Of a stretch of DNA of 64,000 nt, positions 1-64,000 are shown in pieces. The notes beneath the pieces are model-generated. The model was not told the DNA's origin. It did no database searches and was given only the letters and a program-made list of their open reading frames with translations. Origin of the DNA: a virus; the IMG/VR virus record IMGVR_UViG_3300038424_000709, positions 1 to 64,000 of that record; one strand, given 5' to 3'. The translations under genes and the position numbers were made by a program. How positions within the stretch are numbered: the stretch's first letter is position 1; each line of letters opens with the position of its first letter.

Positions 1-41
1 GCCAGCCGGACTTAACCATGCTCAGTTCGGCTATTATTGCG

Positions 42-231
42 TCACTTCTTGAGGGTGGTTTTCTTGTAGCTTACCACCACGGGTGCCGTAGGACTGGTAT
101 AGATTCCAAATATCGTATGACCTTTGCTTTCAAGAAAATTGAGGCATCCGGCAAGGCCATCTATGGCTCCATGGACATGCCATTCTTTTTTTCACTTTGG
201 AATTTCCCTTGTTGGATTTTTTGCTGGCCAA
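42..231 (-). CDS. small gene with an apparent +1 frameshift
   Basis: A strong AGGAGG Shine-Dalgarno directly after the preceding gene's stop leads to a TTG start at 231 and a Lys-rich beginning (ASKKSNKGNSKVKK). That frame ends at 130. Skipping one base in a run of seven A (T on the plus strand, 186-192) joins it to a more protein-like frame ending at 42, which contains GCLNFLESKGHTIFGIY. The composite is about 62 residues. The second half looks like a small alpha-beta domain. Function unknown. The shift is either a homopolymer sequencing error or a slippery site; the sequence alone cannot tell. Confidence 0.45.
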
Positions 232-240
232 GTTCCCTCC

Positions 241-804
241 TCATTCCCGAAATGGCGAATTCCTCGCCGAGATGTTCACGGCATAATACTCGCTTTTCTT
301 CCGTCCCCACAGGCGGGCTTGGTCGTCCTTCTGAAAGAACACGTCGACCACGGGCCTCGTCTCCTGCGGGTCCGTCACGTCCACGAACCTTGCCAGGAAC
401 TTGGCGTCCCCCCTCCTGCGTACCAGGGCTATGAGGTCGCCGAACCTGGCGTTGAGCCTCTGCCTTGCCGGTGGAGAGAGGGCGACGAAGACCATCCTGT
501 CGCTCGGCAGGGAATGGCCCCTCACGGCGTAGGCCGTGGCGGTGCTGCCCCCGTTGGCAAAGCGCGCACCCTGGCTGGCGGTATAGGCGGTGACCTGGAC
601 GCTTGCCTTGTACTTGTTGAGGAATCCCAGCTTCTTCTCCGCCATGCCGAGGGCGTCCGTGGCGCGAACGAGCTCCCCCTGGAGCTCGATCACCCGGACG
701 TCTGCCCGGACCAAGCTTGCGCGGAAGCGGCTCTCCTGGTATCTTTCCGCCAGGACCGATGCCGCTGCCACGGACAAGGAAATAGCCAGAATCAAGTTTT
801 TCAT
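241..804 (-). CDS. 3D-domain (double-psi beta-barrel) secreted or membrane-anchored wall protein
   Basis: 187 residues. The N-terminus is a signal peptide or signal anchor (hydrophobic about residues 4-19, ending ASVLA). A short helical or coiled segment follows, then from about residue 70 a VTAYTAS motif and a later FVDVTDP segment. These are typical of the 3D (Asp-Asp-Asp) / RlpA-like double-psi barrel found in peptidoglycan-active proteins such as MltA and YabE. The likely role is cell-wall binding or glycan cleavage in the periplasm during entry or lysis. It is last in the tail cluster before the small frameshifted gene and has its own promoter-like box just upstream. The start has GGAGG 8 nt away. 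Catalytic activity is inferred. Confidence 0.6.
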   Translation of the reverse strand: MKNLILAISLSVAAASVLAERYQESRFRASLVRADVRVIELQGELVRATDALGMAEKKLGFLNKYKASVQVTAYTASQGARFANGGSTATAYAVRGHSLPSDRMVFVALSPPARQRLNARFGDLIALVRRRGDAKFLARFVDVTDPQETRPVVDVFFQKDDQARLWGRKKSEYYAVNISARNSPFRE

Positions 805-825
805 TCTTCTATCCTCCTGATTACA

Positions 826-848
826 ATAGTATACCTCACTTGCGACCC
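826..848 (-). promoter_or_regulatory. promoter-like extended -10 for the 3D-domain gene
   Basis: On the minus strand GTGAGG-TATACT (hexamer at 828-833) lies 24 nt before the start codon at 804, with the ribosome site in between. TATACT matches the -10 of two other promoters here (near 16405 and 17035). No clear -35 is seen. Confidence 0.45.
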
Positions 849-931
849 CCTTTCTTGCTTATTTTAGGCTTCAAGGCACAAAAAGCCCAATGGACTGAAA
901 TACTGGAAAAACGGCGAAAGCATCGGGACGG

Positions 932-3922
932 CTAGAAGGCGTCCGCCTGGCGCGTGGGAATGTGGGGTTCGTACACGAAAGTCTCCGAATCCATTGCCCT
1001 TCCTACCACTATGATCCACTGGCATTCCTGGAGGACGAGGCCTTCGAAGTCCTGCGTCACCGCCCCTGCGGGGATGGGCGGGCTCGGGCTCCCGGGCCCG
1101 GCATAGAGCAGGCCCCCGGGAACGAACCCGGCACCGGGGACCTGGAAGGCCGACCCGTATCCGATGGCGACGACGACCGTCCCCCCGGCCCGGGCGGCGG
1201 TCAGGGACACCCCGTCGACGAACGGGTACTCGTCGTAGGAGAACGGGGGGCTGATGCTGCTGGGGTTGACCGTCACGGCGGTGGGGTCCACGGGGGACAC
1301 CTCCCCGTACGCGCCCACGGACACGGCGGTGAGGGCGGGGAAGTCGGACGCCGCTATGAAGGTCTGCGTCCCGCCCGACGTGGGCGACGGGGGGACGACG
1401 GGGGTGACGTCGGGCTCGGGCGAGTACATGACGACGGTGAGGATGCTGCCCGCCACGACCTGCTGGTCGGCCGGGAGGCTGTGCGACGCCAGGACGGTGA
1501 TGACGTCGCCCTCGGTAAGGTTGACCGTGGCCCCGAACGGGAGGGACACGGGGCCCGCCTGGCTGGGGTCGGTGGACTGCGTGGCGATGGGATTGGCCCC
1601 GTCCATGACCGTGACGGTGCGTGCGCCCGCCGCCCCCGGCCCCCAGTTTAGCTGCCCCGTGACGGCGTAGGCACCCGTGGCCCGGATGGTGAAGGAGCTC
1701 TGCGTGGTGACGTACCCCGTCAGGTCGAAGTCCACCTGGTCGAACGATATCAGCGTGCTCCCCAGGCCGGGCGGCACGGTGGCGACGTCGCTGGCCGATT
1801 CCACCTGGAACCCGAAGTTGGACGACGTTTGCGCCTGCTGCCTGGCCTTCGTTATGGCGTTCCCTATCTCGGCGGACATGTCGCTCTTGTACTTCATCAG
1901 GCCCGCCGCAGCCTGGTTGCAGCGCAGCATGGCGATCTGCACGGGGATGGGCTGCCCCTGGATGTCAGGCCGGGCAAGGAAGGCGTTCGGGTCGAGGACG
2001 CCGCCGGGCCATCCGTTGTGGAACGGGTCCGGGGTGCTGCCGTTGGAGTAGACGACCACCGGGGCCACCGGCACCTTGAGGAGCGGGAAGCCCGGGGACC
2101 ACGCGCGGTTGCGGCTGCTGGCGTCCGCCTTGACGGCGTCGTATGTGGAGGGGTCGCCCAGGGGATCGACGGCGGAGTCCAGGGACTCGGGATACGCGCA
2201 CACGAACCCCACGAGGTAGGGGTCCTGGACGAGGAGCGCCTGGAGGTTGCCGTTGAACTCCCGCCAGAACTGGCTGAAGCGGTCGACCTGCGTCGCCACG
2301 GCGAACTGGTCGTACGTGTAGCGGTATTGCGGCCGGCTGCTCTGGAACGCCGCATCGAGCCTTATCCTGTTGTCGGCCATGGAGATGACCATAGTCAGGC
2401 TCTTGCCGATGGCCGATGGGAAGGTGCAGGGGACCGGGTGGGCCGCCTCGTCCTGCCCGAGGATCACGGTGGTGGTGGAGCTCGGGTCCACCGCCACGGA
2501 GGAATAGTCCAGGTCCGTGCCCGTGAACCCCCCGACGTACGTCCCGTCCGCATACCCGTTCCATTGCGTGTTCCTCGGGTATCCCAGGAGCGCCGCCTCC
2601 AGGTACGAGAGCTTCCACAAGACGTTGCCTTGCGCGCCCGTGGCCGGGAGGGCGGAAAGCAGCACGATGAGCGGGATGGCCGGGGGCCCGGCATTGAGCG
2701 TCCCTCCCGGGAGCACCCTGTTCCAGGGAACGGGGGAGGCCGCCAGGTAGTCCAGCGACGGCTGGACGTACTGCTGGTACGCCGCCTGGAAGTTGGCTAT
2801 CCAGGTCCCCGCCCTCCCTCCGCGGGCGCTGCCGAGGTAGAACAGCCAGGCGGAGGTCAGGTAGGGGTCGTAGCTGCTCGCCACCACCTGCCCGAGGGTG
2901 ACGTAGTGGGCGAGGTCCTTCCTCAGCGTCGCCTGGCGGACCGGGAGGTCCGGGGATGCATAGTCGGGGTCGGACGGCTCGACCACGTCCCCGGCCAGGC
3001 CCGGGACCAGGCTGACGATGTTGTCCTGGTACGTCTGCGGCGGCAGGCCGTAGGCCGAGATGACGGTGTTGGGATCCGGCAGGCTTCCCTTCATGGAGGC
3101 TTGGGGGTCGAACGTATGGGCATAGGAGGGGTCGCCGGTGTACCACGGTGTGGACTTCTCCCCCTGCATCTTGGCGATGAAGTCCTCGCTGCTCAGGTTG
3201 GTCCCGGTGTCGGGGATGAGCCCGCCGAGGGGCGGCACGAACAGCGGGGTGCCGTAGCTGAGCCCGCTGTAGGTGGAGACCGAGGACGGGAAGTTCCTGA
3301 GCACGTTGACGTCGGGCAGGTGGACGTTGCACTGCCCGAAGGCGAAGCTGGCGTCGAAGCTAGGGTGCGGGACGAAGGACGACAGCGGGAAGAAGTTGAA
3401 CCCGTTCCAGTTCCATATGCCGTCCGAGAACATGTTGGGGATGGCGGGGAGGTCCGGGAGGCCCCAGTTGCAGATTTCGTGGAGCAGGCTGGCGATGGCA
3501 CCGAGGTTGGTCTGCACCATCGCCACGATGTTGGCCTCCATGGACTGGAGGATGCCGATGTTCTGCACCACCGCCCCGATGAGCTGCGTTATGTCCTGCT
3601 CGAACTTCGACACCTCCCGCATGAAGCTGATGATGTCGTAGCCGAACTTGATGGCCCTCCACGGGTTGTCCAGCTTCCCGTCCGTGGCGATCTTGACGTG
3701 GTCGAAGAGCTGCTGGATGTGGCGCTGGATGCCGTTGCGGCGCTCTATGAGCCAGTTGTTGGCGTCCGTGATGCTCTTTTCGAGCTGCCGCCCGTCCTCC
3801 AGCGACGTATGGTAGAAGTGCTCGATCTCGAAGTCCCCGAGCGGCTTCCAGCGCTGGACCGACCCCTTCGCCTCGATGGGCCACAGCAGATGGGACTGCA
3901 ATTCTTGAGTCAGATCAGCCAT
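932..3922 (-). CDS. large fibre/baseplate-associated structural protein
   Basis: 996 residues. The first 150 or so are predicted helical, with a hydrophobic amphipathic stretch near residues 90-145. The middle is Pro/Gly/Tyr-rich without a recognisable fold. Around residues 720-830 is a C1q/TNF-like beta-sandwich pattern (FTIRATGAYAVTGQLNW ... GDVITVLAS) common in phage fibre and adhesin heads. The C-terminal 60 residues (PGGLLYAGPG ... IIVVGRAMDS) resemble the short beta domains ending many virion proteins. It follows the spike and hub genes in the tail cluster, so a baseplate, tail-fibre or adsorption role is likely. The ATG overlaps by one base the stop of the GIY-YIG gene (TAATG), suggesting translational coupling. 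No enzyme motif is seen. Confidence 0.55.
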   Translation of the reverse strand: MADLTQELQSHLLWPIEAKGSVQRWKPLGDFEIEHFYHTSLEDGRQLEKSITDANNWLIERRNGIQRHIQQLFDHVKIATDGKLDNPWRAIKFGYDIISFMREVSKFEQDITQLIGAVVQNIGILQSMEANIVAMVQTNLGAIASLLHEICNWGLPDLPAIPNMFSDGIWNWNGFNFFPLSSFVPHPSFDASFAFGQCNVHLPDVNVLRNFPSSVSTYSGLSYGTPLFVPPLGGLIPDTGTNLSSEDFIAKMQGEKSTPWYTGDPSYAHTFDPQASMKGSLPDPNTVISAYGLPPQTYQDNIVSLVPGLAGDVVEPSDPDYASPDLPVRQATLRKDLAHYVTLGQVVASSYDPYLTSAWLFYLGSARGGRAGTWIANFQAAYQQYVQPSLDYLAASPVPWNRVLPGGTLNAGPPAIPLIVLLSALPATGAQGNVLWKLSYLEAALLGYPRNTQWNGYADGTYVGGFTGTDLDYSSVAVDPSSTTTVILGQDEAAHPVPCTFPSAIGKSLTMVISMADNRIRLDAAFQSSRPQYRYTYDQFAVATQVDRFSQFWREFNGNLQALLVQDPYLVGFVCAYPESLDSAVDPLGDPSTYDAVKADASSRNRAWSPGFPLLKVPVAPVVVYSNGSTPDPFHNGWPGGVLDPNAFLARPDIQGQPIPVQIAMLRCNQAAAGLMKYKSDMSAEIGNAITKARQQAQTSSNFGFQVESASDVATVPPGLGSTLISFDQVDFDLTGYVTTQSSFTIRATGAYAVTGQLNWGPGAAGARTVTVMDGANPIATQSTDPSQAGPVSLPFGATVNLTEGDVITVLASHSLPADQQVVAGSILTVVMYSPEPDVTPVVPPSPTSGGTQTFIAASDFPALTAVSVGAYGEVSPVDPTAVTVNPSSISPPFSYDEYPFVDGVSLTAARAGGTVVVAIGYGSAFQVPGAGFVPGGLLYAGPGSPSPPIPAGAVTQDFEGLVLQECQWIIVVGRAMDSETFVYEPHIPTRQADAF

Positions 3923-4758
3923 TATGCAACTACCTCAAGCATTCCCCTTTCCCGCAATCGACGGCTGCGCTGTAGTTGTGCCAGCCGTGCTTTCAATGTA
4001 GGAGATTGATAGGCCTTTTTGATTTTCATTCTCTGCTCATCTCTGGCCTTTTTGGTTCTAAACCTGTGAGAAGTAGCACAGCCCCTTGAACAAAAGATTC
4101 GTTTGTCCCCTGGTTTGACCCAGAAGGACGCATGACATGTCGGGCATTCTTTCTCTATCAGAGGCCTACTTTTGGATTTACTAATCCTTGCGGCACGAAG
4201 CTTACGGGCCGCAAGGTTAGCTGGATCGGAGTGCCAGTGCAATGAACGGACTGATTGTTCGTCCTTCCATTCTTGGGTATGTCGCTGCGGACGTTCGTTT
4301 TGCCATCTGGAAGCGGCGATAGAATGCCGCAGCTTGGCTTGTGGACTACGATGAGCATCGAGAAACCTGGATTTGCGTTCCTCTGACTGAAAAACACCGC
4401 TCAAAGGAGACCATGCATCCTCGGAAATATTATACCCATGCTTGTGATCCGTGGCCTGCAGACGAAGAATCCAGGCATGTTCCCGTGGTCTGAGCCAAAA
4501 AGCATCATTCACTTGCTCAAGAATGAAAAATTCAAAGGCTGACTTGCCGTATAGTCTGAATGCATGCTGCAAATGGTGGTTTCTATGCACACCCGCCCTA
4601 AGTTCGCTAAAATGCCGGTTTATTCTTGAAGAAATGGATTCGGAACTACCCACATAGACCTTGCCGTCTACGGAGTTTCTCAGAGCATACACGCCTTGGT
4701 TAACTGTTTTCGTCACTTCTGTACGATCCTTGATTTGATACAATGTCAGGAGCCTCAT
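3922..4758 (-). CDS. GIY-YIG homing endonuclease with zinc-finger DNA-binding tail
   Basis: 278 residues. Residues about 22-105 form a GIY-YIG nuclease: GVYALRNSVDGKVYVGSS carries the two signature blocks (VYAL for GIY, VYVG for YIG), with an Arg at SSRINRH and a catalytic-type Glu at FFILEQ. The C-terminal half is basic, with a CPTCHASF ... FCSRGC zinc-binding module and repeated basic stretches like the DNA-binding domains of free-standing homing enzymes. The gene is clearly more AT-rich than its neighbours, a sign of separate origin. It lies between the spike gene, whose last 59 bases it overlaps, and the fibre-like gene, whose start it overlaps by one base. It probably acts in its own spread rather than in virion structure. 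Confidence 0.85.
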   Translation of the reverse strand: MRLLTLYQIKDRTEVTKTVNQGVYALRNSVDGKVYVGSSESISSRINRHFSELRAGVHRNHHLQHAFRLYGKSAFEFFILEQVNDAFWLRPREHAWILRLQATDHKHGYNISEDAWSPLSGVFQSEERKSRFLDAHRSPQAKLRHSIAASRWQNERPQRHTQEWKDEQSVRSLHWHSDPANLAARKLRAARISKSKSRPLIEKECPTCHASFWVKPGDKRIFCSRGCATSHRFRTKKARDEQRMKIKKAYQSPTLKARLAQLQRSRRLRERGMLEVVA

Positions 4759-6985
4759 GAGTTATCCTGGCTAAAGCCGCCTCGATGATCTTTTGGGCCG
4801 TTACCACATGGTCAGTCTTCGTGATCTGCCTAAATGCCGTGCATTCAAGGATGTAGTCGCCGGTGACGTGCTGGTGCATGTTTCCCTTCACCACCAGGTC
4901 CACGTCCCCGTTGATCTCCAGCCTGAGCCCCTTCTTGGCGCTGCTCTGCCCGATGGTCAGCTCCACGCCGCCGTCCAGGGCACCGGTCAGCGACCGCCCC
5001 TGCGAGTCCTTGCCCGCCGCCAGGACCACGCCGCCGTCGAGGTCGAGCAGAAGCGATTGCCCGGACGACGGGTTCTTGCCGATGCGCAGGAGGACGTCCC
5101 TCACGGCATGCAGGTCGAGGGAGAGCCCGTGCTTGTCCATCCCGCCCGTCACCGGGCTCCCCAGCCAGGCGTTGTACGGCACCATCTTGACCTGCGGGGA
5201 TCCCGAGAGCGAAAGGTCGTGGAACCGGTAGGTCCCGTCCCCCGCCCCGTAGGCTGGGCGGCCGGGGCTGTGCGAGTTGCTGCCCCCCGCCTGCTTCCCG
5301 GGGCCGTCCGAGTACCCGTTCATCAGGTGGCGGCGCTGGGCATTGGGGTTGCGGGCCCCCAGCCTGGCGACCATCGCCCCGTCCGCGGCCATCCTGATGC
5401 TGACGCCCTCCGCCCCCGCCTTGTTCTCAAGGTCCACGGGGTCGCCGGGGGAGAGCTTGGCGGACGTCCAGTACTGGAGCGTCCTTTTCTGCACGGCGTC
5501 CTTGCCGCCCCGGGACTGCGTGAGCACCGTCCTGCCCGCGTCCGGCAGGCTGGCGTCGTCGCACCCGAGGCGGAGCACGGTCTGCCCGAGCGCCTGGAGG
5601 TCTATGGCGTCCTCCTCGTCCCGGTTCTTCCCCACGACCAGCTTGAGGGAGCCCACGAGGTGGGCCTCCACAGAGCGCCCCGCCCCGTGCGGGTGCTCGT
5701 ATCCCCCCGAGAACTTGACGTTTTCCTTGGGCAGCGTCGACCCCACCTCCAGGGTGAGCATCCCCTCCTTGGACACATCCCACCGGGTGGTGCTGTACTC
5801 GTTCGGAAAGCGGACGGAAAGGCAGGAGGCGGCCAGGCGGGCCTCGACATGGTCCGCCGAGTCCGCCACGGGGTTGTACCCGCTCTCGAAGTCCGCCCCG
5901 AACCTCCCGAGGCGTTCGAGCTTCGAGAGGACGGGCTTGAGCACCTGCCCGTACGTGCCCTTGTCGAACCGGTTGTACCCGACTAGCGTCCCCTCGCTGC
6001 GCTCCAGGATGAACCCCTTGCGACGCGGCGTGGCCCCCTCGCCGAGGGTCGGGCCGAGGGGCTTGCCGCCGCTGTCCGTGGGATGGTCGAAGTCCTGGTC
6101 GGCGAAGTGCGTCTGGTCGTCGACCTGGAACTTCCCCTGCGTGCTCACGGAGGTGCGCTGCCACGGGTCGGCGGTCGTGCCGAGCACGCTGTCGAGAAGG
6201 TCGGTCTGGAGGACCTCGGGGGGGAGCGGGTAGTCGAGGGAGAACTCCTGGACCCTCGTAACCCGCTCGGAATAGGACACTACGTCCTGTTTACCGTTGA
6301 GGTAACGGTCGGACGTCCGGGCTCCGGGCTGGAGGCAGACCGTGTATTCCCGGCTGCCGTCCGGCATGACCGTGGGGACGACGGAGGAGGCGTCGGGACG
6401 CACCGCCGGGCCCTCGAAGGACATCCCGGCGTCGGAGTACCTGACGTGCCGGGATGTGACCTGCCGCCAGGTGCGCCGGTGCGCGTCCACCGTCTCCCTG
6501 TCGAACCCCCGGGACGACTTCTCCCACCCGGCGTTCGTCCTCTCGGAGTACCCCTCCACGTTCGACGACGCCCGCTGGCCCGGGTAGGCCTTGCGGAAGT
6601 TGCCCCGCTTGCGCTCGTTGAGCCCGGGTATGCCCTCGAACTCCTTCATGGCAATGGCGTCCAGCGCCCGCTTGGCGTCCGACACGACCCATGCCAGGAT
6701 GGCGATCTGCGAGTGCCCGCCCACGTAGGTCACGGGCACGCAGAGGCACTTCGACAGCTCCTCGGGCATCTGGACGTCGGTGGACTCGTAGGAGCTGTGC
6801 GTGCAGGGGAGGAGCCCGACCTCGCGGTACACGACCTTGGTGCGGAGGTCCTCGACGCTGCACACGTGCCTTTCCCAGTCCACGGACATGACCGTGCCGA
6901 TGAAGACCCGGTACTCCTCCATGTCCCTGGTGTGCTGGGACATGGGATCCTTGTAGTTGGCGGTGACGCTTCCGGGTATCGGCAT
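4700..6985 (-). CDS. baseplate central spike protein (gpV/gp5-like)
   Basis: 761 residues. The N-terminal 100 or so residues look like the OB-fold seen at the start of P2 gpV / T4 gp5 type spikes (FIGTVMSVDWERHVCSVEDL). A long Gly/Asp-rich middle follows. The end has the repeating hydrophobic pattern of a triple-stranded beta-helix (INGDVDLVVKGNMHQHVTGDY). Such proteins form the needle that pierces the outer membrane. The gene lies between the hub-like gene (2 nt gap) and the GIY-YIG gene. The C-terminal 59 bases are shared with the endonuclease reading frame, so the last residues may have been replaced when that gene inserted. Confidence 0.7.
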   Translation of the reverse strand: MPIPGSVTANYKDPMSQHTRDMEEYRVFIGTVMSVDWERHVCSVEDLRTKVVYREVGLLPCTHSSYESTDVQMPEELSKCLCVPVTYVGGHSQIAILAWVVSDAKRALDAIAMKEFEGIPGLNERKRGNFRKAYPGQRASSNVEGYSERTNAGWEKSSRGFDRETVDAHRRTWRQVTSRHVRYSDAGMSFEGPAVRPDASSVVPTVMPDGSREYTVCLQPGARTSDRYLNGKQDVVSYSERVTRVQEFSLDYPLPPEVLQTDLLDSVLGTTADPWQRTSVSTQGKFQVDDQTHFADQDFDHPTDSGGKPLGPTLGEGATPRRKGFILERSEGTLVGYNRFDKGTYGQVLKPVLSKLERLGRFGADFESGYNPVADSADHVEARLAASCLSVRFPNEYSTTRWDVSKEGMLTLEVGSTLPKENVKFSGGYEHPHGAGRSVEAHLVGSLKLVVGKNRDEEDAIDLQALGQTVLRLGCDDASLPDAGRTVLTQSRGGKDAVQKRTLQYWTSAKLSPGDPVDLENKAGAEGVSIRMAADGAMVARLGARNPNAQRRHLMNGYSDGPGKQAGGSNSHSPGRPAYGAGDGTYRFHDLSLSGSPQVKMVPYNAWLGSPVTGGMDKHGLSLDLHAVRDVLLRIGKNPSSGQSLLLDLDGGVVLAAGKDSQGRSLTGALDGGVELTIGQSSAKKGLRLEINGDVDLVVKGNMHQHVTGDYILECTAFRQITKTDHVVTAQKIIEAALARITHEAPDIVSNQGSYRSDENS

Positions 6986-6987
6986 GC

Positions 6988-9708
6988 CTATCCATTACCC
7001 CCTTGGCCGAAGTTTTGCAGCAGGACCGGCGGGGCGGGGGCGGTGGGATTGCCGGTGGTCGCGGTGCCCTTGGTCCCCTGCAGTGCCTGGACGTTGGGGA
7101 GGGACCTTCCTCCCGTGACGAACACGCCGAGGCGGTCCGCCAGACTGGTCCCCTGCCCGCTTTTCGCCATGTCGGGCTGGGTGCTGTCCACCAGGCTCGT
7201 GTCGTCCCCCACGTCCCCCGGCTTGGGGGTCTGGAGCTCAATGACCGAGTCCATCTCTATCGAGTCGTACCCGATGCTCGATGTGCCGTTGGTGCTGCTG
7301 GCAAGGGAGGCATTGAGCGCGTTGCTCAGCTCCGTGCTCGCGTCGCCAGAGCTCGGCGAGACCAGCCCGGCGAACAGGAAGACGTTCACGCCCCGGACGC
7401 TCCCCGCCGCCTGCGGGTTAGCATTGGCGCGGAGCACTCCGAGCCGGGAATCGCTGATCGCCGTGTTGACGTCCAGCCACCTTCCCCACGGGAACGGGGT
7501 CACGACTTCGTATCCCTTCTCGTCCGTGTAGGGCTGGCAGGTCAGAACTTTGGTGCAGTAGGTCTTGGTTATCCCGTTCTGGAGCCAGTTCTCCTTGCGG
7601 AAGAACGGCTGGCCCACCTGGATGCTCGATCCTCCGTCGAGCTTTTGGTCTTCGGCAGTGGCCTTGTCATTCTGGACCCGGAAGCTCTTGGTCCTGGTGT
7701 CGAACCTCGTGGCCCATAGGGAGCCCAGCTTCTCCTTCCTGTGCATGAGGTACTCCCATTCCTCCTTGTCGAAGGGGGAGTTCGACGGCTGCGGGAGGGT
7801 GGCGGGGTTCCCGAGGAGCCGGACCGCAGGATCCGTGGACTGGGCCCCCGAGTCGCCGGTCGAGGAAGATTGGGAAACGGGGTTCAGCCAGCCCGGGCTC
7901 TGCCAGCTCGTGTTGTTGGCGGGCAATGACTTCAATGCTCCCGTTTCGTCGGTGGACGGCGGCACCGTCCACTGCATCACCAGGTTCCTTTGGCTGGAAT
8001 AGGTGGTGATCTGCCTGTCGGTACCGTCGGACCCCTTTATGGTCTGGATGCCCGGCAAAAGGGGGCGCTTGCGGATGGTATCGAGCATTACCTGCATCGT
8101 GGCGGTCCCCCCCTGCTGGTACGAGATGCCGATGTTCTTGATGTATCCGTACATGTCCCTGTGGGGGATGTACATCGGGAACCCGAGCCGCAGTTCGGGA
8201 CGCAGCGGGATGGACAGGTTGTAGGTGCGGTACCCACGGTTTGCCCGGTTGAGCTCGCTCACCGCATAGGTATACAGGCCGATTATGTCCCCGGCTTCGA
8301 TGAAGGGCATCTGGCGGGCTGGCGTCTCTCGAAGGCCAAACTTGCAGAGCTTGGGGATGTCGATGTGCTCGACCACCGGGAGCAGGCCGTTGGACGGGGT
8401 CTGCAGTTGGAAATCGGCCATCCAGTTCGCCTCCAGGGACATGCGGGTGGCCGTCACCGCCGCCTCGTCCTCCGATTCCGACTCCGATATTATCTCGCTG
8501 AGGCTTACCACGAACGGGTTGGCCCCCTCCCGGATGTAGCTGGCGGCGCTGACGGCACCGGGGGTGCCGGAGCCGGTGGAACCGGGGGAGGAGGGCGGAG
8601 TGCCTATGTCGGTGACGTCCAGGTTGTAGAACGGGGGCTTGAATATGATGGCCCCATCGAGGTCCTGGTAGCCCTCGTACCCGAGCAGGTTGGCGAGCGT
8701 GCGAATCCTTTCCAGGCGCGACACTATCTTCCCGTCCAGGAGCGTTATCTGCCCCACTGCCATCTCGGGAAGGTACTTGCGCATGAGGTCGGCCTTGAAG
8801 AACTTGTCCGCCACGGCCTCGGACGGCGACATGTTGGGCGCGAGGGTATTCCTGGACGACCGCTTGTTGGGGGCCATGCCCTTGGCATCGTCCGGGGTAT
8901 GGGTGAGCGTGTCCGGAAGGGTTGCCGCATCGTAGTCCGATGCGACGGCCTTGTTGAAGTCGTACCCAAGGATGCGGACGTCCCTCACTATGTTGGTTAG
9001 CGTCGTCTGCCACCTGTTGACGTACCCCGCCTGGACGGCGTCCGCCCAGTCGTTTTGGCCTTTGCTAAGGGACGCCTGCTGCACGGCATTGAGCTGGAAG
9101 CCCTCCGTAGTGACGGACCGCAGGAACGTGTTCGCCAGGGCCACGTAGGGATTCATGTCGGCCTGGTTGGATTTCATCGCAACGACAGCATTGGGGGAGT
9201 TCGTCATCAGGGCGACCGCCAAGTCGATGTACATCACGTCGAGGAAGCGGAGCATGCCCACCATGTTGACCGAAATCTGGAGTGCCGTCCCGGTGTCGGC
9301 GTGGGATATGTTGGATACAAGTCCTTTGAATACACGGTAATAGAGGGTATTCCCGTTCTGGGAGGGAAAGTATCCCTTGGCGAACACCTGCACCTGCATC
9401 ATGGGCTCGATGACGTTGTTCCCGCCCGGTGCCTGGAACAGGTACTTCTGGTCGCTCGGGACCGACAGGCTGAAGCTGCCGGACGGCACGAGGTTGTCGA
9501 CGTCGTAGGAGGCGGTGAAGGAATCCAGGTAGTCGTTGAAGCTGACCACCGTATACAGGCCGTCGCTTTGGTTCTTGGCGTCCTTCGAGTTGATGTAGGG
9601 GTTTATGAGGTATGGCCGTCCCTCCAGGTACACCACGACGTCGGGCGCTGTCTTGACTATCTCCCGTTCCTGGACCGATTGCGAGATGTTGCGAATTGCA
9701 TTTGCCAT
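6988..9708 (-). CDS. baseplate hub-like protein
   Basis: 906 residues, beginning with a beta-rich domain (DVVVYLEGRPYLINPYIN ... YTVVSFNDYLDSFTASYDVDN). It contains an FKGLVSNISHADTG segment and a later RPELRLGFPMYIPHRD ... YIKNIGISY segment of the kind found in gpD/gp27-type hubs and related baseplate proteins that seat the spike. Gene order supports this: it lies directly before the spike gene and after two smaller baseplate genes. The C-terminal third is Ser/Thr-rich and probably flexible. No hydrolase motif is visible. The hub assignment rests on context and weak local similarity. Confidence 0.5.
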   Translation of the reverse strand: MANAIRNISQSVQEREIVKTAPDVVVYLEGRPYLINPYINSKDAKNQSDGLYTVVSFNDYLDSFTASYDVDNLVPSGSFSLSVPSDQKYLFQAPGGNNVIEPMMQVQVFAKGYFPSQNGNTLYYRVFKGLVSNISHADTGTALQISVNMVGMLRFLDVMYIDLAVALMTNSPNAVVAMKSNQADMNPYVALANTFLRSVTTEGFQLNAVQQASLSKGQNDWADAVQAGYVNRWQTTLTNIVRDVRILGYDFNKAVASDYDAATLPDTLTHTPDDAKGMAPNKRSSRNTLAPNMSPSEAVADKFFKADLMRKYLPEMAVGQITLLDGKIVSRLERIRTLANLLGYEGYQDLDGAIIFKPPFYNLDVTDIGTPPSSPGSTGSGTPGAVSAASYIREGANPFVVSLSEIISESESEDEAAVTATRMSLEANWMADFQLQTPSNGLLPVVEHIDIPKLCKFGLRETPARQMPFIEAGDIIGLYTYAVSELNRANRGYRTYNLSIPLRPELRLGFPMYIPHRDMYGYIKNIGISYQQGGTATMQVMLDTIRKRPLLPGIQTIKGSDGTDRQITTYSSQRNLVMQWTVPPSTDETGALKSLPANNTSWQSPGWLNPVSQSSSTGDSGAQSTDPAVRLLGNPATLPQPSNSPFDKEEWEYLMHRKEKLGSLWATRFDTRTKSFRVQNDKATAEDQKLDGGSSIQVGQPFFRKENWLQNGITKTYCTKVLTCQPYTDEKGYEVVTPFPWGRWLDVNTAISDSRLGVLRANANPQAAGSVRGVNVFLFAGLVSPSSGDASTELSNALNASLASSTNGTSSIGYDSIEMDSVIELQTPKPGDVGDDTSLVDSTQPDMAKSGQGTSLADRLGVFVTGGRSLPNVQALQGTKGTATTGNPTAPAPPVLLQNFGQGGNG

Positions 9709-9715
9709 ATAATGC

Positions 9716-10831
9716 CTATACTATAAACGGTATGAACTCCCCTGGATTGAACATGATGGAGCTAGGGGTGGGGGTGCTGGTGCCTCCTGTGGCAACGCCC
9801 TCTAGGGCGACGTCAGAATACACGGACGGAGGCAGGAGGCCCGTGGCAAGCCCGCTTCCGGAAAGCGGCAGGATCGTAATCTGCCCCGTGCTGGAGTCCG
9901 AAGAAGGATTTTCCTGCGCCTGGTACGATGCCGCCCCGTAGGAATGCCCCCTTTCCACGTTGGTCTGTATCCCCCACCGGCTGTACGGGGAGCCCTGCCT
10001 CGGCCTTTCCTTCCATGCCAGGAACGAGAAGGTGAACTCCGCCCGGAACGGATGGTCGGCGTCCAGCGTCACGCTGAGCTCGTCGAACATCCCGCTCCAT
10101 ATGAAGTTCCCCACGGTGAGCCGGAGGTCCTGGTGCTTCTTGATGCGCCTGCGCGTGAAGCCGGGGGCCAGCGGGCCCTCGTCGGCCTCCTCCCCCTCGA
10201 ACCAGTAGCCGTTGTTCTCGTACACCATGGTGAGCTGCTGGAGGTTCCGCCAGGATTCCGTCAGGTAGGCGTAGTCGTCCGTGAGGCCGTCGGCGAAGTA
10301 CTGGCCCGGCGTGTGCCCCGTCATCGACACCCGCACCAGCCCCTCCCCCCACAGCCCGAACTGCCAGCCTCCGCGGGCGAACGTCTGCGAGTCCTCCGTG
10401 TTCCTGGATACCTGGGCGGTCTGCGGGTTGATGAGGAACCTGTAGATCGCATTGAAGCTGGGGTCCGGCTTCCCGCTGCTGGGGTTGACGCCCCGGTGCG
10501 GGATGACCACCGCGACGTAGTCCGTGAAGGCCTGCTTGGCGGCGGTGACGTAGAAGTCGGACGTGGCGGCGAGGCTGGTGCCCGCGATCGCCGTGGCGTT
10601 CTCCGGGATGAAGCGCTTCTCCCCGCGGATCGGGAGCTGCATGGGGGGGACGGCGCTCACCCTGGGGTTGTTTATCCCTATGTCGCTGACATCGTTTGGG
10701 TTGCTGCCGACGTTGGCGGGCGGCGGGTCTATCGGCGTCAGGTCCAGGACCTGCGGGGACGGGAGCGTGCCGACGTTCGGACCCCGTTTAGCGCTCACTA
10801 TGGCGGACGGGAATGTGGGTGCGCTTGCCAT
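9716..10831 (-). CDS. baseplate/tail protein related to the C-terminal part of the tail lysozyme
   Basis: 371 residues, Pro-rich at the start, then a globular beta-rich domain. Near residues 275-310 it reads MFDELSVTLDADHPFRAEFTFSF. The same pattern ends the neighbouring lytic transglycosylase gene (YFKSLTWQMDAQNPFKFDFNFVF). Both also carry a Trp/Tyr-rich segment about 100-120 residues earlier (NNGYWFEGEEADEG against NNGIYWLNNQGGMWG). The two proteins therefore share a domain, probably by duplication. Located between the hub-like gene and the HNH insertion, it is likely a baseplate component. The function of the shared domain is unknown. Confidence 0.5.
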   Translation of the reverse strand: MASAPTFPSAIVSAKRGPNVGTLPSPQVLDLTPIDPPPANVGSNPNDVSDIGINNPRVSAVPPMQLPIRGEKRFIPENATAIAGTSLAATSDFYVTAAKQAFTDYVAVVIPHRGVNPSSGKPDPSFNAIYRFLINPQTAQVSRNTEDSQTFARGGWQFGLWGEGLVRVSMTGHTPGQYFADGLTDDYAYLTESWRNLQQLTMVYENNGYWFEGEEADEGPLAPGFTRRRIKKHQDLRLTVGNFIWSGMFDELSVTLDADHPFRAEFTFSFLAWKERPRQGSPYSRWGIQTNVERGHSYGAASYQAQENPSSDSSTGQITILPLSGSGLATGLLPPSVYSDVALEGVATGGTSTPTPSSIMFNPGEFIPFIV

Positions 10832-10832
10832 G

Positions 10833-11471
10833 CTATTCCTTTAGCCGCCTTTCCAAGGCGGACACCAAAGCCCTCAATTCAGGAAGCGTGGAGTTGTTTT
10901 TTATCATGTTGGCCTTTTTGCTTATAACCCACACATTTTCTTTGATATATCCTTTGGAGTTGTCCAAACGATCCAAAGAAGGACTAAAGTCGTAATCCTT
11001 ATGAGTACCGGGCTTGAGCGGGGTTCCGAAAACGGGACAAACATCTGGGACGACAATATCTGTGAATTTCAGGCTGAATTCCATGCCTTTTCTTTTAGCC
11101 CTTGTTTTAACTCTTTGAAACATTCTATACTCAACGGTGTTTGTTTTGCCGTGAGTCCTTCGACCTTGCCTACTCCTACCACAATTCGAACAACTAATGG
11201 TTTTTTTACAGCCCAACTGATTTCCCGTAACGATGGTGGGGATTCTGTTTCCACAATCACAAACACATTCCCACATGAGCTGACCATGCTTGTTTTGACC
11301 AGCAGAGGCAACAACAGTTAGTTTGCCGTAGCGTAAACCAATACGATTGATGATACGTTTGACTCCCAAGGCCCGAACACCAGAAACTTTGTGGTTGTAT
11401 TCTTCCTGGCTGAGGTTTTTCCACATTCTCTTGAGAGCTTCGCTTTTCTTTGGATAATACATAGTTACCAC
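10833..11471 (-). CDS. HNH homing endonuclease
   Basis: 212 residues, noticeably AT-rich against its surroundings. The N-terminal part has a zinc-binding arrangement (WECVCDCGNR ... CSNCGRSRQG) preceded by RYGKLTVVAS, a layout common in phage HNH homing enzymes. The C-terminal part has the nuclease core: VVPDVCPVFGTPL, then SPSLDRLDNSKGY and NVWVISKKANMIKN. The stop lies 2 nt before the start of the next tail gene, and the first 7 nt overlap the tail lysozyme gene, so it is a free-standing insert that keeps the operon readable. A shorter relative of its C-terminal half occurs at 33258-33509. Confidence 0.85.
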   Translation of the reverse strand: MVTMYYPKKSEALKRMWKNLSQEEYNHKVSGVRALGVKRIINRIGLRYGKLTVVASAGQNKHGQLMWECVCDCGNRIPTIVTGNQLGCKKTISCSNCGRSRQGRRTHGKTNTVEYRMFQRVKTRAKRKGMEFSLKFTDIVVPDVCPVFGTPLKPGTHKDYDFSPSLDRLDNSKGYIKENVWVISKKANMIKNNSTLPELRALVSALERRLKE

Positions 11472-12928
11472 GCTGGGGAAAACATGTATCCCAAGGTCCT
11501 CTCCACCTGAAATACGAAATTAAAATCAAATTTGAATGGATTTTGGGCATCCATCTGCCAAGTCAGACTCTTGAAGTATCCGCTATAAGTCGAACCCCTG
11601 AACTTCATCATCACCGTCCCCCTGGTCGCCACGTCGTTGTTCCGGGCATTCTTGGCCGTGGCGGAGAGCGCCACCTCGGGGGACCACTCGTCCACCCCCA
11701 CCTGCTCCTTCTTCCCCCACATCCCGCCCTGGTTGTTGAGCCAGTAGATGCCGTTGTTCTTGAACATGAGGAGGAACTCCATGAAGGCGTCCTGGGCCGC
11801 CACGCGGAACGCCTCGGCTGGGTCGGGCGTCCCGGCTATCAGGCTGATCTGCTGGTTGTAGAACGTCGTGTCGTCCTGTATGAGCCTCTCCTCCACCACG
11901 CCCGACGCCCGCTGGTCGGCCAGGTCGGGGAAGCTCCCCGCCCCGGACTGGAAGACCTTGAAGCCGCTCGTCACGAGCTGCGTGACCTGGTCGTCCGCCA
12001 CGGCGGTGCTGAAGAAGTCCGTGAGCCCGAACTGGTTCATGAAGACGCCGGTCGTGCAGTTGCCGGTGATGACGTCGGCCTGCATCCCCCACATCGTTAT
12101 GTGCCAGCCCGTGCGGGTGCGCTGCGGGGTGAAGACGTGCTTCATGGCCACGTTGAAGTTCTTCATCGAAGCGTTGAGCTGCACCTGGATCGGAGCGCCG
12201 GAGCTGTCGGACAGGAGCTCGACGTCCCTTCCCTTGAGCGCGATCTCGAAGACCACCGGCGTGACGGAGCCCCTGACCTTGGGGTTGCCGGTGACGAGGC
12301 TCCTGTCCGAGTACCACGGCACCTCGTCGAGCCCGTCCGGGTTGATCACGTCCGGGAACAGGACGTTGAAGTCCACGGTGGGCTGTTCGAGGACGACGGA
12401 CTGGATTTGGGAGGCCTCCCTGGAGAACTGCAGCGGGGGCAGCCCCGTGTTCCCGGTGGCGTCGCTGCTCGAAGGCACGGCGGGGGCGGCATTGCCCGTG
12501 GCAGTGGGGAGCCCCTTCTGCACGTACTTCTGCGTTTCCGCGGGAAGGTGCGAGAGCCAGTCGTCCCCGTACAGGTTGGTGGCCTTGTTGACCGCCGTGG
12601 GCCCGGCATCGTATGCGGCGAGCTGCCTGGCCGGGTCGTTAGGATACTCCTTCTGCAACTGGCTGAGGACCGCCACCCCGGCGGCGGCATTCCCGTCTAT
12701 GGAATCGAGCGACGCGGAATTGTAGGGAGGCGGAAGGCCCGCCGCCGTCTTTGGCTCCACCTGCATGGCCCCCAGGGCCCCGGCGGAGCTGGTCAGCGTC
12801 GTCCCATCGGGATTGAACTGTACCCCCCCGTATGATTCGTTGTTCAGCACCGCCTTGGCCAGCGAGGAGGATACACCCTGTAGTTGGCACTGCTGCTGGA
12901 CGGCGAAGATGACGTTCTGATCCGGCAT
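11465..12928 (-). CDS. tail-associated lytic transglycosylase with baseplate domain
   Basis: 487 residues. The N-terminal 140 form an SLT (lysozyme-like) domain: catalytic Glu in LNNESYGG, SSAGALGAMQV matching the family GxxGLMQ block, and QLAAYDAGPTAVNKA matching AYNAGPxxV. This cuts peptidoglycan so the tail tube can cross the periplasm. A linker of about 50 residues leads to a 290-residue beta-rich domain whose end resembles the neighbouring 371-residue protein. The fusion of wall hydrolase and structural domain, and its position next to the tape measure, fit a virion-borne baseplate enzyme. The stop of the tape measure lies 2 nt upstream. Confidence 0.8.
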   Translation of the reverse strand: MPDQNVIFAVQQQCQLQGVSSSLAKAVLNNESYGGVQFNPDGTTLTSSAGALGAMQVEPKTAAGLPPPYNSASLDSIDGNAAAGVAVLSQLQKEYPNDPARQLAAYDAGPTAVNKATNLYGDDWLSHLPAETQKYVQKGLPTATGNAAPAVPSSSDATGNTGLPPLQFSREASQIQSVVLEQPTVDFNVLFPDVINPDGLDEVPWYSDRSLVTGNPKVRGSVTPVVFEIALKGRDVELLSDSSGAPIQVQLNASMKNFNVAMKHVFTPQRTRTGWHITMWGMQADVITGNCTTGVFMNQFGLTDFFSTAVADDQVTQLVTSGFKVFQSGAGSFPDLADQRASGVVEERLIQDDTTFYNQQISLIAGTPDPAEAFRVAAQDAFMEFLLMFKNNGIYWLNNQGGMWGKKEQVGVDEWSPEVALSATAKNARNNDVATRGTVMMKFRGSTYSGYFKSLTWQMDAQNPFKFDFNFVFQVERTLGYMFSPAW

Positions 12929-12930
12929 GG

Positions 12931-15900
12931 TTAAAAGTCCGCCAAGCTAGTGGTGGTTTTTTTCGTGCTCTTCTTGGCCTTGTCCAGGATGGCCGATCCA
13001 GCCTGCGTTGCGCTTTGGACGGACGTCTCCTTGCCGTCCAAAATGGAGTTCGGGTCGCCCGTCGACGCCTGCACCGTCCCCTGGGTGGTATTGTATTGGA
13101 AGGTCTGCACGCTGATGCTCGGAGTCTTCTCCTCTTTTGCCTTGGCGGCTTCTGCGCCCGTGCCGGTCGCCGCCTCTCCCGGCTGTAGCGCCGGAGGCAC
13201 GGCTATGCCATAGAACTTGTTGTAGGCGTCGAGGCCCATTATGGTGTGGAGTGCCTTGATGTCGCCCAGGGCGTTTACCCTTTCGTCCCTGGTGGCCAGC
13301 TTCCCCGTTTGGTAGTCCTGGAGGGCCTTCTGCGCATTGTCCGTGACGGCGACCTCGCTCTTGAGCTTGGCCTGCAGGTTGCGGAGCTCCGTCTCCTTCT
13401 GCTGGACGGCCCCTTTCTTTTCCTGGTCGTCCGGGGCCGCCGCGGCGGCGGCCTTGGCCGTGGTCAGGTCCGCCTGCGTCCTGTCGATGTCGGCCCGCAT
13501 GTTCTGCTGGATGACCTTCGCCTTCTCCAGGTCGGCCCAGACGCTGCCGGGCCCCTTGTATCGTGCCTCCTGCGCCACGTCCGCGGCGGCGGCCAGGCCC
13601 GTGGCTTTCTCCGCCTCGACCCTCTGTCCCGGGGTGCCGGTAAGCAAATGCGACGGATGCATTGCGACGTCCGCGATGTCCGTGACCAGCCCCAGGAACT
13701 GGTTGAACAGGATGTCGCGAATCTGCTTGAGGTAGACGTCGGTGCCCGTGAGCGCCGCACCGAGGTCCTTGGCCATCTGGGTCGTCTGCTGCGCCCCCGC
13801 CGCCTTGGCGGCATCGGCATACCCCTTCGCCAGCGGGGAGCCCGCGGTGAACATCTGCATGAACGTGTCGAAGTCCCCCGCCAGCCCCTCGGCCGCCTTC
13901 GCCTGGTTCTCGGTGCTGTCGCTGAGGGCCTTCACCACGTCCTGCTTCCCCGCCCCCGGCTGGAGCCCCAGGTACCCAGCGATCTTCTCGTATTGCGCGT
14001 CGGGGAGGCCGCCCTTCATGGCTTCCTGGATCTGCGCCCCCGCCCCCGCCAGGACGAAGGTCCTCTGCCTGTATATGTCCTCAGGGTTGAACTGGAGGGC
14101 CTCCGACACCTTGTTGATCTCCATGTTCCTCTGCGCCAGCGTCTCGGGATGGAGCATGAGCGTCTTCCACACGTCCTGCTTGTTTCCCCCGACCTGCGCC
14201 CGCATCAGTATCTCCGGTATCTTCGTCATGTTGAGGGCCGCCTGCATGGCGGGCCCCTGGAACGGCTGGTGGGAGAACTCCAGGGCGGCGGCCGGACTGT
14301 GGGGGTTGAGGAGGAGGTTCTGGGTGGCGGTCAGGGCCTGGCGGCTCGTCTGGAGGTTCTCCAGGGACGAGCCGACCGCCTGCTTCCTCGCCGCATCCCC
14401 CACCCCCGTCAGGACCTGCCCCGCCAGGATGTTGGCCTTCTGCACGGCATTGCCCCCGGGGGCGGCGAGCGCCGAGGCGCTCACCCCCTGCCCCGCAAGC
14501 CTCTTCTCCGCCTCCTCCTGGCTCATCCCGGCGCTCTTGAAGGCGTCGACCAGGTTGTCGTAGGCCTCCTGCGCCTGCTCCCCGACGTTCTGCTTTTGCG
14601 TCGCGGCGGTAGCCTGGAGGACCTCGGGCGGCATATGCAACGCCAAGTAGGCCCCGAGCTCCGGGGTCGTCTTCGTCATCATCATGGCCTTCATGGCGTC
14701 GGACACCTGCTCGGACGTCATTATCCCGGTGTGCCCGAGCATGCGGAGCGCCGAGGTCACGTCCTCGATGCCCCTCGCCATGTGGTCGAACTGCCCCGTG
14801 ATGTCGTCGATGATCTGGATGTACTTCGTGGAGGTCATCCCCGACGCCTTGGTGTCCTCATTGAGCTTGTTGAAGAAGGCGTCCGTGCTTTCGAGGGACT
14901 GGTGGTACTGCATCAGGAGCTTCATGATCTGCTCCGTGGCGGCCCTCTCGTCCAGCCCCGCCAGCCTCGCCCCGCCGTAGACCGTGGCGGCGATTCCCTG
15001 CCCCGCCTTCCCGCCCGCCAGGCCGATGACGTTCCTGGAAAGGTCGCTTCCCGCCTCCGCAAGGTCCCCGACGCTGACCCCGAACTTGTTTATCGTCTCG
15101 GCTATCTGGAGGTTCTTCTCGTAGGTCTGCCCGTACATGTTCATGCCGGGGGTGAGGTTCATGCGCACGTTCTGGAAGGCCTGCCCGGGCTGCCCCCGAC
15201 CGGCGGCAAACAGGCCGCCGCTGGTCCCTATCTTGTCAAAAATGTCTTGGTTGCTCGCGACCATCATGTCAAAGCTTTTCTTCAAAGCGTAGAGGATGGT
15301 CCCCAAGCCCGCCAAAGCCGCACCCCCCGATTCCGCCATCAAGCCCTCTGTCCACGATCCCCCTCCCGACACGATCCTGCCCATTCCCGCTGCTGCTCCC
15401 GCACCAATCTCTCCCTCCGTTCCCACATCAACGGCCGCTCGTCGTAGTATCTTCGTGGTCTGCTGGCGGTCGAGCCACCCAAGAGGCCCCTTGCGACCGC
15501 TGATTTGACCGGCCATCCGACCCAACTGCTTTTCGTCCATGCCCCTTATCTCTTCGGCAAGCTTCTTGAGTTCCTCCTTGCTCTTTGCATCCATTACCTT
15601 TGTATCTGGCCTGCCCGTTGCGTCCATGGGGACGCCACCCAAGAACCTTTTCACAACATCGCCCTGATCAGCAACCTTGCGTGTAAACTGACCGCGTGCT
15701 TCCACCGTAGCCGGGTGCCTTTCCACTACTTTCATAAGCGGAGCAAGCACTCTGACGGAACTGAGGGTCTGGAAAATCAGGCCGTGCATCTTCTTGGCCT
15801 TTTCGTTGACCGCCTCGATGCTCAAGGCCGCCCCCTTCATGGTTGTGGAGAATTCGTCTACCATGCTGGAATCAAATGCGTTTTTCAGGTTTTCTTTGGC

Positions 15901-16314
15901 ATCTCCGGCTTTTTCCTTTATCTTTCCCAAAAGCTTGTCGATGGCATCAAGAGATTTAATGGCCGCTATCTGGTTCCCCTTTCCGTAATCGGGGTCCTTG
16001 CTCATCCTCATAGCCACTGCACGCATTTCCTCAAGTTGTTTCTTTACGTTGCCTAGTGTCTTCCCGTTAAAAAAGTCCGACCTGTTCATGTCATGTACGG
16101 TCTTGAGGATTTCCCGAAAGTCCATCCTTGAAGCCTCGAACCAACTAGCGGCAGCCTTCGCATCGGTGGCTACCCTACCGCCTTTCTCGACAATGCGATC
16201 CATTATGTCGAGGAATTTCCGTCCGCTCTCGACGAGCATGTCGGTCGTCGCGGAAATGACCAAGTTGAGGTCGTTAAGCGAATTTTGGAGGGTCTTCGGG
16301 TCGATGTCTGCCAT
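12931..16314 (-). CDS. tail tape measure protein
   Basis: 1127 residues, overwhelmingly helical. The N-terminal 250 are Lys/Glu/Asp-rich coiled coil. A hydrophobic segment near residue 335 (GGAALAGLGTILYALKKSF) is a candidate membrane-insertion helix. The C-terminal 250 include a long Ala/Lys/Gln coiled coil (TTAKAAAAAAPDDQEKKG). Length, composition and position between presumed assembly genes and the tail lysozyme are what is expected of a tape measure that sets tail length and is ejected at infection. In characterised phages tail length scales with this protein. No lysozyme motif is seen inside it. Confidence 0.75.
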   Translation of the reverse strand: MADIDPKTLQNSLNDLNLVISATTDMLVESGRKFLDIMDRIVEKGGRVATDAKAAASWFEASRMDFREILKTVHDMNRSDFFNGKTLGNVKKQLEEMRAVAMRMSKDPDYGKGNQIAAIKSLDAIDKLLGKIKEKAGDAKENLKNAFDSSMVDEFSTTMKGAALSIEAVNEKAKKMHGLIFQTLSSVRVLAPLMKVVERHPATVEARGQFTRKVADQGDVVKRFLGGVPMDATGRPDTKVMDAKSKEELKKLAEEIRGMDEKQLGRMAGQISGRKGPLGWLDRQQTTKILRRAAVDVGTEGEIGAGAAAGMGRIVSGGGSWTEGLMAESGGAALAGLGTILYALKKSFDMMVASNQDIFDKIGTSGGLFAAGRGQPGQAFQNVRMNLTPGMNMYGQTYEKNLQIAETINKFGVSVGDLAEAGSDLSRNVIGLAGGKAGQGIAATVYGGARLAGLDERAATEQIMKLLMQYHQSLESTDAFFNKLNEDTKASGMTSTKYIQIIDDITGQFDHMARGIEDVTSALRMLGHTGIMTSEQVSDAMKAMMMTKTTPELGAYLALHMPPEVLQATAATQKQNVGEQAQEAYDNLVDAFKSAGMSQEEAEKRLAGQGVSASALAAPGGNAVQKANILAGQVLTGVGDAARKQAVGSSLENLQTSRQALTATQNLLLNPHSPAAALEFSHQPFQGPAMQAALNMTKIPEILMRAQVGGNKQDVWKTLMLHPETLAQRNMEINKVSEALQFNPEDIYRQRTFVLAGAGAQIQEAMKGGLPDAQYEKIAGYLGLQPGAGKQDVVKALSDSTENQAKAAEGLAGDFDTFMQMFTAGSPLAKGYADAAKAAGAQQTTQMAKDLGAALTGTDVYLKQIRDILFNQFLGLVTDIADVAMHPSHLLTGTPGQRVEAEKATGLAAAADVAQEARYKGPGSVWADLEKAKVIQQNMRADIDRTQADLTTAKAAAAAAPDDQEKKGAVQQKETELRNLQAKLKSEVAVTDNAQKALQDYQTGKLATRDERVNALGDIKALHTIMGLDAYNKFYGIAVPPALQPGEAATGTGAEAAKAKEEKTPSISVQTFQYNTTQGTVQASTGDPNSILDGKETSVQSATQAGSAILDKAKKSTKKTTTSLADF

Positions 16315-16354
16315 AGGTTCCCCTAATAGGCTGGCTGGCAGTCAGATATGTGGC

Positions 16355-16424
16355 GATTGCCGTCACGGGAAAGAATCCCCGAGGAATTCTTGTATCCCGG
16401 TGTATACTATAGGTAGGAGGAACG
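16355..16424 (+). promoter_or_regulatory. promoter cassette copy A
   Basis: The block starts with GATTGCCGTCA, runs through AGAATCCCCGAGGAATTCTTG and ends GTATCCCGGTGTATACTATAG just before the ribosome site of the next gene. The -10-like TATACT is at 16403-16408. The same layout recurs at 16985-17054 and, without the first 11 bases, at 46008-46060. Conservation reaches far beyond a -10 box. Confidence 0.7.
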
Positions 16425-16428
16425 AATC

Positions 16429-16980
16429 ATGGATGTCGAAACCCAGAGCACTATCCTGAAGGAGAAAACCATGACTAGCGAAAAATGGAGACGAGAAGCA
16501 CGCAAAGAATGGTTCCGAAACTCTCCAGACCGTCTTGCTCTGTACGAAAGAAGCGACATGCGAAAGAAGCAAGAGGAAAGAATACGAGCAAGGCCATTCA
16601 GGAACAACGTTTGCTGCAAGTTCCATCCAGACGGATGCCAAAAAGCCATGGAGGCCCACTACCTCAAAGAGGCGGAGAAGGAAAGAAAGGCGTGGAACGA
16701 ACGAGTGCGAAGGGAGCAGCGCTCGTCATGGTGCTTTGATGATGCGGCGAGTTACGTTCTAAGGGGAGTTTTCGCATTCCTGAAAGTCGTCGTCAGCATA
16801 GTCCTTGTCACAGCTGTCATCGTCGCCATTGCCTGCCCTGCGGCGATTGTGCCCATGCTCATCGTCGGGCTTCTTCTCTATTCGATCATCTTCCACCCCG
16901 TCCAGTTCCTCAAGGCCGTACTCGCCCTGTTCGTACTCCTGGCCTCCCTGTTCATACTCGTATGCGTTCTTTCCGGTTAG
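16429..16980 (+). CDS. membrane protein of an inserted plus-strand cassette
   Basis: 183 residues. The first 110 are hydrophilic and strongly basic (KWRREARKEWFRN ... MRKKQEERIRARP). The last 65 hold two or three membrane helices (VFAFLKVVVSIVLVTAVIVAIAC, IVPMLIVGLLLYSIIF, AVLALFVLLASLFILVCVL). The start at 16429 has TAGGAGGA 8 nt upstream; a second good site precedes ATG 16471, so a shorter form is possible. It lies opposite to the tail operon and carries its own promoter, a moron-like arrangement. Possible roles are exclusion or inner-membrane modification, but nothing shows which. Confidence 0.7.
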   Translation: MDVETQSTILKEKTMTSEKWRREARKEWFRNSPDRLALYERSDMRKKQEERIRARPFRNNVCCKFHPDGCQKAMEAHYLKEAEKERKAWNERVRREQRSSWCFDDAASYVLRGVFAFLKVVVSIVLVTAVIVAIACPAAIVPMLIVGLLLYSIIFHPVQFLKAVLALFVLLASLFILVCVLSG

Positions 16981-16984
16981 GACT

Positions 16985-17054
16985 GATTGCCGTCATTGGG
17001 AAGAATGCCGAAAAATTCCTTGTATCCCGGTGTATACTATAGGTGAGGAGGAAG
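16985..17054 (+). promoter_or_regulatory. promoter cassette copy B
   Basis: Near-copy of the block at 16355-16424: GATTGCCGTCA, then AAGAATGCCGAAAAATTCC, then TTGTATCCCGGTGTATACTA, with TATACT at 17033-17038, followed by GAGGAGGAA as ribosome site. The matching 5' extension in A and B suggests the whole promoter-plus-gene unit duplicated locally. Confidence 0.7.
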
Positions 17055-17058
17055 GACA

Positions 17059-17361
17059 ATGGAAATAATAGGTATGATTTTTTGGTTTTTCGGCCTCGGA
17101 GATCAGCCCACACCTGCGCCATCCTACGACACAGCAAGTACGGAAGGTGCGGTTCTCTGGTTCCTGGTATTTTGCTTTGTGGGAAGCTGGATAATCATAA
17201 AGAAGCTTGAGGCAAAAAACGACAACCATGGGGCGTTCTTCTATTTGATCAAGGTATGCTTGTCCTTGGCGACCATGATCCTGGCAGTCTGCCTCCTGTC
17301 GTGGATGGGCGCTGTTATCATGGGGGTCCTAGGAGCCAACAAGCTATCTAAATCGGGATAA
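17059..17361 (+). CDS. small three-helix membrane protein
   Basis: 100 residues with hydrophobic segments at the start (IIGMIFWFFGLG), about 32-48 (AVLWFLVFCFVGSWIII) and about 63-92 (LIKVCLSLATMILAVCLLSW, then AVIMGVLGA). It is the second gene of the plus-strand cassette, with its own copy of the same promoter, and ends 2 nt from the stop of the opposing minus-strand gene. No homologue is recognised. Its pairing with another membrane protein under an identical promoter suggests the two are made together. Confidence 0.65.
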   Translation: MEIIGMIFWFFGLGDQPTPAPSYDTASTEGAVLWFLVFCFVGSWIIIKKLEAKNDNHGAFFYLIKVCLSLATMILAVCLLSWMGAVIMGVLGANKLSKSG

Positions 17362-17363
17362 CG

Positions 17364-18017
17364 TTACACCTTTTTGGCGGTCGCCTTCTTGAGCCTTTCC
17401 TTTTCCTCCGAGTCAAGCTCCTCGTCGAGCACCTTGGACACCGTGTCCTCGATGACCTCCCTGTTGGCGTCCCCGATCTCCTTCAGGGCGGCGTCGAAGA
17501 ACCTGCGCTCGATCTCCGTCATGATGGTGGAGTCCGGGAAACTGGCCTGCAACCGCTTCTCGATCTTGTCGCAATGGACCATCAGGACCTTCCAGAGGGT
17601 CTGGAGCACCTCCTGGCCCCACCCCAGGAAGATGTTGCGGATGGCCACCTGCACGTCGCACTTCTCCCCCTCCTTGCCGGTGGGGTCCGTCACGGCGCGA
17701 TCCGTCCCGGAAAGGTCCCGGATGCTGATGCCATTGACCCACGTGACGGCCCTGGAGAGAATCTCGCACCGGATGCGCTGCACCCATGCGTACCCCTTGA
17801 ACGCCTCGGAAGCCAGGAGGGCCTTCATCTCCTGGTCGGTCGGGATGTTGGATATCCTGAGCTTGACGACCTTCCCGGACGCCTCGAAGCTGAGAATTTC
17901 CTCATTTTCTTCCAGCCCAAAGCCCTTCAGGCCGAGGATCACCTCGTCCAGGGACTTCGGGGCCTCCACGTCGACCGTCGCCGCCTTCTCGTCTACCATG
18001 TTCCCCCCTGAATCCAT
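17364..18017 (-). CDS. hypothetical tail-module protein, possible tail assembly factor
   Basis: 217 residues. The ATG at 18017 shares a base with the stop of the preceding gene (TAATG). The reading frame stays open for a further 950 nt upstream, but that part is low-complexity Arg/Gly-rich antisense-type translation, so I place the start here. The protein is acidic at the start, mixed alpha-beta (VVKLRISNIPTDQEMKALL) and ends in a charged helix (LDEELDSEEKERLKKATAKK). It lies just before the tape measure in transcription order, where phages often encode tail assembly chaperones. That role is inference from position only. Confidence 0.5.
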   Translation of the reverse strand: MDSGGNMVDEKAATVDVEAPKSLDEVILGLKGFGLEENEEILSFEASGKVVKLRISNIPTDQEMKALLASEAFKGYAWVQRIRCEILSRAVTWVNGISIRDLSGTDRAVTDPTGKEGEKCDVQVAIRNIFLGWGQEVLQTLWKVLMVHCDKIEKRLQASFPDSTIMTEIERRFFDAALKEIGDANREVIEDTVSKVLDEELDSEEKERLKKATAKKV

Positions 18018-19138
18018 TACTGGTATTTCTTGATCTTCTCGGACGGGCTGGCCGCCTCGCCGCCGCTGGCCCTCTCCCTCCCCACGGGGGCGGGGGCGAC
18101 CCTCCCCTTCCTGAGCGCCCTTTCCTTCCTCGACGCCTCCTCCTCCGTCTCGACCGTGATGACCTCCCGGTTTATCCCGATGCCGCCCCTCCTCGCCGCC
18201 AGCGCCTCGATGTCCTGCCTGCGCCTCTCGGCCTCGTCGATCTGCTGCCTCTCGAACTTGGCCATGAGCCGCTCGTGCCGGTCCTCGGACAGCATGCCGT
18301 GCAGCTCCTTGAGCATGCCCTCCTTCGTCTCCATGTTCTCCACGTGCGCCCACCCGTCGTCCAGCTCCTTCTCGGGCGGGGCGCTCACCACGTTTTCCCA
18401 CGGCTCCAGGGCGTCGGGGCGCATCTGCCTGGTCGCCGCCTTGAGCTCCGCCGCGAGGCCGTCCACCGACTTCCCCGCCCACGGGCGCATGATGAGGACG
18501 GCGTTCCAGCTCTCGTCCAGCCGCTTCTTGGCCTGCTCCCGGTAGGTGCAGAGCGACGCCCACAGGCGGGCGTGGTCGGAGGGGCAGACGATCCTCATGG
18601 CCCTCCCGTCCGGCATGAGGATGCGTTTGTCCTCGAACGACGCATGGTCCCCGCCGCCGTGCCACAGGGACTCGGACGCCCTGGTGGTCGAGAAGGCTGA
18701 GAGGTACGGGTAGAGGGAGGCGTCCCTGTCCCCCATGGCCATAACGAGCTGCACGAGCCCCCGGGCCTCCGGGGACGACAGCCCCATCACCTCGTCCTCC
18801 CCCAGGGAGGTGACGAGGAGGAGGCAGCGGAACACGAACTCGCCCCGGTCCGGCACCCACCTGCGGAGGATGCGGCGCTCCGTGTCGTAGAGGCCCCTGA
18901 CCCACCCGTGCTGGACGCCGTCGACGAGCAGCGGGCGTATCCTTGCCCCGATGCCTATCAGCTCCTCGCACGCCTCGACGACCTTGTCCCTGACCTCCTG
19001 GACGCGGGCGGGCGGTGCCCTGCGGAGGACGCCCTCGCCCAGCCTCTGCGCCATCTCCGCCCCGAAGGTGAGCCTGGACCTCCCCCTCCCGGACGGCGAC
19101 GTGCCAAGCACGGAACGCGAAGTGGGCCTATCCCCCAT
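18017..19138 (-). CDS. hypothetical tail-module protein
   Basis: 373 residues. The first 60 are basic. The middle is helical with many Leu/Val/Met (FRCLLLVTSLGEDEVMGL, EARGLVQLVMAMGD). The last 120 are a highly charged helix (HERLMAKFERQQIDEAERRRQ) followed by a flexible Ala/Gly/Ser tail. It overlaps the next gene by one base and the previous one by 11, so the three genes before the tape measure form a tightly coupled operon. No fold is recognised. Position suggests a tail initiation or assembly role. Confidence 0.5.
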   Translation of the reverse strand: MGDRPTSRSVLGTSPSGRGRSRLTFGAEMAQRLGEGVLRRAPPARVQEVRDKVVEACEELIGIGARIRPLLVDGVQHGWVRGLYDTERRILRRWVPDRGEFVFRCLLLVTSLGEDEVMGLSSPEARGLVQLVMAMGDRDASLYPYLSAFSTTRASESLWHGGGDHASFEDKRILMPDGRAMRIVCPSDHARLWASLCTYREQAKKRLDESWNAVLIMRPWAGKSVDGLAAELKAATRQMRPDALEPWENVVSAPPEKELDDGWAHVENMETKEGMLKELHGMLSEDRHERLMAKFERQQIDEAERRRQDIEALAARRGGIGINREVITVETEEEASRKERALRKGRVAPAPVGRERASGGEAASPSEKIKKYQ

Positions 19139-19658
19139 CGTCCTCCCTGTCGGCGGACGGCCTGGAGGCCCCGGCGAACCCGCCCTTCCTCCTCGCGGCG
19201 GCCAGGACCTTCCTGCTCAGCTCCGCCTCCGCCGCCACCTCCTCCTTGCCGAACCTCGTCTCCATTTCCCTGATGGTCCTGGCGTGGAGGTCCTCCTCCG
19301 CCGCCTCGTCCTCCTCGCGGCGGGCAACGAGGGCAGTGGGCTCGGGGGCCATGTAGAGGTCGGCGGCGCTAAAGCGGCGGGCCGGGGGGAATGACCCTCT
19401 GTAGACCTTCCACACCCTGGTGGCGATGGCCTCGGGTATGGCGTCCACGACCTTCCTGGCCTCCTCGGGGGAGCCCGGCACGAGGCCCGAGACCGAGGCC
19501 AGGGCGCGGGCGAGGACGGTGCGGATCGGGTCCGCCCCCTTGCCGGGGTCCGCCCCCATCTCCTCGCGCCACGAGAGGCGCTTGAAGGCGAACCGATAGG
19601 ACAGCAGCCTCACCTCCACCACGTCGAGCGGAGCGCCGGTATTTGATCCTTCGGCCAC
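19128..19658 (-). CDS. hypothetical first gene of the tail operon
   Basis: About 176 residues if translation starts at GTG 19658, which has GGAG 8 nt upstream. The open frame extends further, but it would then run into the divergent helicase gene and becomes Ser/Cys-rich and unlikely. The protein is helical and charged (MGADPGKGADPIRTVLARALA; RREEDEAAEEDLHARTIREM) and has 11 nt overlap with the following gene. It is the promoter-proximal gene of the minus-strand tail cluster. No homologue recognised. Confidence 0.45.
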   Translation of the reverse strand: MAEGSNTGAPLDVVEVRLLSYRFAFKRLSWREEMGADPGKGADPIRTVLARALASVSGLVPGSPEEARKVVDAIPEAIATRVWKVYRGSFPPARRFSAADLYMAPEPTALVARREEDEAAEEDLHARTIREMETRFGKEEVAAEAELSRKVLAAARRKGGFAGASRPSADREDDGG

Positions 19659-19755
19659 GATAGGGCTCCGGAAGCCGCCAATCGACGAATCGCCGACAAA
19701 GGCGGTATCTGGTAATACGGAACCTGAAGCGTAGCCACCCGAGGAGTGGGACCAA
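19659..19755. promoter_or_regulatory. divergent intergenic region between tail operon and helicase
   Basis: A 97-nt gap separates the minus-strand tail operon from the plus-strand replication genes. GGTATCT and GGTAATAC on the plus strand, and TATTAC on the minus strand, resemble the -10 boxes used elsewhere in the window. GAGGAGTGGG at about 19740 is the helicase ribosome site. This is the most likely switch point between the two transcription units. Confidence 0.35.
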
Positions 19756-21351
19756 ATGTACCTTTCCGAACTTGCTTGGCGTCTTTGCACGCAGGATTTG
19801 CATTCGCTCGTCATAGAGAACAAGAAGAAGCTGGATTGGACGCTGAAGTACGCGATGGTGCTGGACTCCGCCGAGGATGCGGGCGAGGTGGTGAGCAGCA
19901 GGACGCTGAAGGCCATATGGAAGTACATCGAGCGCTTCCGCAGGATGCCCGCCGGGCCCCGCTCCGTGCGGGACTACATCGTGACGAACCCCGACAGCGC
20001 CAAGGAATACTCCAGGGGAGGGGAGGGCGGGAACGACGTCACGAGGATGCTGGAGCAGCTCGAACAACTGGAGTCGTGGGTGCCCCCCTCGGCGTCCGTC
20101 AGGGAGATGGACGCCATCGTCCTCATGGAGAGCGCCTACTCGGAGGTGAACAAGGCATGGCACCTGTACCTCGGGAAGCGCTACGGGCTCATCGCCTCCG
20201 GGATGGACTCCCACAAGTGGAGGGAGTTCGGGGTCGAGAAGGAGGACAGGGGCCCCGCGGCGGCGGCCAGATGGCTCCGCATGCAATGGCTCCGGGCGTT
20301 CACCGACGATGCCCCCTCGGTCGACGGGTTCCTGGACGAGAACGTGCAGGTGGTCAGGGAGAAGTTCGCCGACCTCATGGACGACCAGGCGACCACCCGC
20401 CGAGTGAAGATAGGGATCGAGCACATCGACAAGGTCGTCCCCGTAGGGGAGCCGGACCTCACGTTCGTCGGAATCTTCGGGATGAGCGGCCAGGGGAAGA
20501 CCACGCTGCTCAACTACATCGTGTACAAGCTGTTGACGCAGGGGACGAACGGGCTCTACTGGTCCATCGAGCACAGCCCCGAAACGATCTGGTCGGCGAT
20601 GACCTACCTCCACTCGGCCCACCCGGACTACGAGGGGATGATCCTCCCCCCCAAGAAGCAATGGGCGCTCAAGAACACCAACGACGGCGACATCAAGCTC
20701 ATGATGGCCATCACCGAGGACATCATGAATCGGAGGAACCTCCCCGGAAGGCTGGAAGTCAAGAGGTTCCAGGCCCAGGACCTGGACAGCATCGAGGACT
20801 GGCTCACCATCCACCACGCCAGGAACAAGTACGACTTCCTGGTCATCGACCGCATAGACTCGCTGAAAACCCACGGGGACCACAGGTTCCAGGACAAGGA
20901 GATCGAGGCGATGATCCACCGCGTGCGCGACCTCACGCGAAACTTCGACAACAACAGGGGGCTGCTGGTCCTCAGCCCCATCCAGATCACCAAGCAGGCC
21001 TTCGACGAGTCGCTGAAGAAGGAGGTCAAGGAAGGCGAGGCCCACATAGGCCAGACGTCCATCAGGCAGCACACCGCGTTCATAAACGACTGCGACGTCC
21101 TGCTGAGCGTCTGGTCCACCACGGAGATGCGGGACGCGAACGAGATCGAGGTGGGCTGCGGGAAGAACCGCGAGGGGAGGCAGCCTCCCGCCGTGAAGAT
21201 GGTATTGTCTCCCCGGACGGGGAGGTTCAGCCTCCACCCGGACGATGGATACGTCGACGAATCGAGGTCGCTGGCCCCCGGGGTCAAGAAGGCAATCGAC
21301 GAGATAAGGAACCTGGACAGCGGCATGGTGGACCAGATGCCGTCGTATTAA
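19756..21351 (+). CDS. DnaB-type replicative helicase
   Basis: 531 residues. The C-terminal RecA-like ATPase has a Walker A at about 242-250 (GMSGQGKTT) and a Walker B at about 360 (DFLVIDRID). A later VLSPIQITKQAFDES and an RQHTAFINDCDVLL motif follow the DnaB/gp41 pattern of sensor and DNA-contacting loops. The N-terminal 210 residues are helical and diverged from the DnaB N-domain. It should unwind the fork ahead of the phage polymerase. The start has GAGGAGTGGG 6 nt upstream. It is followed at once by two genes that may act in replication initiation or helicase loading. Confidence 0.85.
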   Translation: MYLSELAWRLCTQDLHSLVIENKKKLDWTLKYAMVLDSAEDAGEVVSSRTLKAIWKYIERFRRMPAGPRSVRDYIVTNPDSAKEYSRGGEGGNDVTRMLEQLEQLESWVPPSASVREMDAIVLMESAYSEVNKAWHLYLGKRYGLIASGMDSHKWREFGVEKEDRGPAAAARWLRMQWLRAFTDDAPSVDGFLDENVQVVREKFADLMDDQATTRRVKIGIEHIDKVVPVGEPDLTFVGIFGMSGQGKTTLLNYIVYKLLTQGTNGLYWSIEHSPETIWSAMTYLHSAHPDYEGMILPPKKQWALKNTNDGDIKLMMAITEDIMNRRNLPGRLEVKRFQAQDLDSIEDWLTIHHARNKYDFLVIDRIDSLKTHGDHRFQDKEIEAMIHRVRDLTRNFDNNRGLLVLSPIQITKQAFDESLKKEVKEGEAHIGQTSIRQHTAFINDCDVLLSVWSTTEMRDANEIEVGCGKNREGRQPPAVKMVLSPRTGRFSLHPDDGYVDESRSLAPGVKKAIDEIRNLDSGMVDQMPSY

Positions 21352-21374
21352 CCAGAAGACGGGGAAACCACGTA

Positions 21375-21872
21375 ATGGAGAACAGCAAGCCGCTGTATCA
21401 GCCTTGGAACGACGAGGAATTCTGGGCGGACCCTTGGGTCCGCCAAGTCATGAACCGACTGCAAAGGATGATGTACAAGAATTTGCTCAACCAAACATTT
21501 TTTTGCTCAACCAGACCTTACCTACCAGATGACGACGAGGAGCTATGGTTGCTTGCCGACTGCGAGAGCAAGGAGGAATGGCTGGACAACAAAACGGTGG
21601 TCCTGAAGAGGTTCCATTCCGAGAACGGGCTCTTAGCAAACAAGCGGGTGCTGGACGACTGGGCACGGGTGGTCGAAAAAAGGGCGGAATTACACGAAAA
21701 AAGAGCGTCGGCAGGACGAAGGGGTGGCCTAGCAAGCGCCAAGCAAAGGCAAGCACTTGCTAAAGGTGCTTCAAGCAAGTCAAGCAATCCAAGCATAGTA
21801 AGTGAAGTAAGTGAAGTAAGAGAGGGAAGTAAGCCAGTTGGCAAGGATGAGGAGGACTTCCTTGAAGCTTAA
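21375..21872 (+). CDS. DUF1376/YdaU-like replication-associated protein
   Basis: 165 residues. The core LPDDDEELWLLADCESKEEW and the following WARVVEKRAELHEKRASAGRRGG segment match the layout of DUF1376 (YdaU) proteins, which are found in phage replication clusters beside helicase or DnaT/O-type genes. The last 40 residues are Ser/Glu-rich and unstructured. The start codon is 23 nt after the helicase stop, and its end overlaps the likely start of the next gene. A replication-initiation role is inferred from family and context. Confidence 0.6.
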   Translation: MENSKPLYQPWNDEEFWADPWVRQVMNRLQRMMYKNLLNQTFFCSTRPYLPDDDEELWLLADCESKEEWLDNKTVVLKRFHSENGLLANKRVLDDWARVVEKRAELHEKRASAGRRGGLASAKQRQALAKGASSKSSNPSIVSEVSEVREGSKPVGKDEEDFLEA

Positions 21873-22836
21873 TCCAAGGATCAAGCCGGAATGGGAGCCA
21901 GCAAGGAAGCTGGCACGCCAATTCTGGTGGCAGACGGGGAAAATGGAAAGATTCAAACGCCCCCCCTACCCCGACGAGTGGAAGGAGATTTTCCGCGGCC
22001 TGATCTCCGAGCTCGGCGAGGATTTTCTGTGGGGCCTCATGGGGTTCCTCCAGGAAGATGGCTGGTGGACCGATTGCCTTGTGAAGCATGCGGATCCCTG
22101 CGAGTATCTCGCCAAAGTCCTCCGCGAGGACAAGTCCAACAGCCTGAAGCACAAGTTCGAAAAGTCGAGGGCCATCCAGTCCAAGATAGCGACGCCCTCC
22201 TCGTCCTTGGGCATCTCCCCGGAAGCCCACGACGCCCGCCCAGCGTCCGACGTCGAGGAAACCCGCTGGCCGTTCGCGTTCTTCACCTGGTCCGAGGACG
22301 TGACGGACGGGACTGGGACGGTGCCGTTCTCCGACATCCGCATCGCCATCCACTACCACTTCAACCCCCGCCGGGAGCCCGCCGACCTGTTCTACAGGGA
22401 GCGCGGCCTCAGCAAGGAAACCCTGGAGCACTTCGCCCGCAAGATGGTGGAATCCGTCCCTGCGGGATACGACCCGAAAAGCCATCCATGGGACCCATGG
22501 AAGCGGACGCCCGATCCGTCCTGCCCGAAGTGCCACGGCGGCGGCGGTCGGGAGGCCAAGCTGCTCGGCACCAAGGCATCGAACTTCGTCATGTGCCGCT
22601 GCATCGACGGACCCGCCGAGGCCGACATGTCCTGCCCGAAATGCAGGGGCGGCGGCGGCAAGGACGTCATAGTGAAGGGGCACGACCAGACGGTATGGGT
22701 CCCGTGCGACTGCCTGGACAGGAGGCCCAAGCCGCCTTCCCCAACTCCGAAAACGCCATCCCCCGAAGAATCATCCCCTTCCCAAATTCCGCGAATACAG
22801 GAACCTAATATGCAGCCTCCGCATGACCATGCCTGA
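21862..22836 (+). CDS. zinc-finger protein next to helicase (possible loader or initiator)
   Basis: About 324 residues from the TTG at 21862, which has AGGAGGA 5 nt upstream; ATG 21847 is an alternative. The N-terminal half is helical and Trp-rich (WEPARKLARQFWWQTGK). Near residues 220-300 are two DnaJ-like zinc-knuckle pairs, CPKCHGGGG with MCRC and CPKCRGGGG with CDC. The tail is Pro/Ser-rich. It overlaps the DUF1376-like gene. Proteins like this sit where lambda O/P or DnaT analogues are expected, but no loader domain is recognised. Confidence 0.5.
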   Translation: MKLNPRIKPEWEPARKLARQFWWQTGKMERFKRPPYPDEWKEIFRGLISELGEDFLWGLMGFLQEDGWWTDCLVKHADPCEYLAKVLREDKSNSLKHKFEKSRAIQSKIATPSSSLGISPEAHDARPASDVEETRWPFAFFTWSEDVTDGTGTVPFSDIRIAIHYHFNPRREPADLFYRERGLSKETLEHFARKMVESVPAGYDPKSHPWDPWKRTPDPSCPKCHGGGGREAKLLGTKASNFVMCRCIDGPAEADMSCPKCRGGGGKDVIVKGHDQTVWVPCDCLDRRPKPPSPTPKTPSPEESSPSQIPRIQEPNMQPPHDHA

Positions 22837-22884
22837 GAAAATCTCACAATGGGTTTAGGCCGGGAAAGAGGACAAGGGGAAGCC

Positions 22885-25671
22885 ATGCCGAAAAGCCAGG
22901 GGATCACGCCCTTCCAGTCGTACATCTTCAAGTCCAGGTACGCCAGGTGGGTGCCCGAGAAGGGCAGGCGGGAGGACTGGGGGGAAACGGTCCGCAGGTA
23001 CGTCGACTTCATCTCGAAGCGCATCCCGGAGGAGTTCCGCGAGGAGATCGCCGGGGAGATCGAGGGCTCGATACTCCGCATGGAGGTCATGCCGTCCATG
23101 CGGGCGCTGATGACGGCGGGCAAGGCGCTGGAGAAGGACGAGGTCGCCGGGTACAACTGTTTTGCGGGAACCGAGGGATTCCTCACATACCACGGTTCCA
23201 AAACTTTCGGTGAAACGGTTGGCACCACTCAGATTGTTATGTCCGGCGACGGCGAATGGAGGAATGCCGAGATTCGATCATTCGGCGTCCAGCCGCTTCA
23301 AGAGGTGACTTTCAAGCCCGCCATCGAGGAAAATGGACGTTCCAAAACCAATCTCCGTCACAGGGTTAGGGTAACTCTCGACCATCGTTGGGTCACGGTG
23401 AATCGAGGCGAAGTCACGGACCTTAATGTTGGGGATTTCATATCTTTTGTAGGACCCAAGACTGAGTTGCCCGCCAATGACGAAGCGTGGATTGCCGGGT
23501 TTGGGTTCGGTGACGGGACCATAGATGCCAGGGGAAGGGCCAAGGTCCGTCTTTGTGGCGAGAAGGACATGCGGCATCTTGGGGTGTTTGAGAAATATGG
23601 TCATTCTTCAATATGCTACCCCCCGTCCTATAGCGGCGACGCCGTAGTCATATTTCATCAAGGACACATGAAAGATTGGAAGCACATTCCTGTAAGCAAG
23701 GAAGCTTGTTACTTGGCTAGCTGGCTCATGGGGTATCTGGCGGCAGACGGTCACAACAACGAACACCAACCGGGAATATCCTCGCAAGACTCGGAAGCCA
23801 TAGAATTTGTGAAGTCCATCGCCCCCCTTGCCGGGTACTTGGTCACGGGTCAAAACACATCCATGGTGGAGGAGACCAATTTTGGCCATCGCTATGCCCC
23901 TCTCCAGAGGCTTACGCTACGGAGGTCCGGCATTTTCAAAGTGATGTCTATCGATCTACTCGACGAGCCCGAGGAAGTCTTCTGCGTAGTGGAACCAACC
24001 ACGCATTCCTTCGTCCTTGCCAATGGGATTCTCACTGGAAACTGCAGCTACATGGCGGTAGACGACCCCCGTGCCTTCGACGAGGCCGTCTACATAAGCA
24101 TGTGCGGCGTGGGCCTCGGGTTCTCCGTGGAGCGGCAGTACGTCGGGAAGCTGCCCGTCATCGCCGAGAGCTTCTTCGACGAGCCCACGGTCATCAAGGT
24201 CAGGGACTCCAAGATAGGCTGGGCCACCGCGTTCCGCCAGCTCATCGCCCTCCTGTACGGCGGCCTCGTCCCGAAGTGGGACCTCAGCGCCCTCCGTCCC
24301 GCGGGCTCCCCCCTCAAGACGTTCGGCGGGCGGGCGTCCGGGCCCGACCCGCTCGACCGGCTGTTCAAGTTCGCCGTCCAGCTTTTCAGGAACGCCGCAG
24401 GGCGCAGGCTGACGTCCCTGGAATGCCACGACCTGATGTGCATGGTGGCGGACATCGTGGTGAGCGGCGGGGTGAGGCGCTCCGCCATGATATCGCTCTC
24501 CAACCTGTCGGACGACCGCATGCGGAACGCCAAGACCGGCCAGTGGTGGATCGAGAACCCCCAGCGGGCCCTCGCCAACAATTCGGCGGTCTACACGGAG
24601 AGGCCGGAGATGGGCATGTTCCTGCGGGAGTGGCTGTCCCTGTACGAGTCCCGCTCCGGCGAGCGGGGCATCTTCAACCGGGAGGCCGCGACCAAGCATT
24701 CGGCCTCCAACGGGCGGCGCGAGACCAAGGACATCGACTTCGGGGTCAACCCGTGCGTGGAGATCATCCTGCGCTCCAAGGGCCTGTGCAACCTCACCGA
24801 GGCGGTGGCCAGGCCCGGCGACGACAAGAAAATCCTCATGGAGAAGGTGCGCATCGCCACCATCATGGGGACGCTCCAGTCCACCCTCACCAACTTCCGC
24901 TACCTCCGCAAGGACTGGCAGAAGAATGCCGAGGAGGAGCGCCTACTGGGCGTCAGCCTCACGGGGATCATGGACAACAAGCTGCTGTCGACCAACGGCC
25001 CCGAGCTGGCCTCCCTGCTCGACGACCTCCGCCAGCACGTCATCGAGGTCAACAAGGAGTGGTCGGAGAGGCTCGGCATCCCGCAGTCCGCGGCCGCCAC
25101 CTGCGTCAAGCCATCGGGGACGGTCGCCCTGCTGGCGAACTCGTCGCCCGGCATACATCCCCGCTACGGGCGCTTCCTGCTCGTCTCCATCCGCGAGGAT
25201 CGCAAGAACCCCATAGGGCAGTTCCTCAAGCAGGCCGGGGTGCCCAGCGAGCCGGAGGCCAACAAGCCGGACGACGTGGACGTGTTCTACTTCCCCAGCG
25301 AGTCGCCCTCGTCGTCCGTCCTCAGGGACGGCATCACCGCCATAGGGCAGCTCGAACTCTACCTGACCTACAAGAAGCACTGGACGGAGCACAACCCCAG
25401 CACCACGGTGTACGTCCGGGACCACGAGTGGCTGGACGTGGCGGCATGGGTGTACCGGCACTTCGACACCATCGGCGGCGTGTCGTTCCTCCCCTACTCC
25501 AGCCACATATACAAGCAGGCACCATTCGCGGAGGTCACGGAGGCGGAGTTCCGGGAGCGCACGGCGAAGATGCCGGAGCTCGACTGGGCCGGGCTGGCGG
25601 AGTTCGAGAAGAACGACCACACCACCTCCATGAAGGAGCCAGCGTGCGGCAACGGTTCCTGCGGGCTATAG
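22885..25671 (+). CDS. nrdJ: adenosylcobalamin-dependent (class II) ribonucleotide reductase with intein
   Basis: 928-residue precursor; the spliced enzyme would be 633 residues. The extein matches the monomeric B12-dependent ribonucleoside-triphosphate reductase family: GYN-C-SYMAVDDPRAFDEAVY, then MCGVGLGFSVER, the finger-loop NPCVEIILRSKGLCNLTE holding the radical and redox cysteines, GYIP-type core segments, and a C-terminal redox pair ACGNGSCGL. It reduces ribonucleotides to deoxyribonucleotides without oxygen and needs vitamin B12 from the host. The ATG at 22885 has AGGGGAAG upstream. The mature part is shorter than the roughly 740 residues of the Lactobacillus enzyme. The intein splits it exactly at the N-terminal redox cysteine. 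Confidence 0.9.
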   Translation: MPKSQGITPFQSYIFKSRYARWVPEKGRREDWGETVRRYVDFISKRIPEEFREEIAGEIEGSILRMEVMPSMRALMTAGKALEKDEVAGYNCFAGTEGFLTYHGSKTFGETVGTTQIVMSGDGEWRNAEIRSFGVQPLQEVTFKPAIEENGRSKTNLRHRVRVTLDHRWVTVNRGEVTDLNVGDFISFVGPKTELPANDEAWIAGFGFGDGTIDARGRAKVRLCGEKDMRHLGVFEKYGHSSICYPPSYSGDAVVIFHQGHMKDWKHIPVSKEACYLASWLMGYLAADGHNNEHQPGISSQDSEAIEFVKSIAPLAGYLVTGQNTSMVEETNFGHRYAPLQRLTLRRSGIFKVMSIDLLDEPEEVFCVVEPTTHSFVLANGILTGNCSYMAVDDPRAFDEAVYISMCGVGLGFSVERQYVGKLPVIAESFFDEPTVIKVRDSKIGWATAFRQLIALLYGGLVPKWDLSALRPAGSPLKTFGGRASGPDPLDRLFKFAVQLFRNAAGRRLTSLECHDLMCMVADIVVSGGVRRSAMISLSNLSDDRMRNAKTGQWWIENPQRALANNSAVYTERPEMGMFLREWLSLYESRSGERGIFNREAATKHSASNGRRETKDIDFGVNPCVEIILRSKGLCNLTEAVARPGDDKKILMEKVRIATIMGTLQSTLTNFRYLRKDWQKNAEEERLLGVSLTGIMDNKLLSTNGPELASLLDDLRQHVIEVNKEWSERLGIPQSAAATCVKPSGTVALLANSSPGIHPRYGRFLLVSIREDRKNPIGQFLKQAGVPSEPEANKPDDVDVFYFPSESPSSSVLRDGITAIGQLELYLTYKKHWTEHNPSTTVYVRDHEWLDVAAWVYRHFDTIGGVSFLPYSSHIYKQAPFAEVTEAEFRERTAKMPELDWAGLAEFEKNDHTTSMKEPACGNGSCGL
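23158..24042 (+). other. intein with LAGLIDADG endonuclease inside ribonucleotide reductase
   Basis: 295 codons in frame. It begins with the splicing nucleophile Cys (CFAGTEG) and ends HSFVLANGILTGN, with the essential His and terminal Asn, followed by Cys as the first C-extein residue. The Hint block B is TLDHRWVTV. The middle carries two LAGLIDADG-type helices (WIAGFGFGDGTID and LMGYLAADGHN), so the homing enzyme looks intact. Codon use is more AT-rich than in the extein. The flanking extein sequence YN / CSYMAVD is the conserved active-site segment. Confidence 0.92.
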
Positions 25672-25699
25672 TCGCGGAGCCATAGCATTTGGGAGGCAT

Positions 25700-25984
25700 A
25701 TGGAAACCAAGGTTGTATTCATCCTTACGCTGGTCGGGGGCGAGCAGGTGCAACAGGAGATAGGATGCCCCGACCCGAGGGTGGAGGACTTCATCAAGAT
25801 CGTGCTGGCCCAGTATGCCCAGATAGGGATGGTGAAGAAGGAAGGGAGCAGGTACACCCTCATCCCTCGCGGCCAGATAGCACGGGTCGAGGCCGAGGTC
25901 CCGCTGCTGTCCCTCGCCACCGGGGAGGACACGATGAGGGTGGCTCAGACGTCCAAGGAATTCGGGAAGGCGTTTCCCAAATAG
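25700..25984 (+). CDS. small hypothetical protein
   Basis: 94 residues, mixed alpha-beta (METKVVFILTLVGGEQVQQE ... YTLIPRGQIARVEAEVPL). It starts at ATG with GGGAGG 5 nt upstream, 28 nt after the reductase stop. No motif or homologue recognised. Confidence 0.6.
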   Translation: METKVVFILTLVGGEQVQQEIGCPDPRVEDFIKIVLAQYAQIGMVKKEGSRYTLIPRGQIARVEAEVPLLSLATGEDTMRVAQTSKEFGKAFPK

Positions 25985-26027
25985 GCTTCAGCACCAAAGG
26001 CCACGCTAGTCAGTCCCTCCAAACCGG

Positions 26028-26064
26028 TGGGTGCCGGGAGCGCCGGAAGCGGCACCGGCACCCA
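26028..26064 (+). terminator. perfect 10-bp stem-loop in the gap before the Toprim gene
   Basis: TGGGTGCCGG pairs with CCGGCACCCA across a 17-nt loop. No U-run follows, so it is either a factor-assisted terminator or a regulatory hairpin ahead of the promoter-like GTGTATATT at 26103-26111. Confidence 0.4.
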
Positions 26065-26102
26065 TCCCGCACTCGGATTCCTTGCCGAAACCTCCCGGGG
26101 CA

Positions 26103-26124
26103 GTGTATATTGTATTAGGAGGAA
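26103..26124 (+). promoter_or_regulatory. promoter-like box before the Toprim gene
   Basis: GTGTATATT (TATATT at 26106-26111) lies just before TTAGGAGGAACC and the ATG at 26129. It matches the GTGTATA-type -10 found in the promoter cassettes. Confidence 0.5.
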
Positions 26125-26128
26125 CCTC

Positions 26129-27178
26129 ATGCCCAAGATTTGCTACCAGGACATCTCGTTCGGGACGGACAAGCTGGCCGCGGTCCGCTACCTCGACGAC
26201 ATCGTCAACGATCCGGACTATGCCGGGCTGAAGCTCACCCTCCGCCAGATATACTACGTCATGGTGTCGAACGACCTGTTTCCCGACACCCGCAAGTACG
26301 TCAAGATCCCGGGAACGGACAAGTGGCGGCACGTCCCGCCCGGCGACCCGAAGGGCATCAAGAACGCCACGCCCAACTACAAGTGGCTCGGGGACGTCGT
26401 GAACGAGGCCCGGCTCGCCGGGCTGCTCGACTGGGACATCGTCGAGGACCGGACCAGGGAGCTCAAGACCATCGGGCACTGGGACGACCCGTCCGACATC
26501 ATGGAGTCCGCCGCCAAGAGCTTCAGGACGGACAAGTGGGCGGCCCAGGATTGCCGGGTCGAGGTTTGGATCGAGAAGGACGCCCTCCTGGGCGTCTTCC
26601 AGAGCATCTGCGAGACGCAGGACATAGACGTGCCCTACCTTTCCTGCCGCGGCTACACCTCCCAGTCCGAGATGTGGGGGGCGGCCATGAGATTCGTCCG
26701 CTACCTGGACGAGGGGAAGTCCGTCCACGTGTATCATTTCGGGGACCACGACCCCTCGGGAATCGACATGACCAGGGACATACAGGACCGCATACGGATG
26801 TTCGTCTCCCACCACGTCGGCGAGGACGAGGCGGACAGGGTTGCGATCACGCGGGTCGCCCTCAACATGGACCAAGTCGAAAAGTACAAGCCCGAGAACA
26901 ACCCCGCCAAGACCACGGACAGCCGGTCGGGGGACTACATACGGAAGTTCGGGGACTCCTCGTGGGAGCTGGATGCCCTCCGGCCCAACGTCCTGGCCGC
27001 CCTGGTGCGCAAGAACGTCAGGTCCGTCCGGGACGAGGACCTATGGGAGGCCCAGGTGGAAAAGGAGAACCACGGGCGCGCCGTCATGGAGGTCGCCTCC
27101 GGCCATTGGGAGGACCTGGAGAAGCACGCCGCCAAGAAATGGGGCGAAGAGATAGCCAAAAAAATCAAGGAGGGATAA
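26129..27178 (+). CDS. Spo11/TopoVI-A-like Toprim protein
   Basis: 349 residues. The N-terminal part resembles the winged-helix/CAP region of Topo VI A relatives (LTLRQIYYVMVSNDLFPDTR), with the Tyr pair in QIYYVM placed like the catalytic Tyr. Then comes a Toprim domain: WIEKDALLGVF (Glu), SCRGYTSQSE, and YHFGDHDPSGIDM (the DxD-type metal site). Such proteins occur in phages without a B subunit. They could nick or break DNA, or act as nucleases, but no activity is assured. The start is ATG 26129 with TTAGGAGG; the open frame continues upstream but without a good site. Confidence 0.7.
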   Translation: MPKICYQDISFGTDKLAAVRYLDDIVNDPDYAGLKLTLRQIYYVMVSNDLFPDTRKYVKIPGTDKWRHVPPGDPKGIKNATPNYKWLGDVVNEARLAGLLDWDIVEDRTRELKTIGHWDDPSDIMESAAKSFRTDKWAAQDCRVEVWIEKDALLGVFQSICETQDIDVPYLSCRGYTSQSEMWGAAMRFVRYLDEGKSVHVYHFGDHDPSGIDMTRDIQDRIRMFVSHHVGEDEADRVAITRVALNMDQVEKYKPENNPAKTTDSRSGDYIRKFGDSSWELDALRPNVLAALVRKNVRSVRDEDLWEAQVEKENHGRAVMEVASGHWEDLEKHAAKKWGEEIAKKIKEG

Positions 27179-27191
27179 GCATGGGGGTCGC

Positions 27192-27671
27192 ATGGTAATC
27201 GAGCTCAAGGAGGTCGTCGTCGATCCCAAAATGAGGGGCCTGTGCAGGCTGCCCTACCCCAACCATCCCAGGGGGTGCCCCAACTTCGGTCACAAGGCGG
27301 GCTGCCCGCCTTCCTGCCCGATGTTCGGGGACGCCATCGACCTAGGCAGGCCGGTGTTCGCCATAGTGAACGAGTTCGACCTGGCCGCCCACGTCCTGAG
27401 GATGCGGCTCCGCCACCCCGGATGGAGCGAGCGGCAGCTCGTCTGCTGCCTGTACTGGCAGCCGACCGCAAGGAAGCACCTCACGGCCAAGCTGATGGCG
27501 TTCCTGGCGGCGCATCCTGACTACGTGTCCGACGCATGCCCGGAGGCCGGTGGGGTCAACGTGACGGAGACGCTCCGCAGGGCGGGGCTGGAGCTGGAAT
27601 GGCCGCCCGTGAAGGTCGCAAGGCAGGTGGCCCTGGCAGGAATCCCGGCGAAGGGGCGACCCGGGCAGTAA
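27192..27671 (+). CDS. cysteine-rich metal-binding hypothetical protein
   Basis: 159 residues with an N-terminal cluster CRLPYPNHPRGCPNFGHKAG followed by CPPSCP. That gives five cysteines plus His in about 30 residues, typical of a zinc or iron-sulphur site and similar in layout to small predicted metal-binding proteins (DUF2284-like). A Trp/Arg-rich helix follows (MRLRHPGWSERQLVCCLYW). It begins 13 nt after the Toprim gene. Function unknown. Confidence 0.55.
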   Translation: MVIELKEVVVDPKMRGLCRLPYPNHPRGCPNFGHKAGCPPSCPMFGDAIDLGRPVFAIVNEFDLAAHVLRMRLRHPGWSERQLVCCLYWQPTARKHLTAKLMAFLAAHPDYVSDACPEAGGVNVTETLRRAGLELEWPPVKVARQVALAGIPAKGRPGQ

Positions 27672-27675
27672 ATCG

Positions 27676-27925
27676 GTTTTCCGGTATTGGATGGGAGGAT
27701 CGGCGGTGGCTTACCCGGGGGATTTCCTTATCGGCCTCCGGGGTTCCACATCGCCAGGCGGTCGGCGGCCCTCTCTGGGAGGCTGGAGGCTCATACACCC
27801 TCGGCGCTGGTTCGACTCCGGCAGGGCCGCCGAGACCGCTTCGGGAACACGGTCCCGGACGGTCTGGCCATAAAATGAGAACGCGACAAATGGATCACCA
27901 ATCTCCCGAAAGGAAAAAGAGGACA
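27676..27925 (+). ncRNA. structured non-coding region with a tRNA-like element
   Basis: No gene fits in this 250-nt gap. A promoter-like TTTTCCGGTATTGG (27677-27690) opens it. Several strong pairings follow: CCCGGGGG with CCTCCGGGG near 27714-27743, then a stem of 9 bp GGCGGCCCT / AGGGCCGCC (27764-27772 with 27823-27831). That stem encloses a perfect T-arm (GCTGG-TTCGACT-CCGGC, 27806-27822) and a CTCATAC segment like a CAU anticodon loop. The D-arm is missing or about 8 nt short, and the end reads CCG rather than CCA. It is a decayed or minimal tRNA(CAU), or a tRNA-like regulatory RNA. Confidence 0.4.
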
Positions 27926-28207
27926 ATGCCCAAGACCAAGGAGCAGGCATACGACGACCAGATCAACCCGCTGATGGCGAAAATCATCGACATATGCAAG
28001 AAACACAAGATCGCCATGCTCGCCAATTTCAGGCTCGGAGAAGACCTGTTCTGCACCACAGCGCTCCTCGCGGCCCCCCATTCCCCAAGCCAGGGCCAGC
28101 TCGACGCCTACGAGTGCCTGAAGCCGGAGCCAGCGTTCGCGATGGCCGAAACGATTGAAGAGAAGCCGGACGGATCGAAGCGCATAACGCTTCGAAGGAT
28201 CAGCTAG
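27926..28207 (+). CDS. small conserved phage protein
   Basis: 93 residues from the ATG at 27926 (AAGAGGA upstream); ATG 27875 would add 17 basic residues. INPLMAKIIDICKKHKIAML ... CTTALLAAPHSPSQGQLDAY follows a pattern I associate with small conserved phage proteins of unknown function. It is the first gene after the structured RNA region. Confidence 0.6.
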   Translation: MPKTKEQAYDDQINPLMAKIIDICKKHKIAMLANFRLGEDLFCTTALLAAPHSPSQGQLDAYECLKPEPAFAMAETIEEKPDGSKRITLRRIS

Positions 28208-28220
28208 GGAGGGGCGAAGC

Positions 28221-28550
28221 ATGGACGCCAAGCTGCACGAGGAGTACCGCAGGCTGATGGCGGAGCATTTCCGGGCCACCGCGCACATGTCCATGACCCG
28301 GGAGGGCTGCCCGACGTACCTGGCGCTGAAGGCGCTGGGGCCGGGCATCGTGCCGTTCCTGATAGAGGACCTGCGCAAGGACGACATCGACTCCGGCTGG
28401 TGGATCGACAACAACTTCTGCATCCACGCGGCGTTCCACCTCCTGTGGGGATGGGCCGACGATCCGCCCGTCCTCAGGGAGGACGAGAAGGGGCGGGTGG
28501 ACCTGATGCGGCTCCGCTGGCTGGGCTGGGGGGCCGAGCACAACCTGTGA
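28221..28550 (+). CDS. small hypothetical protein
   Basis: 109 residues, helical, Trp-rich in the C-terminal half (SGWWIDNNFCIHAAFHLLWG). It starts 13 nt after the previous gene with GGGAGGGGCG as ribosome site. Its segment YLALKALGPGIVPFLIEDLR has a HEAT-like helix look. Function unknown. Confidence 0.6.
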   Translation: MDAKLHEEYRRLMAEHFRATAHMSMTREGCPTYLALKALGPGIVPFLIEDLRKDDIDSGWWIDNNFCIHAAFHLLWGWADDPPVLREDEKGRVDLMRLRWLGWGAEHNL

Positions 28551-28585
28551 CCCCCTGGCCAGGGCACTCTTTTCGCAAGGCGCAA

Positions 28586-28620
28586 AAATTCCTCGGCATT
28601 TCCAAACCACGCGGTATTAT
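28586..28620 (+). promoter_or_regulatory. promoter of the PEP-CTERM gene
   Basis: AAAAATTCCTCGGCATT is followed by GCGGTATTATGTAG, with the -10-like TATTAT at 28615-28620. The AAAAATTCC block also occurs in cassette B near 17010. A 65-nt leader precedes the AAAGGAGG ribosome site. Confidence 0.5.
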
Positions 28621-28684
28621 GTAGGCGGATGAAAGACGGAAACCCAATCGCAGAGCACAAGCCAAACACCCAAAGGAGGCAGTC

Positions 28685-29350
28685 ATGACCGAAAGCAGCG
28701 GCAGTCGCAAGTTTGCACTCAAAGCAGTCAGATTGTTGTTGACCATCGCATTGTTCCTGGCAGCCCTGGCACCAGCCATGGCGATTTCGCAGACCTATAC
28801 CTACACGTACACCGGCGACCAGTTTTGGTACGTGGGGGGCTGGGGGCTTGGCGGGGTCAGCGGCTACTTCACCCTGTCGTCCCCGCTCAAGTCGAACCGC
28901 ACCTACAGTCTTGAGCCCGATACGCTGCCTGGAGGCACGATCATCGACTACAGCTTTACGGACGGGAGGACTGTGTGGGACTTGGCCAATTTCGTCGCTG
29001 GTCCCGACGCCTTCGGGGTCGTCAGCGTGTTTTCCCTGACCACCGACAAGGACGGCATCCAATATTGGGACTTCAACATCGACAACTACACCGGCCCGAT
29101 AATCGGCTGGCCCTGTCCTGGGTACCCATATTGTTCCGGTGGGTTCGTAACGACCAAATGGGAAGGCCAGCCCGGCGACGGCGACGGCACCAACGTGTAC
29201 GGCAACTACAACGGCTGGAGCAGCTACCCGAACTACTGGACCGGGCTCGGGACCTGGACCGGGGACGTCTCGTCCACGCCGGAGCCCGCCAGCCTCGGCC
29301 TCGTCGGCATGGGCCTCCTGGGTATCGCGGGAGTCCTGCGGCGGAAATGA
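28685..29350 (+). CDS. secreted PEP-CTERM-anchored protein
   Basis: 221 residues. The N-terminal signal peptide is basic, then hydrophobic (LLLTIALFLAALAPAMA), with cleavage likely after AMA near residue 35. The mature part is Tyr/Gly/Thr-rich and beta-like without Cys-rich motifs. The C-terminus is a textbook PEP-CTERM sorting signal: STPEPASLG, a hydrophobic helix (LVGMGLLGIAGV) and a short basic end LRRK. In bacteria such proteins are processed by exosortase in the cell envelope and often go to the surface or matrix. A phage carrying one implies use of the host exosortase, perhaps to mask or modify the surface. It has its own promoter and an AAAGGAGG ribosome site. Confidence 0.85.
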   Translation: MTESSGSRKFALKAVRLLLTIALFLAALAPAMAISQTYTYTYTGDQFWYVGGWGLGGVSGYFTLSSPLKSNRTYSLEPDTLPGGTIIDYSFTDGRTVWDLANFVAGPDAFGVVSVFSLTTDKDGIQYWDFNIDNYTGPIIGWPCPGYPYCSGGFVTTKWEGQPGDGDGTNVYGNYNGWSSYPNYWTGLGTWTGDVSSTPEPASLGLVGMGLLGIAGVLRRK

Positions 29351-29372
29351 GCCGGAAGAACCCGACTGCAAG

Positions 29373-29401
29373 GGGCTGGCTTCCGGGCGGAAAGCCAGCC
29401 C
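29373..29401 (+). terminator. stem-loop after the PEP-CTERM gene
   Basis: GGGCTGGCTT pairs perfectly with AAGCCAGCCC around a 9-nt loop, 23 nt after the stop. There is no immediate U-run (ATGAAGATTT follows), so termination is uncertain. Confidence 0.45.
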
Positions 29402-29417
29402 ATGAAGATTTCCCGCG

Positions 29418-29442
29418 ATTTTTCGACTACGGGAGGTATTAT
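29418..29442 (+). promoter_or_regulatory. promoter-like box
   Basis: TTTTTCGACTACGGGAGG followed by TATTATATGG (TATTAT 29437-29442). It closely matches TTTTTTGACTTTCAG-TATTATATGG at 33236-33260. It drives the short reading frame at 29457 and perhaps the tRNA island, though a terminator intervenes. Confidence 0.45.
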
Positions 29443-29456
29443 ATGGACGAGGGAAC

Positions 29457-29573
29457 ATGAAGGCACTGGCCATAGGACGCGAAGAATGCATAGCAGCGGC
29501 GGAAGCCGCTGCCGTGTGCGGGAGTGGCATGGTCGAGGGCGATATTCGGCCCTCGGACGGAGGGATTGGGTAG
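29457..29573 (+). CDS. possible 38-residue peptide
   Basis: ATG with GAGGG 6 nt upstream, reading MKALAIGREECIAAAEAAAV and ending at TAG 29571. It lies between a promoter-like box and a clear terminator, so something is transcribed here. Two cysteines, Ala-rich, no family. It may be a short protein or a leader. Confidence 0.35.
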   Translation: MKALAIGREECIAAAEAAAVCGSGMVEGDIRPSDGGIG

Positions 29574-29598
29574 GAAGAGGCCAATCCAAGGTTCCGAG

Positions 29599-29626
29599 GG
29601 CGCTGGGAGGTTTCCAGCGCCTTTTA
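29599..29626 (+). terminator. rho-independent terminator before the tRNA array
   Basis: GGCGCTGG (29599-29606) pairs with CCAGCGCC (29614-29621) and is followed by TTTTA. It ends transcription from the PEP-CTERM side before the first tRNA at 29644. Confidence 0.8.
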
Positions 29627-29643
29627 CATTTTTGGGGGGATTT

Positions 29644-29722
29644 ACTGGGGTGCGGCGAGCGGCCAAAGCCTCCTGTCCTACAAACAGGCATATCGTGGGT
29701 TCGAATCCCACCCCCAGTACCA
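29644..29722 (+). tRNA. tRNA-Val (anticodon TAC)
   Basis: Acceptor ACTGGGG/CCCCAGT, encoded ACCA end, T-arm GTGGG-TTCGAAT-CCCAC, anticodon arm CCTGT-CCTACAA-ACAGG. The loop has C where position 33 is normally T. The D-arm pairing is only three base pairs. Confidence 0.8.
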
Positions 29723-29730
29723 AGTTTCGG

Positions 29731-29805
29731 GCGGGCGTAGCTCAGCGGTAGAGTGGGGCCTTGCCAAGGCTCAGGTGGGGGGTTCGACTCCCCTCGCCCG
29801 CTCCA
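29731..29805 (+). tRNA. tRNA-Gly (anticodon GCC)
   Basis: Acceptor GCGGGCG/CGCCCGC, discriminator T, encoded CCA. Anticodon loop TTGCCAA, T-loop TTCGACT. It follows tRNA-Val after an 8-nt spacer AGTTTCGG. Confidence 0.95.
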
Positions 29806-29877
29806 GGTTCGTGGGATGTTTTGGCGTCTGCGCAAGTCGGCCACGTCCGAATAAAGCAATGACCCGAGGCATCCCGT
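29806..29877 (+). ncRNA. hairpin spacer with AAGTCGG/ATAAAGC motif
   Basis: GGGATG and CATCCC enclose a 50-nt region with AAGTCGG and AATAAAGC. A second spacer (30150-30200) has GCTGGG/CCCAGC around AAGTCGGATAAAGC. It is neither a tRNA nor an open frame; function unknown. Confidence 0.3.
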
Positions 29878-29952
29878 GGGCTCGTAGCCGAGCGGGAAGG
29901 CGCTGCACTTGCAATGCAGAGGTCGGGGGTTCGACTCCCTCCGGGTCCACCA
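29878..29952 (+). tRNA. tRNA-Ala (anticodon TGC)
   Basis: Acceptor GGGCTCG/CGGGTCC with two G-T pairs, ACCA end encoded. Anticodon arm CTGCA-CTTGCAA-TGCAG, T-loop TTCGACT. Normal T33. Confidence 0.95.
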
Positions 29953-29960
29953 AGCTTTGA

Positions 29961-30034
29961 GCGGGACTGGTATATGGGTTGTGCCCTGGCCCTCCAAGCC
30001 AGAGAAACGGGTCCGAGTCCCGTGTCCCGCTCCA
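29961..30034 (+). tRNA. tRNA-Gly (anticodon TCC)
   Basis: Acceptor GCGGGAC/GTCCCGC, TCCA end. Anticodon arm CTGGC-CCTCCAA-GCCAG has C at position 33. The T-loop is TCCGAGT, so position 55 is C instead of T. Two departures from near-universal bases in one tRNA. Confidence 0.88.
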
Positions 30035-30041
30035 TTTTCGT

Positions 30042-30117
30042 GGGCCCGTAGCTCAGCCGGGAGAGCGCATGGCCGGCAGCCATGAGGTCGGGGGTTCGAG
30101 CCCCCCCGGGTCCACCA
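30042..30117 (+). tRNA. tRNA-Ala (anticodon GGC)
   Basis: Acceptor GGGCCCG/CGGGTCC, ACCA end. Anticodon arm CATGG-CCGGCAG-CCATG, again with C33. T-loop TTCGAGC. It is 7 nt (TTTTCGT) after the previous tRNA. Confidence 0.92.
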
Positions 30118-30250
30118 AGGTTCGGCATCTGGCGGCCCGGCCTGCGGGTCGGGTGCTGGGTCAAGTCGGATAAAGCGAGCGTCCCAGCGCTTCCGGATAC
30201 CACGTCCGGGCAGGGGGCCAAAGCTATCCCGGCCTTGCCGCCAGTCTTTC
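30118..30250 (+). ncRNA. structured 133-nt spacer in the tRNA array
   Basis: Contains GCTGGG ... CCCAGC around AAGTCGGATAAAGC (about 30156-30190), then a GC-rich hairpin near 30212-30242 (GGCAGGGGGCC with GGCCTTGCC). No tRNA with conserved T-arm and no plausible gene. Confidence 0.3.
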
Positions 30251-30329
30251 GGTCTGTTAGGGGAGCCTGGTCGTCCCCGCTGACCTGTCACGTCAGAGAC
30301 CACGGGTCCGAATCCCGTACAGACCGCCA
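30251..30329 (+). tRNA. tRNA-Asp (anticodon GTC)
   Basis: Acceptor GGTCTGT/ACAGACC, GCCA end. Anticodon arm CTGAC-CTGTCAC-GTCAG, D-arm GGGG/CCCC. T-loop TCCGAAT carries C55. Confidence 0.92.
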
Positions 30330-30337
30330 AATTTCGT

Positions 30338-30412
30338 GCGGCCTTATGCCAGCGGTAGACGCCTTCCCTGACACGGAAGGAGCGACAGGTTCGACTCCTG
30401 TAGGTCGCACCA
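30338..30412 (+). tRNA. tRNA-Val (anticodon GAC)
   Basis: Acceptor GCGGCCT/AGGTCGC, ACCA end. Anticodon arm CTTCC-CTGACAC-GGAAG, T-arm ACAGG-TTCGACT-CCTGT. Confidence 0.93.
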
Positions 30413-30413
30413 T

Positions 30414-30489
30414 GGGAGCGTAGCTCAATTGGGAGAGCGCGGCGCTCGCAACGCCGAGGCAGAGGGTCCGAATCCCTTCGCTTCCACCA
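30414..30489 (+). tRNA. tRNA-Ala (anticodon CGC)
   Basis: Only one base after tRNA-Val. Acceptor GGGAGCG/CGCTTCC, ACCA end, anticodon arm CGGCG-CTCGCAA-CGCCG. T-loop TCCGAAT with C55. Confidence 0.93.
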
Positions 30490-30496
30490 AGTTTTC

Positions 30497-30571
30497 GGCC
30501 TGTTCGTCTACCGGCTAGGATCCCAGGTTCTCAACCTGGGGAAGGGGGATCGACACCCCCACAGGCTACCA
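30497..30571 (+). tRNA. tRNA-Glu (anticodon CTC)
   Basis: Acceptor GGCCTGT/ACAGGCT, ACCA end. Anticodon arm CCAGG-TTCTCAA-CCTGG. The T-loop reads ATCGACA, with A at 54. Confidence 0.9.
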
Positions 30572-30633
30572 AAATCCGGGTCCTTGGCATCGCCGAGGGC
30601 GACCCAACCAGCCGTCCGAGGAGGTGCCGAGAG

Positions 30634-30834
30634 ATGGGTTCTTTCTTTGAGTTTTGCAGGGAGCTGTATCACGTCCAGCCGGTCAGGCTGTTCGACCGGA
30701 TCACCCAGTGGATAGTGGTGGGGTGGCTCATCGCCCACACCGCAAGCTGGGTGGTGGTGGAGTTCTGCCGCCTGGGAAGGGCCACGCAGCTCAAGCTCAG
30801 GAGGATTTTCCAACAGGACGTGGCGGAAGAATAG
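30634..30834 (+). CDS. small membrane-associated protein in the tRNA array
   Basis: 66 residues with one hydrophobic helix (ITQWIVVGWLIAHTASWVVV) flanked by charged ends. ATG is preceded by GAGGAGGTG. It lies between tRNA-Glu(CTC) and tRNA-Cys and is followed 9 nt later by another tiny membrane peptide. Function unknown. Confidence 0.6.
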   Translation: MGSFFEFCRELYHVQPVRLFDRITQWIVVGWLIAHTASWVVVEFCRLGRATQLKLRRIFQQDVAEE

Positions 30835-30843
30835 GGAGTGCCC

Positions 30844-30945
30844 ATGTATTGGGTCGTCGCATCCGGTTATCTCCTGGCCTTTTTGGCCGGGCTGTGGTTC
30901 ATCACCAAGCCGCGCGGCTGGTGGTTTGGCGTGGACCCGAAGTAG
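30844..30945 (+). CDS. 33-residue single-helix membrane peptide
   Basis: ATG with GGGAG 5 nt upstream. It starts MYWVVASGYLLAFLAGLWFI and then turns polar (TKPRGW). It sits directly behind the previous membrane gene and ends 6 nt before tRNA-Cys. Tiny but with a good ribosome site and a clear helix. Confidence 0.5.
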   Translation: MYWVVASGYLLAFLAGLWFITKPRGWWFGVDPK

Positions 30946-30951
30946 GTTTTG

Positions 30952-31027
30952 GCACCCGTGGCCAAGCGGCAAAGGCGGAGGCCTGCAGAGCCTCTAATCG
31001 GGGGTTCGAGTCCCTCCGGGTGCTCCA
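30952..31027 (+). tRNA. tRNA-Cys (anticodon GCA)
   Basis: Acceptor GCACCCG/CGGGTGC, TCCA end. Anticodon arm GAGGC-CTGCAGA-GCCTC, T-loop TTCGAGT. One of only two tRNAs here that do not read a GNN codon. Confidence 0.95.
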
Positions 31028-31188
31028 GTTGGGGCGATGAAGGCTGGCAAGGAGCGGCCGGACAGAGTCTCCTTGGAGTTCCGGCGCAGCGGATCGGGGC
31101 AGGAGAGAAACCGAGTGGCCGCGCAGTCGGCAGTCTTCGTGGCTGCCGTTGGCCTGTTGCCGAACGGCATCGGCCATCGCCTCGTTTT
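31028..31188 (+). ncRNA. structured spacer
   Basis: 161 nt without a gene. Pairings include AAGGAG with CTCCTT (about 31050-31072), GGCAG/CTGCC (31129-31146) and GGCC/GGCC around 31150-31175. It could be a leader or an unknown small RNA. Confidence 0.25.
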
Positions 31189-31265
31189 ACCGTCGAAGAC
31201 GAAGCATCGAGTCCCCTGGCTTTCAACCAGGGCATTAGCGGGTTTGAGCCCCGTCGACGGTACCA
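31189..31265 (+). tRNA. tRNA-Glu (anticodon TTC)
   Basis: Acceptor ACCGTCG/CGACGGT, ACCA end. Anticodon arm CCTGG-CTTTCAA-CCAGG, T-loop TTTGAGC (T at 56 instead of C). Confidence 0.92.
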
Positions 31266-31270
31266 TTTTC

Positions 31271-31330
31271 GGGCGGGAGCGAATGTGCCGCCCTTCGGGG
31301 CGGCTTTATAGGCTGATGTCCCGCCCGTTA
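31271..31330 (+). terminator. nested hairpin, probable terminator
   Basis: GCCGCCC-TTCG-GGGCGGC (31287-31304), followed by TTTATA, sits inside GGGCGGG/CCCGCCC (31271-31277 with 31320-31326), which is followed by GTTATTTT. It separates tRNA-Glu(TTC) from the next tRNA. Confidence 0.6.
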
Positions 31331-31335
31331 TTTTG

Positions 31336-31429
31336 CCCGGCGAAGTTTGCGGCCGAACGAGCGGTCTTATAAACCGCATAAGCTCCAGATTAGAGCATGG
31401 ATCGGGTTCGACTCCTGACGCCGGGACCA
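31336..31429 (+). tRNA. class II (long variable arm) tRNA, anticodon TAT
   Basis: Acceptor CCCGGCG/CGCCGGG, ACCA end, anticodon arm GCGGT-CTTATAA-ACCGC, T-loop TTCGACT. About 24 nt separate the anticodon stem and T-stem, with GCTC/GAGC pairing. That is a long variable arm, normally limited to Leu, Ser, Tyr and Sec. TAT would read ATA (Ile), so identity is uncertain. Confidence 0.8.
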
Positions 31430-31440
31430 AGTTGCTTGGC

Positions 31441-31463
31441 TTTTCGTTGTATCATACAACTGT
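31441..31463 (+). promoter_or_regulatory. promoter of the tmRNA
   Basis: TTTTCGTTG-TATCAT, with the hexamer at 31450-31455. It ends 8 nt before the first base of the tmRNA acceptor stem, the distance expected from a -10 to its start site. It fits the TTTTCGG-TATTAT motif seen before many genes. Confidence 0.6.
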
Positions 31464-31821
31464 GGGGGCGTTCCGGTTTCGACGGGAGCGCTCGTGTCCA
31501 GGAGGCACGCCGGGGGACCATGCCGCCCGCAACAGGGATGGAAAGTACAGACGCAAAACCACTTGCTATGTACGCAATGGCCTAGAGACATCTGGGCCAC
31601 GCCTCCCCCTCCAGGCTCGCATGCAGGGGACGGGGCGTTGATATGGCGAGAGTAGCTCCGGCGAAGCTTGCAGGCCGGGGCGAATTTCCGAAAGTTAGCC
31701 AGCGTCCTTGCATCGCCCGGTACCTTGGGGCGCTGGCGAAGGCAGTGGAACCGGGACAAGCGTGTAGTCTCCTGATCGTGGGACTCCTCGGACGGGGGTT
31801 CGACTCCCCCCGCCTCCACCA
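31464..31821 (+). ncRNA. ssrA: tmRNA (transfer-messenger RNA)
   Basis: 358 nt, one-piece type. The 5' end GGGGGCG-TTCCGGTTTCGACGGG matches the conserved tmRNA start and pairs with CGCCTCC-ACCA at the 3' end. The T-arm GGGGG-TTCGACT-CCCCC is intact. The resume codon falls at nucleotide 90, as in E. coli, giving the tag A-K-P-L-A-M-Y-A-M-A followed by TAG. The end differs from the usual ALAA/LVA types but keeps small hydrophobic residues and Tyr at the equivalent place. It would rescue stalled ribosomes and tag the products, with host SmpB. Encoded CCA and a promoter right at its 5' end support expression. Confidence 0.95.
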
Positions 31822-31862
31822 GATTCCGTGATCCCTGGTATTTGACTGGAGGGTATACGAAA

Positions 31863-32276
31863 ATGGACAATGCAAGCAGGGCATCCGCTGCGGACTTGGT
31901 GAAGCGCCTCTACAGGACCGAGGAGCCGATCTTCGAGGCCCGGCTCAGGGCGTCGTCCGCGGGCAGGTACGACGACGACGTGTCGGTCGCTGTCTCGCTC
32001 CCCGCCGAGCGCAGGATATCGTTCCGGCTCAAGGAGGCCCCCGAGGGAGGGGACGGCACGCCGTGCTTCCCGCCCGGCCCCGACTTCGAGCTCCTGTCCC
32101 TCGGCATCGGGGACATCAAGCGGATGAGCCCGCTGGTCCGCAGGATGTTCGCCCCGGGAGGGCGCGGGACGTGCGCGGGGGTGTACCTGGACCCCGACCT
32201 CGCGCTCAGGGAGATGGCCAATTGGGCCTCGTGGTACGAGGAGGGGGTCAGGCAGGGGGAGTTCCAGGCAGCCTAG
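31863..32276 (+). CDS. hypothetical protein between tmRNA and RNase P RNA
   Basis: 137 residues from ATG 31863 (GGAGGG upstream; box TGGTATTTG at 31837-31844). Helical start (ASAADLVKRLYRTEEPIFEA), beta-like middle (SVAVSLPAERRISFRLKEA), Gly/Pro-rich, ending in a Trp-rich helix (LREMANWASWYEEG). It ends 3 nt before the RNase P RNA. It does not look like RNase P protein (no RNR motif) or SmpB. Function unknown; its position makes it worth testing for an RNA role. Confidence 0.6.
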   Translation: MDNASRASAADLVKRLYRTEEPIFEARLRASSAGRYDDDVSVAVSLPAERRISFRLKEAPEGGDGTPCFPPGPDFELLSLGIGDIKRMSPLVRRMFAPGGRGTCAGVYLDPDLALREMANWASWYEEGVRQGEFQAA

Positions 32277-32279
32277 CTT

Positions 32280-32576
32280 GTGGACCAGGCAACCGCCGCC
32301 CCGTGAGGGGGGGAGGAAAGTCCGAACTCCATAGGGCAGCATGCGGGGTAACGCCCCGGCACGCCGCAAGGCGTGACAACCAGCGCCACAGAGACGAGCC
32401 GGTTAGGTCCGGAGTGAAACGCGGCAAGCTTCATGCGGAGCAATCGCAAATAGGAGGGGAGGGCCTGCCCGGCCCGCATCACCCTCGGGTAGCGAGCTTG
32501 AGGCGGCCGGCGACGGCCGTCCCAGACGAATGGTTGCCACCTCGCAAGAGGGACAGAATTCGGCTTACCGGTCCAC
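32280..32576 (+). ncRNA. rnpB: RNase P RNA (bacterial type)
   Basis: About 297 nt. Conserved blocks appear in order: GAGGAAAGTCC with CTCCATAGGGCA, GGGTAACGCCC, CCACAGAGACGA, GAGTGAAACGCGGCAA, GGAGCAATCGCAAATAGG, GGGTAGCGAGCTTGAG, and AGACGAATGGTTGCCACC with GACAGAATTCGGCTTA. Helix P1 is GTGGACC/GGTCCAC (32280-32286 with 32570-32576) and P2 is GGCAACC/GGTTGCC (32288-32294 with 32532-32538). P3 is a very short hairpin, and the region that holds P13/P14 in E. coli is reduced, so the RNA is smaller than the roughly 380-nt standard. It is the catalytic RNA that removes 5' leaders from tRNAs, here placed among its own substrates. Confidence 0.95.
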
Positions 32577-32577
32577 G

Positions 32578-32593
32578 AATTTTTCGGTATTGT
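32578..32593 (+). promoter_or_regulatory. promoter-like box after RNase P RNA
   Basis: AATTTTTTCGG-TATTGT (hexamer 32588-32593), then GGGAGGA and the ATG at 32613. The T-run directly after P1 may also serve to end the RNase P RNA. Confidence 0.55.
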
Positions 32594-32612
32594 GCTTCGG
32601 GAGGAAACGGAC

Positions 32613-32924
32613 ATGACAAAGATGACGATCAACGAGGGGCTCACGTGGGCGAAGACGCTGGCCGAGCGGCACGCCGAGCTCCAGGGCCTGCGCAACGAGA
32701 ACTCCGCCGCACGGACGACCTATCGCGGACTGAAGGGCGACACGCCGGAGAAGGTCGAGCCGACGTACGACGTCGTGGCCCTGGACAGGCTCATATCCAA
32801 CATCGCCCGCGAGCGCCGGAAGCTGGACATGGCCATCAAGGCGACCAACGCCGTGGCGGCCATCAAGGGATACGAGCCCAACGAGGACGTCCTCGGCGAG
32901 CTCGTGCCGGCCAAGAAGGAGTAG
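32613..32924 (+). CDS. small coiled-coil protein (DIP1984-like)
   Basis: 103 residues, two long charged helices (LTWAKTLAERHAELQGLR and VALDRLISNIARERRKLDM) ending in a Val/Glu/Lys tail. The pattern resembles small helical DIP1984-family proteins of unknown role. ATG 32613 has GGGAGGA 8 nt upstream. Confidence 0.55.
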   Translation: MTKMTINEGLTWAKTLAERHAELQGLRNENSAARTTYRGLKGDTPEKVEPTYDVVALDRLISNIARERRKLDMAIKATNAVAAIKGYEPNEDVLGELVPAKKE

Positions 32925-33161
32925 GCAGCCAAGTTGACGGGGGCCGCCCGGAAGAGCGCGGCTAGTCGGAAAGCCTTACCTGGCCTCCGACGATAAAGAT
33001 AGTCGGCAGGGTTACACTGCGGGCGTGAGCCTGTTAGGGAACTGTTGGTTGTCGGTGGTTGGTGGTTCGTTTTCGCCGTTGATGATGGTTGGTAGTCCAC
33101 CACGCCGCTGACCGGCGTTGGCCCCCGGCCCAAATCTTGACTGCCGCGCCCTTAAATAGAA
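32925..33161 (+). ncRNA. 237-nt non-coding spacer with hairpins
   Basis: GTCGGAAAGCC pairs with GGCCTCCGAC (about 32968-33000) and is followed by ATAAAG, the same bases seen in the tRNA-array spacers. Downstream is a G/T-rich run (TTGGTTGTCGGTGGTTGGTG, about 33044). No supported gene before tRNA-Gly(CCC). Confidence 0.3.
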
Positions 33162-33236
<75 letters not shown>

Positions 33237-33257
33237 TTTTTTGACTTTCAGTATTAT

Positions 33258-33509
33258 ATGGTAGAGGCATCTACCATTAAGATTGAAGATATAGTGGTTC
33301 CCGACATTTGTCCAGTCCTGGGGATTCCTTTATATTTATCTAGGGGTAAAGCGGGTCCAAACTCTCCTTCTTTGGATCGCATCAACAACAGTAAAGGGTA
33401 TATTTCAGGAAACGTGTTTGTCATCTCATATCGTGCCAATGTTCTTAAAGGAGATGCAACCATTGATGAGGTGAAAATGGTATTAGACTACATGGAGAAG
33501 AACAAGTGA
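33258..33509 (+). pseudogene. C-terminal half of an HNH endonuclease, probable remnant
   Basis: 83 residues, closely matching the C-terminal half of the HNH enzyme at 10833-11471: IVVPDICPVLGIPL, SPSLDRINNSKGYISGNVFV and YRANVLKG align with its nuclease core. The N-terminal zinc and DNA-binding half is missing. The ATG touches the -10-like TATTAT (33252-33257), leaving no room for a leader. It is AT-rich and directly behind tRNA-Gly(CCC). It is likely a truncated homing gene, although the open frame and ATGA overlap with the next gene could allow expression. Confidence 0.6.
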
Positions 33510-34276
33510 AGGCACAGCTACTTTCAGATTTACATTCTGAATTCTACCCAGACCCGGTCAGGTTCCTCAAGACCATCCCCTTCGAGCCGAACCTCGATTT
33601 CCTCCTCCTTCCCGGGGACCTCGTCGTCCCCTGCCGACAAAGCCCCCAAGCCATCAAGGACGTGCTGGGCTTCCTTTCCAGCAAGGCCAGGCACGCCGTG
33701 TTCGTCGCGGGAAACCATGAGTACTACGGCGGCTCCAAGGAGGAGGCGGAGGCCGTCCTGTCCGAGGCCATGCCCCCGAACTTCCACTGGCTGCGGAACG
33801 GCGACGAGACCGTCGAGGGCGTCCGTTTCTTCGGGGGCACCCTCTGGTTCCCGCTCGACAAGGAAAACTGGTACCACAGGCACAAGCTCAACGACTTCTC
33901 TCAGATAAGGGGGTTCGCCGACTGGGTCTATACGGAGAACGGGGCCTTCCAGGAGGCCGCGTGGAGGCTCGTCCGGGAGGGCACGGTCGTGCTGTCCCAC
34001 CACGTCCCGTCCATCCTGGCCATCCATCCGCGCTACAGGGACGACAGGGAGAACCTCAACCGGTTCTTCGTCTCGGACCTCACGAGCCTGATCCTGGAGA
34101 AGCAGCCGAGGCTGTGGGTGTACGGGCACACCCACCTCCCATACGACCGCACGATGGGCGGGACCAGGGTCGTCGCGAACCCGTTCGGCTACCCCCACGA
34201 GAACAGGCTGTCCGCCTACCCCCCGGTCGTGGCGGACGTTCCGGGATCGCCATCCGGCGGTATTTGCAGCCTGTAG
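33506..34276 (+). CDS. metallophosphoesterase
   Basis: 256 residues with the full calcineurin-like set: SDLHSEF (residue 7 on), LLPGDLV, VAGNHEYYGG, VVLSHHVPS and VYGHTHLPYD. These bind two metals and hydrolyse phosphomono- or diesters. Substrate unknown; phage relatives act on nucleotides, DNA ends or RNA phosphates. It starts inside the stop of the HNH fragment (ATGA overlap), and the base composition returns to GC-rich after the first 15 codons. Confidence 0.85.
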   Translation: MKAQLLSDLHSEFYPDPVRFLKTIPFEPNLDFLLLPGDLVVPCRQSPQAIKDVLGFLSSKARHAVFVAGNHEYYGGSKEEAEAVLSEAMPPNFHWLRNGDETVEGVRFFGGTLWFPLDKENWYHRHKLNDFSQIRGFADWVYTENGAFQEAAWRLVREGTVVLSHHVPSILAIHPRYRDDRENLNRFFVSDLTSLILEKQPRLWVYGHTHLPYDRTMGGTRVVANPFGYPHENRLSAYPPVVADVPGSPSGGICSL

Positions 34277-34283
34277 GGACAGC

Positions 34284-34523
34284 ATGGTCACGCACCTGAT
34301 CCTGGCCGGAAGCTACGAGCAGTACTGCCACTGGCTCGACCTGCGCCAGCCGTGGGCCAGGCCGGAGACGGCAAGGTACGTGCCCGGCCCGGAGTCCCTG
34401 CGGGGCCTCCAGGCCGACAAGGACCACACCTACGTGCTGATCAAATACGGCACCTGGCGGGAGCGCGCCGATGCCGAGGCCATAAGGGGATATGCCGAGT
34501 CCCATGGCTTCTTCGAGAGGTGA
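34284..34523 (+). CDS. small hypothetical protein
   Basis: 79 residues, Tyr/Trp-rich (LILAGSYEQYCHWLDLRQPW), followed by an HTYVLIKYGTW strand and a helix. It follows the phosphoesterase by 7 nt. It resembles small ligand- or nucleic-acid-binding phage proteins only in general character. Confidence 0.55.
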   Translation: MVTHLILAGSYEQYCHWLDLRQPWARPETARYVPGPESLRGLQADKDHTYVLIKYGTWRERADAEAIRGYAESHGFFER

Positions 34524-34526
34524 GGG

Positions 34527-34808
34527 ATGACCCCAGACATGTTCGCCGCCATCGTCAGGAAATACGGGACCCTGCTCCCGTGCGGGGAATACGAGATTTC
34601 CGTATCCTCCGCCGAAGTCGCTGACCTGCGGGCCCGGATGCCCAGGAGCGTGGTCAGGGAATACCAGAGCCTCGTGCGGAACGCCACCTTCTTCCGCCTG
34701 TTCCAGCAGCCTCTGATCATCGACTGCGCCGCCGTGCCCGCCGAGGCCGAGCCCCCCGCCGCCCCCGTCCCCCCCACGGAGGCCCTTCCCGACCCGACCG
34801 TCCCCTAG
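34527..34808 (+). CDS. small hypothetical protein with Pro-rich tail
   Basis: 93 residues: a helical first 65 (MFAAIVRKYGTLLPCGEYEI, VREYQSLVRNATFFRLFQQP), then Pro/Ala/Glu-rich disorder. It is 3 nt after its neighbour with GAGGG as ribosome site. Function unknown. Confidence 0.55.
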   Translation: MTPDMFAAIVRKYGTLLPCGEYEISVSSAEVADLRARMPRSVVREYQSLVRNATFFRLFQQPLIIDCAAVPAEAEPPAAPVPPTEALPDPTVP

Positions 34809-34843
34809 TCCCGCGTCTTTTCGTTCCCTATTCAGGGAGGACC

Positions 34844-35419
34844 ATGCGCAACCCGCTCCTTTGCAAGAAGGCCGACGGGCCCGCCGCCGTCGGCAGGCTC
34901 GACGGGCTTGCCGCACAGCTATGGAAGGCCATCTTTGCCGGGGGCGGGGACGCCCGCGCCGCCTTCCTGGAGGCCTACCCCAAGCTCAAGGAGCTGCTCC
35001 TCGGCGTCTATGCCTCCCTCCCCCCATCCGCCGCCCGCCTGCAAAGGGACGTGGGCCTGGCCAAGCGGGACGTTTCCGGCTCGAAGGAGTCCGCCCGCTC
35101 CGGGGACTACGAGTCCGCCATGGCGCTCCAGCGCGCCGCCATGCTGAAGCTGAGGGGGGTCCTGGACGTCCTGGCGGGCAGGAAGGTGGCCTATGGCTAC
35201 GACATCTCCGGCGAGCTCGGGGAGATGTTCCACGGGTCCGAGGAGATAGCCAACCGGGAGAACCAGAAGCACATCGACGACACCGCCCAGCCGTTCGAGC
35301 AGCACGAGACCCCGAAAAATCCAGCCAACCTGTCGCGGGACTACCTTGCGGAAAGGGACTACCCGGCTCTGGCAAACATCAAGAACAAGAAGGTATGCTG
35401 GCCCCCGAGGACCAGGTAG
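34844..35419 (+). CDS. hypothetical helical protein
   Basis: 191 residues, helical (AAQLWKAIFAGGGDARAAFL, YESAMALQRAAMLKLRGVLD) with a polar C-terminus. A TTTTCGTTCCC-TATTCA box (about 34818-34834) and GGGAGG precede the ATG. No recognisable family. Confidence 0.55.
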   Translation: MRNPLLCKKADGPAAVGRLDGLAAQLWKAIFAGGGDARAAFLEAYPKLKELLLGVYASLPPSAARLQRDVGLAKRDVSGSKESARSGDYESAMALQRAAMLKLRGVLDVLAGRKVAYGYDISGELGEMFHGSEEIANRENQKHIDDTAQPFEQHETPKNPANLSRDYLAERDYPALANIKNKKVCWPPRTR

Positions 35420-35454
35420 GCCCCGCCTTGCGGCAAACCAAGTATTGAGACGGC

Positions 35455-38400
35455 ATGGTCAACTTCAGCGTGTGCCTGATAGGGAAGAACGCGGAGAGGA
35501 CGCTCCCGCGGCTGATCGCCTCGCTGGGGGGGTTCCTGGGACGGGGGGGCGAGGTGGTCCTTGTGGACACGGGATCCACGGACGGGACCGTGGAGGTTGG
35601 CAGGGCCGCAGGGTTCTCCGTCCATTGCGTGGGGGACAAGTTCATGTTCGACATGCCCCCCGGCATCGCGGACAAGATCAATGCCCGGTTCGTTGTGGAG
35701 GGGGAGGCCCCGATAGTCCGCCAGGGGGACAGGCTGTTCAACTATGCCGCCGCCAGGAACCATTCCGCCTTCCTGGCCACGAACGACGTCGTCTCGATGC
35801 CCGACTGCGACGAGCAATTCTCCGTGTGCGACATCGACGCCATCGAGGAGGCCGTCAGGCGGGGCTACGAGCAGATGGAGTTCCACTTCGTCTTCTCGCA
35901 CTACCCCAACGGCCAGCCGGCCGTCCAGTTCAAGCAGTGCAAGATGTACGACCGCAGGAAGATGCGCTGGCAGGGAATCGTCCACGAGGTCCTGGTGGGC
36001 GAGGCCGAGCGCACCTACCTCCCCCCGAGTGTCCTCCTCCTGGAGCACTTCCAGTTGCCCGACAACGACCCGCACAGGGACCGCTACCTCGCCGGGCTGG
36101 CGCTCGACTGCTACCTCAACCAGGGCAACGACCGGAACTCCCACTACCTCGGGCGCGAGCTCCTGTGGAGGGGAAGGCCGAAGTCCGCCATCAAGGAGCT
36201 GGCCCGCCACGTCGCTATGAACCGGTGGGCGCAGGAGAGGGGCCAGTCGCTGGTGTTCATCGGGGACGCATGGATGGCGCTCGGGGAGGAGGGGAAGGCA
36301 CTCGACTCCTGGCACAGGGCGTTCCTGGCGGACGGGACGCGCAGGGAGCCGCTGCTCCGCCTCGCCGACCATTACTGGAGGAAGAACGACCCGCAGAAGG
36401 TCGCCTGCTACTGCTCGGCGGCCCTGGAGATACCCCCGAACGACTGCTACTGCAACCTCGGGGCGCACTACACCTACGAGCCGCACGAGAAGCTGTACTG
36501 GGCGCTGTGGTGGCTCGGCGACAAGGCGCGGTCGAAGGAGCACTACGACAAGGCGTTCGCCTACGACCCGGCCAACCCGAAGTACCAGGCTGAAAGGCAG
36601 TTCTACTATCCCCGGGACTACGAGTACAAGGACCAGGGCATCGAGGGGTGGATGAGCATCGGCGAGCTCAACTGGCTCTACGAGAAGGCCAAGGGGATGG
36701 ACAGCGTCCTGGAGCTGGGGAGCTGGAAGGGGAGGAGCACCCACGCCCTGCTGTCCGGGTGCAAGGGCACGGTGACGTGCGTCGACACCTTCCAGGGCTC
36801 CGTGGACCCGAGGGACCAGACCAACGCCATGGCGAAGGCGGAGGACATCTTCGCCACGTTCACGAAGAACGTCGGGCACTTCAAGAACCTCGAAGTCCTG
36901 CGCATGACGAGCCGCGAGGCCGCCGCCAAGTGCGCCGTCGAGGGGCGCAGGTTCGGCATGGTGTTCATCGACGCCGGGCACACCAAGGAGGAGGTCAAGG
37001 AGGACATCGGGCTGTGGCGGGACATGGCCGATGTCGTCCTGTCGGGGCACGACTACCTCCCCGGCACCTGGATGGGCGTCTGCGAGGCGGTGGACGAGTG
37101 TGTCCCGGGGACGGAAAAGTGCGAGAGCATCTGGTTCAAGGAGACGAGGTCCGAGCCGCCCGACAGGATTCCCAGGCGCATCTTCACCGTCTGGCTCTCC
37201 GAGGACGGAAGCATGCCGGACCTCGTGAGGAAGTGCATCGCCAGCCAGAGGGCGGTCGAGGGATACGAGCACCACGTCATCGGACTGGGCGACTGCCCGA
37301 AGGGCATCCCCTACCTGGACGCCGCCATCGGGGCCAAGAAATGGGTCAAGGCGTGCGACTACGTCCGCATACACGAGCTGATCGAGCGGGGCGGCATATA
37401 CTGCGACGCCGACGTGGAGATCCTCCCCGGCAAGGATTTCCGCGGGCTGCTCCGCCGCTCGCTGTTCGCTGGGCGGGAGGAGAACGGCTTCGTGTCCACC
37501 GCCGTCATGGGGGCGGAGCCGGGGCATCCGCTCCTCAAAGCGCACCTGGAGGAGGTCGTAGCCAAGTTCAGGGGGGACGACGACAAGAACTTCGAGTCCT
37601 CCCTGGAGATCATCACCCCCCGCATCCTGGCCGCCGCCAGCAAGGACGAGGGCATCCTCGTGTGCATTCCGGAGGTCTTCTACCCCTACAACCACCAGAC
37701 CGGCAGGACCAACGTCACCAGCCATAGCATTACCTTCCACCATTTCCTGAAGTCGTGGGTCAAGGAGCCCGGGTCCGCCAGCCTGGGCAGGGCCCCCATA
37801 CCCAGGAGGATCTTCAACATATGGCTGTCCGAGGACGGGGGCATCCCGCCCGCCATGGGGAAGTGCCTGGCCACGCAGAGGGCGATGGGGGGGTACGAGC
37901 ACCAGGTCCTCACCCTCAAGGACCTGCCCAGGGGAATCCCCTACATGGACGCCGGTGTGGCTGCTAAAAAATGGGTCAACGTCTCGGACTACTGGCGGCT
38001 CCACGAGCTGGCGGAACGCGGGGGAATCTACTGCGACCTGGACGAGGAGGTCCTTCCCGGCAGGAGCTTCGACGACATGCTGGGCCATTCGCTCTTCGTG
38101 GGCACGGGGGAGGACGGATGGGTCGGGAACTCCCCCATCGGCTCGATCCCGAACCATCCTTTGATCCGGGAGCAGATGAGGCTCATGGAGAGCAAATTCA
38201 AGGGGGACGAGGACTTCCCCTTCGCGGCCGCGACGGAGGTCTTCACCCCCCTGGTAAAGGAGGGCGGGAGCGGGCATCCGGGCGTGGCGGTCTATCCCCC
38301 GGAGTACTTCACGCCCTACAACCACCGGACTGGCACCATCAACGTCACCCCCAACACGAGGCTCTTCCACCACTGCATGAAGTCGTGGGTCGACGCCGCC

Positions 38401-38997
38401 CACTACAGCAAGAAGGACTACCTGCCCCGCGTCGCCTTCGTCATCCCCGCCCTGGGAAGGCCGGAGGGGTTGAGGCGGTGCGTGGACTCGATAGATGGGC
38501 TGTACTACCCGAAGCACCTCGTCACGATCCTGGTGGACGGCACCACCGACACCGTGCCCGTGAAGGTCAACCGGATGTGCAGGGCCGCCGAGGCCGCCGC
38601 CTTCTTCTTCGCCGCCGACGACGTGGAGTTCTCCGACCCGTGGTGTCTCTACCGGGCGGCGCTGTCGTCAAGGGAGCACGGGCTCGTGGCGGTCAACACG
38701 GGCCCCCTGCTCCCGGACGGGGGAAACGCCTGTGAGCACTTTCTCATCCGCAAGGACCTGTTCGACAGGCTCGGGGAGGTCTTTTCCGAGAGATTCCACC
38801 ACGTGGGGTGCGACAACCTCCTCTGGGCCAAGGCGTCGAGGCTCGGGGAGGCGTTCAGGGACGAATCCGCCAGGCTGACCCACCACCATTTCACCAAGGG
38901 GGCCTCGATGGACGAGACCTACCGGAAGGGGTGGTCGCAGGTCGAGCGGGACCGTGCCGTGCTGAAAGAGGAGCTGGAAAAGCTGGATAAAGCATAA
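35455..38997 (+). CDS. five-domain glycosyltransferase/methyltransferase fusion
   Basis: 1180 residues. Domain 1 (1-230) is a GT2 glycosyltransferase (FSVCLIGKNAERTLPRLIAS, LVDTGSTDGTVEV), followed by TPR-like helices to about 390. Domain 2 (about 398-560) is a SAM methyltransferase of the Methyltransf_24 type (VLELGSWKGRSTHALL, FGMVFIDAGHTKEEVKED). Domains 3 and 4 (about 570-770 and 780-985) are two copies of a DXD-type sugar transferase (IPRRIF-WLSEDG; YCDADVEILPG and YCDLDEEVLPG). Domain 5 (from 989) is a GT2-like fold starting RVAFVIPALGRPEGLRRCVD. It could build or methylate a surface glycan on virion or host, or modify DNA bases. The fibre gene lies downstream. Confidence 0.85.
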   Translation: MVNFSVCLIGKNAERTLPRLIASLGGFLGRGGEVVLVDTGSTDGTVEVGRAAGFSVHCVGDKFMFDMPPGIADKINARFVVEGEAPIVRQGDRLFNYAAARNHSAFLATNDVVSMPDCDEQFSVCDIDAIEEAVRRGYEQMEFHFVFSHYPNGQPAVQFKQCKMYDRRKMRWQGIVHEVLVGEAERTYLPPSVLLLEHFQLPDNDPHRDRYLAGLALDCYLNQGNDRNSHYLGRELLWRGRPKSAIKELARHVAMNRWAQERGQSLVFIGDAWMALGEEGKALDSWHRAFLADGTRREPLLRLADHYWRKNDPQKVACYCSAALEIPPNDCYCNLGAHYTYEPHEKLYWALWWLGDKARSKEHYDKAFAYDPANPKYQAERQFYYPRDYEYKDQGIEGWMSIGELNWLYEKAKGMDSVLELGSWKGRSTHALLSGCKGTVTCVDTFQGSVDPRDQTNAMAKAEDIFATFTKNVGHFKNLEVLRMTSREAAAKCAVEGRRFGMVFIDAGHTKEEVKEDIGLWRDMADVVLSGHDYLPGTWMGVCEAVDECVPGTEKCESIWFKETRSEPPDRIPRRIFTVWLSEDGSMPDLVRKCIASQRAVEGYEHHVIGLGDCPKGIPYLDAAIGAKKWVKACDYVRIHELIERGGIYCDADVEILPGKDFRGLLRRSLFAGREENGFVSTAVMGAEPGHPLLKAHLEEVVAKFRGDDDKNFESSLEIITPRILAAASKDEGILVCIPEVFYPYNHQTGRTNVTSHSITFHHFLKSWVKEPGSASLGRAPIPRRIFNIWLSEDGGIPPAMGKCLATQRAMGGYEHQVLTLKDLPRGIPYMDAGVAAKKWVNVSDYWRLHELAERGGIYCDLDEEVLPGRSFDDMLGHSLFVGTGEDGWVGNSPIGSIPNHPLIREQMRLMESKFKGDEDFPFAAATEVFTPLVKEGGSGHPGVAVYPPEYFTPYNHRTGTINVTPNTRLFHHCMKSWVDAAHYSKKDYLPRVAFVIPALGRPEGLRRCVDSIDGLYYPKHLVTILVDGTTDTVPVKVNRMCRAAEAAAFFFAADDVEFSDPWCLYRAALSSREHGLVAVNTGPLLPDGGNACEHFLIRKDLFDRLGEVFSERFHHVGCDNLLWAKASRLGEAFRDESARLTHHHFTKGASMDETYRKGWSQVERDRAVLKEELEKLDKA

Positions 38998-39168
38998 CTC
39001 CTTTGTTTTCTTATTCCAACCATAAATATACCGACTACGCATCCCATAGGTGAGGGGACGTTCTAGTTGGCCATCCTTTCGAATGGAACTCAATGCTGGG
39101 CAACGACGCCCGACATCTCCGTCCCTGCCGACTCGCCATAAGCCGTTCCGCCTAAGGAGGCAAACCAA
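38998..39168 (+). other. 171-nt intergenic leader before the fibre gene
   Basis: AT-rich beginning (TTATTCCAACCATAAATATA at 39011-39030) gives the best promoter-like sequence. No hairpin terminator is evident after the fusion gene. CTAAGGAGG (39152-39160) is the ribosome site. Confidence 0.35.
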
Positions 39169-40767
39169 ATGGGCAGCGTATATTCTGCAGGTCTAAGTAT
39201 TCCAATCAACGGTAGCTTTTCGGAAAGCGGGCTACTTCAGTTTTCAACTACTCCCATGTCCTGGAGGGGGTATCTGACCTACCCCAAGTACTCCGTCGTG
39301 AGCTATGGCGGGCTTCTTTGGGTATCGACTATGGACAGCAACTTAGGCAACGTGCCCGATCCCGGAGCAAATCTGCTGGGTCCATGGTTCCCAATCCCCA
39401 ACGCTCTGAGTAGCGAGGGAACGCTCCTGATTGCGGTCACTGAGTGGACAGACTATACCTACAACTTGTACGAAGTAGTGATGTACCAAGGAAATGCATA
39501 CATATCCACCATCGACGGCAATCAGGGTTGTACCCCCCCAGCGGCTTGCTGGCTGCAGCTTACAGGGGCCACCGTTATACCTACTCCATTTCTGGATTCT
39601 TTCTATCCCTACATGAACGTCATTACCTGGGTCCCACCAGCGTACAGTCCTACTACGACCTACGGCTCGGGCAACGTTGTATCGTACAATGGAGACACGT
39701 TCGTTTCGGTGCGGTTTAACAACATAGGGAATGCCCCCCCTGACGGAGCGATGTCAGGAATTGCTGGTCTTGTGGGCTCCTTCTTCATGGGTGAGTGGTC
39801 GTCCACAATCACCTACGTCACCGGGCAGATGGTTTCCCACAACTCGTCAATCTGGCAGGCGCTTACAGCCAGCACCAACTCCGTTCCCTCGGCAGGCAAT
39901 ACTAACTGGGGGAGCATGGGGGCATCGGGCGCATTTAAGGGCTCGTGGGCATCGGGCAATGCTTACACCGTTGGGCAGGTGGTGAGCTTCCAGAGCCAGT
40001 ATAGCTGTGATGTCTACGGCTGCCTTACCAACAACTCCAACGAGGAGCCCGACAAACAGCCCACCTACTGGGCAAATCTGTGGCAACCTGTCCAGTCCTG
40101 GATACCCTTTGGTTCCACTGTCGTTCATGGCATAGCAAGCACCCCTCTCTGGCAATGGGACCCCACAGTTTCCTACAGTAAATTCAGCATGGTAGTCTGT
40201 GGCGGCTCCCCGTGGATCGCAACGGTGGGCGCTAACATCACTCATGCGCCCGGTTCCGACAGCTATTGGTTTCCGCTCATATATTCTGCCGCGGCACTCC
40301 AGGGCGGCGGCCTTTCGATTGGGACGGCAATTCCCGCCGTTGGCACCCATTTCTTTGCTCAGCGAGGAAGCAATCCTCCGGTGGCCATCACGACCACGGG
40401 CAATCTGGGGGTCGGCACGGCCGACCCCTCCATGTCCGGCCAAGTCGGCTCCCGGCTCACCATCAGCACCTCGACCGACGCCGCAACCGGGCTTTCCATT
40501 TTCACCGGCAGCGCCAAGCGCTTCGCTCTCAACACTCAGTCCTCGGGAGGGTTCTTATTTTATGACGGCCAAGGCGCGGTTTGGAACCCCGGGCTATCGC
40601 AAGTCGGCGGCAACGTCGGCATCGGGACGACCACCCCGCACTCGAAGCTGGCCGTAGCGGGGCTGCCCGCATACGCCAACAACGCGGCGGCGATCACGGG
40701 AGGGCTGGCGGCCGGGGACTTCTACCGGACGGGCGGCAACCCGGACTACGTCTGCGTCGTCCACTAG
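39169..40767 (+). CDS. tail fibre/adhesin with repeated CBM-like modules
   Basis: 532 residues, less GC-rich than most genes here. The first 380 hold repeats of the form W-x-Y-x-x-G-x-x-V-x-x-x-G-x-x-W, for example WSSTITYVTGQMVSHNSSIW and WASGNAYTVGQVVSFQSQ, as in CBM5/12-type chitin or glycan-binding modules of phage fibres. The C-terminal 150 have the NLGVGTADPS and GNVGIGTTTPHSKLAV repeats common at the tips of tail fibres. It likely binds host surface glycans. It lies after the glycosyltransferase fusion and ends at a strong terminator. Confidence 0.75.
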   Translation: MGSVYSAGLSIPINGSFSESGLLQFSTTPMSWRGYLTYPKYSVVSYGGLLWVSTMDSNLGNVPDPGANLLGPWFPIPNALSSEGTLLIAVTEWTDYTYNLYEVVMYQGNAYISTIDGNQGCTPPAACWLQLTGATVIPTPFLDSFYPYMNVITWVPPAYSPTTTYGSGNVVSYNGDTFVSVRFNNIGNAPPDGAMSGIAGLVGSFFMGEWSSTITYVTGQMVSHNSSIWQALTASTNSVPSAGNTNWGSMGASGAFKGSWASGNAYTVGQVVSFQSQYSCDVYGCLTNNSNEEPDKQPTYWANLWQPVQSWIPFGSTVVHGIASTPLWQWDPTVSYSKFSMVVCGGSPWIATVGANITHAPGSDSYWFPLIYSAAALQGGGLSIGTAIPAVGTHFFAQRGSNPPVAITTTGNLGVGTADPSMSGQVGSRLTISTSTDAATGLSIFTGSAKRFALNTQSSGGFLFYDGQGAVWNPGLSQVGGNVGIGTTTPHSKLAVAGLPAYANNAAAITGGLAAGDFYRTGGNPDYVCVVH

Positions 40768-40808
40768 CCATCCGTATCGTAATCCCGTCGCGTTCCGACC
40801 GGATTCAG

Positions 40809-40844
40809 GCGGCAGGGCCCCTCGGGGCCTTGCCGCATTTTTTT
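40809..40844 (+). terminator. rho-independent terminator of the fibre gene
   Basis: A 12-bp stem GCGGCAGGGCCC / GGGCCTTGCCGC with a short loop is followed by seven T (40838-40844). Confidence 0.9.
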
Positions 40845-40929
40845 GCTTCCTTCGTCCCAAATCTCGCCTATTGCCTATCTTTTTTAGTGGCACAAGCTCC
40901 TCGTATCGAGGTAACGCGGAAGGACGGTA

Positions 40930-41643
40930 TTGTCGATCATGAAGGACGCCGAGGGATTCCCGCTCAAGGTGGAGGTCGAGACCATCCAGCCGTCCGTGCG
41001 CTTCTCAGACGCCCGCAAGGAGCTCGCCTCCGAGGGGAAGAGGTTCACGAGCAAGGCCCTGCGCCGGATCAGGTACCCCGACCTGCACCTCTGCTGCATC
41101 GGCAGCGCCCGGTCGGCGGCATGCTCGCCCGCGCTCGTCCGCAGCGAGAAGGAGCGGCGCATCGGGCGCTTCCTGTCCCTTGCCCCGGATGAGCTTGGCC
41201 AGGCCGAGAGGTGGCTCAGGGCGGAGGGCATGCTGGAGGACGTGGCGGAGGAGATGTCCTCCAGGTCCTCCCCCTCGTGGGACCGCCTCAGGCCCAGGCA
41301 GAAGCTGGCCTTCAAGCTGATGTGCATCTACAACCACATGGACTCCCCCGAGGAGAGGATATTGGAGGCCGTAAGGCTCCTCAAGGAGTCCGCGGGCGAC
41401 GGCATCCCTGCCGGGACGTGCTCCTCCCTGTGCTCCGCTCTGACGTCCCTGGCGAGGAAGTACGTGGGGATGGAGGAGGACGAGAAGGGCAGGATCGAGG
41501 GCCCGGAGTTCCGGGACGGCATATGGAAGGCCATGGAGGAGGTCCTGGACCTGCTTCCCAAGGAGGAACAGGCCGTAGTCCTGCGCGAGCAGGTGAATGG
41601 CTATGGCTGCACGAGCGACTGCTTCCGCCCCGTCGTTTTCTAA
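40930..41643 (+). CDS. hypothetical helical protein
   Basis: 237 residues from TTG 40930 (GGAAGGA 6 nt upstream) or 234 from ATG 40939. A GGTATTGT box overlaps the start (40926-40933). The protein is helical with many Arg/Leu/Glu and several Cys (LHLCCIGSARSAACSPALV; CSSLCSALTSLARKYVGM). Composition looks DNA-binding or scaffolding; no family recognised. Confidence 0.55.
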   Translation: MSIMKDAEGFPLKVEVETIQPSVRFSDARKELASEGKRFTSKALRRIRYPDLHLCCIGSARSAACSPALVRSEKERRIGRFLSLAPDELGQAERWLRAEGMLEDVAEEMSSRSSPSWDRLRPRQKLAFKLMCIYNHMDSPEERILEAVRLLKESAGDGIPAGTCSSLCSALTSLARKYVGMEEDEKGRIEGPEFRDGIWKAMEEVLDLLPKEEQAVVLREQVNGYGCTSDCFRPVVF

Positions 41644-41670
41644 AAGTAGCCAAAAACCCCCCTTCAAAGT

Positions 41671-41700
41671 CATTTTTCGGTGTATTATACCCATGAGGAC
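41671..41700 (+). promoter_or_regulatory. promoter of the DinG-like helicase gene
   Basis: CATTTTTCGGTG-TATTAT (hexamer 41683-41688), 20 nt before the ATG at 41709. A clean example of the TTTTTCGG-TATTAT motif. Confidence 0.6.
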
Positions 41701-41708
41701 AAAATCCC

Positions 41709-43520
41709 ATGGGGGACCCCCTAGCCGTCCAGGAAGCCCGAGAGACTTGCAGGAAATGGCTGTCGCTGATAGAATCCAAGGAAATCAGGGATCATTTCCC
41801 GTTCGACAGCATCCGTCCTGCGCAGGAGGCCGCCCTCAAGGCGGTGGAGCGGGCGTACCTGGAGAACAAGAAGTACGTCGTCCTTGAGCTTCCCACGGGC
41901 TCCGGGAAGTCCGGGCTGGCCATAGCGGCGGGGTCGTGGGCCCGGGTCATGGCACCTGGCGGGTGCTATGATGCCGGGACGTACATCCTGTCGCCGCAGA
42001 AGACCCTCACCGAGCAGTACCTCGGGGACTTCGGCGGCATGGGCCTCGTGGAGCTGAAGGGCAAGTCCAACTACACCTGCGGCTACTACTATCCGGTGGA
42101 GGAGGGCGGCGAGGAGATGGACTGCGAGGCGGCCGACTTCATGTACGAGGAGCACGCCCAGCCGGGGGGGTGCCACGGGTACAAGGTCGCCAAGAAAATC
42201 TTTTGCTCCAGCCCCCTGGGCGTGACCAACTTCGCCTACTACCTCGCGGAAACGTCCTTTTCGGGGCAACTCAGGAACCGCTCCATGCTCGTCCTGGACG
42301 AGGCGCACGGCACCGAGCAGCACATACTCGGGATGGCCAACACCGAGGTCACCCGCTGGCGATGCGAGGAAGTGGGGATAGACTTCTGCTCCGTCCCCTT
42401 CGTCAAGCCCGACGCCGAGGGCATGGGGGTGGCGCTCGACTGGCTCAAGCAGGAGTTCCAGCCCGCCGTCCTCGTTGCCGTGCAGAAGCTCCAGATGGAG
42501 GCGGAGGGCCTGCGCGACACCATGAAGAAGGAGGCCGCGAGGCTCAGCAAGAAGGCGAGCGGCCTGGAAAGGTACCTCGGGCAGCTCGACATGTTCCTCA
42601 AGTCCGAGGACCGCAAGGGATGGATGGTATGGTCCGAGTCCGAGACTACCAAGTGCCCGGAATGCCGGGCCAAGCTCCGGCCCGGGACGACGAAGTGCTG
42701 GAAGCGGGAGTGCGGGGCCAAGATTCCCCTCCTGCCCGCCAAGATGATCATCAAGCCCCTGACCGCCACCCTCTTCGCCGACAAACTCCTGTTCTCCAAG
42801 GCCGAGAAGGTCGTCCTGATGAGCGCCACCATCCTGGACTTCGGCACCTTCCTGCGGAACCTGGGCATCGACAAGGACGACGCGGTGTGCGTGGCCCTCC
42901 CGAGCGACTTCCCGGTGGAGAACCGCCGCATCCTCTACCGCCCAGTCGCCAACATGAGCGCCAAGACCATCGACCAGTCCCTCCCCCTGGTGGCCGCGGA
43001 GATAGAGAGAATCCTGAGGAAGCATGCCAACGATAAGGGGATCATCCACACCCACACCTACAAGATCACCAAGTACGTCGTGCAGTACCTGCGGGACCAC
43101 GGGCTCGGGGACCGCGTGCTGACGCACGAGGAGGGGGTGAAGGGGGACAGGGAGAGGATCGTGGCGGAGCACATCGAGAAGGTGGGGGTGCCGACCGTCA
43201 TCATATCGCCCTCGATGACCGAGGGGCTGGACCTGAAGGACGACCTCAGCCGGTTCAGCATCGTGGTGAAGGTCCCGTACGAGTTCCTGTCGAACTACGT
43301 GAAGGCGCGCATCGCCCTCGACCCGGAATGGTACGACTGGACCACGGCGCTCCACCTGCAGCAGGCCACGGGGCGCTCCAACCGGCACGTCGGCGACAAG
43401 GCCACCCACTACATCCTGGACGCGGCGTTCGGCTACTTCGTCCAGAAGGCCGGGAAGATGTTCTCGCCCTGGTGGGCCGAGTCCCTGATGTTCCCGGGGG
43501 AGTACGAGGTGGATTGGTAA
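41709..43520 (+). CDS. DinG/XPD-family superfamily 2 helicase
   Basis: 603 residues. Walker A at about 62-69 (PTGSGKS), DEAH at about 196 (VLDEAHGT), motif III-like MSATILDFGT, and C-terminal motifs SPSMTEGLDLKDD and ATGRSNRHVGDKATHY with the Arg finger. Four cysteines between Walker A and DEAH (CGYYYP, MDCEAAD, GGCHGYK, IFCSS) fit the iron-sulphur cluster of the family. An extra zinc-ribbon-like insert (KCPECRAKL ... CWKREC) follows near 315. It should unwind DNA 5' to 3', perhaps in recombination or removal of R-loops. Confidence 0.88.
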   Translation: MGDPLAVQEARETCRKWLSLIESKEIRDHFPFDSIRPAQEAALKAVERAYLENKKYVVLELPTGSGKSGLAIAAGSWARVMAPGGCYDAGTYILSPQKTLTEQYLGDFGGMGLVELKGKSNYTCGYYYPVEEGGEEMDCEAADFMYEEHAQPGGCHGYKVAKKIFCSSPLGVTNFAYYLAETSFSGQLRNRSMLVLDEAHGTEQHILGMANTEVTRWRCEEVGIDFCSVPFVKPDAEGMGVALDWLKQEFQPAVLVAVQKLQMEAEGLRDTMKKEAARLSKKASGLERYLGQLDMFLKSEDRKGWMVWSESETTKCPECRAKLRPGTTKCWKRECGAKIPLLPAKMIIKPLTATLFADKLLFSKAEKVVLMSATILDFGTFLRNLGIDKDDAVCVALPSDFPVENRRILYRPVANMSAKTIDQSLPLVAAEIERILRKHANDKGIIHTHTYKITKYVVQYLRDHGLGDRVLTHEEGVKGDRERIVAEHIEKVGVPTVIISPSMTEGLDLKDDLSRFSIVVKVPYEFLSNYVKARIALDPEWYDWTTALHLQQATGRSNRHVGDKATHYILDAAFGYFVQKAGKMFSPWWAESLMFPGEYEVDW

Positions 43521-43524
43521 GGAT

Positions 43525-43779
43525 ATGAGACCATCCTATAGATTATCCGTGCTTCGCTTGCTTGCCGATTCCGGCAGCATAATGCCCCATGTCGGGCACT
43601 ACCTGCTCGAATCCGGGAGCAAGTCCAAGGGATCATACGTCCTGAAGAATGTTCGGTGGGGAACCGTCTACGAGCTTTTGAATAATGGTCTGATACAGCA
43701 CGGAGACCACGACGACTACGAAATTTCCGATCGCGGAAGGCTCTTGGTGGAGAAGGGCCAAGGAGGAGGCACGCCATGA
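43525..43779 (+). CDS. small winged-helix-like protein
   Basis: 84 residues. RLSVLRLLADSGSIMPHVGH, then NVRWGTVYELLNNGLIQH and YEISDRGRLLVEK follow the layout of small winged-helix DNA-binding domains. It starts 4 nt after the helicase, and its stop overlaps the next start (ATGA). Confidence 0.55.
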   Translation: MRPSYRLSVLRLLADSGSIMPHVGHYLLESGSKSKGSYVLKNVRWGTVYELLNNGLIQHGDHDDYEISDRGRLLVEKGQGGGTP

Positions 43780-44054
43780 AGACGCTGGGCATTTCCAGGA
43801 CGATACGCAGGAGGCTGCCGGGCGGGTGGTTCGTCAGCATAGGCCCGTCGGGCTTGGCGTTCCGCCAGAGGCGGCAGAAGGTGTTGTTCTTCATTTCGTG
43901 GAGAGAAGCCGGACATCGTGCGCAGTTCCTGTATTCCCAGGGACCGCCGGAAGGCCTGTTGTCGGAGAAGGAAGCATCCTCTCTCCTGCCCGACTCCCGC
44001 CAGATTCCGATGTTCGGGTTCTCGCCCGACCATCACGATGCGGCGAAGAACTGA
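43776..44054 (+). CDS. small hypothetical protein
   Basis: 92 residues, basic start (RTIRRRLPGGWFVSIGP) and beta-like middle (LAFRQRRQKVLFFISW). ATGA overlap with the preceding gene and TGATG overlap with the following one show translational coupling. Confidence 0.55.
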   Translation: MKTLGISRTIRRRLPGGWFVSIGPSGLAFRQRRQKVLFFISWREAGHRAQFLYSQGPPEGLLSEKEASSLLPDSRQIPMFGFSPDHHDAAKN

Positions 44055-44350
44055 TGCGCAAGTTCCGCCCCAGGTATCCGAGGCCGCAGGACGTCGCCCA
44101 GGTCAGGGCGGTGCTTGAGCGCTCCGTTCCGATGGACGGGCCCATGCGGATGGGATGGAGGGAGTCGAACAAGCTCGTCCCCAACTGGCGGTTCCTGGCC
44201 GCCACGGGCGGAGTCGAGTGGGTCGTGGATGTGTACTGCGGGGGATACTGCTACGTGTCGGTCGGGAGGTCCACCGAGACCGTCAGGTCCATCCCGGCAG
44301 TAATAAGGTTCTTGAGGACGCACTTGGCGGCGAGGGGGCAGCATGTCTGA
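44054..44350 (+). CDS. small hypothetical protein
   Basis: 98 residues, basic (MRKFRPRYPRPQDVAQ), with a beta segment WVVDVYCGGYCYVSVG and a terminal helix. The ATG shares a base with the upstream stop (TGATG). No family recognised. Confidence 0.55.
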   Translation: MRKFRPRYPRPQDVAQVRAVLERSVPMDGPMRMGWRESNKLVPNWRFLAATGGVEWVVDVYCGGYCYVSVGRSTETVRSIPAVIRFLRTHLAARGQHV

Positions 44351-44534
44351 GAAACTGGCGGAAAAGGAAGGCGAGAAGTGCGGGGTCTGCGGGGAGACGC
44401 TGCGGAAGGTCGAAATCTACTGTCATGGTGCGAAGGAAAGAAAGGAACCCCAGCCCACTATCCTGGCATGTAGGTGCCTCCATCCGGGGGACCTGATGTG
44501 CAACTGCGGGAACCCGTGCTTCAGCGTATTCTAA
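44343..44534 (+). CDS. small zinc-ribbon-like protein
   Basis: 63 residues with CGVCGETL, CRCLHPGDLMC and CGNPC. That is eight cysteines in all and enough for two zinc sites. It overlaps the previous gene by 8 nt and ends 14 nt before the next. Likely protein or nucleic acid binding. Confidence 0.6.
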   Translation: MSEKLAEKEGEKCGVCGETLRKVEIYCHGAKERKEPQPTILACRCLHPGDLMCNCGNPCFSVF

Positions 44535-44548
44535 AAAGGGGGCAGTCC

Positions 44549-44719
44549 ATGAGATATGGGATGATGGTTGTCGTTGCCTGTTTTATCCTGTTTTGCGTTT
44601 ACGGGCTGGTCCTCGACCTTCGCATGGGCGACGACGAGGTCCTGGCCCAGCGGAAGGCGTCCGCCAGGCGCTGGGGGATGGAATGGGTCGATGTCGAAAT
44701 CCGTGGGAGGGACAAATGA
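44549..44719 (+). CDS. small single-helix membrane protein
   Basis: 56 residues: an N-terminal helix MMVVVACFILFCVYGLVL followed by a charged tail (QRKASARRWGMEWVDVEI). AAAGGGGGCAG provides the ribosome site. It overlaps the next gene by ATGA. Confidence 0.5.
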   Translation: MRYGMMVVVACFILFCVYGLVLDLRMGDDEVLAQRKASARRWGMEWVDVEIRGRDK

Positions 44720-45144
44720 AAAAAGAAGAAAAGACCGTGCCGGTGATGGCCAACAGGGCCCCGTGGAACGAGCTGGTGCTCTCCGGGAAGCGGAAGGTCA
44801 AGACGATCAGCTTCAACTGGAAGCACCGGGGGCCGATCCTGCTCTACACGTCGTCGAACCGCGTCGACGACTGGGGGTGGGCGGACTACAAGCTGCGCAA
44901 GAAGGTCGCCGACGTCCCGGTCGGGGCCATCGTCGGCTCCGTCGTCGTGAAGGACGTGGTGCCGGTCGAGGAGCTGCCGCAGAGCTACTTCGACGACGAC
45001 CCGAACCTGTACGGCAGCACGGGGCAGGCGTACGTGGCCATCATGGGGAGCCCGAGGCGCTTCGGGAAGCCCGTCCCGTTCAGGCCCCCGCAGGGGGCCA
45101 TCAGGGTCTTCCGGGCACCGGAAAGGCTGCTGGCCACGGCATAG
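44716..45144 (+). CDS. ASCH-domain protein
   Basis: 142 residues. NRAPWNELVLSGKRKVKTIS, then RGPILLYTSSNRVDDWG and PVGAIVGSVVVKDVVPVEEL, follow the ASCH (PUA-like) fold: a substrate pocket with LVLSGKRK and a G-IVG strand. The family binds RNA or modified nucleosides, and some members hydrolyse N4-acetylcytidine. It is in a run of small coupled genes. A role in RNA metabolism would fit the RNA island but is inference. Confidence 0.65.
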   Translation: MKKEEKTVPVMANRAPWNELVLSGKRKVKTISFNWKHRGPILLYTSSNRVDDWGWADYKLRKKVADVPVGAIVGSVVVKDVVPVEELPQSYFDDDPNLYGSTGQAYVAIMGSPRRFGKPVPFRPPQGAIRVFRAPERLLATA

Positions 45145-45160
45145 CCCAAGAGGAGGAAGG

Positions 45161-45271
45161 ATGAAGCCCAAGTACAAGTATGCGTGCCCGTGCGGCTACA
45201 GGACGAGGAAATCCTGGAAGTTCGCGGCGCACCGGAGGAAGCATCGCAGGGGGCCTGCCAAGGAGGCATGA
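45161..45271 (+). CDS. 36-residue C2H2-type zinc-finger peptide
   Basis: ATG with AGGAGGAAGG immediately upstream, a very strong site. YACPCGYRTRKSWKFAAHRR and then KHRR give two Cys and two His in C2H2-like spacing, with nine Arg/Lys around them. Probably a tiny nucleic acid-binding protein. The end overlaps the next start. Confidence 0.6.
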   Translation: MKPKYKYACPCGYRTRKSWKFAAHRRKHRRGPAKEA

Positions 45272-46002
45272 TGGTCAAGGAGCCCGCAGGCAGGGAAGAC
45301 GTCGTGCCGAGGCCGCTCGTCCGCCTCGGCACGATGGACGACCTCAAGAAGGTCCTGTTCGCCCAGAAGGTCATCGCCCAGGAGGTCAGGAGGGAGATGA
45401 TGGCCCTGGTCACGGCCAAGCAGCTCGCCACCGGCAAGCTTTCCGGGCCGGAGGAGATCAAGAGGCTGGTCCTGGGGCAGAGGGAGCTCCTGGAGAAATA
45501 CGCCAAGTACCCGACCATGTCGGAGTTTTCCTTCCATCCCTCCCTCATCGGGGCGACCAAGTGGGGTGCCACCTTCGGGGTGGCTGTCATGGTGAAGGTG
45601 TTCATGGTCGACCCCGTCAAGACGATCATGCAGCCCCTCGCCCCGTTCGTGAGGGCCGCCCTGATCCTGGTCCTCAAGGAGCTCAACGACCCCGTCCATG
45701 AGTACCTCATCGAGCCCCTGGAGGAGGCGATAAGGCTGAAGTTCACGGACGAGGATGGGGTGGAGGTCGAGGGTGACAAGGCGAAGGCGGTCTCCAGGAA
45801 AATGATCTACCAACTGGCGGAGAACCTCCTGCTGATCGGCGCGCAATACGGGCTGGTCGCCGGGGCCCCGCAGGGGTTCGCCATCACGGACTTGGGGAGG
45901 CGCGTCCTCCTCCACATGATCGACGCCGACCTGTTCCTCATCGAGCTTACTTCCGCCCATAAGAAGTTTCAGTCAGTAAGACCAAAGCTCTTAGTGGCTT
46001 AG
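45271..46002 (+). CDS. hypothetical helical protein
   Basis: 243 residues from ATG 45271 (AGGAGG 4 nt upstream); ATG 45268 is adjacent. Mostly helical (VLFAQKVIAQEVRREMMALV, KWGATFGVAVMVKVFMV) with a C-terminal winged-helix-like part (LAENLLLIGAQYGLV ... ITDLGRRVLLHM). No family recognised. Confidence 0.55.
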   Translation: MVKEPAGREDVVPRPLVRLGTMDDLKKVLFAQKVIAQEVRREMMALVTAKQLATGKLSGPEEIKRLVLGQRELLEKYAKYPTMSEFSFHPSLIGATKWGATFGVAVMVKVFMVDPVKTIMQPLAPFVRAALILVLKELNDPVHEYLIEPLEEAIRLKFTDEDGVEVEGDKAKAVSRKMIYQLAENLLLIGAQYGLVAGAPQGFAITDLGRRVLLHMIDADLFLIELTSAHKKFQSVRPKLLVA

Positions 46003-46007
46003 ACCGC

Positions 46008-46060
46008 CCGAAGAATCCCCGAAAAATTTGTGTATCCCGGTGTATAATGTAGATGAAGGG
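46008..46060 (+). promoter_or_regulatory. promoter cassette copy C
   Basis: AAGAATCCCCGAAAAATTTG followed by TGTATCCCGGTG-TATAAT (hexamer 46043-46048) and GTAGATGAAGGG. It matches cassettes A and B from AGAAT onward, about 29 kb away on the same strand. Confidence 0.7.
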
Positions 46061-46069
46061 AAACCAAGC

Positions 46070-46366
46070 ATGGAAAAATGGAACAAAGGATTGAAGCTTG
46101 AGGCGCTCAATATGGTCCAGCCCGACGACCGATTCCCCGGGCTGGACGTCCTGTACTTCGGCGTGGAAGTCTCGGGGTATTCGTCCGGTTCGGTATACGC
46201 CAGCGTCAGGGCGGTGCGCCGCATGGTCGGAACGTCGCAAATAATCACAGTCCAACTGGCTGGCCCTCGCGGGCGAAACCGCATCCGCATCGACGAGGTG
46301 CCGGGATTGCGCACAGCGGTCGTCAAGGCCGCCAGGAATTTTTGGTCGAATCTAGGAGGGAAATAG
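46070..46366 (+). CDS. small hypothetical protein under promoter cassette C
   Basis: 98 residues from ATG 46070 (GAAGGG upstream). Beta-rich (VLYFGVEVSGYSSGSVYASV) with a basic C-terminal helix. First gene of a coupled run with the SWIM and J-domain genes. No family recognised. Confidence 0.55.
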   Translation: MEKWNKGLKLEALNMVQPDDRFPGLDVLYFGVEVSGYSSGSVYASVRAVRRMVGTSQIITVQLAGPRGRNRIRIDEVPGLRTAVVKAARNFWSNLGGK

Positions 46367-46367
46367 C

Positions 46368-46628
46368 ATGCCAGCAGCCGCAGCAAAACAGCAGATCGTC
46401 ATCTACACCCCGCCAGGGACCATCAAGCTCGCCGACAACGCCCAATGGACGAACCGCTTCGAGATCAGGTCCGAAAGCTCCAACCGGGTCTACGTCGTGT
46501 CGCAGAACAAGGCTGGCCGCCATTGGGGATGCTCCTGCATGGGTTGGATTCGCTACCGCCACTGCAAGCATTTGGCAGCCCTTAGCATTCCTGCCGACAT
46601 GAAGCCCTTCGAGGCCTTGCTGAAATGA
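46368..46628 (+). CDS. SWIM zinc-finger protein
   Basis: 86 residues. A beta hairpin region (FEIRSESSNRVYVVSQ) leads into CSCMGWIRYRHCKHLAAL, the C-x-C-xn-C-x-H SWIM pattern. SWIM fingers bind DNA or protein partners, often in recombination complexes. ATGA overlap with the next gene. Confidence 0.75.
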   Translation: MPAAAAKQQIVIYTPPGTIKLADNAQWTNRFEIRSESSNRVYVVSQNKAGRHWGCSCMGWIRYRHCKHLAALSIPADMKPFEALLK

Positions 46629-46864
46629 GCAACCGAATCATGACATTGCCGGACGGCACCACCGTCAAGGAAGGCGACAAGGTGCGGGCACGCGGCGAGG
46701 ACGGCCGTTGGCATGTCTGTGTCGTGCTGGAAATCTTTAAGGGGACGGGAGTGGACAAGGCCCTGTTGACCGCAGGCAGGAAATACACGGGCCGTCTCTC
46801 CGATTTTGGGACGGTCATCCGTACCCGCTATCAAATCGAGCCCCACAAAAAGGCGGCGCAATGA
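46625..46864 (+). CDS. small beta-rich hypothetical protein
   Basis: 79 residues, with an SH3- or Tudor-like strand pattern (VKEGDKVRARGEDGRWHVCV). It overlaps the SWIM gene and the J-domain gene by 4 nt each. Confidence 0.55.
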   Translation: MSNRIMTLPDGTTVKEGDKVRARGEDGRWHVCVVLEIFKGTGVDKALLTAGRKYTGRLSDFGTVIRTRYQIEPHKKAAQ

Positions 46865-47181
46865 GCAAGCGGCCCTTCGGCGGAAACTACAAGACCTACG
46901 ACCCCGAGGCGGAGGGCTACGGCAGCCCCGCCCAGTGGCGCTCGGCGTTCCGCAAGCGGATGAGCAAGGACGAGGCGAAGGAAATCCTGCACGGGCAGAG
47001 GCGCACCGCCCGGGAAATCCTGGGTGTCGGGGCCAACGCCAGCAAGGCCGAAATCAGGAGCGCCTACCGCCGCCTGAGCATGGCGTGCCATCCCGACCGC
47101 ATCATCATCAACCGCATGACCCTGGAGGAAGCGACCGAGCAGTTCAAGATTTTGACCGCAGCGTATACCGAATTGAGCTAG
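46861..47181 (+). CDS. J-domain (DnaJ-like) protein
   Basis: 106 residues. The C-terminal 60 form a J-domain: AREILGVGANASKAEIRSAY, RRLSMACHPDR with the HPD motif, and FKILTAAYTEL. It would recruit host DnaK (Hsp70) to a specific client. The basic N-terminus may give the specificity. Confidence 0.85.
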   Translation: MSKRPFGGNYKTYDPEAEGYGSPAQWRSAFRKRMSKDEAKEILHGQRRTAREILGVGANASKAEIRSAYRRLSMACHPDRIIINRMTLEEATEQFKILTAAYTELS

Positions 47182-47191
47182 AGGAGATGCT

Positions 47192-47929
47192 ATGTCCAAC
47201 GCCAAAATTTCGCCAGAAGTCGAGGACGTGCTCCGGCGTTCCACCGTATCTGGAAACCAGCTAGCGTTGCCCGCGGGGCAATTGGAGCGGAAGCTTTACG
47301 AACAAGTGAACAAGGTCCTCGTGAATGCTGGCGGCAAATGGAGCCGCCAGACGAGGACGCACGTCTTTCAGGGCAGCCCTCTTGTCAAGCTGGGCCTCGC
47401 CTTGGAGACTGGGGTTTCCATAGACGAAAAGAAGCTTTTCCAGGCGTTCTTTACCCCCGAGAAGCTGGCGCAGAGAGTGGCAAGGATGGCAAGCGTGTGC
47501 GGATGTTCCGTATTGGAGCCGTCCTGCGGCGAAGGTACCCTTGCGGATGCGTGCATGCAGGAAGGAGCCGTATCCGTCCAGTGCATCGAGGTCAATCCCG
47601 AATTTGCCGCCCGAGCGATTGAAAAATGCCTTGACGTCGTCGTCGCAGACTTCCTCGCTTTGCCTTTGCCCGCCTCGGATGATGATAAGTTTGATCGGAT
47701 AGTCATGAACCCCCCATTTACAAGAGGGCAAGACATCCGACATGTGAGGCACGCTCTTGGCTGGCTCCGACCAAAGGGCACCCTGGTCAGCATCATAATG
47801 CCCCACTCAGACCAAGACTTGGCCGTCTTGTTCCCGGATGCCGACTTTACAGTCGAGGACGTTCCGCCAGGAACGTTCAAAGAGTCGGGCACGACAATCG
47901 CCACTCGTATTTTAACAATCAGAACCTAA
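47192..47929 (+). CDS. N6-adenine DNA methyltransferase
   Basis: 245 residues. The N-terminal 80 (LERKLYEQVNKVLVNAGGKW) are typical of a class of plasmid and phage methyltransferases. The SAM-binding domain has FFTPEKLAQRV, VLEPSCGEGTLADAC and catalytic NPPF. It may methylate adenines in phage DNA to resist host restriction. No partner endonuclease is nearby. Confidence 0.8.
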   Translation: MSNAKISPEVEDVLRRSTVSGNQLALPAGQLERKLYEQVNKVLVNAGGKWSRQTRTHVFQGSPLVKLGLALETGVSIDEKKLFQAFFTPEKLAQRVARMASVCGCSVLEPSCGEGTLADACMQEGAVSVQCIEVNPEFAARAIEKCLDVVVADFLALPLPASDDDKFDRIVMNPPFTRGQDIRHVRHALGWLRPKGTLVSIIMPHSDQDLAVLFPDADFTVEDVPPGTFKESGTTIATRILTIRT

Positions 47930-47948
47930 AGCACAGTATTAAGCCCGT

Positions 47949-48725
47949 GTGGACGCACCGCACCGGCCCGGCATAACGGCATCCGACTTCCCCCCCGTCT
48001 TCCATCTCCTGTCCCGCAAGAACCCCAAGAAGTACAACGTCCTGGTCGGCAGCGACCCCGCGCAGATAAGGTTCGCCGAGCAGGCCCTCGGCCTCAAGTG
48101 CCGGTTCGCCGAGGCGGTGGACGACTCCACCCTCCTCACGGGGGAGCCGTGCCTCCTGTGCATAACCGCGGCCAGGGTGGTGGACCTGTCGGCCTCCGTC
48201 AGGGAGAAGGCCGCCTTCTGGTCGATAGGCCCCGTCAGGAAGGGGTCGGCGGCGGCGCTGGCGCTGGTCAAGCACGCGGCGCTCCTCCTGGGCAAAGAGG
48301 GCGTCGACCGGGAGGTGATGCGGCGGTGTGCGGACGCCCTCGCATTCGAGGACGTCGACGACGTGCGCGTGGCCATATGGAACGCCGTATGGCTCCTCCT
48401 GGGGCCCGTGCCCGCCCCGTACAGGCGTTGGCCCGGGCCATGGGAGGATAGTATAAGGTGGATTCCCCCCGGCGTCGACCCAGCGTACCGCCTCCATGCC
48501 CTGTTCAAGGACCTCTCGGCGTACGCCTTCGTGCTCTCCGGCGAGGAGGAATCCCTGAGGAAGGCCGGGCTGTCCGTCTCCCCGTCGAGGCTGAAGTACC
48601 TCAAGGGCCTCTCGCTCGACCCGTCTAAGGTCCATGACACCGTCCGCGAAATCTCCGCCTGGAGGATGAGGAGGGGGGACCCCCATTTGGCCGCCCTGCG
48701 CGTCTCCGCCATATGGCAGAGATGA
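47949..48725 (+). CDS. hypothetical protein, possibly replication-related
   Basis: 258 residues from GTG 47949, with an AGTATTAA box just upstream. The first 90 are alpha-beta (YNVLVGSDPAQIRFAEQALG, CLLCITAARVVDL), the rest helical (VREKAAFWSIGPVRKGSAAA). The general layout recalls clamp-loader-type helical bundles but no P-loop is present. It lies just before the HU/SSB/recombination block. Confidence 0.5.
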   Translation: MDAPHRPGITASDFPPVFHLLSRKNPKKYNVLVGSDPAQIRFAEQALGLKCRFAEAVDDSTLLTGEPCLLCITAARVVDLSASVREKAAFWSIGPVRKGSAAALALVKHAALLLGKEGVDREVMRRCADALAFEDVDDVRVAIWNAVWLLLGPVPAPYRRWPGPWEDSIRWIPPGVDPAYRLHALFKDLSAYAFVLSGEEESLRKAGLSVSPSRLKYLKGLSLDPSKVHDTVREISAWRMRRGDPHLAALRVSAIWQR

Positions 48726-48732
48726 CTTGCCC

Positions 48733-48747
48733 GTTTTTCGGTATTGT
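48733..48747 (+). promoter_or_regulatory. promoter of the HU/SSB block
   Basis: GTTTTTCGG-TATTGT (hexamer 48742-48747), 60 nt before ATG 48808. The 13-nt core TTTTTCGGTATTG is identical to the box at 32581. Confidence 0.6.
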
Positions 48748-48807
48748 CCCCATGGGTGATGTGCCCGTTCGGCGTTGGTAGCCGAAAGAAACGAAAGGAA
48801 GCCTTGG

Positions 48808-49191
48808 ATGGCCAGCTCGCGGATAGGCCTTGAGATGTTCATGGGGAAGGTCAGGCAGGCCTTCCCCCGCCTCTGCAAGAAGGAGGCGGAGGAGATGGTC
48901 AGGGGGGTGTTGGCGGCCCTCGAAGCCACCCTGGCGGAGAACCTGGACGTCGACAGGTTCGCGATCAAGCTGTTCAAGTTCGGGAAACTGACGGTGCGTC
49001 ACCGGCCAGCGGGCCTCAGGAGGATTCCCCTCACGGGGGAGACCAAGCACACCGGCAAGAAACGCAAGGTCAGGTTCGTGACCCTCGGAAGGCTCCGCAG
49101 GCTGGAGAAGGCCGGGGGTTCCGGTAGCCCGGAAAACCAGATCGACCAAGGGTCGCAAATAGCCACAAATCAAAAGGAGAACCAGAAATGA
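48808..49191 (+). CDS. HU/IHF-family DNA-binding protein
   Basis: 127 residues from ATG 48808 (AAGGAAG upstream). The body matches HU: an N-terminal helix pair (GKVRQAFPRLCKKEAEEMV), VDRFAIKLFKFGKLTVRHRP, and an arm region RRIPLTGETKHTGKKRKV. HU bends and compacts DNA and could aid replication or packaging. A polar extension follows the fold. It overlaps the SSB-like gene by ATGA. Confidence 0.75.
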   Translation: MASSRIGLEMFMGKVRQAFPRLCKKEAEEMVRGVLAALEATLAENLDVDRFAIKLFKFGKLTVRHRPAGLRRIPLTGETKHTGKKRKVRFVTLGRLRRLEKAGGSGSPENQIDQGSQIATNQKENQK

Positions 49192-50078
49192 AACAATTTT
49201 CCGACGTAGACGACGAACTCAATGACATCGTCCCCAGCAAGCCCCCCGCCGCTGCGCCGTCACCGGCCCCAGTGGCCCCGCCTCCAGCACCCCAGACACC
49301 GCCGCAGGCGGCCCCGCCTCCTCCTCAGGCATCCGCCAAGGCATCCACAGAGGAAGACATTGACCTTCCCGCCCCCGCCACCAAGGGCGGCGGCAAGGAC
49401 GGCAACCCGGTGGGAGACGAGGTGGAATGGGGCGACACCGAGCTCATGAAGAAGGGCGACGGGCTCGAACGCATCCGCCCCGAAAGGAAGAGCGACAAGG
49501 TCGTGCGGTTCGCGCTCCTGCCGTTCATCAAGCCCAGGGGGCACCGCAGTCACTTCGTGACGACCAAGGAAGGCAAGAGGCAGGTGCTCTGCCTTAGCGA
49601 GCAGGGCGAACCGGCCTTCTGCTGCCAGAAGCTGGACGAGGAGGGGCGCTACCACGTCATCGCCCTGGCCCTGGAATACACCAACGTGGACCCGAGAAGC
49701 GGGAACCGCAAGCTGCCCGACGGGAAGACGCCCCCCATCGAGTGGAAGATCGGATTCGTGGACTTCTCCCGTCCCAACTTCCGCTCCGTCTCCTCGCTCC
49801 CCGAGGAAGGGACGAGCGTCTACGACTACGACATCGTGATGGCGCTCAACGGCAACAAGTACGAGTTCAACATCAAGGCCCGCAAGGCGAACTGGAAGCT
49901 GGACCCCGCCCTGGCCAAGGAAGTCGAGGCTGCGGCCCAGAAGTTCATCGCGGACGGCGGCAAGAAGCTGTTCAGGAGGCTTGGGAAGAAGGCCACTCTC
50001 CTCGAATGGAAGGCGCTGCTCGCCGGGGCCGCCGCAGGCGCGGCGGAGGCGAACCTCGACAACATTGAGGATTTGTAG
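49188..50078 (+). CDS. single-stranded DNA-binding protein (gp32-like)
   Basis: 296 residues. A Pro/Ala-rich N-terminus (about 15-65) precedes an OB-like core (VVRFALLPFIKPRGHRSHFV, then CLSEQGEPAFCCQKLDEEGR with Cys for zinc, WKIGFVDFSRP, YDYDIVMALNGNKYEFNIKA). The last residues are acidic (EANLDNIEDL), as needed for partner binding in SSB proteins. It is between HU and the recombinase genes. Assignment rests on pattern and context. Confidence 0.65.
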   Translation: MKQFSDVDDELNDIVPSKPPAAAPSPAPVAPPPAPQTPPQAAPPPPQASAKASTEEDIDLPAPATKGGGKDGNPVGDEVEWGDTELMKKGDGLERIRPERKSDKVVRFALLPFIKPRGHRSHFVTTKEGKRQVLCLSEQGEPAFCCQKLDEEGRYHVIALALEYTNVDPRSGNRKLPDGKTPPIEWKIGFVDFSRPNFRSVSSLPEEGTSVYDYDIVMALNGNKYEFNIKARKANWKLDPALAKEVEAAAQKFIADGGKKLFRRLGKKATLLEWKALLAGAAAGAAEANLDNIEDL

Positions 50079-50090
50079 AAGGAGCATAGC

Positions 50091-50366
50091 ATGGCAATAG
50101 ACTGCCGCTCGATTTCCGATGTCTCCGTGAAGGGGCTGAGCACGGCACAAGCAGGCATGGCCTACAACAGCGGGGACCGGGAGGCCGACTCCAGGCTGGT
50201 GGTCTTCCTCTACCTCCTCATGCGGGACAAGCTCCCTTCCGGGGCGGTCGAGGAGATCATGTCGGAGGTGGAGAGCATCGACGATCTCCCCTGCCTGCTG
50301 AGCAACGGATGGCTTGCGGCGCATGCGGGAAACATCGCAAAAAGGCTCACGCACGGGCATGCATGA
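50091..50366 (+). CDS. small hypothetical protein
   Basis: 91 residues: DVSVKGLSTAQAGMAYNSGD, then a helical part (RLVVFLYLLMRDKLPSGAVE). It overlaps the following gene by ATGA. Function unknown; located in the recombination block. Confidence 0.55.
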   Translation: MAIDCRSISDVSVKGLSTAQAGMAYNSGDREADSRLVVFLYLLMRDKLPSGAVEEIMSEVESIDDLPCLLSNGWLAAHAGNIAKRLTHGHA

Positions 50367-50593
50367 GCCTTCCTCGGCCCACTGAAATGAAGAAGCCCAA
50401 GGAAATCCCGCCGCAACTTCCAGACCCATGGTTGACGCCCGAGAAATACCGTCCCGGGGAGCCGTGCGGGCATCCGGGATGCCTGAGCCACATCAGCCAT
50501 CCCTGCGAGGGATGCGGGAGGCGGGGCGGGGGGCTGCTACCTCGCGGATGGGAGGGCCGAAAACCCAATGGGAAAAACGTTCCTCGGCATTGA
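50363..50593 (+). CDS. small zinc-binding protein
   Basis: 76 residues from ATG 50363 (ATGA overlap); ATG 50387 is an alternative. CGHPGCLSHISHPCEGCGRR has four Cys and two His suited to one zinc. Basic ends. Its last 26 nt overlap the RuvC-like gene. Confidence 0.5.
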   Translation: MSLPRPTEMKKPKEIPPQLPDPWLTPEKYRPGEPCGHPGCLSHISHPCEGCGRRGGGLLPRGWEGRKPNGKNVPRH

Positions 50594-51095
50594 CCCCGGG
50601 CAGACCGGATGCCTGGCCATGATCCGGGTCCTGGATGACGGAAATAAAGACATCCGCCTGTACGACCCGCTGCTGTTCGAGGTCAAGTCGGGGAAGAAAA
50701 TAAGGCACGAGTACAACGAGGCGTCCATGGCCTCCGTCCTGTCCGAGTTCTCCACGCTGGAGGCGGAGACTTCCTGTATCCTGGAGAGGGTGTCGGCCAT
50801 GCCGGACCAGGGCGTGTCCTCCACGTTCAACTTCGGCATGGGATATGGGCTGTGGAGGGGCATGCTCGCCGCCCTGAAGGTCCCCTATACGTTGGTCAGC
50901 CCGGTGACGTGGAAGAAGGCAGTCATGATGGACATGCCCAAGGAGAAGGACGCCGCCAGGCAGCGGGCGATCCAGCTCTATCCCCAGGTGGCATCCCAAC
51001 TGTCCAGGAAGAAGGACATCGGGAGGGCGGATGCCCTCCTGCTGGCCCATTACGGTATTGTCTCCGCTGGGAGAGAAGGCCAGCATCCGTGCTAA
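50568..51095 (+). CDS. RuvC-like Holliday junction resolvase
   Basis: 175 residues. RNase H-like fold with acidic residues in FLGIDPGQTG, CILERVSAM and KDIGRADALLLAHYG, the RuvC arrangement. SSTFNFGMGYGLWRGML matches the DNA-contact helix region. It should resolve four-way junctions before packaging. It is directly followed by the recombinase gene, 13 nt away. Confidence 0.85.
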   Translation: MGKTFLGIDPGQTGCLAMIRVLDDGNKDIRLYDPLLFEVKSGKKIRHEYNEASMASVLSEFSTLEAETSCILERVSAMPDQGVSSTFNFGMGYGLWRGMLAALKVPYTLVSPVTWKKAVMMDMPKEKDAARQRAIQLYPQVASQLSRKKDIGRADALLLAHYGIVSAGREGQHPC

Positions 51096-51108
51096 GGGAG
51101 GAACTGAC

Positions 51109-52479
51109 ATGAAGAACAAGGAGAAGGCAAAGGGCAAGGCAGGGGTCAAGAAGGCGGAGAAGGCCAGGGAGAAGGGTCCGTCGTCGGACCCCCGGCTTTG
51201 GACCCCCGCCCAGCGGCGCGAGATGTTCCTGGAGGCGAGGAAGGAGGTCAAGGACGACTATCGCATCCTCGACAAGGACTTCAGGGAGGAGCTGGTGCCC
51301 TACGGGAACATCGTCCTGGATCACGTCCTGAGCCTCGGGGGCCTCCCCCGCCATGCCCGGGTCACGCAGGTCCACGGGGACGAGGGGGCGGGGAAGACCA
51401 CCACGGCCCTCTGCATCGCCGCCCAGTACCAGAGGGTCATGCAGGAGCCCATCGCCATCTTCGAGTACGAGCCGGGCGCTTCCGCCACCTACGCCTGGAC
51501 GCTGGGGGTGGATCCCAGCCTGTGCTTCTTCGAGCAGCCGACCAGCCTCCAGGACGCCATCAAGCGGCACGTGCAGCTCATGGCCGACTTCGGCGTGCGC
51601 CTGTTCGTGAACGACTCCATCCCCTACATGGAGACCAAGATCCCCCGCAAGGACTTCGAGAGCGGGCGGGCCTTCAAGAGCAGCTACGGGGGCCATGCCA
51701 AGGGCATCAAGGGCTTCTACCACATGCTGCACCCGTGGCTCCTGGAGTACGATGGCTCGCTCCTGATGGTGAACCAGACCAGGGACCGCATCGACGAGGA
51801 TGCCGACAACGCCAGCAAGTGGAGCTACACGAACCGCATCTACTCCCTTCCGGGCGGGAGGGAGGCCAGGTTCACGCCCAGCGTGATGCTGGAGCTCACC
51901 CTGGAGAACGAGGTCCGCCCGTGGGAATGGAAGAGCATCCCCGACGAGAAGGAGAAATGGCTGCTCGTCCAGCCCAAGGGGGCCGTGCTGAAGAACTACC
52001 CGACCGCCAACCGGGTCAGGGTGCGCTCGCTCAAGAACAAGGTCACGGGGATGGGCTTCCGCGAGGGGCACATCTACATCCGCCCCAATTTCGGGATCGA
52101 CGAGAACATGAGCATCCGGGAGCTCGGATGCGCCTACGGCTACATCGGGTTCGACAAGAAGCGGTGGTTCGTCGGCAAGTCGGCGGAGGAGGGCTTCGCC
52201 TCCTATGCCAGCAAGACGGAACTCGTCGAGGCGCTCGTCGTCAAGGAGGACCCAGAGGTGCTGGGGAAGCTGCGGGCACTGATCGTGGAGGCCATCAAGT
52301 CGGACGACAGCGGGCGCTTCAAGTGGAGCGGCCCGCAGGAGGAAATCGCCTCCCTGGAGAAGATCGTCAACGAGGAGTACGCCCCCCTCGACGACGAGGA
52401 GGACTTCAAGGAGGAGGCCGCCGTCCCCGGCGAAAGCATAGATTTGGACGATGCCGACCGCACCGGGACGACGCCATAG
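51109..52479 (+). CDS. RecA/UvsX-type recombinase
   Basis: 456 residues from ATG 51109 (GGGAGGAAC upstream). Walker A at about 90-98 (GDEGAGKTT), IFEYEPGASATYAW after it, Walker B-like LLMVNQTRD, and an L2-like region ARFTPSVMLELTL. A basic N-terminus and acidic C-terminal tail fit RecA/UvsX. It pairs homologous strands for repair and recombination-driven replication. Confidence 0.85.
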   Translation: MKNKEKAKGKAGVKKAEKAREKGPSSDPRLWTPAQRREMFLEARKEVKDDYRILDKDFREELVPYGNIVLDHVLSLGGLPRHARVTQVHGDEGAGKTTTALCIAAQYQRVMQEPIAIFEYEPGASATYAWTLGVDPSLCFFEQPTSLQDAIKRHVQLMADFGVRLFVNDSIPYMETKIPRKDFESGRAFKSSYGGHAKGIKGFYHMLHPWLLEYDGSLLMVNQTRDRIDEDADNASKWSYTNRIYSLPGGREARFTPSVMLELTLENEVRPWEWKSIPDEKEKWLLVQPKGAVLKNYPTANRVRVRSLKNKVTGMGFREGHIYIRPNFGIDENMSIRELGCAYGYIGFDKKRWFVGKSAEEGFASYASKTELVEALVVKEDPEVLGKLRALIVEAIKSDDSGRFKWSGPQEEIASLEKIVNEEYAPLDDEEDFKEEAAVPGESIDLDDADRTGTTP

Positions 52480-52486
52480 GAAACTT

Positions 52487-53764
52487 GTGAAGCTGACGGG
52501 CAGGAACTTCCAGCCATGGGACGAATTCTCGATGGTCATCGAGGGCCTGACGCTCATCGTCGGGCCCTCGAACCGGGGGAAGAGCTCCGTGTTCCGGAGC
52601 CTCAAGGGGGCGCTCCGCAACGACCTTCCCGCAGGGTTCGTCAAGGACGGGCAGCCCGGGCCCCTGGAAGTCACCGTCGAGACGGACGGGCACGTCATAA
52701 GGGCCACCCGCCCCCGCAAGGGATCCTCGAAGTACGTCGTCGACGGCAGCCCCTTCGCCTCCCTCCAGCTTAAGGTTCCCGAGCCCGTGGAAAAGCTGAG
52801 GTTCGGGGAGGTCCAGGTCGGGGGCACCACCATCGACCCGATATTCTCCGAGCAGAACAGGGCGCAGTTCCTCATCGACCCCGAGCGCTGGAAGCCCAAC
52901 GAGGTCAACGCGGTCCTCGGCGCGTTTTCGAGCACGGAAAAGCTTGACGCCGGAAAGAAGGAGGCCAACCTCCGCATCACCCAGCGCAACGCCGAGGCCA
53001 AGACCCTGGCCGAGGAGATCAGGGAGGCGGAGGAGCGCAAGGCGGCCCTCGCCCGGCTTGCGGAGGCGTCCGGGCAGGCGCTCGTCCTGGTGGACGGCTT
53101 CGAGTCCGGGGCCGGGCGGTGCGAGTCCCTGCTGTCCTTCGTCGCCGAGGCCCTCCGCAAGGCGGCAAGGGTACGCCGCCTCGGGGAAATCCTCTCCCCC
53201 CTGCAGGTCCCCGACGCGTCCGGGGCAGAGAGGCTGCACCGCAAGGACGGGCTGCTGGCCCAGGCGCACGCCTGCGCCTCCAGGATCGCCTTCCTGGCAG
53301 GCTTCGGGGCATCCCTGGACCAGGCCCTGGCCGCATGGGAGTCCTCGGTGGGTGCCTACAAGCTCCTCCGCGGCCTGCTGGCCCTCTCGGAGGCGAGGAA
53401 GAAGGAGGCAGGTCCCAGGAAGCATGCCGACCTGCTGAGCTCCGTCCTCAAGGAGGCCGAGTCGTTTCTCAACCCCGCCGTCGACTACCTCGACCTCGCG
53501 GGCTCCGTCAGGGACGCCCGGTCGCTCAGGGCCGCGTTCCAATCCGGGGAATCCGAGCTGGAGAAGGCGGGGAAGGAGCTTGAGGAGGCCGGACGGGGGC
53601 TCAGGGAAATCGAGCAGGGGGTCAGGGAGGCCGAGGAGGAACGGAGAAGGGCCGCGGCCAGCAAGGCATCCGGAGGCACGGCGAGGCCCAAGTGCGACGT
53701 GTGCGGGGGCTATTTGGCGTGCCCGGTATGCGGCGAACAAGGTCAAAAAGTTTTCGGTCGCTGA
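52487..53764 (+). CDS. half Rad50/SMC-like ATPase with C-terminal zinc ribbon
   Basis: 425 residues from GTG 52487 (AGGAAA upstream); ATG 52451 would add 12. The N-terminal 150 match the first half of an SMC/Rad50 head: MVIEGLTLIVGPSNRGKSSV (Walker A) and a Q-loop-like PIFSEQNRAQFL. Coiled coil follows (LRITQRNAEAKTLAEEIREA onward). The second half with ABC signature and Walker B is absent. Instead it ends in a zinc ribbon CDVCGGYLACPVCGE. It may need a partner or act as a DNA-end factor. No Mre11 gene lies beside it. Confidence 0.65.
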   Translation: MKLTGRNFQPWDEFSMVIEGLTLIVGPSNRGKSSVFRSLKGALRNDLPAGFVKDGQPGPLEVTVETDGHVIRATRPRKGSSKYVVDGSPFASLQLKVPEPVEKLRFGEVQVGGTTIDPIFSEQNRAQFLIDPERWKPNEVNAVLGAFSSTEKLDAGKKEANLRITQRNAEAKTLAEEIREAEERKAALARLAEASGQALVLVDGFESGAGRCESLLSFVAEALRKAARVRRLGEILSPLQVPDASGAERLHRKDGLLAQAHACASRIAFLAGFGASLDQALAAWESSVGAYKLLRGLLALSEARKKEAGPRKHADLLSSVLKEAESFLNPAVDYLDLAGSVRDARSLRAAFQSGESELEKAGKELEEAGRGLREIEQGVREAEEERRRAAASKASGGTARPKCDVCGGYLACPVCGEQGQKVFGR

Positions 53765-53800
53765 GTATTGACCTGAAGTAGCGAAAGCGGAGGCGGGCAA

Positions 53801-54097
53801 ATGGCGGACATTCAGCAGCAGTTGAAGGATGCGCAGGCCAGGGTCAAGGTCCTGGCGGGCAAGCGGGACCAGGCCATCCGGGACGCCGGGATAGAGGAGC
53901 AGAAGCTCAAGCAGGTATACGACAACCTGCGGCAGCTCGGCATCGAGTCCCCGGAAGCCCTCTCCGAGGACGACCTGCAGCGCCTGGCCGAGGACACGAA
54001 GAAGAAGCTCGAAACCGAGATGCTGGGCCTCATGGAAACCCTCTCCAAGGGGGAGGCCCTGCTCCTGGAATACGAAAAGGTGCTGGAGGGAGAATGA
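53801..54097 (+). CDS. small coiled-coil protein
   Basis: 98 residues, helical throughout (MADIQQQLKDAQARVKVLAG; KQVYDNLRQLGIESPEALSE). An AGTATTGA box lies upstream (53763-53770). It could partner the half Rad50-like protein, but this is only suggested by adjacency. Confidence 0.6.
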   Translation: MADIQQQLKDAQARVKVLAGKRDQAIRDAGIEEQKLKQVYDNLRQLGIESPEALSEDDLQRLAEDTKKKLETEMLGLMETLSKGEALLLEYEKVLEGE

Positions 54098-54294
54098 TAT
54101 CCAGATGGCTGGTGGAATACATAGGGTCCACGCCCTGCCCGGTGTACGCCTCGCGCGGGACGTATCCGACGTGCGATCCGTACGAGGCGATCAGCTTCGA
54201 CACCGAGGAAAGGGCCAAGAAATGGATGAAAGGGAAGGGCACGGTACCCTACCCTCCTCCCTGGACGCCGGTCCAGCACGGGTTCGAGGATTGA
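54094..54294 (+). CDS. small hypothetical protein
   Basis: 66 residues (MISRWLVEYIGSTPCPVYAS ... FDTEERAKKWMKGKG), compact alpha-beta. ATGA overlap with the coiled-coil gene. Confidence 0.5.
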   Translation: MISRWLVEYIGSTPCPVYASRGTYPTCDPYEAISFDTEERAKKWMKGKGTVPYPPPWTPVQHGFED

Positions 54295-54342
54295 TTCGTT
54301 TTTAGATGGGATGGAAAAGAAAGAAGGGCAAAGGAGGAATTT

Positions 54343-54651
54343 GTGGAATTTACAAGTGTTGACTGCAAGAAAAACTCCAGCAAAAAGTATGAAGTCCATC
54401 TGACCTACAAGGATTCTACGGTGGGCGTCGTCACTTTCTCGGACAAGCTGCTTGCTGACGAATATGTGGATTTCAAGACCAAACGACCAACAAAGGTTGT
54501 GGAGGTAGGGAAAGTCCCGGAAAAGAAAGAAATCTCGGACGCATTCTGGGAGCTGGCAAAAACCCAAGCGGAAACCCTCACCTTGGTGGGCGTGCTCAAC
54601 GAAGGGGTTGATGGCTTCGAGATCGAGTTCGGGAACGCCCAAAAAGCATAG
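54343..54651 (+). CDS. small hypothetical protein
   Basis: 102 residues from GTG 54343 with AAAGGAGGAATTT upstream. Beta-rich first half (YEVHLTYKDSTVGVVTFSDK), helical second. More AT-rich than its neighbours. No family recognised. Confidence 0.55.
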   Translation: MEFTSVDCKKNSSKKYEVHLTYKDSTVGVVTFSDKLLADEYVDFKTKRPTKVVEVGKVPEKKEISDAFWELAKTQAETLTLVGVLNEGVDGFEIEFGNAQKA

Positions 54652-54669
54652 CCCACAACAGGTCGGACA

Positions 54670-55359
54670 ATGGGAGAAGAGCAGCTTCCGCCAATCGAGG
54701 AGCTCGACTTCGAGCGCGAGTCCGTCCGGAAGCTCTACCGTTCCGGGGCCAACGGGATAAACCCCGAGAGGTGGGAGCGCGCCAGGGACGTCATACGCTT
54801 CGACGACGTGGTCTTCGAGCTCACGGGGCGCAGGGACAGCGTCATCCGTTGCCCCTTCCACGGCAAGGATTCCCGCCCCTCCTTCACCCTCTACAACAGG
54901 ACCAACGACGCCTACTGCTTCGGGTGCCCGCCCGGCAAGATGTACTACGACTCCGTCATATTCGCGTCGAAGTACATGGAGATAAGCCGCGTCCAGGCCC
55001 TCCAATGGCTCGAAAAGAAGTGGGGGCTCCCCCGCCTCTCGGACGTTCCTCTGGAGGGCGAGGAGGACGAGGAGGAAACCCTGCTGGGCTTCTGGGACCT
55101 GGCGGAGCCCTTCATAGTCAAGGCCGGCCGGGAAGTGCAGAACGTCCGCGACCCGGAGCTCGCGGAGGACTACATCCGCATATACTTCACCGCCCTCGGC
55201 CTCGAAAAGGCCGCCAGCGCCGCGGAGAAGGACCCCGAGGGAAACCCCGGGGACCTGCACCTCCAGGCGGCCCTGGAGCTTGCCAGGGCCCTGGGAAAGG
55301 ACAAGCTTTCCTCCATTGCCGACAGGAAAGTGGAACGGGGCAGTAATGAGCAATCATGA
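54670..55359 (+). CDS. CHC2 zinc-finger primase domain protein
   Basis: 229 residues. Near 55-95: RDSVIRCPFHGKDSRPSFTL with YCFGCPPGKM, the CxxH...CxxC zinc finger of DnaG-type primases, followed by helices (SRVQALQWLEKKWG). No Toprim catalytic core follows; the rest is helical and acidic. It may recognise primer sites and work with a separate catalytic subunit. It overlaps DNA polymerase by ATGA, so the two are made together. Confidence 0.75.
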   Translation: MGEEQLPPIEELDFERESVRKLYRSGANGINPERWERARDVIRFDDVVFELTGRRDSVIRCPFHGKDSRPSFTLYNRTNDAYCFGCPPGKMYYDSVIFASKYMEISRVQALQWLEKKWGLPRLSDVPLEGEEDEEETLLGFWDLAEPFIVKAGREVQNVRDPELAEDYIRIYFTALGLEKAASAAEKDPEGNPGDLHLQAALELARALGKDKLSSIADRKVERGSNEQS

Positions 55360-58300
55360 AGGCGAGCCTTGAAAACGTGACCTCCAAGGACCTCAAGAAG
55401 GCCAAGAAGAAGGTCACGAAGCCCAGGGACATAAGGAGCGTGTTCCGCGAGCGCCTCGCCTCCCTGGCCGCCGAAGGGGGGGTGTCCAAGGTCAGGAAGC
55501 CCTGGATGAGCACCAAGGCCTTCTGCATCCTGGACACGCCGGAGGCCCTCCAGTCGTGGGCCGACGACGTAATCGCCAACGCCCCCCGCTTCGAGTTCTA
55601 CGGGCATACGTCCCCCGTGGTCGCCGTGGACACGGAAACCCTCGGCCTCGACACCCGCCTGTTCGTGAGGCTTCGCAGGCTTCCCGATGGCTCCTACAAG
55701 CAGTTCTACGAGGTCAAGACGGACGTCGCCGGAATATGCCTTTCGGCCGATGGGATCAAGGGCGTCTACATCCCCCTCAACCACGAGTTCCAGGACATCG
55801 GCCTCGGCATCGCCGCCAAGGTCCTCGACCGGGCGGCATGCGACGGAATCCTCCAGCGGCTGTTCGACCAATGCCATCTGGTCTTCTACAACGGGAAGTT
55901 CGACCGCGAGGTCATGCGCCTCACGCTCGGAATCGTTTTCAGGCCCTACCCGTTCTTCGAGGACGTGCAGGTGCTGGCCTACATCAACGACCCCAAGGCC
56001 GACCTTGAGGACAAGAGCTTCTACACGGGGGATGCCGGGGGCCTGAAGGCGGTCTCCAAGAACATCCTCGGCATAGAGCAGATCGAGCTCGAAGATATCG
56101 CCAGGGTCAGGGCCGAGACTTGCCCCCTCACCGGGACGGCATTCTGCCAATGCTCCGCGGAACAGAAGAAGGAAAGGAAGCACGGGCTCAAGTTCCATTA
56201 CGTCCCGTTCTCGTGGGTCCCGGTCGATCTGGCCCTGTGGTACGCCGCATCGGACGCCATCTGCACCTGGATGCTGTGGGAAAAGATGCATGCCCTGGCA
56301 AGGACGAGGAGGACCGTCCACAGGATAGACCACGAGCTCGTCGACACCATCGCCTGGATCGAAAGGCAGAGGTTCATCATAGACACTGAGCGCCATGCCC
56401 GCACGGTCAGGGGGCACCAGAAGAAGATCGCGGGCCTGGAGAAGCGGCTCTACGACCTGGGCATAGCGGCGGGGTACCCCGAGCCCCATACCGACGAGGG
56501 CGAGGTCTTCGAGAAGGACAGGTTCAATCCCGGGTCGAACAAGCAGCTCCAGAAGCTGTTCTTCGAGGTGAAGGGATGGAAGCCGACGAGGAGGACCCCC
56601 ACGGGCCAGGCATCCTGCGACGCCGAGGCAATCGGGGACCTGCAGAAGCTCTACCCGGACGACGAGTTCCTCTCCGTCCTCTCGCAGTTCAACGACTACA
56701 AGGCCCTCCATCCCGCGGACCTGAGGTTCGATCCCGCGGACGGGACGGCGCGCATATACCTCAAGCAGAACGTGGTGGCGGGCGGGCGGCTGTCGTCGGC
56801 CGGCGGGGAGTTCGAGAAGGACGGGGGGTTCGGGCTCAACTCCCAGGCGGTGAAGAAGGTCGAGCCCCACCTCATGTGGAAGGTCCGGGGGAACGTCCTC
56901 AAGCCGGACGAAATCCCGGAGGACCAGATAGAGGAGCATGCCGAGGAGGACCTGCATCCGTCCTGCTTCCGGGAAGTCGGGGAAGACGGCGGGACGATGC
57001 GCAAGAAGGCCCCGGGCATCGTCCACAACCACATCGGGCAGTACATGGGATATGCCATCTGCCTGGTGCCCGGCTGCAAGACCTGTGCGGAAAAGTTCGG
57101 CGTCCTCATCGAGGACGCGAAGATGGACGCCAACGAGGTCGTCAACCTCCGCGCCCTGTTCTGCTCCCCGCCCGGCTGGACGTTCTTCACCATAGACTAC
57201 GGAAACATCGAGATGCGGGCGGCCGCCAACTGCTCCGGCGAGCCCGAGTTCATCAAGGAGTTCCTCGAAGGCAAAGGCGACTTCCACTCCCTCACGGCCA
57301 GCAAGGTGTTCCCCGAGTTCAACGACCCCAGGACCCCCAAGGAAGTCCGCAAGAAGCTCCGCGACCTGGCCAAGATCATCAATTTTGCCCTCCTGTACGG
57401 CGGCACCGAGTACGCCATCTACGAGAACATGCGGAAGCAGGACCCCAACATCACCAAGGAGCGGGCGAAGGAGATGGTGGAGAACTACTGGAAGGGCGTT
57501 CCGGTGTTCTTCGCGTTCTGCCAGCAGAAGCAGGCCATGGCCCGGGACCAGTTGCTCTGCACCACCGTCACGGGTCGCGTCATCAACTTCCAGTCCGCCA
57601 TGGATGCCCTACATCTCCACGTCCCGAACGAAGAGGAGCGGAAGAACTACTGGAAGTACCGGGACCTGATGAGGAAGGCCGAGGAGCTCAAGGTGGCCGG
57701 GGACTCGGCGTGGAGCGAGTACTTCAACCTCGCCTCCTCCATGTGGAAGAACCTCGATACCGGGGTCCGCAACTGCATGGACTACAACAAGTTCATGGGC
57801 AAGATTCAGAGGGTGAGCGTCAACGCCCCCCTCCAGGGCCTTGCGGGGGACTTCATGCGCATGTCCCTGAACAAGATACATACATGGGTGGAGTCCGACC
57901 CCCCGGTGCAGTCCGTCATCATGCTCCACGTGTCGGTCCACGACGAGATCGACTTCTCCGTCAAGGACGAGTACGTGCCGTTCGTCGTTCCCCGCGTCAC
58001 CCGCATCATGAAGCTCCGCAAGCTCCACGAGAGGCTGAAGTGGCCCGTGCCCATCGAATGCGATGCCGAATACGGCATCTCGTGGGACGTGGAGCACCAT
58101 GTCACGGGCGACGACGACCACGTCCCCGTCGCCTGGACCAAGATCAAGGCCATTGCGAACTACCTCCCGGACGGATGGGAGGCGGGCACCGTCAGGAACC
58201 TCATCAAGGCCATAGCCTCGGGGGACGAGCGCAGGGTGGCCAGGGCGGACGCCTTCCTCAAGGAAAACCTGCATAAGCGCGCCTACGCCGCAGCATGGCA

Positions 58301-58934
58301 TTGCTTCTGGAGGAAGGACGGGCAGCAGAAGGCGAGGCAGTCCGACCCCAAGGCGGTGAGGGCCGCCCTGCTGGTTGCCCTGCAACTGGACGAGTTCTGG
58401 AGGCTGGACGGGGTCCCGGACGACGAGGGAGACGGGATGGAAACCCTCGAACAGTACGAGGCGAGGAACGGGCTTGGCCTCGCCGACCGCAACCCCGCCG
58501 CCCTGTCGTTCGGGCCCCTCGGCTCCCTCCCCCTGGACGCCGAGGTACAGCGCCCCGTCCCCGAAATGCTCGGGGCCTTCTTCATCCCCCCTCCCCCGGG
58601 AATGTCCGAATCCTCGGCCTGCGATGCCGGACATGCCCTCGAAACGCCCCAAATGGCGCTTCCCCTCGTCCCGAGCGTCCCTACCATCCCCGAGCCCGCC
58701 GCGGACGCAGCAGGCAGCCCTTCCGCAGCGCCGGAGCCCATCCCAATAAGCCCGCCACCGGGAACCAAGGTATTCGAGCTCGGGGACTTGAGGGGGGGAA
58801 GGGACCGGCAGCTAAGCATAATCATCGGAAAGGGCCCCAACCCCATGTGGGTCAGGCTCCTGAACGGGGAGGAGTTCTGCATCCACGCCATGCTGGACCA
58901 CATACCGGACAAGTTCCTCAAGAAGAAGGAATGA
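55356..58934 (+). CDS. polA: family A DNA polymerase with 3'-5' exonuclease
   Basis: 1192 residues. The exonuclease domain has VAVDTETLGLD (about 90-99) and LVFYNGKFDREV. The polymerase has motif A FFTIDYGNIEMRAAA (about 610), motif B AKIINFALLYGGTEY (about 670) and motif C MLHVSVHDEID (about 857). No 5'-nuclease domain is present. The N-terminal 85 and roughly the last 200 residues are extra. The tail is Pro/Ala-rich and ends in a small domain VFELGDLRGGRDRQLSIIIG. It is the likely replicative polymerase. Confidence 0.9.
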   Translation: MKASLENVTSKDLKKAKKKVTKPRDIRSVFRERLASLAAEGGVSKVRKPWMSTKAFCILDTPEALQSWADDVIANAPRFEFYGHTSPVVAVDTETLGLDTRLFVRLRRLPDGSYKQFYEVKTDVAGICLSADGIKGVYIPLNHEFQDIGLGIAAKVLDRAACDGILQRLFDQCHLVFYNGKFDREVMRLTLGIVFRPYPFFEDVQVLAYINDPKADLEDKSFYTGDAGGLKAVSKNILGIEQIELEDIARVRAETCPLTGTAFCQCSAEQKKERKHGLKFHYVPFSWVPVDLALWYAASDAICTWMLWEKMHALARTRRTVHRIDHELVDTIAWIERQRFIIDTERHARTVRGHQKKIAGLEKRLYDLGIAAGYPEPHTDEGEVFEKDRFNPGSNKQLQKLFFEVKGWKPTRRTPTGQASCDAEAIGDLQKLYPDDEFLSVLSQFNDYKALHPADLRFDPADGTARIYLKQNVVAGGRLSSAGGEFEKDGGFGLNSQAVKKVEPHLMWKVRGNVLKPDEIPEDQIEEHAEEDLHPSCFREVGEDGGTMRKKAPGIVHNHIGQYMGYAICLVPGCKTCAEKFGVLIEDAKMDANEVVNLRALFCSPPGWTFFTIDYGNIEMRAAANCSGEPEFIKEFLEGKGDFHSLTASKVFPEFNDPRTPKEVRKKLRDLAKIINFALLYGGTEYAIYENMRKQDPNITKERAKEMVENYWKGVPVFFAFCQQKQAMARDQLLCTTVTGRVINFQSAMDALHLHVPNEEERKNYWKYRDLMRKAEELKVAGDSAWSEYFNLASSMWKNLDTGVRNCMDYNKFMGKIQRVSVNAPLQGLAGDFMRMSLNKIHTWVESDPPVQSVIMLHVSVHDEIDFSVKDEYVPFVVPRVTRIMKLRKLHERLKWPVPIECDAEYGISWDVEHHVTGDDDHVPVAWTKIKAIANYLPDGWEAGTVRNLIKAIASGDERRVARADAFLKENLHKRAYAAAWHCFWRKDGQQKARQSDPKAVRAALLVALQLDEFWRLDGVPDDEGDGMETLEQYEARNGLGLADRNPAALSFGPLGSLPLDAEVQRPVPEMLGAFFIPPPPGMSESSACDAGHALETPQMALPLVPSVPTIPEPAADAAGSPSAAPEPIPISPPPGTKVFELGDLRGGRDRQLSIIIGKGPNPMWVRLLNGEEFCIHAMLDHIPDKFLKKKE

Positions 58935-58981
58935 TTGATTTTGCCAATCCTGTATTAGGGGCCAAAGGAGGAAGCACGGCG

Positions 58982-59131
58982 ATGCAGGGGCGCGATGGCA
59001 AGCAAGCATTTGCCCTGACCTTTGCGACGGGGGTGGTGATCGTCGTCGTGTCCGCCTCCATTGCCATGGGCCATGCCCTCGCCTTTTTCGTCAGGCTCTG
59101 GCTGGAGGGAACCCTGCGGGTGCATCCCTGA
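58982..59131 (+). CDS. small membrane protein
   Basis: 49 residues from ATG 58982 (AAAGGAGG about 10 nt upstream); ATG 58931, which overlaps the polymerase stop, would give 66. One long helix (ALTFATGVVIVVVSASIAMG). A TGTATTAG box sits at 58950. Function unknown. Confidence 0.5.
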   Translation: MQGRDGKQAFALTFATGVVIVVVSASIAMGHALAFFVRLWLEGTLRVHP

Positions 59132-59140
59132 GGAGGAAGC

Positions 59141-59371
59141 ATGGAACTTTCGCGGCTTGCGTTCAAGGCTGCCGTCTACTTGGCAAACCGGATGAGCAAG
59201 GAGGAAATGCCGTGCGCCCATTGCCAGGGACAGGGCGTCGTGATGCCGGAGTGCATCTACGACCGGCATGCGCCCGACTGCCCGTTCTGCTTCGGGACGG
59301 GAGTCGATCCCAGCACCTACAGGCATCTCAATGGACAAAGCGAAGGAAAAGGGCAATCGCCCGAGGTTTAG
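59141..59371 (+). CDS. small zinc-binding protein
   Basis: 76 residues with CAHCQGQGVVMPEC and CPFCFGTG, a DnaJ zinc-domain style CxxCxGxG pair. It begins 9 nt after its neighbour with GAGGAAG. The end overlaps the next gene by 41 nt. Confidence 0.6.
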   Translation: MELSRLAFKAAVYLANRMSKEEMPCAHCQGQGVVMPECIYDRHAPDCPFCFGTGVDPSTYRHLNGQSEGKGQSPEV

Positions 59372-59912
59372 GACCAGGAAGCAGCTCGGGCTCAAGTCGG
59401 GCGAGCTCCCTTTTAAGTTTCGGGTGGACATAAACCCGGACGACGACGGGGAGACGGAGGTGTCCAGGAAGAGGGCCCTCCTGCGCCTCAACTCGCAGAG
59501 GGTATACACGCAGATGGGGTGCTCCGTCCAGGCCCTGGGAAGCATGCGGACCGTGATGAGATGGCTTTCCAGGCTGATGGAGAATATGGACGAGGAGGAC
59601 CAGAAGGCCGCCCTTCCCGCCGTGTCGGCGGCCAGCGCCTCCCTGTCCAGGATAAACGCCCTGAGCCGGGAGAAGGTGGAGCGGGCGGTCCGCATGGAGG
59701 AGGAGGTCGAGCGGGCCAGGAAGGACGCCCGCGTCGCCCGCGTCCGTCTGGCAAAGGTGGCCCTGGAGAAAGCCAGGAAAGCAAAGGAGTTCGGGATACT
59801 GAGGCTGGGAGGGGAATCCTCTCCGGCCTCCCTTCCGGCCTTCGGGGACATCTTTAACTGGATTGGGCCCCAGGCCGGGGAAGGCGGCCCGGGCTCCGCG
59901 CCCAAGGAGTAA
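59331..59912 (+). CDS. hypothetical helical protein before the portal gene
   Basis: 193 residues, basic start, then a long charged coiled coil (REKVERAVRMEEEVERARKD). Located where a small terminase subunit or head accessory might be, but no DNA-binding motif is clear, and no large terminase is in the window. Confidence 0.5.
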   Translation: MDKAKEKGNRPRFRTRKQLGLKSGELPFKFRVDINPDDDGETEVSRKRALLRLNSQRVYTQMGCSVQALGSMRTVMRWLSRLMENMDEEDQKAALPAVSAASASLSRINALSREKVERAVRMEEEVERARKDARVARVRLAKVALEKARKAKEFGILRLGGESSPASLPAFGDIFNWIGPQAGEGGPGSAPKE

Positions 59913-59945
59913 ATCCCTGGCTATTCGGTGCTTTATTGAGGAACC

Positions 59946-62432
59946 ATGGCTGAGAAAAAGACTCCGAAGAACAGGCTGGGAAAGAGGGAGAGGGGCGCAA
60001 ACCTCCGCATCGGCACCACTGAGGTGAAAAGGAAGATCGCCACCGGCAAGGGCGGAAGGCAGTTCGCCTCCGCCGGGCCCCGCACCTCCATGACGTCCTC
60101 CGGGGAGATCGCCGACATCCAGATTTCCAGAATCCGCCAGGCGGCGGTCCAGGGCCTCCCGCTCGGGGCCTCCGGGTGGGGGATGTACGAGCTGGCAAGG
60201 TTCGACAAGACCGCCGCCTTGTTCTCCGACGGCACGCTCGGGAACGCGGACATAGCCGACTCCAACAACATCGGCTACTACAGCTACGAGTTCCCGGTGG
60301 ACGCCCTTGAGCTTCCCGCCTCCAGGGCCGAGGAGCTGAGGTTCTACCGCCTTGCCTACGACCGCGACCCCATAGTCGGGCGCGCCATCGACATGCACAC
60401 CGAGCTTCCCCTGTCCAAGTGGACGCTGGAGAAGCCGAAGTGCTCAAGCGACGACTTCGCCGACTACGTGTACGACTACTTCCAGGGGATGGTGAGCAGG
60501 ACCAAGTTCTTCCAGGTCCTCATCCAGGCCGTCCGCGAGCACTGGAACATCGGGGAGTCCTTCATATTCATCGAGGAGTCCGACGAGGTCGAGCCGTGCG
60601 ACATGGCCAAGGCGGTAATCAAGAAGGACGAGGAGAGGGGAAAGAAAACGAATGCCCAGGGGACCGAGCCCGGCATGGACGCCGAGAACCCCCCGCTGGG
60701 AGGCACGGCGGACCGCATCCTCGACTTCCTGCAGCCCGAGAAAAGGTCCTCCTGGCTGAGGAAGCGCTCCTCGGACATCGAGGAGATCGAGAAGGCGGGG
60801 CTGGGCTTTTCTCCCGGGGAGAGCATCGACGCCGTCAAGAAGGAAATAGGCAGGAAGAAGGCCAGCCTTTCCAGGGGGATCAAGAAGCTTGCCAAGGTGA
60901 TCTCCAGGGACGGCGCGGACGACGAGCATCCCATCTCCGTCACGGCGGCCCCCGCCGACCCGCCGGCCGGCGCGGATGCGCCTCCTCCTCCCCCGGGAGG
61001 GGAGGGAGCGCCGCTCGGGGACGCGGGGCTGGCGGGAGTCGAGGGGATGGGAGGGCCCGACGACGCGGCGGTCCCCCCGATGGACGATCTTGGCGGAGCG
61101 CCCCCCGTGATGGGGGGAGGAGGCGGGGGCTTCCCCGCCGGGCCCCCCACCCCCGGGGACGCCGCAGGGCCGGTCCAGGACGCCATATCGCAGGGCTCCA
61201 GCATAGCCAAGCAGCAGGAGCTGATGGAATTGAAGCGCGTCATCAAGCTGCTGGAGAAAAAGAAGAAGGTACTTGAGGAACTGAAGGAAATACGGGAGAA
61301 AAGGCGGGAGGAGGAGGAGCTGTTCTCCCACGTGGCGAACAAGGACTACGAGGGGTTCGACAAGATCCAGGTCCTGCCCCCGGAGCAGATCGAGCTGGCG
61401 GCCGAGGGCGGGCTGACCGATGGGGCCACCATCTACTACAAGCCCCTGGAAAAGCAGAAGACCGCCTACCTCGAAGATCCCGAGATAGACCCCAAGGTCA
61501 AGGCGATGCTCGAAGAGAAGGGGAAGGTGGCGCTCAACAAGGACCCGTTCAAGGGGTCGTACGTCATCCACTTCCCGAGGAAGAAGTCCGACTACGAGCT
61601 GCACGGGCGCTCCATACTCCAGCGCTGCATCCGCACGGTCATCTACCGCGAGAAGCTGCGCCAGGTGCAGAGCACGCTGGCCAGCCGCAACATGACCCCC
61701 AAGACGCTGATCGTGGCCCCCGAGATACCGACCAGCGAGGTGCTGGCCCTGCGGGCCCACGTCGACGAGGCGAAGGCCGACCCGGACTACAGCGTCGTGG
61801 TCAACTACGAGTGCAGGTGGGACGAGATCGGCAGCGACGGGCGGCTCCTGTCCCTGGACGGGGAATGGCAGCACACCAACTCCGACCTTTCCATCGGCCT
61901 CGGGTTCTCGCCCGAGATACTCATCGGCGAGGGGCTGTACAGCGGCAACAAGGTCCAGCTCCAGCTCATCGAGACGTCCTACCTCCAGTTCCGGGACGTG
62001 CTCGCGGACATCGTCGAGCAGGGCATATTCCTCCCGATTGCGATGAAGAAGGGCTTCTACGAGATGGACAAGTGGGGGAAGGCCCGCTGGATATACCCCA
62101 AGGTGTCGTTCTCCCGCCTGGCCCTTAGGGATTCCGGGGACGTCTACGACATGCTGTACAACCTGTACAGCAAGGGGAGCATCCCGGTCAGCATCGTGCT
62201 GGAGTTCCTGGAGATCGACCCTGAGGACTGCAAACGCAGGCTGGAGGAGGACCTCTACGGGGTCAACGACAGCAAGTTCAACGAGCTGCTTTCCGCCATC
62301 TACAACAGCCTCGGGGAGGCCATCCTGACGAAGTCCGACATCCTCAAGAGGGTCATCAAGGGGATGCAGCTCGACGAGACCGAGCAGGAGCCCGAGCAAG
62401 GCCCGGAAGGTTCCGGGCAGGGAATGGCATGA
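59946..62432 (+). CDS. portal protein
   Basis: 828 residues. Typical portal features: an N-terminal RLAYDRDPIVGRAIDMHTEL entry region, a central clip/stem with long helices, FDKIQVLPPEQIEL, YVIHFPRKKSDYELHGRSIL, and a QLQLIETSYLQFRDVLADIV segment near the end. A Pro/Gly-rich insert lies near 335-415. The portal forms the twelve-fold vertex ring for DNA passage. An ATTCGGTGCTTTATTGAGG stretch precedes the ATG. Confidence 0.8.
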   Translation: MAEKKTPKNRLGKRERGANLRIGTTEVKRKIATGKGGRQFASAGPRTSMTSSGEIADIQISRIRQAAVQGLPLGASGWGMYELARFDKTAALFSDGTLGNADIADSNNIGYYSYEFPVDALELPASRAEELRFYRLAYDRDPIVGRAIDMHTELPLSKWTLEKPKCSSDDFADYVYDYFQGMVSRTKFFQVLIQAVREHWNIGESFIFIEESDEVEPCDMAKAVIKKDEERGKKTNAQGTEPGMDAENPPLGGTADRILDFLQPEKRSSWLRKRSSDIEEIEKAGLGFSPGESIDAVKKEIGRKKASLSRGIKKLAKVISRDGADDEHPISVTAAPADPPAGADAPPPPPGGEGAPLGDAGLAGVEGMGGPDDAAVPPMDDLGGAPPVMGGGGGGFPAGPPTPGDAAGPVQDAISQGSSIAKQQELMELKRVIKLLEKKKKVLEELKEIREKRREEEELFSHVANKDYEGFDKIQVLPPEQIELAAEGGLTDGATIYYKPLEKQKTAYLEDPEIDPKVKAMLEEKGKVALNKDPFKGSYVIHFPRKKSDYELHGRSILQRCIRTVIYREKLRQVQSTLASRNMTPKTLIVAPEIPTSEVLALRAHVDEAKADPDYSVVVNYECRWDEIGSDGRLLSLDGEWQHTNSDLSIGLGFSPEILIGEGLYSGNKVQLQLIETSYLQFRDVLADIVEQGIFLPIAMKKGFYEMDKWGKARWIYPKVSFSRLALRDSGDVYDMLYNLYSKGSIPVSIVLEFLEIDPEDCKRRLEEDLYGVNDSKFNELLSAIYNSLGEAILTKSDILKRVIKGMQLDETEQEPEQGPEGSGQGMA

Positions 62433-62495
62433 GGCTCGCTGGGAAGACGGACCAATGCCAGGGCGCTTACGGCGGGTGCATAGCTTGGATTGCCG

Positions 62496-64000
62496 ATGCT
62501 TACTCCTCTTGATTCCGTCACTTGGTCTTCCGATCTCTACGAGGGCAACGCGGCCTTCGTGGAGGTCCCGGGCTCCGGGAGCCCCCCGTCTCCCGGCACC
62601 CTGTACGTAGTCAGCCAAGTACGCCCGTCCGACAACTCCTTCGTCATCCTGATGTCCAACCCCGTCCCCCCCGACCCGGGGCCCGGCTGGTCCTTTACCC
62701 AGGTCGCGCAGTACACGTTCCCGTCCCTCAACGAGTCGTTCGATCCCGTGGTCGCCTATGACGGAAGCCGCTACATTCACATCATAGGCACGCAGGACAA
62801 CCGCACCGGGCTTACGGGAAGCGACCTTTCGTCGTCCCAGGAAGCCATCCCGGTGGACCTCGTGAAGTTCACGTTCGACACCCATGCTCCGTCTGCTTCC
62901 CCTCCTTACGACGGCCTGGTCGGGCCGGTGGTCCTTGCCACCGCTTCGTACGTCCGGGAGGGGTACGACGTATGCCCGCTGTCCACGGGAGGCTCGTTCG
63001 TCGTCGTCGCCGTCACCAATCCCTCGACGGTGGACATGATCGACACCGTGGCGCAGGTCACGGGAGTCTCGATATCCGGCAACGTCCTTACCGTAACGGC
63101 GGACAACGACTTCCAGCCCAGCATGGTCGTCCAGTTCTCGGGCATCCAAATAGCCCAGTTCCTCAACGGGCAGTCCGTCACGGTGGCATCCTCGGACGGC
63201 TGGCACTTCACCGCCCCCTATGCGTACCCGGGCACGTACTCCCAGTCCGCCAGCCCCCCGGCCTTCGAGTCGGGGTACGCCACATGGCTTCCGGGGCATT
63301 CCCTGCTCGGGTTCGAGCTCAGCAGCCTGGATACCATAATGACGCCCCCGTTCCTGCTGGCCAGCTCCCCGTTCCGCAGCGGGCCGGTGTTCGGCTCCGC
63401 CTCCGCATGCTCCCCCGATGGTTCCACGGTCGAGGTCTACTACGAGAGCCATCCCAAGGACGTGTCGTTCCAGGACCAGACCTTCACCGTCAGCCAGCTA
63501 ACCCTTTCCGGCATCCTCTCTCCGCCCTACTTTTCGTGGGGCCCGGCCACGGTGCTCACGACCTTCACGGCGCGCTACACGGACAATCGCCTGACGGTCG
63601 TCCCCAGCGGCACGACCCGCACGGCGTCGACGGTCTTCTACACGCAGGACCCCCAGCGGAACAGCGTCGTCGGCAACGTCCTCATGGGACATTTCGACGG
63701 CTCCATTTCGCCCCCCGTCCCCTGGTCGTGGAAGGTCGGGTCGGGCTCGGCCCTCGGGGGGTCGATCCTCCAGGCCGTGCTCTCTCTGTCCCTCACGCAG
63801 GGGGCCAGCATGTCCTACCTGCTTTCCCCGGCATATGCCATGCGGGGAGCATGGTCCTACGGGGTCCCGACGATCAGGCCGGAATGGCAGAGCAGCTATG
63901 ATGTCAACGACAATGTTTCCTATGTCATCAGCAACTACGTCTGCATAGTGCCCGTCCGCAACAGGGGATGGTGGGCGCTGCAGGCCGCCTATTCCAAGGA
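62496..64000 (+). CDS. beta-rich virion structural protein, truncated by window edge
   Basis: 501 codons open to the right edge, so the true length is unknown. Ser/Thr/Pro/Tyr-rich and beta-like, with an Ig-like or fibre-type module (VSISGNVLTVTADNDFQPSM, then FSGIQIAQFLNGQSVTVAS). Trp/Tyr motifs suggest a surface or fibre protein. It follows the portal by 63 nt with only a weak ribosome site. Confidence 0.6.
   Translation, partial: MLTPLDSVTWSSDLYEGNAAFVEVPGSGSPPSPGTLYVVSQVRPSDNSFVILMSNPVPPDPGPGWSFTQVAQYTFPSLNESFDPVVAYDGSRYIHIIGTQDNRTGLTGSDLSSSQEAIPVDLVKFTFDTHAPSASPPYDGLVGPVVLATASYVREGYDVCPLSTGGSFVVVAVTNPSTVDMIDTVAQVTGVSISGNVLTVTADNDFQPSMVVQFSGIQIAQFLNGQSVTVASSDGWHFTAPYAYPGTYSQSASPPAFESGYATWLPGHSLLGFELSSLDTIMTPPFLLASSPFRSGPVFGSASACSPDGSTVEVYYESHPKDVSFQDQTFTVSQLTLSGILSPPYFSWGPATVLTTFTARYTDNRLTVVPSGTTRTASTVFYTQDPQRNSVVGNVLMGHFDGSISPPVPWSWKVGSGSALGGSILQAVLSLSLTQGASMSYLLSPAYAMRGAWSYGVPTIRPEWQSSYDVNDNVSYVISNYVCIVPVRNRGWWALQAAYSK

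Follow-up and report, generated by a model that had tools for sequence, protein, structure and literature searches.

Near the middle of the stretch analysed here, a window comprising positions 1 to 64,000 of the viral record IMGVR_UViG_3300038424_000709 (IMG/VR; 114,183 bases in all), lies a gene for the RNA of RNase P, surrounded by tRNA genes, a transfer-messenger RNA (tmRNA) gene and several protein-coding genes, all on the plus strand. The upstream tRNA cluster (29644-31429; ARAGORN, Rfam and inspection of the sequence) runs in the order Val, Gly, Ala, Gly, Ala, Asp, Val, Ala, Glu, Cys, Ile, and its tRNAs have an encoded CCA. While 12 tRNAs were called around the RNase P RNA by ARAGORN, a thirteenth that it missed, tRNA-Glu(TTC), was read by eye at about 31189-31265; a tRNA-Glu(ttc) is called at the equivalent place in the large relative G002, and the DNA of another relative, G015, is 83% identical there. 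The D arm of this additional tRNA is unusual. The tmRNA gene (31464-31821; RF00023, 120.6 bits, also called by ARAGORN) encodes the tag AKPLAMYAMA, and is followed by a 137-aa open reading frame (31863-32276), for which no family and no homologue in the relatives' loci were found; its stop codon immediately precedes the RNase P RNA. Downstream are a gene with a weak DUF6847 match (32592-32924), whose homologue in G002, 72% identical, also follows the RNase P RNA, a tRNA-Gly(CCC) gene (33162-33236; Rfam and ARAGORN) and a calcineurin-like phosphoesterase gene (33506-34276; PF00149) that is syntenic with the RNase P RNA in this lineage. The tRNAs and tmRNA that the first-pass annotation had described next to the RNase P RNA are thus recovered by ARAGORN, RF00023 and Rfam. 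Other open reading frames of the window include a phage protein with a PEP-CTERM sorting motif at its C-terminus (28685-29350) and a 1180-aa protein in which glycosyltransferase and methyltransferase domains are joined (35455-38997).

RNase P RNA is a classic cellular ribozyme that makes the 5' ends of tRNAs. In a cmscan comparison of the window with all of Rfam, the bacterial class A model RF00010 (RNaseP_bact_a) matched at 32277-32583 on the plus strand with 203.2 bits (E 2.3e-64), against a gathering cut-off of 100 bits, and the match extends over positions 1-367 of the 367 in the model. This was the one RNase P match among all families, and the full record of 114,183 bases has no second RF00010 match. 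A complete RNase P RNA had been proposed from the sequence at 32280-32576, with Infernal and Rfam models named as the means of checking it; the significant score over the full model upholds both the identity and the place, but the proposed ends were short by 3 and 7 bases. The RNA agrees with 97 of the 108 strongly conserved (upper-case) Rfam positions, and three of the 11 mismatches are compensated changes in P4.

Folding of the 307-nt RNA on its own sequence allowed placement of helices P1-P12 and P15-P19, including the pseudoknots P4 and P6, with a short P12 and no P13 or P14. The catalytic helix P4 is formed by AGUCCGAA, which contains the bulged U (32319-32326), and by UUCGGCU of conserved region V (32559-32565), while the P6 pseudoknot with the P17 loop, a class A feature, pairs GGGC at 32334-32337 with GCCC at 32467-32470. 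The specificity domain P7-P12, which in class A RNase P RNA is for the T arm of tRNA, forms as well, and its ACAGAGACGAG joint is conserved. Absent from the P15-P17 region is the GGU motif of L15, which pairs with the tRNA CCA in E. coli and is common but not universal in the family. The same motif is missing in many of the sampled Acidobacteriota, so that its absence leaves class A membership intact and, next to CCA-encoding phage tRNAs, amounts to weak counter-evidence to function; for the same reason we rejected the idea that the loss is a special phage adaptation. Its covariance-model score and those defining features of structure that were examined place the RNA in bacterial class A.

The hallmark genes on the same contig identify the carrier as a tailed phage (Caudoviricetes). 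The portal protein (59946-62432, plus strand; phrog_16240, E 1.6e-20) is 54-72% identical to those of 16 IMG/VR contigs of up to 456 kb, and 56% identical to the portal of Tunturi_5, an isolated 309-kb jumbo phage of the acidobacterium Tunturiibacter (PMC11924767), which also provides the best named match (46%) to the family A DNA polymerase (55356-58934, plus strand; PF00476, phrog_17). A UvsX-like recombinase, a helicase, and virion and lysis proteins are encoded on the record as well; the 114,183 bases of the partial record yielded no terminase, whereas terminases were found in its relatives. At 114 kb the linear record is shorter than the contigs of 224-456 kb among its portal relatives and than Tunturi_5 (309 kb), and it is probably a fragment of a jumbo genome. 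A 5845-aa open reading frame occupies record positions 88726-106263 (L035-L036).

Because IMG/VR contigs are computational, a bacterial rnpB joined to phage DNA during assembly or binning has to be weighed, all the more since some public 'phage' records with an RNase P RNA look bacterial (Acinetobacter MD-2021a and MW495066). The latter, filed as 'Microcystis phage MaAM05, complete genome' (our L220), carries RNase P RNA along with engB, fabI, glyS and mtgA, has no terminase match, and looks like bacterial DNA filed as phage. Such an artefact is extremely improbable here: the same neighbourhood recurs in independent metagenomes, many of the contigs concerned carry portal or terminase genes, and every sampled bacterial rnpB is distant from the RNA (67% identity or less). 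Contigs G015 and G002 share the gene order of the locus, from the tRNAs and tmRNA through the RNase P RNA to the genes downstream; we rejected chimerism and contamination on this ground, and within the limits of sequence evidence a chimera of phage and host DNA is excluded. The first-pass annotation had seen in such a chimera the way in which its placement of the RNA in a phage genome might fail; the hallmark genes and the shared gene order bear that placement out.

Substitutions among related phage RNAs indicate that the fold has been maintained. Pairs were counted on the structure derived from the window's own RNA, with 87 pairs, over eight phage RNAs (this one and seven relatives). Cells were paired in 91.8% of cases, compared with about 40% when partners were slid, and changes on both sides were found in 137 cells, compared with 49 in shuffles and at most 24 with slid partners; a structure taken from the RNA's own sequence favours the unslid pair count but not this excess of double changes. 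Both sides had changed in 57 of the 87 pairs. P4 was 100% paired with covariation in five of its seven pairs, and the P6 pseudoknot was likewise 100% paired with covariation in three of four, its versions being GGGC/GCCC in the window, GAGC/GCUC in G002 and G015, and GAAC/GUUC in G016. P4 was located in 42 phage RNAs, where 14 versions of its sequence occur, and none of them has lost any of the seven pairs or the bulged U; this survey used the best region V candidate for each RNA, with two mislocated and one not found. The P4 helices of the relatives carry compensated changes unlike the two versions present in 36 bacterial rnpB sequences (region I tallied). At the level of sequence comparison, this pattern demonstrates selection on the window RNase P RNA to keep its catalytic fold.

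An IQ-TREE tree compared 67 bacterial RNase P RNAs, roughly half of which come from Acidobacteriota, with 18 from phages. The window RNA and 11 other phage RNAs split from all 67 bacterial sequences with a branch support of 98/98, in a tree whose bootstrap had not fully settled. The supported unit is this group of 12; a separate clade of the eight members of the window's own clade was not rejected either (p-AU 0.54). The placement in a tree that had been suggested with the first reading of the locus therefore puts the RNA in a phage-only group. Its nearest relatives are the RNase P RNAs of G015 (81%) and G002 (80%), while no sampled bacterial RNA exceeds 67% identity in an alignment, and those of Acidobacteriota, the phylum in which Tunturi_5 has its host, are not the closest; a recent capture from a host was rejected for this lineage on these grounds. 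Gene order tells of a similar continuity: tRNAs for Val, Gly, Ala, Asp, Glu and Cys form a block around the RNase P RNA in eight lineage members, the window included, a tmRNA lies near the RNase P RNA in this record, G015 and G002, and the phosphoesterase gene is present in 14 of the 21 lineage records tested, this one among them.

The remaining six of the 18 phage RNAs were placed among bacteria, suggesting several acquisitions. Together with the cassette-like occurrence of RNase P RNA in tRNA arrays of unrelated phages, this could be taken to mean that the gene is host DNA which recombination has moved into tRNA arrays and which has no selected function. A deep phage-only lineage, compensatory changes throughout the RNA and conserved synteny would not be expected of such a passenger, and covariation in particular disfavours it strongly; we consider it highly unlikely.

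RNase P RNAs scoring above the cut-off were found in 53 other IMG/VR records, mostly within tRNA arrays, a count that is not dereplicated, includes several near-identical records and does not have phage nature proven for each. A region I pattern search returned 32 IMG/VR contigs, of which 25 were above the RF00010 cut-off, most of them inside tRNA arrays, and a lineage-specific pattern returned 34 contigs, with 22 of the 25 newly tested above the cut-off. Scans of the complete records of portal relatives yielded, in addition, G002 (317 kb), G003 (231 kb), G006 (456 kb), G012 (300 kb) and G014 (224 kb), and G021 was added as a full-length RNase P RNA match. A broad region V pattern, which returned mostly short or prophage-like contigs whose remainder was left out, gave no RNase P RNA above the cut-off in the tested, not-yet-known contigs of at least 55 kb. 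Some of the contigs bearing an RNase P RNA are 300-500 kb long, and portal or terminase genes are present on ten of them (G002, G003, G006, G012, G014, G016, G020, G021, G024 and G025). Judged by these matches, RNase P RNA is a recurrent trait of several jumbo-phage lineages and no lone oddity.

The tRNA arrays of other viral contigs contain miniature forms of RNase P RNA, some 227-260 nt long, that score 50-80 bits to RF00010 (L008:4368-4594, L022:8569-8795, L014:1410-1666 and L026:1206-1465). Of these, L008, L022 and L026 were checked for P4 and retain its pairing. The miniature in L026 is close to a terminase gene (G031), and G031 combines a portal or terminase gene with a below-cut-off miniature.

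In other phages the RNase P RNA lies only 0-9 nt from tRNAs (L015, L014, L031, L009 and L019), and tRNA genes abut it at 0-6 nt on one or both sides at L015:727-1224, L014:1410-1739, L031:462-887 and L016:5316-5742. With such spacing the RNase P RNA is probably excised from a shared transcript, and an RNase P cut at the next tRNA would make the 3' end of the ribozyme itself. Excision of the phage RNase P RNA may thus possibly be carried out in part by RNase P.

The nearest large relative, G002 (317 kb), encodes at least 59 tRNAs, covering all 20 amino acids, plus a tmRNA and an RNase P RNA. Its tRNAs lie in four clusters (L257, L258, L259 and L238), and the genes for the tmRNA and the RNase P RNA share one of these. 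The Leu, Ser and Tyr tRNAs of G002, which have a long variable arm, are grouped in one cluster, and the cluster with the RNase P RNA contains Val, Ala, Asp, Glu and Gly tRNAs (GNN codons) and Cys. Tunturi_5 has 43 tRNAs, a CCA enzyme and a tRNA ligase (PMC11924767). No RNase P RNA was found in this phage, even at a low threshold in its main tRNA region, indicating that the RNA is dispensable in an isolated relative with a large tRNA set.

Taken together, the full-length RF00010 match, the covariation, the kept P4, the phage-only group and the conserved synteny argue for a functional, phage-inherited class A RNase P RNA, which probably works with host RnpA protein to mature phage pre-tRNAs and pre-tmRNA. 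The RNA would be transcribed together with or near the phage tRNA and tmRNA genes and would bind host RnpA, and the hybrid holoenzyme would trim the 5' leaders from phage pre-tRNAs and pre-tmRNA. Maturation of tRNAs and tmRNA could then continue in a cell whose rnpB is untranscribed or degraded, with the result that the phage's large tRNA set would be usable. RNase P RNA and protein subunits are interchangeable between distant bacteria, and no RnpA gene (PF00825) was found in this record or in 31 further records, some of them fragments. A phage-encoded RnpA was accordingly rejected on its absence from the 32 records; the phage would need the host protein, and its use is supported by this absence and by subunit interchangeability. 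The lack of any strong predicted promoter or terminator at the RNase P RNA locus counts against this explanation. Boosted processing of phage tRNAs and tmRNA, one of the roles offered by the first-pass annotation, is the best supported, by covariation, intact core and array context; the altered processing and the replacement of host RNase P that it also offered stay candidate roles. Candidate reasons for a phage to need its own RNA are loss of host rnpB transcription and host defence directed at tRNAs.

The same need for host protein bears on a different role, in which the phage RNA would compete for host RnpA or redirect RNase P specificity, with catalysis secondary, so that host pre-tRNA processing would fall and phage transcripts be favoured. 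If any RnpA is used, it must be drawn from the host, and the identity of the phage RNA to the sampled bacterial RNase P RNAs does not exceed 67%. A pure decoy, however, needs no specificity domain, P4 or region V, all of which are kept and covary, and RNase P RNA travels with phage tRNAs; we regard such a takeover as unlikely. The phage RNA might instead act alone or with a phage protein unrecognisable as RnpA. Bacterial RNase P RNA is catalytic by itself in vitro, no RnpA was found and several neighbouring genes have no assigned function, but the known cases of catalysis by RNA alone require non-physiological salt, and no gene of unassigned function accompanies the RNA throughout the lineage, its most regular neighbour being the phosphoesterase. 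We hold this to be quite unlikely as well.

A broader reading can be put forward tentatively, and with some doubt: several jumbo-phage lineages might run their own tRNA maturation, with a full tRNA set, a tmRNA and a phage-evolved RNase P ribozyme whose preference has shifted to phage pre-tRNAs. If true, phage translation would be partly independent of host RNase P during host shut-off or tRNA-directed defence, and some phages would be using a miniature ribozyme of only about 227-260 nt. The deep phage-only lineage adds the ribozyme for tRNA 5' ends to the translation-support genes of phages, and suggests that certain viruses themselves supply part of the machinery for maturing tRNAs. It makes testable the question of whether infecting phages lose access to host RNase P, and its natural variants, with compensated P4 changes and very short forms, lend themselves to tests of which elements the ribozyme requires.

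Phage-encoded RNase P RNA has no published description in the literature searched, outside subscription papers and preprints, where a prior mention is possible; within that scope, the remark in the first-pass annotation that no phage example was established stands. Nor was there an annotated named phage with an RNase P RNA among 50,697 phage records queried with four different RNase P RNAs and one miniature: the miniature gave no match, and the matches obtained were bacterial-looking or unverified. One study even remarked that its megaphages were unusual in yielding only tRNAs and a tmRNA in an Rfam scan (PMC8172020). What is new is the carrier, the position and the phage-specific evolution of the RNA, the class A ribozyme family being already known.

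Compared with bacterial class A RNase P RNA (rnpB, M1 RNA, RF00010), the window RNA shares the full model, regions I and V, the P4 bulged U, the P6 pseudoknot with the P17 loop and P18 with its GNRA loop, but is encoded by a phage within a tRNA and tmRNA cluster and is shorter (307 nt, with no P13 or P14). The tRNAs and tmRNAs of huge phages (PMC7162821) and of Tunturi_5 (PMC11924767) belong to the same kind of phage, the same gene cluster and the same support of translation; these reports describe tRNAs, tmRNA, synthetases, CCA enzyme or tRNA ligase, and do not mention RNase P. ROOL and GOLLD RNAs (PMC12286853) resemble it as large structured phage RNAs near tRNA islands, but those are families with no assigned function, whereas the RNA described here is of a known ribozyme family with a defined substrate. 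The extra RNase P RNA homologues of Mycobacterium austroafricanum (PMC9569102) are likewise additional, diverged copies, for which horizontal acquisition is suspected by the authors; they lie in bacterial genomes and seem not to be presented there as phage-encoded, unlike the RNase P RNA of the window, which is carried by a phage.
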